A program made the translations under genes and the position numbers. The notes beneath the pieces were generated by a model. That model saw only the letters and a program-made list of their open reading frames with translations, searched no databases and was not told the origin of the DNA. This document shows positions 1 through 64,000 of a stretch of DNA of 64,000 nucleotides, one piece after another. The stretch is from NCBI GenBank assembly GCA_036852015.1, contig JAANDG010000077.1, positions 124,001 through 188,000 on the forward strand. The letters are read 5' to 3'. This DNA is from Pelodera strongyloides. Lineage: Eukaryota > Nematoda > Chromadorea > Rhabditida > Rhabditidae. Numbering within the stretch: position 1 is the first letter of the stretch; each line of letters opens with the position of its first letter.

Positions 1-1379
1 TAACGTGAGTTGTGTTTATTTTTCAAAATCACACCTGCAGTAGGCTTCAATAAACTGTGTAGTTTATATACTATTGAGCATGGGTACCGTATATTATAGT
101 ACCGTATAGTAGATTACTATACTTCCCTTTCCAAGGTATCTGTAATAGTAAAGCGCACCAGAAACACTTCACCAGGGTGAATCTGAATGATATATATTGT
201 ATAAACATAAACAACCTTAGTATGAATTATGGTAAATAATAAATATAGGTTTATATCGGTGGGCCTGCCTATGAAAAGATAAAAGATTTTAGCCTACAAA
301 CTACACTTCTAGTCATAAAGGGAATATGTATGCCCTTTTTGAAGTCAAGCTGTATTAATAGAATGTGTGTTCCTCATTAAGGAAACAACAACAAAAATTG
401 TTAAAAGTTTCTCAGTTAAAAGAAAATGATTTTCAAAGTTCACCTTTTCCATAGTAAACGCGTTTACTGACACCCTGGCTTACACGGCAGTTCTGATGGT
501 GCAAAATTTAGCATATGTGTGCATACATTGGCATATAGCATCCGACAGCGACATATTTGCATGCAAATCACAATATTCGAATTTAGATATTCAGTCGCCT
601 ACTTAAATTCAGGTCTGGTGTGGAAACTCTAGTTTCGCAGTTGTGTTGCTCATTTTGAGTGCCTACATATTCCCTATAAACTACAGTTTTCTGAAAAGCT
701 TCTTTCAGACATCGTTTGAAGAGTTATCGATTACGAGGTGAACTGGGCTTGAAGGGACCGTCCATTAATTTCCTTACGGGTTCCATTTCTGAGATGTACA
801 CCTATATTAAGACGGTAATTTGGGTAGCTACCATTTATTTATGTGGGTAGACAGCTACCATTTATCTAGATAGTTATTTACCTTTTGCGGGCGTGTTCGC
901 ATTATCGCTATCGTTATCAGTGATCCTTTATGTTTTATTGGTGTCGGTATCAGCATATTTATGAACTGGATCTTGCGTCGAAAAATAGATCTAAATGTTG
1001 AAGAAACAGTGAAGAAACCACCAACAAAAGGCCAAACGTGAACTTTATTTATCATTTACGTACCTGCAATAGAGAAACATACTTGGGTCTTTTTCGACAC
1101 CTACTGTATAAGCGGGGACATAGGAAACGGAGAGAAGCATTTGGGGACGGTTCCCGTGTTTTTCGTGGGCCAAACCATTTGGTGACCACTTGGTGACCAG
1201 CTTTCCTCGAGAACCTTCGTCAACCACATGGTAAATTCCGTTTTGATATGGAGGGGCAAACGCAAATTAAAGAAAAAAGGGAGGAATTGTCAATTTGAGC
1301 TGTTCACAATAAATATAGTAGAAGTAAAAAATGAAGAATAAAAAAAAATTAAACAAACAAACAAAAATATGAATTTCAG
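1..1379. other. Upstream region, no confident gene
   Basis: AT-rich sequence. The missing 5' exon(s) of the P450 gene should lie here or further left, because the first exon I can place starts after an acceptor at 1378-1379. Around 870-1045 the + strand has hydrophobic codons in two frames followed by a basic stretch ending KKPPTKGQ and a possible GT donor. That would suit a P450 membrane anchor, but no start codon joins it in frame, so it is not called. Around 1150-1215 the text resembles, in reverse complement, a repeat near 45.84-45.95 kb. Confidence 0.5.
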
Positions 1380-1874
1380 TATGGTGTCGAGCAATCAATG
1401 GAGCTTTCTGGATATCTTCACGACACCTACGGGGAGACTTTTGGGTGAGCCTATTGATTTCCATTTATGAAGTGCCGCTCTTGCGCCGCACACCTATACC
1501 GGGCAAAGGGTGCGCGGCGAAAACATAGCGCAACCATGACTTGTAAAATTCAGGGTTGTGTTATCCTATTAACAATAAGCTCGCGCATCTCCGCCTCTCT
1601 TCCAATTACTACTTTTATGTAGAAGTACTTTGCTCTAGTTTTTACAACGGACCGAATCTCGACATCGCGAGCCGCGATCCGCAATTTGCAAAGGAAGTTT
1701 TGGTCACACAATTTGGAAACTTTGTTGATCGTCAGGTGGGTATTAGACAGGGGCAGGCCCCATTTCTAATAGTTTCGACTCCTCCCCTTCCTCCTCCTTC
1801 CCCTTCTGAACGACAAATTCAGCATGACGTTTATACTTATCCTTGTCATTGTATATTGTAATGGAACCATATTT

Positions 1875-1910
<36 letters not shown>

Positions 1911-4560
1911 CTGACCCGAAAAAAAGATATGCTAACAATAAGATTTTACTAAAATTCAGGTCATGGCGCTGAACGACACGTTTCCGATGGCAGAAGGGCT
2001 TTTACAAGTGAGTGGAGCAGGTTTCCACGGGGGAATCGGATGGAAGGATATGAGATCAGTTGTGTCGCCGGCTTTTACTTCTTCGAAAATGAGAAGGGTG
2101 AGTGGTTTTGGGTTTTTGAATTGGATCTTATGGTGTTACCGTAGTTCGCGGAAGAGTGCGAGCTGGAGAGAGAGAGAGAGAAAGAGAGAGCGAGAAAGAT
2201 AGAGCGAGAAAGAGAGAGAGAATGCGAGCTAGAGAGCGAGAGTGAGAGAGATAGTGAGGGAGAGAGGCGAGCTAGAGAGCGAGAGTGAGAGAGATAGTGA
2301 GGGAGAGAAAGAATATGGGGTAAGTGAGAGTAAGAAAGAGAGAGAGAGAGAGATGACGACTATATAACAGAGATCCTGATTCTCCTACGTGTGTTTCATC
2401 TCGTGACAATCGTTACTTTTATTATTTAACATCTCAAAGTTTGATTTGACGGTCTTCATAAGTTCAGATGCACAACATCATCGACGAGCGTGTGAGGGCA
2501 TTCGTGGGACATTTGGAAGATAAGGTCTCTAAGGGAGAGGGCGCGATGGAGATTTATGAGTTCGTATTGATTGTTGTTCCTCTTCTTGGGTGGTCTGAAG
2601 TATTCCTTCTTGGGTGGTCTGAACTATTCCTTCTTTGGTGCTTTAAACTATTCCTTCCTGGTTGATCTGAACTATTCCTTCTTGGGTGGTCCGAATGTTT
2701 CTTCTTGGGTGGTCCTATGGTTTATTATATTTTTACAGGGAATGGCAAGCACTAACAATGGACACAATTGCGAGATCGGCCTTTGCGGCCCCCTGTGACT
2801 CGATTCACGATAGAAATGAGACATTTTATGTGAATAGTATACGGTTGGTAATTCGACGATATACTCTATACGGAAACGGTTTTTTTACCGCCGGCATTGG
2901 ATTTTTTCCGCGTTTTTCCGCCAAGGTTCATAGAGGATCACCATTCATCCAGTGAATTGAAACATTAAATGAATATGTGTTCAGCTTCTTCAACGTGTTC
3001 ACCCTGGAACAGTCACCTATACCAATCATACTTTCTTGTGGGTTTTTTATTCATTCATCTTTAGTCTTTAGTCTTTGTTACTAGTTTAGTGTCGTGTAAA
3101 CCCAGCCCTATTTGGAAATTTATTTCTGTAATAGTGATCAATTTGATCAATGTTATGAGCAACTTCGTCTTACCACATGTTTTTGATTTCCATGCATGAT
3201 ATGCAAACGAGCATTATTAGCCCGTATTCTCGCGTCACTGGTAGGCCTCCCAATTGGGAATGACCTACCAGTGGGAGAAAAAGCGCTAATTCTGGTGTAC
3301 TGGTAGGAGGCGCGTCGCGTGTCGCGGTTACCAATTGGTAGCGGATTGGGAGGGCCGTTTGCATGCATTAGGTCTACCAGAGGAGATTACCACTACCAGA
3401 GCCTACCACCGGTAGGCCTCTCCCATTTCCAATCTGGTAGACCTACCAGAGGAGATTGGGAATGGCCTACCAAAATGCCTTTCCCAAAGTGGCGCGAGAA
3501 TACGGGTTATTATAATGCAAAAATCTATCCCTATTCGGACCCACCTATCATAAATACGTAGGAATGCAGTTATTTGAGTTGCGTTTCACAAATTGACTGT
3601 TATTTCTCTTTAAAGGGGTTTAGAGAATTTGCAAGTCATTTTGCAAGCCGGCAACAAATTTGAATGCCCACTACGGAAATCAACTATTTACTACGATCCA
3701 AAATTTTTATAGACTTCATAGTTTTGTATTGATTTACTCCTTCCAATTAAAAGCTTTTGCTTTGTAAAGCATGTCTTTCGGAATTTAATATCATCATCTT
3801 TCGATAAAAGGAAACAATTTGAGCACTTCATTCTCGTGAGCCACCTCCTTTAATGACCGAATTTATGTCCCAGTAAATCAATAAATGTACTGTAGATTTG
3901 TTACCCGCTGTCGCTCCTCATATTCGAAGATTCACAAGAATTGGTGCCGCGGAGAAACCACTTGTCGCGAAGTTAAAGAAGGTACGTACTAATACTATTG
4001 ATTTTTGGGCTCATCAAAAAAGCTAGATTATTGATTTTTTTGTGCTTATTGGCCACTTTGATCACTAATTTAAGTGTTTAGGTTGTTCGCGAAAGAAGGG
4101 CCAATTTCGAAAGTTTTCCTGACACAGATCTCATCCAGTTGCTGTTGGAACAGGACACCGAACGGCAGAAGAATGAAAATGTGATTTTTCGAAGTTTTAT
4201 TGTAAATATGCTTGTCTCTCTCTGTCTCTGTCTCTCTCTGTGTGTGTGCCTCTCTGTGTGTGTGTGTGTGTGTGTGTGTGTCTCTCTCTCTCTCTCTCGG
4301 TTTATATGTGTGTGCAAAACGTTGTGTTCTGGGTTTAAGATTATGAATTAGTGCTACCTCAGATTCTGCCGTGTTTGTCACTTTCGTCTCACGATCTTTG
4401 AAGTATATACATATGTAGTATGATCGAATATAACATTTCTTCCAGAAACCTCCACTATCCGATGATGTTATTGTGACGAATTGCTTCCACTTCTTACTGG
4501 CCGGTGGGTTTTGTTTTCCTTGCTTTAGTTTTATAAAGTTTCTATTCACGGTATTTTCTC

Positions 4561-4596
<36 letters not shown>

Positions 4597-7053
4597 CCCT
4601 GTCTCTCTCTATTTCTGTTTCTCGGAAAAAAACGAAGAAACAATCTGTACCGAAAATACTAACAAAAGTCCTAAAGTGTAGTGTTGTTGATCCCTTGAAA
4701 CATAACGATGGAAAGTCCCTTTTCTTTTAGTCTCTGTTTGTCTGCGGTTATCTGCGGGTGGTTTGTGAACCGTATTTGCCCATCTACGTTCATATGTATT
4801 ATGCGCAATCATGGACGTGCAGTTGTCCAACATGCGCTTCCTAACCACCTGCCATAACGTTTTAATTTAAGGTTATGAGACCACAAGCACTGCTCTCGCT
4901 TTTGCAACTTGGTGTCTGGCAACGCACCGGGATGCCCAAGAGCGATTGTTTGAAGAAGTTATGGACACTTTCGGAGAAGATGGAGAGGTGCATCTTTAAA
5001 CCACTTAAATATGTTCAAAGCGAACTACGGGCCGGTTTTTGAAACGCATCGCGGACAGCTGAATTCTTACGCATCTATGCAAAGTTGCTCGAATTTAGCT
5101 CGATTTTTTATTATAATTTATGTTCATTGACATATGCTGCATCAGAATGATGGTGTATTCGATGTGTTTCAAGTACCCGCCGGTATTTCGCTTTAAGCCT
5201 AACAATAAGCCTAAGCACGAGAGAACAATCCATTTATTTCAAAACATTTTTCATTCTTCTATCTGGATTTAATAAAGGAGTATTATGCAACCCTATAAAA
5301 AGGGTAGCTAAGATGCACGTAATGAAAGAAAAACACAGTGGTCGTATGCACGACGCCGCGAGTATCCCTCAAACCGCGGGAGATCATAAAAAAGGGAGGT
5401 AGGAATCAGTGACCATATGCACGAACAGTGGGAACCTCCCCGGTTGGGAGAATCTTTCTCTGCGTGTCTCTGATTCTGTGATTCCTCTCTTTCTCTCACC
5501 TCCCACTGGGAGCTAGGAGCATATTCCCGGTGTTCTTGCATATGGCCACAGGAGTCGTAGTCTCCGAGGGAAAATCTCGCGCGCACACGTACGAGTGCGA
5601 GGCTACGGACGACTGGTGCAAGTGGTAAATAAGCTTCGCTCTCCAGATTGACTATGACCGTGTGATGGTGCTTCCGTGGTTGGATTGCGTGTTCCGTGAA
5701 AGTCTACGTTTGTATCCGCCCGTCGTGTTATTTACCAGCCGGACTTGCATCAAGGATACAGAGGTTTGTGTTTATGCGTAATTAGCGTAATTAGCACAGA
5801 TTTTGCCCCATATACATAGATACCTAAATACCTCTCCGGCTGTATAACAGCCACTTTGGAAACATATGGCGAGCGCGGAATTACCTTGTAGTGTATGCAA
5901 ATAAACATAATTAAATTTAATATACAACATATGGTAATGCAGTTCTTGCAGTTGTCCACGATACATTTCAAAAACCGGGTGTTATGTCGCTTTAAATCGG
6001 CTGTTATTTCGCTCTAAGTCATTCTTTTCAGGTTCTCGGTCAAAGGATACCAAAAGGTTGCACGGTCACAATTCCAGTACATCAAATCCATTGGAGCGAG
6101 AAGAACTGGGAGAACCCTAAGGAATTTCAACCAGAAAGGTTTCTGTTTATTAAGGTCGTCACGAGTCTCCGATCTGAGGACTAAGGCCTCCTATATCCTA
6201 AAGTCTATAGTTTAAAGCCCATGTTCCGCCCTATAACCATGGTCTTAAGCCTAAGGCATGGGACGTAGAACCTGGAGCATGTGGCCTGAACGTAATGTCT
6301 TTATTTCTGACGTACAAAGTGGGTCTTACGCTGGGCACATGCGATGGTGGCTGTTTCTTTCCAACACGGCGCTTATTGATTTAAGTGATATATAATTATT
6401 GCCGTTTTGTAGATTCCTCGATAACGAAGCGAAGAAACGAACAGAATGGATGCCTTTCGGCTTAGGACCGAGGAATTGTGTGGGAATGAGGTGTCTTTTT
6501 ATTATAATCATTATTATTACAAAATGCTTCCAGACATACTGATTCCCCTGTGTTGGACATTATGTCGAAAATTTTGAGTAATATGAGTTTTGAGTAATAT
6601 GAGTTTTGAAGAATATGAGAAAACACAAAAACATTCAGACCTTTTACTAAATCTTGATTTCTCGTTTCAGATTCGCCGAGATGGAATTCAAAACAGCACT
6701 GGCTGCAGTGTGCCGGAAATTTGGATTCACACCACAGAAACCCGGGGTATGGTTATTCACTGAGGGCTCGTTCACAGTTCACAGTACCTAGGTTCATTTT
6801 CTCTCACAGTAAATAGTCAGCATAACCTTCTTTGACGTCATGCGCCGTGCGTAAGTCGTTCATGGAGTTGGTTTTAAAATTAAAATAATAACATATACAA
6901 TGACAAAAGTATGAAAGCATAATTTGATTTAGTACAGTACAGTGCAAACCTCTATTTTTCTATTCTTAGACCGAGCTCAAAGTACGCCTCTCTCTCGTAC
7001 TACAAAGACCATGTGATGGTGTTTTCGTCAATGTGGAGCGGCGGAATAAATAA
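1380..7053 (+). CDS. Cytochrome P450, clan 3 (CYP13/CYP25-like), 5' exon missing
   Basis: A haem-thiolate monooxygenase, normally anchored in the endoplasmic reticulum and fed electrons by P450 reductase. Exons: 1380-1444, 1639-1735, 1960-2097, 2468-2559, 2739-2843, 2985-3037, 3896-3981, 4082-4180, 4446-4503, 4872-4987, 5647-5763, 6032-6138, 6413-6490, 6671-6746, 6970-7053. All phases join, giving 456 residues; about 40-50 N-terminal residues with the anchor are missing. Landmarks in order: YGETFG; helix C WKDMRSVVSPAFTSSKMRR; TMDTIARSAF; helix I AGYETTS, split by an intron after AG; the ExxR motif ESLR; PER in FQPERF; the haem loop FGLGPRNCVGMR with its cysteine ligand; and a tail ending VERRNK. 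The FTMD-like segment and the haem loop fit nematode CYP25/CYP13 relatives. An AATAAA follows the stop. Introns hold foldback elements, microsatellites and a 24-bp minisatellite. The substrate is unknown. Family call firm, subfamily tentative. Confidence 0.93.
1880..1909. repeat. (CT)n microsatellite in P450 intron
   Basis: Pure CT run in the intron between the exons ending at 1735 and starting at 1960. Confidence 0.9.
2167..2352. repeat. GA-rich low-complexity block in P450 intron
   Basis: Degenerate GAGA/GAGC repeats with two near-identical stretches built on GAGCTAGAGAGCGAGAGTGA. It creates spurious R/E-rich ORFs on the + strand. Confidence 0.9.
2578..2725 (+). repeat. 24-27-bp minisatellite in P450 intron
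   Basis: Five to six imperfect copies of a unit like TTCCTTCTTGGGTGGTCTGA. It starts within about 20 bases of the donor after 2559 and ends just before the acceptor at 2737-2738, so it fills most of this short intron. It stays open in two frames and makes false F/L/G-rich ORFs. Confidence 0.85.
3216..3511. mobile_element. Foldback/MITE family D in P450 intron
   Basis: Ends are inverted copies of AGCCCGTATTCTCGCG. The interior has repeated inverted blocks built on CTACCAGAGGAGATTGGGAA and GGTAGGCC. The same terminal sequence recurs in the hairpin at 57641-57793. Confidence 0.75.
4204..4300. repeat. CT/GT microsatellite in P450 intron
   Basis: Mixed TCTCTC and TGTGTG tract right after the donor that follows 4180. 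Confidence 0.9.
4557..4610. repeat. CT microsatellite in P450 intron
   Basis: CT-rich run 3' of the exon ending at 4503. Confidence 0.9.
5017..5196. mobile_element. MITE family A copy in P450 intron
   Basis: About 180 bp with ends AAAGCGAACTAC and inverted GTATTTCGCTTTAA. The interior carries the family core with TTTTTTATT, ATTTATGTTCATTGACATA and GGTGTATTCGATG. Confidence 0.85.
5410..5549. mobile_element. Foldback/MITE family C in P450 intron
   Basis: Ends are inverted copies of GTGRCCATATGCACGAAC; the inner arms carry GGGAACCTCC and inverted GGGAG/CTCCC blocks. A third copy of the end motif (TGGTCGTATGCACGA) lies at about 5338, suggesting a nested or partial duplicate. Same family as 52048-52196. 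Confidence 0.75.
5835..5996. mobile_element. MITE family A-related variant
   Basis: Right end AAAACCGGGTGTTATGTCGC then TTTAA. The inside has TATGCAAATAAACATAATTA and a CAGTTGTCCACGATAC block shared with the variant at 59295-59444. The left end is eroded. Confidence 0.6.
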
Positions 7054-7073
7054 CAATTTTAATTTGACTACTA

Positions 7074-7079
7074 AATAAA
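7074..7079 (+). other. Polyadenylation signal of the P450 gene
   Basis: AATAAA 21 bases after the stop codon that ends at 7053. Confidence 0.7.
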
Positions 7080-7753
7080 GCTCTACCTAGAAAATTACTA
7101 GGTTCTACCGTAGTTTGCAAACTTCTACAGTACTTAGAGCTAGAATACAATACAGAAGCAGAATACAGCTAATGTCTAATTGAAATGTAAAGGAACCCAA
7201 ACAGTAATGAACACAAACTAAAACAGGCAGTAGTGAACATGAATCAACTACATCGGTGATTCCAAAGTCAAATTTTATCTCCTATTACTTTTTTTTATAA
7301 ACGGCTTTTTCCCTCCCCAAAATCCTTAGATTCTTCTCACTTGGGATCCGAGTGGCAAGCTTTGATACTTACTTTCTATGTGTGTAACGGGCGTTTGCCA
7401 GCGGGCAAATCCAGTCATATAGGCTGTATAAAGCTCTTTGTACTATACATACAACCCGTTTATTCCTTTGCGTTCCGAGACATTAAGCGTTACGCTCTTT
7501 TAATGGTAAACTGTAGGAAACGAAAACTATTTTTGTTCTTTTGCCATGCAATGAGTTATGCTGGAAAACACTTTCGTGCGATTTTAAATTTATGTTGAAG
7601 CTTTATTTTTTACCTTTACCGTGAACAGAGCTTGGACGGAAGCACTGTTATGTTTGCTACTTGTTCGATAACCTTATTTTTCGTGATCCATAATCAATAC
7701 TCGCTGAAACGATAACCGACACCTGGGTCATAATTAATAGATCTGTCAAACTC

Positions 7754-7932
7754 AAAGCGAAATACCGGCCGGTTTTGAAACGCATCGCGAACAACTGAAT
7801 TCTTACCTTTTTATGCTAATTTGCTCGAATTTAGTTCGATTTTTTATTCTACTTTATGCTCATTTGCATATGCCACTTAAGAATAATGATGTACTCGATA
7901 CGTTTCAAAAAGCGGCCGATATTTCGCTTTAA
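7754..7932. mobile_element. MITE family A copy
   Basis: Ends AAAGCGAAATACCGGCCGG and its inverted match CCGATATTTCGCTTTAA, about 180 bp apart. The interior has the shared CTCGAATTTAG, TTTTTTATTCTA and CATTTGCATA blocks. Confidence 0.9.
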
Positions 7933-8103
7933 AAACATTTTTTTCGTTTTCGTCTTTACGTCCTTAGGTGATATAATCCTCGATATCCCACCTATTGCGC
8001 ACTTGTCAGGTCATTGAAAAATCTAGAGAATCTGCTTTTTCGCCTCCGAGGACACTATTGCTAGTCAAGATTTGATAAAAACCAGTGCCGGTCTCTTTCT
8101 TCT

Positions 8104-8108
8104 TCTCT

Positions 8109-8166
<58 letters not shown>

Positions 8167-8200
8167 ATCTCCCACTCTCTCTCCCTCCCTCTTTCTCTTC
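8104..8200. repeat. (CT)n microsatellite
   Basis: About 60 bases of nearly pure CT followed by CT-rich sequence; it generates false S/L-rich ORFs. Confidence 0.9.
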
Positions 8201-8910
8201 GTCTCTGCATGGCTCAGCCCTTTGCAATCCTACTTACCTTAGTGTCAAGGTTAGCTTTATGCTGGTGTCTCTAGGATTTGAACCTCTAACCTTACATGTA
8301 GTTTGCTCATTTTCCTCATTATTTCCCTGTTTGAATATTTTCATAAGACAATCCTACTTACCTTTAGCGTCAAGGTTAGCGATATGCTCCTGTCTCTCTC
8401 TCTCTCGCCAACGATCTCTCTCTCTTTATCTCTCTATTTCGCTCGTCATCTTGCCCGCGGGCTCCCGCTTTCTTTTTCTATCTATCGTTCTTTGTCTCTC
8501 TGCCTCACTCTTCTGTCTCCTCTCTCTTTCTCGCAAGATGCATGTCAATGTATCGTTTATCGCGCGAATCTGATTAGCATGCTTGATCCGAATAATCCGG
8601 TCCCTTTTTGCTCCCCCGCTCCCCGATCCGGCTTACGAAGCGCGTGCCATTGGTATCCGGTAGGAGTGGTGTTGCCACTGGCACCGCCATGGTGCCGCCA
8701 TTGGTACTGCCATTAAGCTCCATTTACTTAGCTATGGCACCGTGTCTATGCGCTGCATTGACTTCCTATAAAACATATTCTAAGTCGGCATAGCATCTAA
8801 AAGTCTACATTTCAACTTGTCCTTGTATTTTTTTTTACCTTTTCTGATCCTGTTCAAGAGCACGAGAGATAGAGATAGAGCGTTTATGTGCACCTAACCT
8901 AACACATTTT

Positions 8911-8919
8911 AGTTTCAGG
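8911..8919 (+). promoter_or_regulatory. Candidate spliced-leader acceptor, ground-like gene
   Basis: TTTCAG ending at 8918, 18 bases before the ATG at 8937, with no upstream exon visible. This is the usual layout of a nematode trans-splice acceptor; a cis-spliced 5'UTR exon remains possible. Confidence 0.5.
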
Positions 8920-8936
8920 TCAAGGAGAGGTTTGAA

Positions 8937-11168
8937 ATGATCTTCCATATTCTTTTGCTCGTAAGCTTCTCGGTAACCACTTTGGCATCATGGCACTTCG
9001 GTGGTCTTTGTGATTGTCCGCAATTTGCCTGCCAACCACCTCGACCACCAACATGTCCGCCGGTAACTTTTTTAAAGCAGTATGGCACGTGGCCTTTAAA
9101 CGTGTGCTGGACGAGTGCATTCTCAATTTTCATGTGCAAATTGTGCACAACATTCTGTACCGGAAATACTCAGATGAAATTTTCAAAAATAATACATAGG
9201 AGTGCAGTTTAGGAGCAGTATAGGATGGCATCGAAATACTAAATCATGCCAAAGCTATGAATGAAAAATTATAAAAATAAAATAAAATTAGGAATTTTAA
9301 TAAACTATTTCTAGGCACCTTGCCCACCACAACCACCGTGTCCGGGAGCACTTCCTACGCTGCCCCAACCAAATTACTATGGTGAGTTATGAATCGCGGT
9401 AATTTCGCTTGCAGTTAAATTAAGGTAATAACCTAGAAATTATTTTATTAACAAGATATATTCTATTGAGTGTGTTAATACCCGAATTTATTATAACTAC
9501 AGTAGTATCGTGTAATTGACACAATATTCTTCAATACGTGGATACACCGGCGCAATTTCAGATGAAGGTTTGCGGCCGCTTCCTAGAACTTTGTATCTAA
9601 TTTTCTAAATTAATATAGGTGTTCAATCTTCCAACTATCAATTTCCATTACCTCAAACAGGACAATATCAAACAACAGTATTTACATCACAAGCATCGGA
9701 TCCTTTAGAAATGGTAAATGTTTTATACGAATTCAAAAAGTTGATTTATTATTGCATCTAGAAATGTTATTTATTCATTACATTGTGCATTTTGTCTCAC
9801 ACGAGCTTGGTAGGTTTGAATTATTACATCGTCTTACAATTATTTTAAAGCGAGGTACCGGCCGGTTTTTGAAACACACCGTGAACAACCGAATCCTTAC
9901 GTATTTATGCTAATTTGCTCGATTTTTTATTCTAATTTATGGTCATTTGCATAAGCTGCATAAGAATGCTGGTGTACTCGATGTGTTTCAAAAACCGGCC
10001 GGTATTTCGCTTTAAATATAAAGATGATAACATAAAGGAATTAGTGTGTTTTCTATAACAGAGGGCTGCGGCAGCGGGAATACAGCTCAGAGAACCCGCA
10101 CAATACGACGATCAACTGAAGATTCTCGAAACCTTAGGAGAGAACGTTGTGCGTTTACTATTTTGTTCTATGTATTAGGTTTACTATTTGTTAAAAAACT
10201 ACTTCTTGTTTTATTCTTTAGCCTCTCTACGGAACCTGAGTGCCATTCCAATAAAATTTGCCGCTGGGGTAGTTACAGGCGTCCCCTGTTTAGCATGCTC
10301 TCTCGCTTTCTCTGCTTTTGACTAATGAGAGAAGCCGAGAGATTGCTATTCAGGAGACGCCTGTAACCTACCCCAACGGTAAAATTTTAACCGGCCTCAG
10401 GTTGAGCAAGACCTCGACCTCGTCGGTCTTCGTAAGGAGGGAGCTGATATCCGACGAGCTCCAGTTATCAACGTAAAGAAGGCGGAAGAAGTAACGACAC
10501 TTGAAAAGTCGTCAGAAACCGAGGAAAAGGTTTCCGAGGTATTTTATGCAGGAAATATGTTCACCGAAAAAATCACGTACTTGAATTTACCAGACGGAAC
10601 AAAGTTAGGCATAAAGTAGGGGCAATTTATCATTTTTCCTTGCTGAAGTTTCAACGGCATAATAATTTATTACGCACAAAGACAATCAAAGAAAGCAATG
10701 TAACGTGCATTGTCTTTTTATAAACAGAATTTGACTGTTATCCAACAATAACACTTTTAGGATGGAGCAAAATCAAAAGCTGAACCAGCTAGATGCAATA
10801 GTCAGGTGTTGAGGAAGCTGATGGAAGAGGTGAGTGGGTCCCGATTTCAGATCAATGGGTTTTTTTAGATCAAAGGGAAGAGGTCCCCAGCTTGACGAAT
10901 GCATACTGTAGCTTGTAGCATATTGTAGCTATAATCATTAGTAGCTATAATTAATTAGCATGTTGTAATAATTTCTGTTGTTCAGAAAATGACCGAAAGC
11001 TCGGCCGATTCGAAACACGAGATAAACCTGGCAGCTGAAGAGAAATTTGGGGGAAATGTGGACGTTATCTGCTCGAGAGGACACTTTTCATATGTATTCG
11101 CGTCAAATCTATATTGTGAAACAACCAAAAAATTGGTCACATGCATTGCATTCAGACAAGCAATTTGA
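8937..11168 (+). CDS. Secreted ground-like (GRL) domain protein
   Basis: A nematode-type extracellular protein. Exons: 8937-9062, 9315-9381, 9619-9713, 10062-10145, 10401-10538, 10761-10829, 10986-11168; all phases join, giving 220 residues. It starts with a signal peptide (hydrophobic ILLLVSFSVTTLAS), followed by a Cys/Pro-rich segment (CDCPQFACQPPRPPTCPP, then APCPPQPPCPG) and a Q/S/T-rich, then K/E-rich linker. The last two exons match the ground-like pattern: CNSQVLRKLM, then SKHEINLAAEEKFGG, VDVICSRGHFSYV and YCETTKKLVTCIAF. The spaced cysteines are all present. Ground-like proteins are related to the hedgehog-related families of nematodes and are usually tied to cuticle or epidermis; the exact role here is unknown. 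An AATAAA lies at 11200-11205. The acceptor of exon 5 lies inside an inverted-repeat element. Confidence 0.88.
9846..10014. mobile_element. MITE family A copy in GRL intron
   Basis: Flanked by TTAA on both sides (TTAAAGCGAGGTACC at left, GGTATTTCGCTTTAA at right), 169 bp, in the intron between 9713 and 10062. Confidence 0.9.
10233..10403. mobile_element. Foldback/MITE family H spanning a splice acceptor
   Basis: Left arm about 10233-10288, right arm about 10351-10403. Matching blocks are AACCTGAG, AAAATTTxxCCG, TGGGGTAG and TTACAGGCGTC. The right end runs 3 bases into the GRL exon that starts at 10401, so the CAG acceptor lies within the terminal repeat. Confidence 0.8.
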
Positions 11169-11928
11169 AATTGCTCATCAGAACCAAAGTTGCATAAATA
11201 ATAAAGATATTTTATAAAACCGCCTTGAAGTTCGTAACGTAATGAGTGCTGGATTTTACATATGATTATTTTATTCAGCATACTCGGAAAACAATAAGCT
11301 GCAACACATATACCCCCAATTATTATTTAGTAGACAGTTGATAAAGACAGTTTCAGTTTTATGTTGGATAATGCCAAGCATATTTGCCTGTTATTGACTT
11401 TCAAACTCCTTAAAAGTTTGACTAAATTTTTTACTTTGCCAGCTGACCCACCCAATAAAGCATCATTCATAAAGTTTTACCATGCGGCATTTTTGCATTA
11501 AGTTGCATACACCTTTGGAAAGCGCATCTGTGCGAGACGCAGACATTCCACCCGGGAATTCAAACCCCAACTACAGTAAGAAGGATTCGGCCGTGGTGTA
11601 TTTTTTTGAAAAATATGATTTTTTCGTGTTTTTGGATGATTTTGTGGTAGTAATTTGTGTATTTTTGTTGCAGTAGGTTTGTTTTAATATGAGTATTCGT
11701 ATTTACGGACTGTGATGTTCACATTCACTAGGTTAATATTCGCATGAATTGCTTTTTCTTCAATATTACGAAATTATCATGTCAGAATAAATGAACAAAA
11801 TTATGAGGCAATTTCCTGCCTCCGTGGAATTAATTTCGTTGTTTGCGGGCCTTTGCTCTTCTTATTTTCTCATGAATGAATCGCCTTATTGTGTTATCTT
11901 TATTTTTAGTAACTATCTATAATTTTAG
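11169..11928. other. Spacer between GRL gene and rps-30
   Basis: AT-rich, about 760 bp, presumably holding the rps-30 promoter. No repeats or further exons recognised. Confidence 0.5.
11200..11205 (+). other. Polyadenylation signal of the GRL gene
   Basis: AATAAA about 32 bases after the stop codon. Confidence 0.7.
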
Positions 11929-11929
11929 A
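11921..11929 (+). promoter_or_regulatory. Candidate spliced-leader acceptor of rps-30
   Basis: AATTTTAG ending at 11928, 17 bases before the ATG at 11946, with no upstream exon needed. Confidence 0.5.
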
Positions 11930-11945
11930 AGTCACACTGGGGGAA

Positions 11946-14577
11946 ATGCAGATCTTTGTAAACGCCCTCGACGGCGGTCTTCACCGTATCGATGTCGTCC
12001 CTGAGACCACTGTCGCTCAAATCAAGGTACTATTTTCTTAATTTTGTTTTGTAATTTAAATACTCTGCCGAATTACAATCACCAGTCTCGGTCCTTTCTT
12101 TTAACCAAATTGTCGTGAATATTAATAACTTCTGGGGTATACCTGGTTTACGATAACCCGTAAAAGGAACGCAATTGAAATTGATTGGAATTATGATGTA
12201 TGTTGCGGACGCCTAATGTTTATGCGCGGGTTTTATTTGGCACCATAGCATTCGTTTGGAATTTATTGACTCGTGGTACCGGTCTCAGTAAATAGCCAAG
12301 ATTGATATTGCCAGTAATGTAGAATTACATTATTCTAGTTGTGTATTTCCTTGTGTTGTACATGTTCGATCTTGCACGAAATACATTTAATTTTGTGTCT
12401 GGTTTTTCTGCTGCAGTTTGTTCATTTTCATGGTTTAGTCCCGTCTTGGAGCTTCCGATGAAATTCTTTCGTTCGGATCTGCCGTCCTTGCTGATAACCA
12501 AACCATGTCGGACCTGAATGTCGCTAACGGAGCTTCCATCTCCATTGATGCTCGTCTTCTCGGAGGTATTTTTTTGTCATTTACCCTCATTATAGAGCAT
12601 ATACGCAAGTCGTATGCGTAATTCCCCGAAGAATTCTTTAAGGACTCGTTCGGGTTGCCCTTTCCGAAAGGGAAACGGACAAAACCCCTTCGGGTTTTTA
12701 ATGCTTTAAGAAAGCGCACAATACAAATACAGTTTGAATTAGCATACAAAAGTAAAAATTTGAGCAGGAAAGCACAAGCTAATTCATACTGTGTTGTGCG
12801 CTTTCTTAAAGCATTATATCCTTCCGGAAATGTCCAACGCGAACGGGAAATTTGCCGGTTTCCCTTTCCGAAAGGGCAACCCGAATGCGCCCCAAACACT
12901 TGGTAATTTCTATCCTTCACCCCTTCAGCGAATATAACCTGTTTAGCTTTTAGGTAAGGTCCACGGATCTCTTGCTCGTGCCGGAAAGGTTCGCGCTCAA
13001 ACCCCCAAGGTTGACAAGCAGGAGAAGCCCAAGAAGATCAGAGGTTTGTTTGATTCCATATTCGCTAATATGGCGTGTTCTTTTTCTTTATTTCTTGTGT
13101 GGGTTAAAAACCGCGAAACGCGATTCTGCCGTCAGTTCCTGATTTCAGTATGAATGCCGCGAGTAGTTTTATTGACCCTACAACTCTAATCTCCACGTGA
13201 TAGTTTTCTCTCGGATATTAGGCTGCTGTGATTATTAGTGGTCTTTATATCCGTGAAACTCGCCCCCGCCTGCTAGGATGGTCTCATGTTCCTCCTTTTA
13301 ACTTTGTGGCACTTCGTCGGTAATTTGTGTGAAAATCGGAAAAACGCATTCTCAACCACTGAAAACGCTTAGGTGCTATTGCAGAACGGGGGGGGCAGTC
13401 AACTTTTCGGCCCAAAGTGGGCGGAGCCTCACCAAACTTGGCCATGATGGATAACAGGCTATGCCCAATCCATCTGTGATATCAGCTTATCATAATTATC
13501 GATTTATTGATTTTTTTTCAAAAAAATTTCTGGGGTCCGATTTGGGCCGAAATTTCACTGAGCCTTCACTCTGGATGGCCATTTCACTGAGCCTGCATCC
13601 AAAGGGACCCGAATAAGGGCTGATAACTGCGCCTAACTTTTTATTTTTCAGTAAATAAGCATGCACGCGAGGATGCATTCTGTCTCTGAACCGTTATGCT
13701 AATATGAACTCTTTATTAAAATAAGCAATGTGCAAGGTAGTTGGACATTTTCAGGAAAAGAAAAGAAAAAAAATACACGCAAATTTGTCGAAAATGCAAT
13801 TGTACCGTAAGTGAAACTAAAATCAATCGATCATTTGCATGTGTATGCGTAATTGCATTCCTTTTCTTTTCCGGAAAATGTCCAACTCGAATGCGCCCAG
13901 AGAAAGAGAAACACCGGGCTGAGCGCATTCGAAAGGTTCAGCTTCTTACGCGATGTATAACCTAATAGTTGGGCGGTGCTAATCTTAAATTGAATAACTC
14001 AATAATTAACTGAAGGGGTGAGCCTCACCTAAACAAACTTAGATTCACTGAGCCTGAACCTCACGTTTAGATGAAGGATCAGTGAAGTTGGCCAATCAGA
14101 TTGAAGGCTCAGTGAAATTTCGGCAGCCAGATTGAATGCTCAGTGAAATTGAGCAGCCGGATCTATTTTTGGTCCGCTAGGAATTTTTTTTTTTGAAAAA
14201 ATCAATAAATCGATAATTATGATAAGCTGATGTCACAGATGGATTGGGCATAGCCTGTTATCCATCATGGCCAAGTTTGGTGAGGCTCCGCCCACTTTGG
14301 GCCGAAAAGTTGACTGCCCCCCCCCCCGTTCTGCAATAGCACCAACGCTTATCCTTAATTCGGTTATTTTGTCCGTCGGGCACTACCTTTTTTTCTGATT
14401 TTGTAATTGTATGTGTATTACCATGTCCTAAGAATACATTTGTTAACACGTTTGCGTCTATTTACATTTCGCTTTCTAGGACGCGCCTGGAGGCGTCTGC
14501 AGTACAAGCGCCGTTTCGTCAACGTTGCTGTTGGAGGACCTGGCCGCAAGCGTGGTCCTAATGCCCAGAACGTGTAA
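11946..14577 (+). CDS. rps-30: Ubiquitin-like (FUBI) - ribosomal protein S30 fusion
   Basis: Precursor cut into a ubiquitin-like protein and the small-subunit ribosomal protein eS30. Exons: 11946-12026, 12439-12565, 12954-13043, 14480-14577; phases join, giving 131 residues. Residues 1-70 are ubiquitin-like ([11 protein letters not shown] start, ending ARLLGG). The diglycine is the expected cleavage site. The S30 part follows directly ([20 protein letters not shown], then [25 protein letters not shown] and [13 protein letters not shown]). The length fits the FAU family. Coding sequence is GC-richer than its surroundings, as is common for ribosomal protein genes. An AATAAA is at 14593-14598. 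Introns 2 and 3 carry foldback elements; intron 3 is swollen by a 971-bp one. Confidence 0.97.
12641..12893. mobile_element. MITE family F in rps-30 intron 2
   Basis: Inverted ends CGTTCGGGTTGCCCTTTCCG / GAAAGGGCAACCCGAATGCG, about 250 bp apart. Second-level inverted blocks are ATGCTTTAAGAAAGCGCAC and its complement at about 12797. Same family as 29066-29335. Confidence 0.85.
13372..14343. mobile_element. Long foldback element family G with 8-bp TSD in rps-30 intron 3
   Basis: Terminal inverted repeats about 170 bp long (13372-13541 and 14176-14343) start GGTGCTATTGCAGAACGGG. They are flanked on both sides by AACGCTTA, an 8-bp target duplication. No transposase ORF is present. An 8-bp duplication fits hAT or Merlin-type movement. 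The centre contains a further inverted element (13735-13900). Confidence 0.85.
13735..13900. mobile_element. Nested inverted-repeat element inside family G
   Basis: GTTGGACATTTTCAGGAAAAG at the left and its complement CTTTTCCGGAAAATGTCCAAC at the right. The right end reads on into CGAATGCGCCC, like the end of family F, so it is probably a diverged F relative. Confidence 0.65.
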
Positions 14578-14592
14578 CTTGTTTACTTGTTG

Positions 14593-14598
14593 AATAAA
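14593..14598 (+). other. Polyadenylation signal of rps-30
   Basis: AATAAA 16 bases after the stop codon. Confidence 0.75.
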
Positions 14599-14599
14599 T

Positions 14600-15119
14600 T
14601 GTTATTTTCAATAGTTTATTTTATCTATGAAAATGGTTGTCAAACATCAATTCCGTACTCGAAGTTTCTGTAGGGTGATGCATCATTGTGTTGATTCGTT
14701 TGTAGTCCGCGGGTTCTAAATATTCTTATTAGTTCGGTATATGGCTAGTTTTTGAGCTTGAGTGTTTTGAGATATTCGTGAAACGCGAAAATTGTGTGTA
14801 TAGGGATTGACTTACCTGCGTATGTTAAAAAATTTGCTGGTCGGAGTTTCGCGGAACAAGAAGCCTTGCATGATATTCATCGAAAGGACAGTTGTGATAG
14901 TTATAAGTAGTATTAAGAGATGAAGTTGCATCCTGATTCTTGAATTTGGTATGAATACGCTTGCGTCTCATGAATGGGCGGGTTTTGTGTGCGCACATGA
15001 GGTAGTGACCGCCCCTAATGCGTAGAGGGGTTTCCGTTTTAGTTTTCGAGCCTAGCCTTTTTTTTTTACATTTTCTGGGAATTAGCATAATCTTTCTTCC
15101 CTTATTTCTTCTGTTTCAG
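14600..15119. other. Spacer between rps-30 and the basic protein gene
   Basis: About 520 bp, no exon-like sequence. It is short enough that the downstream gene could share a transcript with rps-30, but nothing in the sequence proves it. Confidence 0.4.
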
Positions 15120-15120
15120 A
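15111..15120 (+). promoter_or_regulatory. Candidate spliced-leader acceptor
   Basis: CTGTTTCAG ending at 15119, 8 bases before the ATG at 15128. Confidence 0.55.
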
Positions 15121-15127
15121 AGAATAT

Positions 15128-16899
15128 ATGTCTGAAAAATTGCTCCAACAATTCATTCAACTGGTTGACGAGGGTAAGTGCTATGTATTTTTCCTCCGAT
15201 TCATAATTGAGTCTTGAATGGTTGGAGCTGCCTATTATTATAATTTATTTCCAGTTGCATGATTCTTTCAGTTGATAAAGGGTGATAATACTGTAAATGG
15301 AAAATCAAAGAAAATAGAAAGTACTAAAGCCATTAAAAATAACCGTAGGGGTAAATAAAAGTAAAAAGGGGTGATAACGTAACATAACATGCGGAGTAGT
15401 TGTACGTAGTATATATTCAGGAATTGGCTACCCAGTAATAAACCTTCGAATTTCGACTGTCACCGTTCGTAGGTATATTTTCAGCATATGTTGCTACCCT
15501 AACATTTTTCAGAGGATGGAGTGGCAAAGAAGGTGAAGAAGCGGCAAAGTGCATGGGATAAGAACAAGGACCACGTGAAGAAGCTAATCAGAGCGGCTGC
15601 TCGTGGAGAGGTATTATTTATTCTCTGAATGAGTAGTGTTATATCCCGTTGCTATACTTTGACACCTCCGTAACTCGGCAGACGAACGCTTATTACACGT
15701 TTTTTTTGCTAATTACCGCCGAAATTAGTATTTGCTGTACTTGTAACCGTCGTGGATCAGGCATTTTCAATCAGATATTCTGACCGTTTTTAAGAGTCCA
15801 CCAGAATAGTATACCGTATAATGTCACCATATAACGCTAAAGACTTCCTCTACCTTATAACCCTAACAACGTTTAGGTGGAACTTCCCGAGGAGGAGAAG
15901 TACATTGCAGAAGCGGAACCTAAAGACGACGTTTTAGATGAAAGGATTGCTCAACAGGTATTTTAAAGTCCTTTTCTTGTATGTTGATTTTTGTATCTTT
16001 AACCTTTTGAATTGCTGGGGGTTTTAATTAAGGGTGAGATTCATAGGTAGTCAGGCATACACCCTTTCTCAACAAGCATGTATACAGTTGCAGCGTTGCT
16101 CATTCTCTCTAGTAGCGAACACGGGTTTCCTCATGTTTATTGACAATGACCTCACATTGAATAATAATTAACAAGACACTTTAAGGGTTATTCCCTCGTG
16201 GAGCAGATGAGAGATTATACGCCGAGAGATTTGGCAAAGAGGAACCTAAACTACGTGAACTATTTGAACGAGAAGGGAAGACACCAGAAAAAGGTACTTT
16301 TAACATTTTGGAAGATGTTTTGTATTTGTGACTAATCTGCAACCTTATATGCAGCAAATCGGGTCACCCAAATACCTCTGAATATAAAGGTTTCATTTCA
16401 GTTGTATTTTTTTGTTTTGTAATTGGTTTTCAGATAGTTTCCTGTTTTTAAATGGAATTTTTTTTGTCCCTTCATGTTCAGATGTTTTAGGCAGAAAAGA
16501 TTCTGAGGTTAACAAAAAAGCCGAGCACATCCAAATCCGTGCGAAAGATACGAGCTGAAATAACAGGCCTGCGAGAACCGAAGGTGGGTATAATAGTTTG
16601 CGTCTGCTTAGAACGTGGCCTATAACGTGGCCTATGCAAATATCATGCTTATTAAACAATGAAGAGCACTAAGCACCTTATTAAGCAGTGTTTTTTTTTG
16701 GGAATAATGGGAATTAGTTGTACTATGTGAAGTACTGTTGTATACATCACAGCAAGCTACGGTATGACTCAAGAGTGAACTACGCATTTGTTTTCAGCCT
16801 GGAGCGAAGAAGACGAAGAAGAGTGTGTTCACGGACAAGGACTTCGCTGCTCTTAAAAGCACTAGAATTAAAGCAGTCGATCTCAACGATTTGGCCTAA
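15128..16899 (+). CDS. Small basic protein, possible AROS/RPS19BP1-like
   Basis: Exons: 15128-15173, 15513-15610, 15877-15957, 16207-16293, 16491-16583, 16798-16899; phases join, giving 168 residues. The protein is lysine/arginine-rich with acidic patches: MSEKLLQQFIQLVDE at the start, then KKVKKRQSAWDKNKDHVKK, LIRAAARGEVELPEEEKY, DYTPRDLAKRNLNYVNYL, KILRLTKKPSTSKSVRKI and the tail KKTKKSVFTDKDFAALKS. No membrane segment or signal peptide. The C-terminal basic run followed by VFTDKDF resembles the end of AROS, the SIRT1 regulator and S19-binding nucleolar protein. That would suit a ribosome-biogenesis role, but the match is short and by eye only. It could equally be another nucleolar protein. 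An AATAAA is at 17141-17146. That it is a real gene is firm; the name is not. Confidence 0.8.
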
Positions 16900-17140
16900 T
16901 TCGGGTATTTGGCCTTTTATGACTGACTTTAGTGTATATATTCGGTTGAAGAATGTTAATCCCAATGCGATATTTCAATGTAAGGTTGTTGTAGCGTCTG
17001 TTAGTTTAAAAAGCATTCCACGCCATTTATTGCGAATTCACGTCGTTGTTACATCTGTTCTGTGTTTTTGTTTGGTCATTTGTTCGTTGTTAAGACCAGT
17101 AAATGTTTTATATTCAAGAGAAATATCTATATCCAAGAGA

Positions 17141-17146
17141 AATAAA
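17141..17146 (+). other. Polyadenylation signal of the basic protein gene
   Basis: AATAAA about 240 bases after the stop. Confidence 0.6.
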
Positions 17147-20100
17147 ATGCATGACTTCTATATTTGAACCCATATCAATTTACGAGACGTTGTCGTCATT
17201 TAGGCGTATTTTTAGATTCAGACACCTTTTAAAAGTCGCGTTCTAGAATTTTCTTTTTGCACGTCTCTGAAAAAGTATCTAGTTACGAGGGGGTATTTTG
17301 GGAGTTAAATGACGCAAAACACACGCTTTCTTGAGTTTTAAAGGGTATATAATCGTGAGAGAGATCAAATTAGCATACTTACAATTGTTACACATCTGTG
17401 CCCCATTATTCTAATTAGCTTTCGGACGTTCGAGATTTTAGCTGTATTATTCGCTCGGGCAGTTTCCCATAGATAGGTTTATGACCGTTGTTATACGGTA
17501 GTTAAACTCAGAATAGGTACTTAAAATGGTTTCATCATGATGAAGAACGAGAATGAATACTGCAACAGTGCCCAAATGGTTTCGTGGAATTAGTGAAGCA
17601 AGTTTATTTGGTATAGTTGAGGCAAGGGAACTATGGTGTTGAATGCTAAGTATGTTCAGATGATGTCATCGTAATGCTTTTTGGGAACTTGTGCTCTGGG
17701 TAAGGTAATTAGTGAGTGACTCAGTGAATATGTCGGGAAAACAAGAATATTATTGCACATAACAAGAAGCTGAAAGCCAATTCCAGAATCTAGGGACATG
17801 AAGTGGTGCAGGGCCCCGTTTAGATTCTTGTATGCGCGACGCCCCCGCTGTAGATGTGCAAGATGTGTGCCGCGCACCGTGTTTCTGCCTTATTGTAGTG
17901 GTGCCGCGCGACGTGAATTTTAATTAGTGTAGACAATATGCGTGGTAACTCATATAAGGCGGTTCATATCTCAAATTCTAAATATGATTCACTTAAACCT
18001 TGACTAACTCCGCTCTAAAACGTCTAAAAGGCTGTCACCTGCAGATTTCTTGAATTTGACACCGTACTACTCACAACTAGTAAGGGGAAGCGTTTTGAAA
18101 CTCCATTGAAACAATTTATCTTATAGTTAGACTGCTAGTTACGCCCAAGAAAAATGTTTACTGTTATAATTGTCATCAGCTAAAACGCTGAATACTTACA
18201 CCCTCTATCCGAGTGGAAGTCCGCTTCACCTTTGCACAGCCACCCGGTAACAAATATAATCGACGCACCACTTTTTAAGGGCATTAAATTGCGCAACGTG
18301 TCGCCATTGACGCAAACAAAGTGCGGGAGGGAATGTCAAAGTGCAGTGGAGCATATAATAACACACCGAGAATAAATCTAAAAAGACCGGATGAGATCAT
18401 TTACGTATATTTGTTTTGGAAAGGACAGACACGTCAAGCAATGACATAATAGCCAGGCCACCCTATGGTTTGTTTATGCGGAAACTTTCGTTTGGCGGTG
18501 TGAATTGTTGTATAGGTACTTTGCGTGTCTGTTAGCGCAGTATGTAACGCAACAGACCTGTCCTCATTTCAAAACCTATTTATGGCAATATGAGACCACC
18601 GTAACAATGTTGAACCCCACTACCTAATGACGTACTATACCTAACTTGCGTGCCACGTATATAGAGAATCATCCAAAAACCATCTGTAAACAAGCTTCCC
18701 CATTTAGCTCTTTTATTTGAAAAAATCTCCATTTCCCGTTTCTTTACGGCCAAATTAATGACTTTCTCGCCACAGCACATCCGACCAAATCAGCTTGTTG
18801 GACGTTCGAAACTAACGAAAAACAAAAGGGAAAAATACGTGAAAATGAACCCACAGAAATAAAATTTGAGAAAACCCCACTATCTATGCGCGTAACTCTC
18901 CATGCACATTCGATGGAGCGCGTAGGAAGCGCCGTGGTGGAGCAGTACAACGTGGAGAAAACACACGTCCTGGGAAACTAAAATCCTACCTCATACTACC
19001 AATTACATGGCAAAAAAACTGCCATGAAACTGAAAAAAAAAAAAAATTTATAATAAAAATCTGTGTGCAAACTCAACTAGGAAAACATGAATATATAAAC
19101 CGCCAGATTACTAATAACATCTCTACGCAAACCAACACAGACAATAACTACTGTACGTAAACAACAATATAAGAATAACATTCGTAAAAATTCAACACAA
19201 ACAAGTCATTTAAACACTCCAAGGTGAATAAAATAAAAAGTTATGAAAAATGATATCGTACTCAAAACATGTAGAAGTAAAATTGAAAATGAACAACTCG
19301 ATAAAAAAAAGTTAGGATTATCATTATAGTGATACAGCACAACACACTAATAGACACAAATCAAAGATCGAATGTTGAAATCTAAAAAAACGTTAGTACT
19401 TTAGTTAGTCGTAACTAAATCACGGAAGTGTTACAGTACCTTAACTCCTTAACAATCCACTAGTTCATACAAAGTATATTATAAGAGAAGAGGCCAATAT
19501 TGTTTATGAAAGCACTAGGCAAACGACTAAGTAATGTTCCAAAGGTGTAATAAATCAAAAAGCACAATAATAAAACACAAAATAATTAAAACAAGATATG
19601 GTTATCGACCAGGTCACACTGTTAGTGGGTAACAAAACGGATAAAATAAGTACACAACTTAGACTTAAACTGTAAAAATTAAACAAAATCTCAAAAAAGG
19701 TTGGATAAAGAGAAACATGCATTCACAGCACACGAAGCACTTGCATGTTGGTCTATCTATAACACACACATTATACATAACAAAGTAGATTGAAAACAAA
19801 GGATCATATACGATCACAGCTTATTTACGCCACACACACAAAAGATCACTTTACAGTAAATATGGACAATGGATGGATAGATTATATGAGATTCAGACTG
19901 CGTTTGGAGACCTCAACGCTCAAAGCTTGTTTCTCAATTACCGAAATATACCCAAAGCAAATTGAGCAAATTGCCACCACTACCGTAGCAAGGACTCCAA
20001 ACACAAGTATTTAATCACACACGAAAACAAATCATGCAAATCAATCAACAACACAAAAATGTCATGGGCCAGAATTTTACAATCAATGTAACAACCAACA

Positions 20101-20342
20101 AAGATACTCAAATACAACGCGAGTACCACGTACCACCTCGCCAATCGGGGGTCTCACCCAAACAGTCTGGGAACGCACAATTCCTAGCCTGCTGTAGATA
20201 CCGTAAAACGGTTTGACACGTGGTTTTGCAACAAAAAGCAGAACAAGCGTAGTCGCCCGAAACGCGCAGAATTGCACACAACCTGTGTATAAATGTCTCA
20301 TAAACCACGTGTCATATCTCTTTAAACACCTTCGAGGATCTC
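17147..20342. other. Intergenic, convergent 3' ends, nothing recognised
   Basis: AT-rich spacer between two converging genes. Short ORFs here lack coding character. A small inverted repeat (GACACGTGGTTT near 20214 and AAACCACGTGTC near 20304) lies next to the akt-1 stop; CCACGTGTCATACCTCTTTA recurs near 25640. Confidence 0.55.
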
Positions 20343-30102
<9,760 letters not shown>

Positions 30103-30115
30103 CTTGCCTGAAATT
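30103..30115 (-). promoter_or_regulatory. Acceptor just upstream of the akt-1 start codon
   Basis: On the minus strand AAATTTCAG then GCAAG then ATG. Either a spliced-leader acceptor or the acceptor for non-coding 5' exons further upstream. Confidence 0.55.
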
Positions 30116-32515
30116 TATAAAGAATTGCATGAAGTTCGTAGTGAGCACAATAATACAGTTTATGCTTGTAGTAAGCAAAAACCAAGAAAACTAATAAACT
30201 CTGTCAACAACCCTGGGATGCACTTTTAGTTCAACATAAAAGTGCAGGGGCTAGTGCGACACTAAAACAGAAGCTAAAACAAGATTTGATGAAAATAAAT
30301 CAGAGAAAACATAATTGTTCACATGAAACACAATTACGCAGTGTTTTGAGGGCAATACGGAAGGTGGCTCTATGCACAGCTGCAACGCGTAACTTTAGAT
30401 ATACCAAACACTGAAAGAAGCGGAGCCCCAATAAATAGTAATGGCCTAGTATTAAACTATACAGGTGCTTCAACTTCGGAGTTTCGCATTTTAGCTTAAT
30501 TGCAATTATCGTCGTTCAAAAGATCGACATCAGAAAATAAGAATAAAGTGGAAGTATTCTAACTAAACCTAATGAATTATTTATCACTTCAGCGACGCGT
30601 TAACAAATTGGATTAGCGTATCCAATTATCATAAAATGGATCATGCACTTCTTTGGTGTAAAGTGTAAAGAACTTCTAAATGAGATTAAGATAAGATACA
30701 AGGAAAAGTACAAAAAGAAGAATACATGTTACTTATCGGTTTAGTTAACCCAAATGTAAGACACCATGTGAGGATTCGCTATAATCCCTATCCTAAGAAT
30801 TCCTACATATGACATGCCACACGACTACAAAAGTACTAACCAAATCTAATTCCATGAAAAGTATACCACGTATTATAACAAAGCGCATGTGCAGGCAGCA
30901 GTTCTTCTATTTATTACAAATAGTTGACTGTTAGTTTAGTTTATTTACTTATTTATTTTACTACGTATTTATTTACTGTTTATAAAAAAAGATTTCCATA
31001 GTAAAAAGAGTGAAGTGTGAAAATAAGGACATTATCACTAGAGTCCACGTGTTGTGTTCCGAACAGAAAACGAAAAACACATCGTGACAAAGAGCGCCAA
31101 AAACTGCAAAAAAAGGCCAGAGTTTTGGAAAAACAAAAACAAGTTGGCAAATAACAATGAAAATTTAGGGGCTGTTTCCGATAAGCCGGACATAGGGAGT
31201 GAGTCTGCAGTCCATAGTTCATACGGCAAAGAGTCGAATTTCATTTCAATAACAAGTGACAATCAAAAAATCAAAATGAAAAGAGAGAGAAGAAAACAAA
31301 ACAAGTATGAATCAGGTAGTTGAAGTTTGAATGAGACAAGTAATACAAAAAGGAGGGAGGTTACCACCAAATAAGGAGCTCACTGAAGGGCCTAAGGTCT
31401 GAAGTAAGGTATAATACTTAGTTCGGATAGACAGCAAGCTACAACTACGGTATTATTTCTCATTTCTCAGGCTTCACTATATTGACTGAATAATTACGAT
31501 CATGGTATGATCGGCAAACCATAAAAAATATTAGTATTATCGATGGTTTACTAACAATCCACTCCCAGTGATTGTGCAATAATGAGTAGACAACGAAGAA
31601 AGACTGTTTGCGAAAACAAAATCCCAAGCGAAAAGTACAAAATAATATCTTTCTGTGTTTTGGAATAGACAATTCGTAAATAACTCAGATTCCGCGACAA
31701 AGCGACAAAACACCAAGTGTTTTGTTTTCACAACACACCCATACAAAAGTCGCCCATACTAAACAAATTCGGATCATTAATTATTCGGAAAAAGGATAGG
31801 GAACAAGACATCAATGAGACTGGAATTAGAACTATAACTAAACATTTTATGTCTCTGTGAGACTGCTTTTTGTAATGCACAATCTACAAGGCTATTACTT
31901 ATCGTGCGACGACCGCATTTTCTGCGTATTTTGACAGGTTTACGCAAACAAATAGTTAACAAACACAGGAACGCTTGTAACGGAATAATTAAAACCAAGA
32001 ATGGGAATAATTAACAAAAGTTATTAGCGAGTAAGTCGAGCATCAAGTCCCAGGAGGCTGGGCCTTGGAAGGGCGACATCGCCCAGAACAGAGCTGAAAA
32101 CATAAGGGTGCCGAATTGAGAATAACAAGTAGGCAGTGTGCGTGACGAGGAGACCGAGGTCACGGAGAACAGCAGAAAGAGTAGTCTACGCGATTGAAGA
32201 AAAGAAAACCGACATGGGAAATAGTAGAGGATCGCGAGAGTCTTAGAGGGCCAGCGGAAAATATAGTGGAGGGACGGCAAGACACTGGGTGAGCAGAGGA
32301 GAGTAGCGACCAAAAGTGCATCCCGATAGAGTGACCCAGACAGACAATCGATGTTTGCAAATAGAGGTGCGCACATGAGTGACGCAGGTACCGCGAGAGA
32401 ATCTTTAAAGGTAACGCCTTAACGATGCACCGTTACCAATATATTCTATGAAAGGGAAACCGAAAAATCTCCGAATTTATGCACACATAAACATACAAAC
32501 ACATAGTTTATTTTG
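30116..32515. other. akt-1 upstream region, nothing recognised
   Basis: AT-rich, no coding exons and no clear repeats. It should contain an akt-1 promoter unless transcription starts further upstream. Confidence 0.45.
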
Positions 32516-32573
32516 AGACCGAGATGGACTTTCCAAAAAAATTAATGCACTAACGTTTATGCCTTGACGAGAA

Positions 32574-32613
<40 letters not shown>

Positions 32614-33020
32614 ATGACGAGAAATAGTTTTGAAAATTAATTCATACGGTATTGGCAGGAACGGAATTCATCCTGAACGCACCCTTCGGCTATGCCGTGA
32701 GACAAGCACGTAATAAGCCAAATACCAGAAAGTATTCCAGAGAAGGTACAAACCTGATGTACTTCGCAGACCCAGGACTGTTAAGACTGGTTGCTCGTTC
32801 TCTTCAACTGTTTTCCTTGAACACCTCGAATTTGTCAGTCCTTCGCGTAGACAATACTACCTGTAAGCGTAGAATTTAACAATAACGCACAGAAATAATA
32901 TACAAAGCTTTCATAAGAATTCACAAAGGGAATAGAAACAGCCAACATTGTAAATTTGATTTTTACAAAATGGTAAAGCTGCACTGCCACACCGCCGAAA
33001 GTGGCAGGGATTTGAAATAT
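32516..33020. repeat. Left copy of about 0.5-kb direct repeat flanking a LINE fragment
   Basis: Shares collinear blocks with 35052-35632, for example TTCATACGGTATTGGCAGGA, GAAGGTACAAACCTGATG, CTACCTGTAAGCGTAGAATT and AAGAATTCACAAAGGGAA. The match stops at GATTTGAAATATC, where LINE coding text begins. Confidence 0.85.
32576..32612 (+). mobile_element. Poly-A relic with target-site duplication
   Basis: A run of about 37 A flanked on both sides by TGACGAGAAAT. The right direct-repeat copy lacks both the poly-A and the duplicated word. This looks like a retroposed insertion of which only the tail is left. Confidence 0.7.
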
Positions 33021-35045
33021 CAGGTGGTCTGCGGTGACTTCGACGCCAAAATAAGTGCCAGGACAGGCAATCTCGACCACAGTATTGGGCCCCACGCCAC
33101 AAGCTCTGCACCGTAACACCTCTGAACACGGAACCCAGGTGCCAGGACTCATCGACTCATATACAGATGCAAGCTGTTCCATACAAACAGCTTCTTCCCC
33201 AGACCGGAAGCGCTGGAGTTGGCGAAGTCCAACGTCCAACGGATAAGGTGTTTGTCGAAAACGCCCATAAATTGTGCAACCGAACCCATTTGGTACACGA
33301 TACATCCGTTCTCCCGTCAGTGGACGCTTGCTCTGACCACGTCCACCTTTTGCTGAGAACCACTATTATTCTACGCCGCTCCTATATAAAGCGAGCGTAC
33401 AGACGCACAAGGCGAACGAAAAGAAGTGGGATCCTGAATGAGCAGAAATTCCAGATGATTCTATTCGACACCAACCGTGGTACAAATCTTCTGTCGGTCG
33501 AGATCTTGGGTAAAGAACGCGGAATCCAATGCGAAGACACTCTGGTGTCAGCCCTACCGAACCAGCGACCGTACAAAGTGGCACCTTAATAACCGCCGTA
33601 CCCTCGTAAATGATCCGGGCACATCACCAGCTCAGCTCGGTCTGCCTTCGCGTGTCGCCGTTTTCTTGCGGAAGACCCGAAGAATCACAGAGAAGGCCGC
33701 TTGAAAGAAAGATGTAGCCCTAAACAGAATTCGAACCGTCAGAAAATCCCTTGAATCCCTCCCCTATCACCACTGGCCTGAAAGACTGCACAGGCTCTCC
33801 CTCCTGACCAATAGGAGAAAGATCGAATGCTAGTACCGAACAAGTCTTTAAAACTTGGTGGCTCCGTACTCTGGTCTGCCCTTGCTAAAGTCTTCACAAG
33901 CTTTATGAAAACAGCGAAGTTCCCCGAACTTTGGAAGACGTCACATACTCGCCTCATTCCAAAGAAAGGTGACCGGAAGATCTCGACAACTTCCGTCCCA
34001 TATCGGATATCGGTACTCAGCTGACTATATAAACTATTCTCGAGGACCCTTCTAAACCGTATTCGCAACACTCTCGACGGCCAAAAACCACCAACCCAAG
34101 CTGGCTTCCGACTCCCCAATACTCATTGACGTAGCCCTCGAAATGGCCCTCCGCACTCTCATCTGGAACAAATCTGGCATATGCATCAACGTCACATACC
34201 TCTCCCACCTGATCTATGCGGACGACACCGTCATATTCGCTCCCGGAATCTCCACCGCCTCAAGAATGCTCAAGAACCTCAGAGGTGTGTGTGCTAAGAT
34301 CGGCCTCGATATCAACACGAAGAAGAGAGAAGGCTTACGAAGAAGTGGTCAATATGCCAATCCGTCATCATGCTGGATGCCGGATGGTCATCCTATCGAC
34401 GAAGTGGAATCGTTCGTTTACATCGGTCGCCCCCACGGAAACATCCCAGACGTGGACGTCCAGATCTAAACATCCCGAGGGGGAAGCTAGTGCAAGACTC
34501 TTCAACTCACACGTCAATCCAGCCCTGTCATATGACATCGAGAAGACATGGGCAACCACTAAAGAAAACCGAAGAAACCTGCACTCCTGGCAGTCACTTC
34601 ACTCAGAAGGTTATAAAACGCTCCACGCTGGGAACAAACCTTAGACAGCAGCGAGCAAATGGAGTCAGAAGTCAGCACCTTCGGGCACAGTCCGGTATTG
34701 AAGACACTGGAGAAATTCTCTACAAGGCGAAACGTCTCTGGGCAGGCCACATCTGTCGTCAGTCTGATGATGGATGGGCGAAGAAATTGACAGATTGACG
34801 AAGAAGACACTCTGTTCTGGAAACCCTGGGGTTATAAACGACCTACTGGACGCCCGAAACCCAGATTCTGCGATTCGGTCAATCGAGAATTTAACGCTGC
34901 CGCTGCAGTGAAGGCAAAACGTCGTGCCCGCACAACGTACCGACACTCGAGCCGAATCGCCCAATATAGAAGAAAGTGGAAGGCGGGATCCACGCACCTT
35001 GCTCAAGCTGCTAAAGATGGATCTCTAAGGTCTAGGGTAAGTGGG
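33021..35045 (+). pseudogene. Degenerate RTE/jockey-like non-LTR retrotransposon
   Basis: Fragments in several frames follow the LINE order. First an endonuclease part (VVCGDFDAKIS near 33032; RKRWSWRSPTSNG near 33207-33245). Then the start of the reverse transcriptase (LIPKKGD near 33953, QAGFRLP near 34097) and its catalytic box HLIYADDTVIFAPG (YADD at 34215-34226). Last, a C-terminal part (RLWAGHICRQSDDGWAKK near 34735, GRPKPRFCDS in another frame). Many stops and frameshifts and a shortened reverse transcriptase show it is dead. No poly-A or target duplication belongs to it directly; it is bounded by the long direct repeats. Confidence 0.85.
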
Positions 35046-35051
35046 TAAGGT

Positions 35052-35632
35052 ACCGAGATGGAGATGGAGTTTCTCCGAAAAAATGTAATGCACTAACGGA
35101 CTAACGCTTAATGCATTGATAAACAGTTTTGCAAGTTAATTCATACGGTATTGGCAGGAACGGAAAGCCCACCCTGAATGCACCCTTCGGCTGCGTCGTA
35201 AGACAATCACGTAAAAATTAAGCGAAATACCAAAACCAGAAACGAAGCCAGTTACACTGCGTATTTAATAATTTAATAAAGATCAAATGCAAGCATTTTG
35301 AGAGCCCAAGTCAACAGTCAAGTAACTGTGAGAAGGTACAAACCTGATGTGTACTTCGCAGATGCAGGACTGGTAAGACTGATTGCTTGTTCCCTTTGAC
35401 TGTTTTCCTTGAATGGTTCGACTTTTTCAGTCCTTGGCGTAGACAGCACTACCTGTAAGCGTAGAATTTTACAATAAATCACAGTCATAATATACGAAGT
35501 TTGCATAAGAATTCACAAAGGGAAAAGGGAAAACAGCCCAACATTATAAATTTGAAAATTTACAAAATGGTTAAGCTACAAACTACAAACTGCCACACAA
35601 CCGAAACGAAAGTGGCAGGGGCTTGAAATACC
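35052..35632. repeat. Right copy of about 0.5-kb direct repeat flanking a LINE fragment
   Basis: Same blocks in the same order as 32516-33020, with about 60-80 bp extra near 35220-35330 and no poly-A tract. Confidence 0.85.
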
Positions 35633-36084
35633 TTAGTTTACGGATACTGGTAGAGTACAGTATTGGTTGTTACGCTACAACGTGCGGCTAAATTTTAATC
35701 CTAATACACAGGTAGTTCTGCATCTGTAAATTATTGTAGTCATGATACATCTATTTTCAGTATCTGTATTTTTGGGGGAAATAAATAAATTTGACTTACA
35801 ATTCGACGGGCAGTTCCGCTTTTGTAATCATGCAATTGAACATCAATATCAATGTCTTCAGTGCTGAGCTCAGGCGGTCAGGCGCACACTCTACTTACAC
35901 GGGCTGCACCTGGTTTAGAAACAACAACGTCAGTGAAAAAAGGATACTGACAAAATAACGTATCACATAAAAGGAAAGGAACAAGGAAAATAATAAGAAA
36001 TACTTCGATTATCGCGGTGCAAAAGTAACGAAGCAAATGAACTTTCACTGATATAAGGCTCGCGCGAAGGAAACGGGATGGCGA

Positions 36085-36592
36085 AGTGTGCAAGGAGCGC
36101 GCGGCGCGAGGGGGAATTAGGGGAACGCGCGGTGAGATCGGGTGGCGCACAACAAGGAAGGGGAAAGCACGGCGGGGAGGAGGAACAGCGCGGCGGGGAG
36201 GGTGGAGAACGCGCATCTAGGGGAAGCGGGCAGGACGCAGCGGGGAGGAGGAACAGCGCGGGGGGGGGTGGAGAGCGCGCATCTAGGGGAAGCGGGCAGG
36301 ACGCAGCGGGGAGAGCGCAGCAAGGGGAAACGGACAGGAAGAACGCGGCGGGGAGGGAGAACGCGCAGCGGGGAGGGGGGTCGCGCAGCGGGGAGGGGAT
36401 CGCGCGGCGGGGAGGGGGATCGCGCAGCGGGGAGGGGGGGGGAGCGCGCGGCGGCGGGGGGGAATCGCGCTGCGGGGGCGGGGGGGGGGGGGGAACGCGC
36501 GGCGGGGAGGGGGCGCGGCGGCGGGGAGGGCGCGGCGGGGAAGGGAACGCGCGGCGGGGAGGGGGAGCGCGCGGCGGGGAAGCGCGCTACCT
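36085..36592. repeat. G-rich minisatellite/low-complexity block
   Basis: About 500 bp of irregular GCGCGCGGCGGGGAGGGGG-type units, including two near-identical units (TCTAGGGGAAGCGGGCAGGA at about 36215 and 36281) and G runs up to 14. Opposite composition to the AT-rich surroundings. Open in several frames by composition only. Confidence 0.9.
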
Positions 36593-39500
36593 AAATACCT
36601 AAAGAGGACGGACAGGACGGACAAACATTTAACACCAAAGAGTGAAAGGGGAGACAAGGATAGCACACGGTCAATCATCAAGAGTGAAGTCTTTAAGAGA
36701 CTGAACCAAGAGCTGTTCCACCAAGTTTCTACTTGGGGATTCGTAGGGAATGATCTGCGTACCGACAAATATAGTCCTGACACAGCTAACACGCTGCGCC
36801 CAAAACTATACCGTACGCTTGAGCACAGCAAGCCGGCACGCCCCTCGCAGGCAGCCCTCAAACAAAAAAAAGAAGAAGAAAAAGAAGCGCCTCTCCAGAG
36901 GAAAGAACGTAGCAAAAAAAAAGAAACAAAGGATGCATAAAGTCCCGAGCAAGAGAGCTAACAGCTAACAAAAAGTAAACTAGAGAAAACTTGTATATGA
37001 CATGACAAGTCTAGCAAGATAACCACGAAGAATAGCAGCGACCTCTAGGACAAGAGACATACGTTCGAAGCCTAGTATATGAAACTCTACTAAATGAGCC
37101 ACGGAACGTCTCTAGAAGTCGCAGCCATACTTCGCGATTCCCCACTAAGAGAAGAGAGATCAGGAGATTCAGATTTAACAAATGCTAGGGTGCACTTGCA
37201 AAGTAACTCACTCTCCCTAATCACCTAAAACTCGGAATTCCAAATAATCAAAGGGAAAAGGATACTCATATAGTACCTAAGTGGTTTCTGTTTCCATAAG
37301 AATAGAGACCGCTAATGGCGCTAATTAAAGAAAGTAAGGGATTACAAGAGTGGGAAAACGAATGGTCAGATAATCAAAGGAAACATGAACACTAAATCAA
37401 GGCTAGAAGACTTAGACAGTAAAAAATACGCACTGAGCTATTTTGAATATGTCCCTTCGGATCTTTTTACAGACACAATACGTCTAGAGCGTAATCTTTT
37501 GCTCTGCTCTTCAAACCTCCAACGCTTCAACTGAGAGAATAGTTCAGGTTCAGAACAAGCAAATCAATGCAATAATAGTTAAATAGCGTTGAAGATCCTC
37601 ACCTCACCCTTCTTTCTGGGCAGGTTCATTTCTTTTTTTCTTTTTTTTTTCTACATTTGGCTTCCAAGAAGTCCTCCATAACCGTGAACCAACACTCGAG
37701 CATCAAGTAACGGAATGCACGAAGACCATCACGTAGGAACACGACACAAATCTGGAATGGAAAACATTATTGATTCTGATCAAGCCAATATAGTACAGTA
37801 GTTAGCACCGTATTATCATAGATCGGTGCATAAAATCATGCAAGAACATGTCTGATTGACGATTCCGACTTCGGAGGCGCTCGCAACTTCTGAATGCCAA
37901 TAAAAAGGATGAGACATTGCATGAACAGTCGTCCAACGCCAAGACGTCGCAGGATAAGCTATCACATAAAGGGGAAGGGGAAGAAAATGGGAAATAAAAA
38001 AAAACATACCTTAAACACATAATGCTGGAGTCCGGGATACAATTGCACCGTGCAGAAAACGCGGAGCGCAGGGTAGCATCAAGCAGAGAAAACACAACTC
38101 CACTTCGAGGGAGAAGATCGCGAACGCAGGTGCAACGTTGTTGATTCGCATCTAAATCGAATTCAAATTTAGAACGATACTTTACTTGATCACGAATTAA
38201 CTACCTTTATTGGTTCCAGGATGCAGCTACAGTGAAGAAAAAGGATTGCCCGCGCAAAAACCAATATGTGAAAAAAGTAAAGGTAAAGTGAGAAAACATA
38301 CCTTAAAAACCAAGCAGTGTTTTCCGCAGAAGGCTAACTAGACGAAGTTCATGAAGGGCGGAAGGCGGAAGCGGAAGGGCTCAGCAATACGCAAGCGTAG
38401 AATGAGAGAAACAGCATCGTTCCAGTCCATGTCGAGTATACGCCAGGCCAGTTCGGAGACTCGACGGCAGACGTAAAGTTATAACTCGCAACTAAATGAC
38501 TTAATTTAGCACAAGTTATGAAGTTACCATTTTCGTAAAGAACAAGGTGGGTGGACGGGCCTAACTGGTAATAGGCGAAATACAAATTCCACTGACCCAC
38601 TGACTTCAGAATCATCAGGGCGGATGTACAAATATAAATATTAAATATTTATTGACACATTAAAATGTGTGCATCAATATGATGAAAGATATTCAGCGAC
38701 AATTGAATGGCCGTAGTTTTAATTATCTTAAAAAAAATAACAAACAACAAACAAAAGCTGAAAACAAAAACATACCTTCGGAGGGCAAGAAACTTCAGGT
38801 GGGAGCATGGAGGCGAGACCGGGACATCGGTATCGAGCACATCATTCCAGAGGCGCAGGAAGACGAAGACCACCGTGTGCACAAGTAGAAGGCAGATCCA
38901 AATTAGGAAGACGATAGTAAGATCCTAAAAAAATAAGTCAATTACATCGGGTGATACATAACTCAGACACGTCCAAAAATAACTCTAAAGACACGTGACG
39001 AAATCCATCGAGTTCAAAATCTTCAGGGCAACTGTACAAGAAACAGGAGCAAAAAACATTAACATACCTTCCAAACACCACGCGGCGTGGCTGACTGGAG
39101 CAGGGCTCACTACTGGAAACAGAGGAGTCCGGGAGGTGCGGGGGGCCAAACTGCTCACAACGGCAGGCGATCCTACAATCCCGGGGTTGTCAGGTTGACA
39201 ACAGACAGTTCGCCCTCTGGTCAAAAGTTGACGGCACACTAAAATTCATACAAAATCAGCATCATGCATCATATCAAACAATAGCCAGTCCTATTTCTAC
39301 AAGAATAAGAATAAACTACCATGACAGTAAAAAAACATTAGTAATTAGTACCTGCTTAAGAGTCCGACGTGTTCGATAGAGTGTAGATGGCCAAAACATC
39401 GCCGCCCAATCCAGGAGAAGAGAAAGAGGATAGAAAAAGACCAGAGTGAGGAAGAAAGGAGAAGAAGGCAGAGCTCGACTGTAAAGAAGTATAAACCTAG

Positions 39501-42211
39501 CGGGAAGTTTCACCCCGCGTACATGCAAGGAAGGCACTGGCTTAATTATTCTAGAGATAGAGGACACAGAGCGTGTCGAGTCTGCCATCAAACGGCGCAT
39601 TCTAAAGCGCGTGATCCCCAGACGTGGGTATCAATCAGGGAGTGCACTAAACCAGGCTTGACAGTCAAAAACCTGTGTTAATACATCACTGAACGTGAGC
39701 ACTGAGCACGCAACCACTGCGCGGCACAACAAGAAATACACACCAACAATACGACTATCGCTTAACTACCGTAATTCATACAAAAAATCGAGACTACTCG
39801 AAGTGGAAGTGACTAGCTTTTAAGCAGTATTACTAGTATTACATCTCCATAGAAAAGGTAAATTAATTGGAAGAAACATGTGGTTTCTAAACTCGAACTT
39901 GAAAATAAATTAACTAAAATCGTGCAAAACTAACGCTCAAACAATACAATAAAAGGATTGTCCATTCGGATCTTCTCATCAACAAAAATTGTTCATTAAA
40001 GAGCTTTCTTTTTTTGCTCTGTTGTCTTTCTTTTTTTTTTTCTTTTTTTTTAATATTCGGACCCCCAACGTTTTAAATTAATAATCATAGTTCGGACTGA
40101 TCCATCACGATCACAATTCACAATATCAAATCACTCAATTCAATTTTTTACACGTTGGGGAACCTATTTGATCGACCTTCTTTCTGACCGATCTTTAGTT
40201 TTTCTTTTTTTTTCTTTGTTTTATACCTAAGAACCTAAGTGTGTCGAGACCCTTTGAAGCATGGTGGGTCAGCGTCAGCGTGACATGGTAACTGTTGGCA
40301 TCAGGGCAGGCTGGCAGGCGACAACTATATCCAGTCAGTGGCAGTGACAGCACCACATAACGGACCTATAAAATAAGCGCCGTTTACCCAGGATTCGGCT
40401 TTCGAGAAGAAACCGAGCAAGTGGTTTTTATATGGACATGAGGAAAATGAAACTGGCGGTGCCATGACGTATAAAAATGAAGGATAGATTAAGTGCAGTC
40501 TTTCCACTACGATACTCCGCATTTATCCGAAAATATTTTTCATGATTTCGACTCCGGTGTACATTTGAAATCACCTTTGCTCAGTTGCTTTCGGAAACAG
40601 CCAAACAGCCCATATCAAAAGCGTCCTATACTCGTACACTTAGTTCTCAGCTGCGCTAATGGGTCTGCGCATGAAATTGGAAAATGCACCAACCATCACG
40701 GGACCGTTTCCATAGACAAGGGCAAGGTGAGACAGATCCTTGTTAGGTAACCTTCCAAACTTCATGCAACGTCCGTTTACGCGAGTTATTTAGCCCAGTT
40801 GTTATTAAATGGAAAACCGAACAAAAACATACATTCAAAGCGATGTCCGATATTGCTGGGACTTGATGGCGCCTGGCGCCCTCGAGCTGTTCGACGACTG
40901 CGACAGGCGAATAAGGGTGATCCGGTGGTCCAAGCCAACAACGCAGTGGGTGAGGGGGTCTCGCACAGCGGTGAATGCAGCAGGATTACGACGAAAACTG
41001 ATACCTAAACAAGAAAACATTGTTACAAATAACATCTGAAGTATTCGTCGCATTCGTCGGTCGATTATTACTTTTGAATTCACACACAAACATAAGGGGG
41101 GGGGGCAAAATAGTCAACTGCTGCACTGATCCAGTTTTGCGTTTGCTACAATCAATACCCACCACAACAGTAATGGGGGGGGGGCAAAATGAGCTTCAGA
41201 CGAAACAAAGTACGAAGTACAGTGAAATGATCAGTGTGAAACGTAGGCGTGATCAGTGATGAAGGCTCGACGGTGATCACCATATGTCGAGCCTATCACT
41301 ACTGATTCGAGATCTCCGTCACATGCGCTTCCGGACATGCCATTAGTTGCACAAAACCAAATCATGGACCAACATTCACCAGGCCTGGACCAGCTCCATA
41401 AGTGGAACATCGTTGTTCCGTTTCCGCACGTATTTAGCCCCAGTTCACAATAAAAAAAGGAAACCGAACAAAAACATACATTCAAAGCGTTGTCCAATAT
41501 CCATGGGACTTGATGGCGTCCACGAGCTCGAGCTGACCGACGACGACAGCGATGAGGCGCATAAGGATGATCTGCTGATGATACAAGGCAACGTGGTGGG
41601 TGGTGGGTCCCGTCGTCTCGTATATCGATAAACGCAGCCAGCAATACAACGACGAAAACTGACGCCTAAAATAGGAAGCATTAACATCTAGTCTTCACAA
41701 ACATTAAAGGTTTCATTAACAACCAAAGATTAGTTTTGAATTTATACATTTACACAAAAAAACGGGGTGAGCTTTTTGTCAAATGCTGCACCAATTCACG
41801 TTTGCGTTTTTTTTTTAAATCAATGACCATTAGTAATTGGTAAAATGAGCTTCAGACGGAACAACATACAGTGAAACGATCCGTGTGATACGTATGCGTT
41901 ATCGTTGCTGACAGCCTCGACGTTGATGAGCACTTGCTGGCGGCCGACGCTGTGATCCTAGCAACTGTTCGGATTGTGTGCCTCGTAGATATCCAGCGTA
42001 CTAATATCCACCGAAGGCTGTCCCTAAAAAAACAAAGAAAATTAGAAACAGCCTCTTACTTATACCGCCAGCAGGCCACCACAAAAAAAGATTGAACTTT
42101 GAGAAATTAATGCAGCAAGGTGGGAACGGAACTGCAGAGAGCACTGATAGCCCTTGACAAATAGACAAGGCCCAAGGTTTCAAGTCGAGAATAAAACAAG
42201 AGGGAACGTAC
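36593..42211 (-). other. Region of non-coding, exon-like cassettes
   Basis: No conserved protein. On the minus strand several segments end in strong donors of the form AAG/GTATGTT (at about 38008, 38300, 38776, 39068) and start after TTTAG acceptors (about 38151, 38929, 39240). A 230-bp cassette is present twice (about 40800-41010 and 41445-41670; shared AAAACATACATTCAAAGCG and ACGACGAAAACTGA). Each cassette is open in some frame, but phases do not join and the frames differ between copies. Confidence 0.45.
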
Positions 42212-45200
42212 CAAAACGACAAGATGGGAAATCCATGTTATTGTTTGTCCCTGAACCGTCGATCATCGAACCATCCTCTTTGCGACCCCAACAACCAGCA
42301 GGGAAATGAGCGACAGTCCTCTCTAAAAAAAACGAATTAAAACGGAGTGAGCAAAACACAGAAAACAGGCATAAAAGTGGCGAATTGACTACACAAAATA
42401 AAAGGGCAAGGTTAAGTCTTATATCAAACCAAAACGGTTATTACTCACCTCATATTAAAGGTCTCACGCAACGGTCTTCCGAGACAACTTGTAGAAGAAT
42501 TGGGAAAAGTTGCGCACGAAAGCACCTAGTCCTTCCCACAAGCTCCGCCAAATGAAATGGGCAGCAGCAGCAGACGCACGATGCAACGGGTTGGCACCCT
42601 AAATAACATTTAAAAATAAACATTAGGATAAGAGAAAGTACCAAATAGCAAAACACAGACATTCAAGCATATTAGTCACAAACGCTTAAATAACCTACCA
42701 TAAACATTAGTGGGCGGGAGGCGTTCCTTCTAGAACTATCTTGTCCGTATTGGGGGTTGCCTTCAGTCAGAACCTCCAAACTTCGAGCGTGAAACGGACA
42801 AAGTGATATACTTCTAAAAAATAATCGATAAGCAAATCAATAACACTCAGAAAAATGCACGACACTCATATTACTACAAGAACAAATCTATTTATAAGTA
42901 TGTAACGACTCACATCTCAATAAGGATCTCACGCAACGGTCTTCCGAGACAACTCGCAGTAGAATTGCGAAAAGTTGCGCCCGGAAGCGCCTAGTCCTTC
43001 CCACAAGCTCCGCCAAATGGGCGGCAGAAGCACGATGCAACGAGTTGGCACCCTGAAAAAGAAATGATTAAAAATGCAAGTAGGCGAACTTATTGTTAGT
43101 TAGAATACGAAAGTACGAGATAACAAACAACACAGTGTTGAAGCCTTGAAGCCGAAGCTCAAGAAAAATACTTGAAAACTTACCATATACATTAGTGGGC
43201 GGGAGGCGTTCCTTCTAGAACTATCTTGTTCGTATTGGGGTATTGACTTCAGTCAGAACCTCCAAACTTCGAGCGCGAAACGGACAAAGTGAAATCCTTC
43301 TAAAAAAATAATCGATAAACAAATCAATAACATTCAGAAAAATGCACGACACTCATATTACTACAAGAACAAATCTATTTATAATTATGTAACGACTCAC
43401 ATCTCAATAAGGCTCTCACGCAACGGTCTTGCGAGACGACTTGTAGTAGAATTGTGAAAAGTTGCGCCCGGAAGCACCTAGTCCTTCCCACAAGCTCCGC
43501 CAAATGGGCAGCAGAAACATGATGCAATGGGTTGGCACTTGGCACCTTGAAAAAGAAATGATTAAAAATGCAAGTAGGCAAACTTATTGTTACAATGCGA
43601 AAGTATGGAATATCAAACAACCCAGTGTTGAAGCTGAAGTTATCAGCAAAAAAAATTCATGAAAACTTACCATATACATTAGTGGGCGGGCGGCGTTCAT
43701 TCTAGAACTATCTTGTCCGTATTGCGATGTTGACTTCAGTCAGAACCGCCAAATTTCGAGCGCGAAACGGACAAAGTGAAATCCTTCTAAAAAATAATCG
43801 ATATAAACAAATCAATAACATTCAGAAAAATGCACGACACACATATTACCAGGGGTACAGGGTGGTGCGTGAAAACACGCACGAAACAGCTCCGGCTGCT
43901 CCGGATTGGTTTTGACCACCTCCGGACTCCGGAAGCAATTCGAAATTAATATATTTCACCGAACCATGGTTTATTAAAACGGTCTATCATTAGCTAAAGA
44001 AAGCACCTCCAACCATCTCCATTTACGCACGGAATTTATACCCTATTGGGTATAAATTCCGTGCATATTATTACTACATGAACACATCTACCTTAGTCTA
44101 TCTATAATTATGTAACGACTCACATCTCCTCAATAAGGCTCTCACGCAACGGTCTTGCGAGACGACTTGTAGTAGAATTGTGAAAAGTTGCGCCCGGAAG
44201 CACCTAGTCCTTCCCACAAGCTCCGCCAAATGGGCAGCAGAAACATGATGCAATGGGTTGGCACTTGGCACCCTGAAAAAGAAATGATTAAAAATGCAAG
44301 TAGGCAAACTTATTGTTACAATGCGAAAGTATGGAATATCAAACAACCTAGTGTTGAAGTTGAAACAGAAACTAACTGACGACAGCAAAAAAAATTACGT
44401 GAAAAACTTACCATATACATTAGTGGGCGGGCGACGTTCATTCTAGAACTATCTTGTCCGTACCGGGGTGTTGACTTCAACCAGAATCGCCTTAATTCGG
44501 GCGGGAAACAGACAAAGCGAAATCCTTCTAAAAAAACAGACATATAACTATATGAGAGAAATACAACTCAATGCAAAATACACATTTACAAGAACAATTC
44601 TATTATAATACGAATGCAATACTTACAAATAATTAAGGTTCTCATGCGACGGCGCTCCGATGCCAACTTGTAGACGAATTGTCAAAAGTTGTGCCCGGAA
44701 GCACCTAGACCTTCCCACGAGCTCACCGCCAAATGAGAAGCAGTAGCATTATGCAACGGGTGGGCACCCTAAAGAAGAATATTTAAAATGCAAGCTTAGG
44801 ATAAGAAGGTACCAAATTGCAAACAACAGTGTTCCAAGCGGTCTTGAAGTTGAATCTAAAAAGAAAAGCAAACAAAGGGGTCTAGATAACCAAAAAACCT
44901 ACCGTAAACATTAGTGGGCGGGGGGCGTTCATTCCAGAACTATTTTGTCCACATTCGCGTGTTCACCTCGGTCAGAACACCCAAAATTCCAGCGGAAATT
45001 GAAAATGGACAATTTGCAATCCTTCTGAAAAAATATACTAAAATACATGAGAAAAAAAAAGAAAAATGCAACTCAACGCAAAACACAGATACGACTTCTA
45101 TTATGAAACAGGCAATGGCTTACAATTCATTAAGGATCTCCACGCAACGCACTTTACGCACTTCCCGCACCTTTCAATCGAAAAGGAGCGGCAGTACCTA

Positions 45201-46548
45201 GATCTTCCCACGCGCCAGACGAGTAGAGACAGCGGACAGCCATGGCATTCTAAACAGTAAAGTTTTAATACTCTGATAAGAATATAAAAAACCATGAGCA
45301 AATGAGCAATCGCAGTGCTTGCTTTAGACTTAAATTTAAAAAAGCTAGTAAACAATTAACCACTTTAGTAACCTACCATATACATTGGTGGCTTTCCTCC
45401 AACTATTTGGTTCTTTTCGGAGTCTTGAACTCGTGCCAAAAAAAAGTTCACAAGGAGGGAATTGTCCTTGAACATCGAACCATCCTTAGTGGGACCTGGG
45501 ACCCAATCAAACAGCGACCGTACTGTCTGAAAAACTTACGGCAATTAAAAAGCAAATAATGAGGGACTGGGGGAATACAACATAGGGGAAACAGGAGTGG
45601 AAAGTGCAACTGAAGGGATAACTTACATTTCATTAAGGTTCGCACGCAACGGTGTTCCGGAACCAACTTGTGCAATTGTGAAAAGTTGCGCCCGGAAGCA
45701 CCTAGTCCTTCCCACGAGCTCACCGCCAAAGGGTAGCAGGAGCAATGCAACGGGTTGGTGGTACCTAAAGAAGAACATTTAAAATGAAGTTTTCACAAGA
45801 AAACTACATAATTGCCGAGACCGAAAAACGCCACTAGTTGGTCGACATAGTTTTCACCGAAAAAAAATTGTGACCGGTCAATGACCATTTGTTAACCAGC
45901 TGACGAGAAAACTTGGTCACGAGAAGGTCACCAAGGAAGGGGTTACCAAATGGGCTGGCAAACAAGGGAAAGTTGAAGCTAAAAGCAATACAAACACGTA
46001 ACGGCTCAAATACCTACCGTATACATTTGTGGGCGGGAGGCGTTCATTCTCGAACTATCTTTTCCGTATTGCGATGTTGACTTCAGTCAGAACCGCTAAA
46101 ATTCGAGCGGGAAACGGGGAAACGGACAATTTGGAATCCACCTGAAAAAAAATCAACCGATAAAAAATCAATAACATTCAGATTCAATGCAAAATGCAAA
46201 CACACAGGTTACAAGAACAGTTCTGCAGCTGCAATGACTTACAATTCATCAAGGACTCCGTGCAACGGTCTTCTAACACCTCCCAATAGTGTTGCCATGC
46301 GCCAGCCGGATAGAGGCAGTCGTGGTATTCTAAACAATATGTTTTACCATAAAAGAAACCACGAGCTAATATGTAGCGCTTAAATTAGTATTGCATTTAA
46401 ACAACAAGCTAGTAAAATTAAATCCATTAACCACTAAATAACCAACCATAAACATGTGTGGGAGGACTGTTCCGTCCTTGAAACGGCCAATCTTGGACTT
46501 AAAGAGCAGGGGGGCTCACATAGATCCCAACGGGCGAAACCGACGAAG
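42212..46548 (-). repeat. Eight-unit tandem array of paired exon-like cassettes
   Basis: Unit length about 490 bp. Reading the minus strand, each unit has a B cassette then an A cassette. B: 46548-46447, 46141-46018, 45526-45377, 45024-44903, 44527-44412, 43786-43671, 43299-43184, 42813-42700, plus a diverged one at 42322-42212. A: 46329-46243, 45764-45627, 45249-45124, 44768-44637, 44272-44124, 43545-43401, 43052-42914, 42598-42449. All keep AG acceptors and GT donors (GTAAG, GTAGG, GTTGG or GTGAG). Lengths vary modulo 3 and stop codons are scattered, so they do not encode a shared protein. Core words (+ strand): AGTGGGCGGGAGGCGTTC in B; GTTGCGCCCGGAAGCACCTA in A. Possible nature: exons of a long non-coding RNA, 5'UTR exons of akt-1, or a decayed gene family. 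Confidence 0.7.
43850..44064. mobile_element. Insertion with terminal hairpin inside the array
   Basis: Extra about 220 bp between the third and fourth units, with a perfect hairpin at its right end (CACGGAATTTATACCC, inverted GGGTATAAATTCCGTG, 44024-44060). It explains the wider spacing there. Confidence 0.6.
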
Positions 46549-46689
46549 CTGAAGGGAAAACATTAGATTCAGGAGCAAAGTTCAGAGCGGTAACGGGTAT
46601 AAATCAACGGTTTATCTAAGAAACATGCATAGAAACGAAGTAAGTGAAACAGCGAGAAACAAAAGTTCCAGAAATGCCACGTCGATCGA

Positions 46690-46840
46690 TAATGATGACG
46701 GCGTGTTCAGAAATTAGCATACGATCTGAGCCAAATCGGAGACCGAGATTGACCCGATCCTTGCGCGGCCCAAAGTCCGCCGTCCGGTCCAGTGCCCGCG
46801 AAAAGTCCGTTACTTGTAATTCAGGCAATCGCGGGAAAAT
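46690..46840. other. GC-rich stretch at the head of the cassette array
   Basis: A GC-rich patch with many CpG (CCGAGATTGACCCGATCC, GCCCGCGAAAAGTCCG) in AT-rich surroundings, at the 5' side of the minus-strand array. It is open for 70 codons on the minus strand, but nothing is recognised in it. Possibly the first exon or promoter of the cassette transcript. Confidence 0.3.
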
Positions 46841-47388
46841 TTAAATAACGTCTAAAAATAACCGCAGTGTGTGTACGGTATCGAGTGAACACAGTCTTCT
46901 ATGAGAGCAGAGGGTGCGCGACAAAAGACTCGATCGATTTTTTGAAAGGTGGAAAAGTCGATGGTGCAAGGAATGAAAAAGAAGTTACCTTTTTTAACAA
47001 AAGATCCAAAATAATGATTTCGTGCTGATAATTCGAAAGATATATATAAGCGATGCATTTATCCAGCAAACATGAAAGGGATAATCGATTGTTCCATAAT
47101 TGTGCATGTATGTAATTCCAGATTTTCATCATTGTGCATGTAATTACAGATCTTGTTAGTCGTCCGACTGAGTTTATATACGATTCGGAAATTGTATCCT
47201 GAATTAGGAAGCATAGCGCCAGATTTCTGTCTGCTAGTTCTAAGAATAAGCTTGATGCTCACAACCAGTAGGCTACTTCATTTGTGGCTAAAGTTGTTGT
47301 ACATTAAAGGGACTCGACGTATACTTCACAATGTAAAATCGACATATGTATTTTATACAGAGAATCAATAAACCAATACTCAATAACA

Positions 47389-47394
47389 TTTATT
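47389..47394 (-). other. Polyadenylation signal of the cathepsin gene
   Basis: AATAAA on the minus strand, 15-20 bases after the stop codon. Confidence 0.75.
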
Positions 47395-47409
47395 CATAAC
47401 ATTCTAAAT

Positions 47410-50400
47410 TCAATCCATATTGGAGACATCAACATCAGCAAACGTGCAGTCCTTTTCAAGTCCCATGTTCCAGTCGTTGCCAGTTCCATTGTTGAATGCA
47501 GAAGTGACCACGCGGAACCAACCTTTCTCACCCTATCAATAAATCAATAAGTTAATCAATTATCAATTATCGTTTAACAAATCAATTAACAATGAAGTTA
47601 GGAGACGTGGTGGCCGACTGAAAACGACAGCACTTGACATTTAAAACGCGCATACTTTGACCCTAGTATAGAGCCACACTTGAAGCGTAAACGTACGTTA
47701 CATAACGGAAACGTAAACGTAATTCACTTCGAAAGGCAAAATATGTAAGCTAAGCGCCTCGTGCCAACAAAAACAGTATACCTACAGTCGTAATAAATGT
47801 TATGTTATGTTAGTAGTATACCGCTTTGACGCTTCCCGCCAGTTGTACATTCAGTAGTAAACTCGTGGACTCATTACCTTCTAACAAAAAAACGGGAATA
47901 AGAAATTTGCATCTTACCCATTCCTCTCCCCAGCTGTTTCTAGCGATCCAGTATTCCGTTCCGTCAGTGTCCACACCCCATCCACTCAGAGTGACGATAT
48001 GATTAGACTACAATTAACTTTTTTTAAATTAACATTCTCGGTATCAACATGCTTCGAAAAGTACGCCATATGTGCGCCGTTTTTTCGCCGCACTTCCATT
48101 TTCATTAGTTGGGGTCTTGGGCCCAATTGGGAAACCTTTTGCTCACCTCCATGTCGCTCTTCTCTCTGTAAACACCGTTTACATATTCGTATTCAAACTT
48201 CTTCGTGGCTCCAATACCGCAAGCGATAGGTCCGCGCGCCTTGATTTCAGCCTTGATGTTCTCAATTCCTTTCACCTGAACAAAATACGTGCAAAGGAAG
48301 CGAAATATAGCAGTTTGTCAATTACATATAGTAAGCTATGTATTGTATCTGGAATTCTGGAACAGGACAGCGAGCGAATATGACTATGGACCACGGATAG
48401 TTTTAGAATCCTTTTATAAAGACTCCTGGCTTTCGTCCTGAGTTTTCTGAAAGCAGAAAACCCGTCCTTTTCAAACCCAACGAACGTGTCCTTTTCAAAC
48501 GCTTTCTTTGCATGTATATATTGTGAGATTCGCTTTTTCTATATCTATATTGTAGTGCTTAAATTAATGTAAGACTTGTAAAATGTATTATATTAGATAA
48601 AGTGTTAGATATAAACAAACCGGTGCATAATCCTTGACATAGTGTCGCGTGTAGTTGGTCAATGCAAAGCAGTTGTCCGGCCAGCAAGAGCCGCAACGGT
48701 GGTAGGGGGTGCATTCTAAATAGTTTTTGCTCTATTCAAAAACTGAGGTGTAGTGGCTTTCCGACGTAGACAAATGCACGCACACACAGCACGCACGCAC
48801 ACACGCACACACACGCAAACGCGCACACATACACACATACACGCACACACACCCACATGCACATACACGCACGCTCACACACACACACACGCACGCACGC
48901 ACACGCACACACATTAGATAGCTACCATACCTCCATTGGTGGCTCTGTAGACATTGCATCCCTCCTCGACAAGACCATGAGTCTTGGCGTATTCGAGCAC
49001 ATCTCCGACCTCTCCGCCCTGGCAGTTACCTTTGCCTCCGCAGTCGATAATCTCCTGAATACATCTACATTAAGGCCTGAATGCGTAAACATTGACTCTA
49101 AACATAGCCATATGAATGAGTACTTGTTAGAAAAGTGGAGCAAAGTACCTGTGGTGAAACCATGGTCATCGGCCATCTATTCTTGCGAGCGATGTTGAAC
49201 CGATCATTGAGCATACCTAAGTTGTTTGGTATTTTTTTTCTGAACCGCTGCTTACACTGGTTTGATTCTTATGGGGTTTCCAAGTATGCCAAAAACCGTG
49301 CATTTTCCTTCCAATCGTATCAATTGCAAAATAGTGTGCCAGTCTACCGTAATTTTGCGTAATTTTGACACATCCGCACTATAGAAAACCCGCCATCAAA
49401 GCTATTTTTTTTTGTTGAATAAATGGTCCCGTGGCGATCGGTCGCAAAAACTGCCTGTAGCTATTATCGTGTAGTGCCAAGATACGGTAAATTTTTCGAT
49501 ACTTGGAAGGAAAATCGGCCATACTTGGAAACCCCATTACTCACAGTTCCATTCGGTAAACATCTGCTTGCTAAAATTTACAGTATCAGTGAAGTGCAAT
49601 CTTGGCAATATGCCAATCTTACAGTACTCCTAACATATTTGACCCACCAGTTGTTCCAAACACCCAGCAGGAGCCACAGTACACTGGAATGTGCTGGTTT
49701 CTAGTTGGAGCACAGTAGTTGACTCCGGAGACATTTCTCCAATCCCACGCCTTGGGAAGGGCATTGAAATCAAATGTGTGGTGCTCCCAGTCTCTGTTGT
49801 AGGTCCTGAAATTTTAATTACCTAGAAAAAGTTATACTATTAATAATAATGAAAATATCTTAGACTCCGAAACTTAAAAACAAAAGTACAATTGATTTTA
49901 TTGATTGACTATTTGTTTATTGATTGAATTTACTATGTATTAGCCTTGCAGTCTTACTTGTGCTTGAAGACCTTTCCACTCTTTTTGAGTCCGCCGATTC
50001 TTGTCATTCTAGGTGTCTCCTCCTTCTTTTCCGTCTGAATTGTAATTTATTTAATGGAAAATTCAAAGTTTCGTATCTCCAAACCCACTTTACACTTGAG
50101 GCTGAAGAAACTGTGATTTCGTACCGCCCATTTTTGGCAGACTATCGCACGTAAAGACGTGCAGAATTCACAGTTTAAAGCAATGCGTGTGCGACAGTGA
50201 CGCAGGAATGGTGCCAACTAGAGCGAGTGTTTTTTACTCATGGGATTAAAGATCACCCACTAATGGCGCTCTAACCGCACATGTTGTTGGGAATGCCTCA
50301 CAAGCGCAAAAATTACCATCCATTCTTTCTTGCTCTTTGAAACCTTCACATCCTCCCAAACCTCCTTGAGCAGGGTGGTATCCTCGCGCTCATTGGACTA

Positions 50401-52560
50401 AATTATATAGTTAAAGCGATGTAACACGTGTTTTTTTTCTCGGGACAGCCCCGTCCCAACATGATGAGATGACATCATGACACAAAATTGCACATAATGG
50501 ATGGAGAATGCTGGTACATGAATCACAAACCAAGTACCATATTTAGACTACATCGACGTATGTTCGGTGGTCTACCTCTCTGTTGTGTTTGAAACTTGAA
50601 CTACCAAGAACTCAGGCTATGCCAAAAACATTCACTCTCAGGCAAACGCCACACATATAACACTCAAAACTACATTTATCTTGCCAATGATTTGTCAGAT
50701 ACTTATCGAGATATTACTCGATTCAATGCATTACTTGAATGATTTGCATCGACTATATGGTAATTCAGTTTCCAACATGAGCTCCTTGTAACAGGCTGTC
50801 ATACCGGTTTAATTTGAGCTTCAATTACCGACCTGCTGCTCCCGCTCGTCCTCATCTCTGAAGATGACCTCCTCTCCCTCTCTATCCAAGAACTCGAAGT
50901 CATCTATCATCGAGGGCCATTTCTGAAAAGATTTGTCAATTTAATTTAATTATTTTAATACTATATGAGTAATATATGATGAGAGCATTGTGTGAATGTT
51001 TTATTTATAAAACGTAACCCTAGTCTAAATTCATTATGAGGCCATCGTGCACTGCAACAATTTTTGGAAGTGTTGAGCTAGAGACTCTTTCGAGAAGCCG
51101 TGAAAATATTCTAGCAAGGTAGTTCACAAGGTAGTTCTTACAATTAATAGTACAAAAGCTAGTTATGCAATTAAGAAGTGAAGTAAAAAGAATAAAAGAC
51201 AAACCTTTTCACTACGTTCTTCGCTCTCTTCGGCCACATACTCTTCCTCCTGAAAATACGGAATAAAACTGTTTTTTTTTAGGATCTAACAATGATTTTT
51301 TTATTGAAAAAATCAATCAATAACCTCCTGCCTCTTAGAAATAAATATTGTAATATAAAACCCAGTTGAAGAATACAGTTTTCACAAGTTCAACAAGTTA
51401 GGTGCAAGAACTCGAGTCGAATGTTTGTGTAAATACGCCCTGTCACCTGTGATATGATGATATGCCCCAGATGGATCTGGATATTGTGTTTATCCTGTCC
51501 AATGTTGTATTTATTGTATTTATTCTGTCCAATGTTGTTTATCTTGTGATTATTTCAATAAAACCGTTTTACTCACCCTGCCAATGAAACAAAACCAAAA
51601 TTTACCAAAAAAATATAAGAATAGATAATGCTCACCGAATCCAATGGAGTCTCTTCAGCCCACTTGTCTTCCTTTGGGTTGTCAAACTGAAATTTTGTAT
51701 AATATTTGTTATTGACCACTTATTAAACTTTGTTTGCTAGAAATCCAGAAGAAAATCAATTTGTTTATCACTCTCTTTTCATGCACCGCTTATTAATAAC
51801 CTAAGGAAACATTTAGTTTTCGCGGTTTCCGAAAATTTTAAACCACCATAGCGAACATGTCTGTGATCACGTAGTTATAGTTACGCTAACAATTAGGTAA
51901 CTCGTCATGATATTGATTAACTTTTCATTATCAAGGCTCATGAATTCATGAATCTCGCTTCCTGAACGTTTTGTTCGCAATAGACTATTGATTAGCTGAC
52001 TTATCAATTTTTAAACATTTCATAATGTTTTATTTCATATTTCATCTGTGGCCGTATGCACGAACGCGTCGGGAGGCTCTCAGCCTTATATTGGGAGGTC
52101 AGAGAAAGAGAGGGATCACACGAATCGGAGACACGTAGATCCAAATACCAAATTCTCCCACCCTGGGAGGTTCTCGTTGTTCGTGCATAAGGCCACTGGT
52201 ATAATCAAACCTTGGGGGCTGGCAACTTGTCGAAATTCAGAAAGTGATTCGTCTCACGAAGTGCAATCGATGGCAGATTGAACCATGTAGCCTAAATTTA
52301 TTACTTTGAATGTCTGATTTTCTATATTACTGAAAACTCAGTCAGCATATAACATGTGTCCTCCGTATTTTTGTGTGTGTGCGAAAACAACAGTATCAAG
52401 CAATTGTGTCTGTGCAAACCTTGTTCTTGGGAAAGATGGACTGAATATCAAAATATTTTATAGAAAGTAAAATTTAACTACTCCCATAATAAAAGATAAT
52501 AAAATAAACCTGTGTTCCAACGGTAAGCACTAAGGCTAGGGCTATGGTGAGTGGTCTCAT
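47410..52560 (-). CDS. Cathepsin Z/X-type papain-family cysteine protease (CPZ-2-like)
   Basis: Lysosomal/secreted C1A carboxypeptidase. Exons in transcript order: 52560-52510, 52440-52420 (micro-exon), 52291-52211, 51686-51636, 51249-51205, 50922-50833, 50397-50317, 50034-49958, 49805-49648, 49216-49149, 49054-48931, 48715-48621, 48275-48147, 48007-47918, 47532-47410. Phases close, giving 427 residues. A signal peptide ([17 protein letters not shown]) is followed by an unusually long, acidic Lys/Glu-rich extension of some 150 residues. The cathepsin Z core then begins at [20 protein letters not shown]. Active-site parts: [14 protein letters not shown] (catalytic Cys, oxyanion Gln), the His in [10 protein letters not shown] and the Asn in ARNSWGEEW. 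The length is well above typical cathepsin Z (about 300) and closer to nematode CPZ-2. In nematodes this family acts in moulting and cuticle turnover. All catalytic residues are intact. Confidence 0.95.
48775..48913. repeat. (CA)n-rich microsatellite in cathepsin intron
   Basis: CACACA with CACG interruptions, in the intron between 48715 and 48931; it almost fills the intron, ending 17 bases before the exon. Confidence 0.9.
49272..49535. mobile_element. Foldback element family I in cathepsin intron
   Basis: TGGGGTTTCCAAGTATGCC and TTTTCCTTCCAA at left; the complements TTGGAAGGAAAA and GGCCATACTTGGAAACCCCA at right. Arms of about 60 bp. Confidence 0.75.
52048..52196. mobile_element. MITE family C in cathepsin intron
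   Basis: GTGGCCGTATGCACGAACGC at left, inverted GTTCGTGCATAAGGCCAC at right, inner blocks GGGAGG and CCTCCCA-like. Ends 15 bases before the exon 52211-52291. Confidence 0.85.
52420..52440 (-). CDS. Candidate 21-nt micro-exon of the cathepsin gene
   Basis: Encodes SIFPKNK in phase 0, between an ATTCAG acceptor and an AAG/GTTTGC donor. It keeps the frame whether included or skipped, so it could be optional. Confidence 0.65.
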
Positions 52561-55182
52561 AGCGAGGTTTGGAGTCCAAATGAAGTGAAAAAAGAGCCTA
52601 GCAAAAGCCCGGTTGACTACTGATAACCAATTGAAACACTGATAAAGAATATTCTGGGAACCAATTCAAACATGGCGATAAGATTTTTTTATTGATCACT
52701 TAGAATAAACGTGTGATTATTGAAGAAAGGAAACCTGTAATTTGGTTAGGTGCTCTGGGTTAGACAATGCACAGACACCAGCATGCGTACGATATGGTCC
52801 CACCAACGGCCACGGATGCCTTGATAACTTGATAATAATAGTTTATTGATGATACAGCAAGTTAAGTTAATATACGGCAAAAGGCAGTCGTACGATTATT
52901 TGATCACTTATATGTGATCAAATATATGTGCTAGAAACATAGTAAATTCATGGACCTTTCAATATTCCCTGAGTTTCATTACCAATATGGCCCCTGTCAT
53001 TAGCTTTCTTCTTCAAGTTGCCTTATAAAGACTAGTTGCCAGATTGGTCTAGTGTGCAACTGGACTCCAGCATCAACAATACACAACAGGACCGCCACGG
53101 GGCTTTCTATGCATATACCCGATCCATAGTGAAGCAGCGCGTAGCGCGCGCAGACAAGTTCTCACACTCCCTCGCCTATAACCAGTGCCCGAGCGCGCAA
53201 TTGCGCTCGCAGCAGATGTAAGTCGTATGCGAAGCGCCGCTATGGTTAAAGACAGATGTTTACTATCACTGTATCAACAGTTTATTCGATTCTATATTTA
53301 GCAATAGATTTCCGTAGCTAGAAATGTTCGCAGATCTTCCTTGATGCTTCAGCTGAACTCGGGCCTTGTATGTATTTTAACATTTTTGTTGTCAATTACT
53401 CAAGCATGTTATCTTTCTACTTCTACAGAGGATCGATTTTTATTGTGGATTTTTTTGCTTATTGACACTTTTTTTGAAGTAATGTTAGAACAATGGAACA
53501 CATTTTAATTTTTAAGATCATGATGATAATAAATCATTCCAAAGATACAATTTACCTTTATTTCCAGTTATACCCTAGTATATCTTTTGTATATTCTAGC
53601 AGCTGAACGAAAGTATATATTAGATCTACTACTTGATAGATAAAAGATAATAGTGCGAGGGAAACTGGTTGCAGTTTATGTGCGACATTGTCGTCATTGT
53701 TAGGAGTTTACCACCATCTGCTTATTGCATAGTATCTTATTCTTTCTATTTTGCATTTTGAGATCGTTTTTGTTACACTTATTTTTTTCCATAATTTTGC
53801 TTTCATTTAATTTTTAAACTGGTCTTTTTGTACATTGTACTTGACCTCCCTTCAGTGTGTAAAATGTATGATATTCCCACAACTTTTTTCCTTTGTAAAT
53901 ATTACATGTTCATTCTTTCGGTGGAGGTTAAAAGTTATTCAGACGATTTTTACTATGTTCAGAATGTTCGGAACCGGAACGTCATTTTTGGGCTCATACT
54001 ACGGTATCTTTATGCGGATCCTTCAAATTGAGTTGCAAATTTGCAAAACATCCAGATCGTATTTTGTTCGAGATCACAAATTGTCATTTTTCCAACTAGA
54101 CTCCCGGTCTCCGTTTTCTTTTTTTTTGACCGTTGTTCATTGTACATACACCCAGTCTCTCATAGGCAGGCTTTCGTAGCCCTCGGCGATGCCCGGGCTA
54201 TCGCCGGGCTAGCCCGCTAGGCAAAAAAGGCCTGCTAAAAGCCCGGAGGAAAACTGGATTAAACGGACCGATTCCTTGTCTTTTTTCTCGTTTCCAATTG
54301 GAACGAACACCGGTTTTTGAAGGATAATGAACACTTTCGCTTATTTATTGTTGGGATGCCTGGGGATTTAGATGATTTGTAAAGAGAGGGATAAGCTACA
54401 AATAAAGGTACCTTTATCAACAATTGTAAATAAATAAATAAATGAATAAATAAATCTTTTACGCTTCAATAGCGTGCGCTCATTCTATTAAAGGCAGTCC
54501 TGAGGTTCTGAGCAGTACGACGAGTTCCAGATGACAAATTGCTTCACGTCTTCCGGCTAGGGCCATGAGCAAACTGTTTGTAGATCGTTCCGAGATATAG
54601 AGGTACTGTAAGCATGAAACTAAGGTACTGTAAGCATGAAACTAAGGTACTGTAAGCATGAAACTAAGGTACTGTAAGCATGAAACTAAGGTACTGTAAG
54701 GTAAGCATGCAACTAAGGTACTGTAAGCATGAAACTAATGTACTGTAAGCATGAAACTAAGGTACTGTAAGCATGAAACTAAGGTACTGTAAGCATGAAA
54801 CTACCGACAATGTACTGTAAGCATGAAACTAAGGTACTGTAAGCATGAAACTAAGGTACTGTAAGCATGAAACTACCGACAATGTTTCCAATTCGTACCT
54901 TCTGAGCATGATATTCTATGGCAACCATTGCTTGACACACCCTCGCATTCCTTGACTATGCCTTCCTTATCACCGTTGACCATGGTTTCCGATGGAACAC
55001 CATTCACCGCGACATTTCACGACACCACTTGACACTCCCACGGTTTCGGTTAGCACCCACTGACCATGATTTAGCTAGCGCCCTGATTTTTACCTCTCGC
55101 TGTAAATAAAACATAAAGGCTAAGTTTTTTTCATAAGTAAATTCGTCCCTAAATTTGCCATATTGATTTTCCAACATGTAAT
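52561..55182. other. Intergenic, nothing recognised except a minisatellite
   Basis: Upstream of the cathepsin gene. AT-rich with a GC-rich hairpin-like patch at 54176-54240 (GATGCCCGGGCTATCGCCGG). Short ORFs look non-coding. Confidence 0.5.
54598..54890. repeat. 22-bp minisatellite
   Basis: About 13 near-perfect copies of AAGGTACTGTAAGCATGAAA+CT. Variants include a GTAAG duplication near 54690 and two copies followed by ACCGACAATG. Confidence 0.95.
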
Positions 55183-55997
55183 ATGTTCAGTATGACTCAA
55201 AATTGTTTATTCTTGTTATTTCTCAAACCTGCAGCGTTATCTTCGGCTCTACCACGCTCTTATTTTGGTAATCGTAAAACTTCGAATGTGCAAAAAACCT
55301 CTCTTGTTTCCTCAGATTATAGCGCGACTTGCGACTTGCCTAAGGCGTGTGCGGCGAACCTGTCTGCGGCACACAACGCTAGCGAAGAGTGCGCAACCGC
55401 TGTAGAATAAACACGTATATTTCTATTGGAAAAGCGATCATAACAAGTTTCGCTAAGGGGGAGGGCTGGTGAGGGTGCGCTATGGCGAAGGCACACAGGT
55501 CTGCAAGCAGGCCCGCACGCTCCAAGATCTGGTTCTATAGTCCTTGATTCTAGCTTCAGCTTCTTGGCGCTAGACCGCTTTTACTAAGAAAATCGCGCGC
55601 TAGCAGAAACCGCTTGCAGCTATGGACTTATGCTAAAGGGGGAAGCTAAACACGGGCATGGCAAAAAAAGTAGTAGTGCGCTGTTCAAGAAATATTAAAT
55701 AGAACGTGTGCTCGCCTTTCGTTAAACTTGTTACTTGACTTGATACCTAGAATATTTTGCTGGAGTATTTTTATTTTCGTTGGATAGGTGAGGCATGCAA
55801 CTTACCTTAGGGAGAATTGCAATGAAGTACAATCACGATTAATACAATACCCGAAAAACTTACCAACCACCACCCATTACGTTCTTGCAAGCGACATCCG
55901 CGGCGCACCGAATATATATTTTAGAATAAGAATAAGCGCAAGGCTAAGTCTATGCCGAAAACTGCTCCTAACAATACGCCGACGGCCATCCTGAACT

Positions 55998-56166
55998 CAA
56001 AACGATATAACGGCCGGTTTTCGAAAAGTATGAGCATTCCCAGATGCTGTATGCAAATTAGTATGATTAGACTAAAAATCACGCAGGATCGCGCAGTTAT
56101 TTGCATGCGCGCATGGGAATACAGCGTCCGGTATATATTTCAAAAACCGGCTGTTATACGGCTTTA
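55998..56166. mobile_element. MITE family A-related variant
   Basis: AAAACGATATAACGGCCGGT at left and ACCGGCTGTTATACGGCTTT at right. The interior differs from typical family A (CCCAGATGCTGTATGCAAAT; inverted ATTTGCATGCGCGCATGGGA). Confidence 0.75.
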
Positions 56167-56686
56167 AAACTTTGCGCCTTTGCCAAACCCCACTTTCTTT
56201 CAACCCTTCAAAAAGCATTCACCCGGTCCTTAGGGTTTACTATTAGCATGTCTTAAAACTTTCGAACACAAAACACATGCATGGGAGCATTTGACCTCTA
56301 CATTCCTTTTTCTACCTTAAATTTGCAGTTCTTTCTTTGTGAACGAACGCGGCGTTTTTACATTTTACTTGTGTAAGCGGAATGCGAATGTTCAAGGTCC
56401 ACTTTATGTATACCTTTCTCAGTTCTTGTTTTTTTTTATATTTCAATTTCTCTTACACGTGAGCTGTCCTTCATAGTTCAAATGCAGGCATTATCTGTAG
56501 ATTTGCATACGAGGATAAAAAATTTGCATATGAAATTTGGAATTAGATTTTTGTACGGTTGTATCAGGTAATTTTCCGGAATATGTATAGGCCCTCTTTT
56601 GTAAAACAACGCACTCTTGGGTGTAAGGAAACTTGTTCAATAGTTCCAATAGGTGTCAACGGTGGTCCGTGGCAGTTTACCGGTGC

Positions 56687-56857
<171 letters not shown>

Positions 56858-57640
56858 GTTTTTCGCATAATTAAGTTGCAAGAATATTTGTTGTGGATTC
56901 ACTTGTAAGGGCGTAAACTTTGCCGTGTTGTATTCCCGGGCGAAGAAACTTTTTCGTCAAATATCACAAACTTCAATTTCACAAAGTGTTTCGTTTGGGC
57001 AAAACTTTATATCTCTACGGTCACTCTTTCACTAACGACAAGGGTTGAAGTTGCTTTTCCTCTTTTTGTCTTTCTTATTGTTAGTACTCTACGCTCTACA
57101 CTACGGCGATTCCGCCTCTACTTTGCTATTGTGAATAATGGGCGCCGGCTGCAAAACTTGTCAAACTCGTTTTCTCGGCCATTTCACGTACATAAAAACG
57201 AAAATCAGTAGTGTATCTGTTGAGAAATATATATAGTAACACAACATGCCAGTACACATAAACTTGGCATGGAAAGGTAATGTTTTTCTATAATTCGGTG
57301 CAAGACAAAACTTAACTTGCGCGCTAGTAAATTGTAAATTTGCTATCTTATCGAGATTCATGACTTATGGTGTAAGCGTTATGTAAGACAAGCGCTCAAA
57401 CGCACTTATCTTTATCATCAAGAGGCCCAAACCTAAATACTAAAAAAAAAACAGACAAAACCTACAACTATTCACACTAGTAATTTCGAATAGTTACTCT
57501 ATGCAAGCCATGCCAAATGCGCTAAAAGTAACAAACATTATGGTAGAGTAAAAAAACGTTCGTTTTTCTTCCGTCTGATCGTTTAGTGTATCTAGTACTA
57601 ATAACTATCGCTCTCCTAACTTCCTCCCTAATTGTTAGTT

Positions 57641-57793
57641 AATAGCCCGTATTCTCGGGACGACGGAAATGTTCCGTTGGGGAACTCATTTGTATGCAAA
57701 TTTCTCGACTATCTACACTACCTTGAGGAAAAATTTGCATACAAGTGAGTTCCCCAACGGAACATTTCCGTCGTCCCGAGAATGCGGGCTATT
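57641..57793. mobile_element. Near-perfect hairpin element (family D ends)
   Basis: Two arms of about 65 bp (57641-57706 and 57728-57793) pair almost perfectly around a loop of about 21 bases. The ends match the family D end AGCCCGTATTCTCG seen at 3216-3511. Confidence 0.9.
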
Positions 57794-58057
57794 GTCTCCT
57801 AAAAAATCGGTGTTAATCTTTTTTGATGTTAATCTTTTTTCACTTAACCATTACCAAGTTAACCGGTCCCCCTCTATTTTATTACTCGAATTCGTTCCAT
57901 TTACTGTATGTGTTTCTTGTCACAAAAAGTTGCAATTGTGATATACAGAACCTGTTTTTGAAAAAAAATCCTCCCGTCCACACATATACACGAGAGCCGT
58001 TTTCATTCGCTCAAATAATTCGTGTTAATTTGCCATCGAAACAGAGTTGCGAGGATT

Positions 58058-58085
58058 GAGAGAGAAGGCAAAAGAGGTAGAGAGA

Positions 58086-58134
<49 letters not shown>

Positions 58135-58142
58135 ACAGAGAG
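58058..58142. repeat. (GA)n microsatellite
   Basis: Nearly pure GA. Confidence 0.9.
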
Positions 58143-59294
58143 GAAAACTTTATCATGTATCTTTATTCAACTTTTACCGATTGATAAGCACGTACAAACT
58201 TGTTTTACTTTTCAGAATTCGCGTTTTCCTTTTCTGAAATAGCATTTATTTGATATACCACTAAAGTTATCAAGTGATAAGAATTTTGGGCAGCATATGA
58301 CGTCGGAAATAGGGCTAGGCTAGAATAAAGTACGAACTGCAATATCAGACCTTCTAATACGCCTCGTAAGTTGAAAACGAAATGACAGCGTTTTCTGAAA
58401 CATTTACTGGGAATTTCTATGATATGCAAATTTCTGTGCACTTCTGGGCAGTTCCGGCACCGAATTGGACCCAGGCAGTTGTTCCCAAATCAGCTGCCAT
58501 CCGCTTTGAAATTGTTGCATGGATACTGGCTTTCTTGCCGTACTGCTTTGTGCGCCAAGTTAGCGCGGCACGTGAGCGGAGTCCCTTTAGCGCTATCCTC
58601 ACCTGGCGTCCCCAAATAAACAAATGTATATTCCTCTGAACCAAAAGTGTGGAGCGCTGCGTGGTTCAGTAAGCCGATTAACCAGTTCATGTCCCTCATA
58701 TACATACAATATACACATAAATGCATTACAACACCGAGAGCGCAGCTTAACGTTTTGCAATTGTTTTCGACATGGAACAAATGTGTAGAGACTGTTTTGG
58801 AACACCAGCAATTCGTTCGTATTTCCCTTGTTTAGCTAAAAAGTTATTTCCTGTTGCAGAACGTAAGTTGATCCATGCTTACTAAATTATTTAACCTTTA
58901 TCCGTCAATATGATCCTTTGAAGTGGTGCAACATCCATTTTTTTGTAACTTTCATACAGTGGATGCAATTAACTGCCCGATTGTGCATGTATTTGTATGA
59001 GCGATTGTAATTACATTAATTTGCATGCAATATATATGGGAAAGAAGTTGGCCTCTCCGCCTGGTTACTAAAGTAAACTTTGGCATTACCAGACTGAAGT
59101 TGTACTCCGCTTAATATTTGTCGTTAACTCTACGCACCCGCCATTGTACTCTGTATTTGACGATGCGCGAGGTATGTAGTATGCTCAACTATTAGCTTAG
59201 ATAACATTGAACGGAAGCCAGAGAACACTGCGATCTAGCACAAACAATCAAATTTTGTCAATAACTTTCTGCACCATTCGTTCCGTTTGCTCAT

Positions 59295-59444
59295 TTAAGC
59301 GGTATAACAGCCGGTTTATGCTGGATGTTATATTCCATTGTAGCTTATGAAAATAAGTGCGCTATTGATTATTTAAATTTGCATACAACATATGGAAGGC
59401 AGTTGTCCAAATACGTTTCAAAAACCGGTAGTTATATTGCTTTA
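59295..59444. mobile_element. MITE family A-related variant
   Basis: TTAAGCGGTATAACAGCCGG at left, ACCGGTAGTTATATTGCTTT at right; shares GCATACAACATATGG and CAGTTGTCCA with 5835-5996. Confidence 0.75.
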
Positions 59445-60187
59445 ACTTTATCTACAAAATGAATAAAATAAACCAATTAGCTCTAACTGATGACATTAGA
59501 ATTTACCATAACGTACTTAGATAACACTTAGAACCTTAGGCGTAGTCAAAACTTTGTAGATGTAGTAAACAACGGCTGCCTTTCTTACCTCATACTTCTA
59601 GAGGGCGTGGGTATCTTCAATCAAAGATAACTTATTAGAAGAAAATCGATTTTTTTTATTATCAAACACAATTCTATGCTATAAACTATAAATCTTCAGT
59701 TTCAGTTGTATGCCCAGACAGTTTTTTTTCCCTCATCAATTAAGCCCCCTCCTAAAAATCAAGACAATTTTTCATTTACTCATCTGTTAGTTTTCGTGAG
59801 GTCGAGTAAGCTTCCAGAAACTTTTCAATGAAAAGACCAAACAGTTGGCAAATAGACATTTCTGCAACTTGAAAGTAAACGTGAACTCCCACACACAGAC
59901 TGAGCAAATAATTAATTGAGTTTTCAATGTGGATGCCAAGCTTTTGCAGACATACGACTGATAGTTAATCATGAAATTGGGTCTGAGTTCTGTTCTGAGT
60001 TCTGATGGTGTAATCGGTATTGTCACAGATTTTCACGCAACAGGTCACTGTTTCAATTCCTGTATTCGTATAGATTCACCCTACAAATGATTACAATAAA
60101 CGTAGGATAATAGGGTTCAATATGAAAATTGGATCGGATAAACGAATGTTTTCTAACTGTTAGAAGGGGCGCAGGACTTTTTTTAGA

Positions 60188-60273
60188 ATGTGCAGTGGTC
60201 TAAGGCGTTGAGCAGCTGGGTTACTTCGTGTGTTTTACCACGGCTCAGTTCAAATCGTCTCATTTGATTGCAC
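60188..60273 (+). other. tRNA-like/SINE-like pol III promoter relic
   Basis: TGGTCTAAGGCG (60196-60207) matches a Leu/Ser-type tRNA A box and GTTCAAATC (60248-60256) a B box, about 40 bases apart. GTGCAGT and ATTGCAC at the two ends can pair. The D-stem is not normal, so this is not a working tRNA gene. Confidence 0.3.
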
Positions 60274-60662
60274 ATTTTGGTAACAGTACGGTTAGATGCC
60301 CTTATGGGTAACCTAGCAAGGAAACCTACCGATTGAGGCCAAAAAGCTAGGTCTGGCCTGTGACCAGTTATGGGACCCACGCTGAATTTAGTTTTCTGCT
60401 GATTGTCCTAACTTTCTTACATAACTTATTCATCCTAGAGTAATGTAATAGACTACTGATTACTTTCATTTAGGGACTTTGCTTTAATTTTGTTCGTAGA
60501 AGATCACAATCCTATATCACCTGTTCCCATGATGTCTATTTTTTCTATTTTTCTCCTGCATACTAAATGCAAATCTGACCTTGTATTTGCATAAATTATC
60601 ATGTATTTCTCTCTCTCTGCAGCCTCTCGTGCTCTATTGCGTAACCTCGTTTCTCCGCTGAA

Positions 60663-60720
60663 AGAGTGAGAGAGAAAGAGAGTGAGAGAGAAAGAGAGAA
60701 AGAGAGAGAGAGAGAGAGAA
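60663..60720. repeat. (GA)n microsatellite
   Basis: GAGA-rich tract. Confidence 0.9.
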
Positions 60721-61205
60721 CCGGTCCAAAAAGACACACACCACATCACATCAAAAGGTGTATTTCTCGCGTTTTGTCCCAAATAGAGACATCTCGCCGA
60801 GTGAAAACAATCGATTTGTTAATTTGAAATTAATTTTATTGCTTAGTTTTATTCGTTACTGTATGCCTGTATTTGCAGTTAAAAATCATCACCGGAAAAT
60901 TACAATTTTTCATGGTTACAATACCCATTTCTTTTTGGGTATGCGTCTGAATGAGCTCAAATTCACAAAATCATGTCCATACAACCTCTGAACACATTTC
61001 TGAACAATTCCGTTTTGTTCATTGCCTTGCATAAGCCAAGGGCACAGAAAAGGCCTGTTGTTTGTCCTTGGGGCCCGTCATTGTGTCCCAGGAGCAGTAA
61101 CAAGTAACAAGCCTTATGCTCCCTAGCTCACGCCACAGGCCAGAATGATCCAAATTCCCAAATTCTCTCCATAGGTTGTGCGGACGCTAGCTTCTCATCA
61201 CCCGA

Positions 61206-61331
<126 letters not shown>

Positions 61332-62252
61332 TGCTCTGTCTATAGCTCACTCCAGATCCCTACTAGTACTAACCCTGTATTATGAGCATCTACTTGACCC
61401 TCTCGCTCACAACCTCGCATTCGGTTCATTGGAGGCTGGCGCGCGAGAGCGGCTGTAAGAACCGGTTGCTGGGTCGGGTCGCGGGCACTGGTGTCCGGCT
61501 GTGCCCGGCGTCCAAGGCCACCTATTCTCTCTCTCTCCATACCTGGGCGTTAGGGAGAGAGAGGGGGAGAGAGGGAGAGAGAGAACAAGAGAGAGGGGCG
61601 TCGCTGACCCCTTCGAAGGTCTGCTCTCTCTGGTAGCAAGCCTTCGGGTTCGTTGTTGTCGTTGTCGTCAGCCCCCAAGAGTAGCCGAACTAGAGCCATT
61701 TGAGAGAGAAACTGCATACCTTCTTCCCCATCGGAAGGTTCTTTCTTTAACATTTCAGTCCTGGTCATTTGTACTTCATTTTGTTTCATTTAAGTTTTGC
61801 TCCTTTGTTTGTTTCTTTGGAATTGCCAAGAAAACTGTCTTATGTTGTTAACCATCAGGTCGGAAGTCTCAGCCAAGTTGTACGGTCATCTAGACTATCA
61901 AGACATTTACAAACAGTGACTAACCCCTCTTTTCAGTTTTTTATTTGATCACTTTCCTTTCGTAAATTTGTAAATCGTTAAAAATAAATTTAAATTACTT
62001 TTTGTTTAAAGCGAAAATAGACCCTTGAGGTATGGTATAGTGAGATTTTTTGACGGGAGCCACGATCGTGACGAAAATATTGTTAGCACCGTGCTATAAT
62101 ATTACCCTTTTTAAATTGTTTTAGCAACGTTCCAGCAATCTAGGTGTGTTACACTTCTGTGTAACTCTCGTTATTGTTCTGCCATTGTCATATTGTTTCA
62201 AAGTGAACACTGAAATTCCGGTTCTTCTTGTTGTTATACATTGTGTATTTGC

Positions 62253-62257
<5 letters not shown>

Positions 62258-62288
<31 letters not shown>
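62258..62288. repeat. (CT)n microsatellite
   Basis: Pure CT run. Confidence 0.9.
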
Positions 62289-62290
<2 letters not shown>

Positions 62291-63079
62291 TCATCCCCCG
62301 AATATCTTGCATGATTCTACTTCCCTAAAACCTCATGTTACGCAGTCTCTACCTACTCAGAACCTCTGAACCCTCATGGTTTACACACTATCTCCTTGCA
62401 GTATCTCACCTACCTCTATAAAACCTCATGGCTTACATAATCTCTCGTCGTCGTAGTATCTGATTCTCCTTTTCTAAATACTTGTCATCTTGTTTTGTTT
62501 TTATGCAAAAAGGAACGAGTTTCCTCGTTGATAATCGCGATCGTTGTCCAGGGTAAGTGCCTCTCTGGTATCCTTATCTTTTTTCTTTTTCCTAGAGCTG
62601 TTTTTTATAGACGGCTACTTTAAAAAAAAAATAATATTACGCCTCTAATATTTCTTAAAATATTTTTTCTATAAGTTAGCGTAGAATATCACATAGTTTT
62701 AGCCAGTGAGAAAGCCAGTAAGAAAAGGGAAGCCAGTGAGATATAATCAGAAATAGAGAGAGACATAGACAGAGAGAGGGAATCAAGAAAAAAAACTAGT
62801 ACTAAATACAATTCAACCAGTCCTCCTATAGTATGTCTTTTCTTGTGTCATTCCACTAGTGCCATCTTATAGGGCAGAACTAGTATTCGACTAGTATACG
62901 ATAAGTACGATACTTATTGCCTACTACTCTTTCTCATTTTCGATACAACAACAATACATACAAGTCGACAGTTTTCTGTTTTTTAGAACGAGAACTTGTT
63001 TTATGTAAAAAGTCAGACTCATTTTTCATGGAACTGCCTTTTTTTAAAGGACAGGCATAGAGAAAATCGATTCTCAGCT

Positions 63080-63229
63080 TTTTTTCGTGGACAACTGATT
63101 ACTTACGTATTTATGCTAAGTTACTCGAATTTAGCTCGATTTTTTATTCTAATTTATGTTCATTTGCATAAGCTAGATAAGAATGCTGGTGTACACGGTG
63201 TTTCAAAAACAGGCCGGTATTTAGCTAAA
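63080..63229. mobile_element. MITE family A copy, left end lost
   Basis: The interior is almost identical to other family A copies (TTACGTATTTATGCTAAGTT, TTTTTTATTCTAATTTATG, CATTTGCATAAGCTAGATAA) and ends CAGGCCGGTATTTAGCTAAA. Confidence 0.85.
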
Positions 63230-64000
63230 TATTATTCTCCCCCTACTCACCCATTCTATTGCTCACTTCTACGTGTGCAATAACCCCTAACCCAAGGGCA
63301 TCCGCTACTTTTTACCTCGTTCCTGCGGCGCACTCTGCGTGCACTCTCACAAACCCCACACCAAAGAACTAATCCATTTTCGTGGGCGAGCGCGATGGTT
63401 TTCTCTCAAGGTTGTACCGCTATCGTATTGTCCAGCGCGTAGCGCGCTAGCCCTGCCCCGCGCAGAACAAAAGTTCATTCAGTCTTTTGATCTCCCCAAA
63501 TTTTTGCTTCGCAATTGCTACCCGTTGTCTTATGAATGGAGATTTGTGACAGTGCTTCTTTTCTATTTTTTCTTTATGTTACTTTATTTCCTTTTTACTA
63601 CTTTCTACAATAGTGAGCTATTTATAGGTTGTATTCTTTTTGTGGAAACTTATTTCTTTAGAAGTCTAATTCGAGTACAGCTACTGTTGGTCAGTAAAGA
63701 TCGTATGCAAAACGCATAGAAAAACTCCTACCGGGACTTTGATCCCTTGAAGCCGTGAGTTAGAAGGTAGGTCACTGAGCTTCACTGAGTTTTGCTGAGA
63801 AAGGCCCCTAACGTGCGACTACTTCGCTAAAACCCTAGGTTTGTCAATATTATGGGTTATTATAACGGGACCCAGTTCCCAGAGCTCCTCAGGGCGGTTA
63901 ATATGATCCATAACATAAAGCTACATTTATAAAACCCAAATCTTGCCATTCTGCGAAGGCGCGCGCTCCCTGATTTGAGATTGAAAATTTTCCATTGCAC

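What the first reader, a model, noticed from the sequence alone, without database searches (positions are those of the whole stretch)
42212..46548. Tandem array of eight two-cassette units with kept splice sites but no kept reading frame
On the minus strand cassettes alternate B-A-B-A without a break for eight units. All 16 have AG before and GT after, although the units have diverged and the donor context itself varies (GTAAG, GTAGG, GTTGG, GTGAG). Lengths vary modulo 3 and stops fall in most copies. Keeping splice dinucleotides without a protein frame suggests a repeat-built, spliced non-coding transcript or a set of alternative 5'UTR exons.
Basis: partly seen in the sequence, partly recalled or inferred. 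Interest (0 to 1): 0.78.

Follow-up and report, generated by a model that had tools for sequence, protein, structure and literature searches.

The report
Repeated noncoding exon pairs beside AKT
In a roundworm genome, upstream of the AKT kinase gene, a pair of exon-like blocks was copied about eight times in a row with working-looking splice sites but no shared protein frame, so it probably makes a spliced noncoding RNA, although nothing here shows that it is transcribed.

Summary
On the minus strand, 42,212-46,548 holds alternating exon-like cassettes, each with AG before and GT after, separated by T-rich gaps of mostly 99-139 nt. In boundary-blind alignments 4 of 4 splice columns are invariant across eight B copies and 3 of 4 across eight A copies; in A6 the AG sits one base further on. 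Cassette lengths are even over modulo 3 (6/5/5), no frame is shared, and the array translations and RNA scans tested give no Pfam or Rfam family. B2 and B4-B8 are one family, B1 and B3 are weaker relatives, and A1/A3 split from the other A copies. DNA searches find no copy elsewhere in the 160-Mb genome, but they miss diverged copies. The animal is a rhabditid nematode (COX1 96% identical to Litoditis). The array lies 12-16 kb upstream of the AKT start. Best reading: a repeat-built, spliced noncoding RNA gene, working like Firre's exonic repeats. No transcription data were available. Exons outlast introns between older units but not among units 5-7, so constraint on exon sequence is only weakly supported. 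Interest is moderate.

The parts
46447..46548 (-). cassette B1 (102 nt), acceptor CCCTTCAG, donor GTTGGT; weaker relative of the B family, shared columns mostly near the donor
46243..46329 (-). cassette A1 (87 nt), groups with A3
46018..46141 (-). cassette B2 (124 nt)
45627..45764 (-). cassette A2 (138 nt)
45377..45526 (-). cassette B3 (150 nt), longer variant; shares a 17-nt block (16 identical) with B9
45124..45249 (-). cassette A3 (126 nt), groups with A1
44903..45024 (-). cassette B4 (122 nt)
44627..44768 (-). cassette A4 (142 nt)
44412..44527 (-). cassette B5 (116 nt)
44124..44272 (-). cassette A5 (149 nt)
43787..44123 (-). intron A5-B6 (337 nt) carrying an inserted dispersed repeat of about 195 nt
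43671..43786 (-). cassette B6 (116 nt)
43401..43545 (-). cassette A6 (145 nt); acceptor AG shifted by one base (CAAG)
43184..43299 (-). cassette B7 (116 nt)
42914..43052 (-). cassette A7 (139 nt)
42699..42813 (-). cassette B8 (115 nt)
42449..42598 (-). cassette A8 (150 nt)
42212..42322 (-). cassette B9 (111 nt), B3-like, donor GTACGT; not found by the B profile at E up to 1
41870..42023 (-). next exon-like block A9 (154 nt); not related to the A cassettes
40772..41927 (-). second tandem duplication: 41417-41927 and 40772-41277, 68% identical; by reading, three splice-like sites are kept in both copies
30100..30107 (-). start of the AKT coding region: ATG 5 nt after a TTTCAG acceptor; downstream neighbour on the same strand
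47410..47412 (-). stop codon of an apparent upstream neighbour gene on the same strand, followed by AATAAA; bounds the array's promoter region
   Evidence: by reading

Best explanation
A locus-specific, spliced noncoding RNA gene on the minus strand, whose exons are mostly copies of a two-exon unit. Transcription is inferred to start between about 47.4 and 46.55 kb and to run through the array into further exon-like blocks at 42.0-40.8 kb and perhaps beyond. Splicing across short T-rich introns would give an RNA of alternating B and A modules. The array grew in steps: two older unit types alternate (units 1 and 3 against 2 and 4), then B-A units were amplified, probably by unequal exchange (units 5-8). 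With no reading frame to keep, indels and stops accumulated freely, while splice sites were retained. I infer that the repeated modules act as multivalent binding sites for an RNA-binding protein, as in other local-repeat lncRNAs. Shown: repeat anatomy, splice-site retention, absence of a shared frame, no copy found elsewhere by DNA search. Inferred: transcription, splicing, the order of duplications, module function.
For: Splice dinucleotides are in register and nearly invariant. The chance that four randomly drawn ungapped columns are all invariant is 0.0019 for B and 0.0026 for A; for A only 3 of 4 columns actually are, because of the A6 shift. Donor variety matches donors read by eye in the AKT gene of the same window (GTTGGT twice, GTAGGG, GTGAGA, GTAAGT). 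Composition over 18 cassettes and 17 introns: 44.2% T in introns against 27.1% in cassettes. Exons of units 2, 4 and 6-8 stay 78-94% alike, apart from B2-B4 at 72%, while introns of all these pairs except 6-7 are at 36-69%. The one inserted repeat found lies in an intron. No shared frame; no Pfam match at E up to 1 for seven array translations. Four DNA queries from the array hit only this locus.
Against: No transcript evidence of any kind. Among units 5, 6 and 7 exons are no better conserved than introns (exons 84-99%; introns 86-92% and 76-96%), and units 7 and 8 keep exons as alike as units 6 and 7 do (94 and 88% against 93 and 91%) although their introns differ far more (57 and 52% against 87 and 96%); simple purifying selection does not explain that, exon-limited homogenisation or intron replacement might. 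With only the six most alike copies the splice-column probabilities are 0.044 and 0.084. No conserved RNA structure in B or A alone; the joined B+A fold is matched by 4 of 200 column shuffles, but that control ignores dinucleotides. 12 of 18 cassettes have at least one open frame taken alone. B1 and B3 are weaker relatives. The genome searches are insensitive: searches found only their own query, not even the other units.
Confidence: 0.58

Rival explanations
1. A relic: exon-bearing DNA that was tandemly duplicated and is now neutral, with splice sites kept because most duplications are recent.
For: Units 5-7 are 84-99% alike in exons and similar in introns, so those splice sites are not independent observations; with the six most alike copies the splice-column test is weak (0.044 and 0.084). 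No transcription evidence.
Against: More diverged copies (A2, A4, A8 at 81-82% pairwise; A1 against A3 69%) still keep AG and GT, while neighbouring columns vary.
Confidence: 0.16
2. A fast-evolving or decaying protein-coding gene with tandem exons, whose true exon ends or alternative splicing restore a frame I did not find.
For: A exons have an open frame in 6 of 8 copies; B+A length is a multiple of 3 in 5 of 8 units; indels in A2 and A4 of +2 and +1 cancel. Variable columns are uneven over phases in some subsets (A5-A8 3/11/10, five B 22/12/15, A2/A4/A7 17/6/11).
Against: 6 of 18 cassettes are closed in all frames; the concatenation has 23-29 stops per frame; the uneven phases are not one raised phase shared by the subsets; no Pfam match for seven array translations.
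Confidence: 0.13
3. Alternative 5'UTR exons (or outron exons) of the AKT gene, spliced to its first coding exon at 30,107.
For: Same strand; among the translations tested between array and AKT none matched a known family apart from a reverse-transcriptase fragment on the other strand; the AKT ATG exon starts at an AG acceptor 5 nt upstream of ATG; the minus strand is T-rich over most of 30-47 kb.
Against: 12 kb gap; the acceptor position and SL1 genes in this genome fit trans-splicing of AKT; splicing a B exon such as B6 there puts an upstream ATG in another frame (by reading).
Confidence: 0.12
4. A host gene for small RNAs in the introns (box C/D snoRNAs or mirtrons), with the exons as by-products.
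For: Tandem noncoding exon units with short introns recall the IPW-A/SNORD116 array (listing and abstract starts).
Against: 0 of 17 introns hold a C/D-like pair of boxes (0.26 expected); intron fold z-scores lie between -1.8 and 1.2 except -6.7 for the one with the inserted repeat; no Rfam match at gathering in the window and one sub-threshold match, E 0.98, to a palindrome in 36.0-47.5 kb; intron cores are the least conserved part between older units. H/ACA boxes were tested only through Rfam.
Confidence: 0.01

Closest known systems
Firre lncRNA and its exonic repeating RNA domain, RRD (PMC4820808; 12 passages seen)
   Same: A local repeat found in the locus and rarely elsewhere, consistently overlapping exons (7 of 13 human, 11 of 23 mouse exons as the paper states), in a noncoding RNA.
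   Different: Mammalian and shown to be transcribed; one exonic repeat type; RRD nuclear retention and hnRNPU binding shown. Here two exon types alternate in strict tandem and nothing is shown at RNA level.
IPW-A exons of the SNORD116 host transcript (PMC4742849, PMC9369261, PMC11608373; search listing and abstract starts only)
   Same: Tandemly repeated noncoding exons in one transcript.
   Different: There the introns host C/D snoRNAs; here 0 of 17 introns look like that.
ced-2/set-23 locus repeats of nematodes (PMC12587179, part 1 of 3 of the text read)
   Same: Noncoding local repeats in nematodes, reported only at one locus.
   Different: Repeats of about 300 nt in introns and 3' region, four copies, conserved between species; here exon-like repeats whose conservation in other species could not be tested.
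Mutually exclusive exon arrays (as in Dscam; recalled, no call)
   Same: Tandem homologous exons with kept splice sites.
   Different: Those keep one reading frame (recalled); here lengths are even over modulo 3 and stops occur.

Membership tests
lncRNA with exonic local repeats (Firre type) | repeat copies confined to one locus | tested here: inconclusive
   four DNA queries from the array hit only this locus, but searches did not even find the other units, counts are stated as lower bounds by the tool, and a profile search of the genome was not possible; profiles find nothing more in 184 kb
lncRNA with exonic local repeats (Firre type) | repeats coincide with exons of a spliced transcript | not testable with these tools
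   splice signals are in place, but no RNA data
lncRNA with exonic local repeats (Firre type) | no protein-coding frame | tested here: met
lncRNA with exonic local repeats (Firre type) | repeat acts as RNA localisation or binding module | not testable with these tools
   no structure or motif demonstrated
snoRNA host gene (SNORD116 type) | snoRNA in the repeated introns | tested here: not met
   0 of 17 introns C/D-like; no Rfam match at gathering score
tandem protein-coding exon array | shared frame, lengths in phase | tested here: not met
   lengths 6/5/5 modulo 3, stops in all frames of the concatenation
dispersed transposable element | copies elsewhere in the genome | tested here: not met
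   (limited sensitivity), against 39 other places for the repeat inserted in intron A5-B6 among 40 candidates scored

The most novel reading that the evidence does not exclude
A nematode lncRNA whose body is a modular polymer of two alternating spliced exon types, built by repeated duplication next to akt, with splice sites under selection and exons kept alike as multivalent protein-binding modules that may act on AKT (insulin-pathway) expression in cis.
Probability: 0.15. Interest if true: 0.7.

Novelty: new member of a known kind. Interest (0 to 1): 0.42.

Why it matters
If transcribed, it gives a compact natural series, with old and young copies side by side in one genome, for asking what a spliced noncoding RNA must keep (splice sites, exon sequence or copy number) when no protein frame is involved. 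It would also be an invertebrate parallel to Firre-type exonic repeats, placed beside a central insulin-pathway kinase.

Tried and rejected
Rejected: dispersed transposon; snoRNA host and mirtrons; conserved RNA structure in single cassettes; Pfam families in seven array translations (one joined B6-A6 frame, six stop-to-stop frames) and in seven translations from 36-42 kb (five, one each); A and B cassettes being versions of each other (A2 and A6 against B2 and B6, at most z 1.5); A9 being a ninth A cassette. Further units in the 120 kb of flanking sequence fetched plus the window: none; the profiles found the 8 B and 8 A copies they were built from and not B9. Led nowhere: short motifs in B noticed by eye (TTCNNGAA, a small GUUC hairpin) were not tested against the general conservation of the cassette; models R1 and R2 were built, but this genome is not searched by models.

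Full report
Setting. The window is G000:C77:124001-188000 of a 160-Mb, 1171-contig genome. Its COX1, translated with the invertebrate mitochondrial code, is 96% identical to Litoditis COX1, the top of 120 listed hits among 7997 scored, so the animal is a rhabditid nematode; the species is not assigned. Genes resembling SL1 RNA occur in tandem (32 matches among 50 scored candidates, best 47.7 bits, below the 75-bit gathering score), and one fetched locus holds two exact copies of the 22-nt SL1 leader (leader recalled).

Neighbourhood. On the minus strand an AKT gene begins at ATG 30,102-30,100, 5 nt after a TTTCAG acceptor, with pleckstrin-homology residues by reading, a kinase-domain start (30.5 bits, just under the 31.7 cut-off for this one exon) and kinase exons whose best solved relatives are RAC-alpha and RAC-beta kinases. 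An apparent neighbour gene on the same strand ends at 47,412-47,410, followed by AATAAA (by reading). The array lies between them. The minus strand is T-rich over most of 30-48 kb (AT skew on + 0.14 to 0.32 in 2-kb bins, but 0.04 in 40-42 kb).

The observation. One search gives every cassette with its ends. All 17 from B1 (46,548) to B9 (42,212) have AG before and GT after. A-to-B introns are 99-101 nt in six of eight cases; the exceptions are A5-B6 (337 nt, with an insertion) and A8-B9 (126 nt). B-to-A introns B1 to B8 are 100-139 nt except B2-A2 at 253 nt. Introns are 44.2% T, cassettes 27.1%.

Is splice-site retention more than chance? In pairwise alignments of units 2, 4, 6 and 8 that ignore the boundaries, both ends stay in register in 12 of 12 ordered pairs for A and for B, with identity 1.00 at the dinucleotides (there the aligner gaps A6 into register). 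In eight-row alignments 4 of 4 splice columns are invariant for B and 3 of 4 for A; the exception is A6, where the AG lies one base later. Exon columns are invariant in 23 of 88 (B) and 23 of 82 (A), flanks in 2-4 of 18 each. The probability that four random ungapped columns are all invariant is 0.0019 and 0.0026; with only the six most alike copies it is 0.044 and 0.084, so the strength comes from the more diverged units.

Unit history. One split (support 100/99) separates A1 and A3 from A2, A4-A8; the B tree has no supported branch. By pairwise identity B2 and B4-B8 are one family; B3 shares a 17-nt block (16 identical) with B9 and also scores with B6 (z 4.6); B1 scores best with B2 and B8 (z 4.4 and 4.1) but not with B3 (1.7) or B9 (-0.1). 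I infer that unit types alternated before B-A units were amplified. A9 (41,870-42,023) is unrelated to A. A second duplication lies at 41,417-41,927 and 40,772-41,277 (68%).

Exons against introns. For units 2, 4 and 6-8, exon identity is 78-94% except B2-B4 (72%), while intron cores of all these pairs except 6-7 are at 36-69% with many gaps. This favours constraint on, or homogenisation of, exons. Against simple constraint, units 5-7 show no contrast (exons 84-99%, introns 86-92% and 76-96%), and units 7-8 have exons as alike as units 6-7 but introns at 57 and 52% instead of 87 and 96%. I therefore claim splice-site retention firmly and exon constraint only weakly.

Coding. Six of 18 cassettes are closed in all three frames; 12 have at least one open frame alone. 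Lengths of B1-A8 are 6/5/5 modulo 3; B+A is a multiple of 3 in 5 of 8 units. The spliced concatenation has 23, 29 and 29 stops and longest open runs of 108, 82 and 80 residues. Variable columns by phase: five B 22/12/15 of 39/39/38; six B 17/14/19 of 39/38/38; A5-A8 3/11/10 of 46/47/46; six A 11/15/18 of 43/45/45; A2, A4, A7 17/6/11 of 45/43/45. They are uneven in places but show no one raised phase; indels shift the phase within several of these sets, so the test is weak. No Pfam match at E up to 1 for seven array translations (one, six).

RNA. No Rfam match at gathering over the window; the only match with E up to 1 in 36.0-47.5 kb is a palindrome (E 0.98). Single-cassette folds are at shuffle level (z from -1.74 to 1.86 for 16 cassettes). 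Consensus folds of units 2 and 4-8 give z about -1 for B and for A alone, and -2.4 (4 of 200 shuffles as good) and -2.8 (2 of 200) for joined B+A and A+B, a weak hint that ignores dinucleotide content. 0 of 17 introns look like C/D snoRNA hosts.

Uniqueness. Four DNA queries from the array and one from the downstream pair match only this locus; profiles find nothing further in 184 kb. The tool states that its counts are lower bounds, searches returned only the query itself, and profile searches of this genome are not accepted, so diverged copies elsewhere are not excluded. By contrast the insert in intron A5-B6 scores at 39 other places.

Interpretation. A spliced noncoding RNA built from tandem exon pairs explains the kept splice sites, the absent frame, the insertion lying in an intron and the apparent locus specificity. 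It works, by inference, like the exonic RRD repeats of Firre (PMC4820808, passages seen). It is not filed under the SNORD116-host type, whose defining intronic snoRNA was not found. Three paper searches listed nothing describing this array; they cover open-licence papers only. Whether the array is transcribed is the open and decisive question.

Noticed in passing
window 25703-25894 and 24141-24347, minus strand: Two alternative versions of the same AKT kinase exon (192 and 207 nt by reading, both multiples of 3), each best matched by RAC kinases; looks like mutually exclusive exons, as recalled for C. elegans akt-1a/akt-1b. The first seems to use a GC donor (AAG|GCACGT).
   Followed up: partly
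window 43849-44044: Dispersed repeat of about 195 nt inserted in the A5-B6 intron; 39 other places score in this genome among 40 candidates scored of 519, with a 44-nt palindrome at its edge (44024-44067).
   Followed up: partly
window 40772-41277 and 41417-41927, minus strand: A second tandem duplication of exon-like blocks just downstream of the array (68% identical), matching only this locus, with the same splice-like sites in both copies by reading.
   Followed up: partly
window 34056-34466, plus strand; 32740-33019 and 35330-35630: Reverse transcriptase fragment (RVT_1, E 2.5e-7) and a pair of 82% identical repeats on either side.
   Followed up: no
G000:C892 (L015-L017): Three COX1 copies in a 41-kb contig, two on one strand 15 kb apart and one on the other: looks like tandem and inverted copies of the mitochondrial genome in the assembly.
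   Followed up: no
G000:C857, C26, C644: Tandem arrays of SL1-like RNA genes scoring below the Rfam cut-off; one fetched locus has two exact 22-nt leaders.
   Followed up: partly
window 54601-54875: Tandem repeat of a 22-nt unit, about 12 copies.
   Followed up: no
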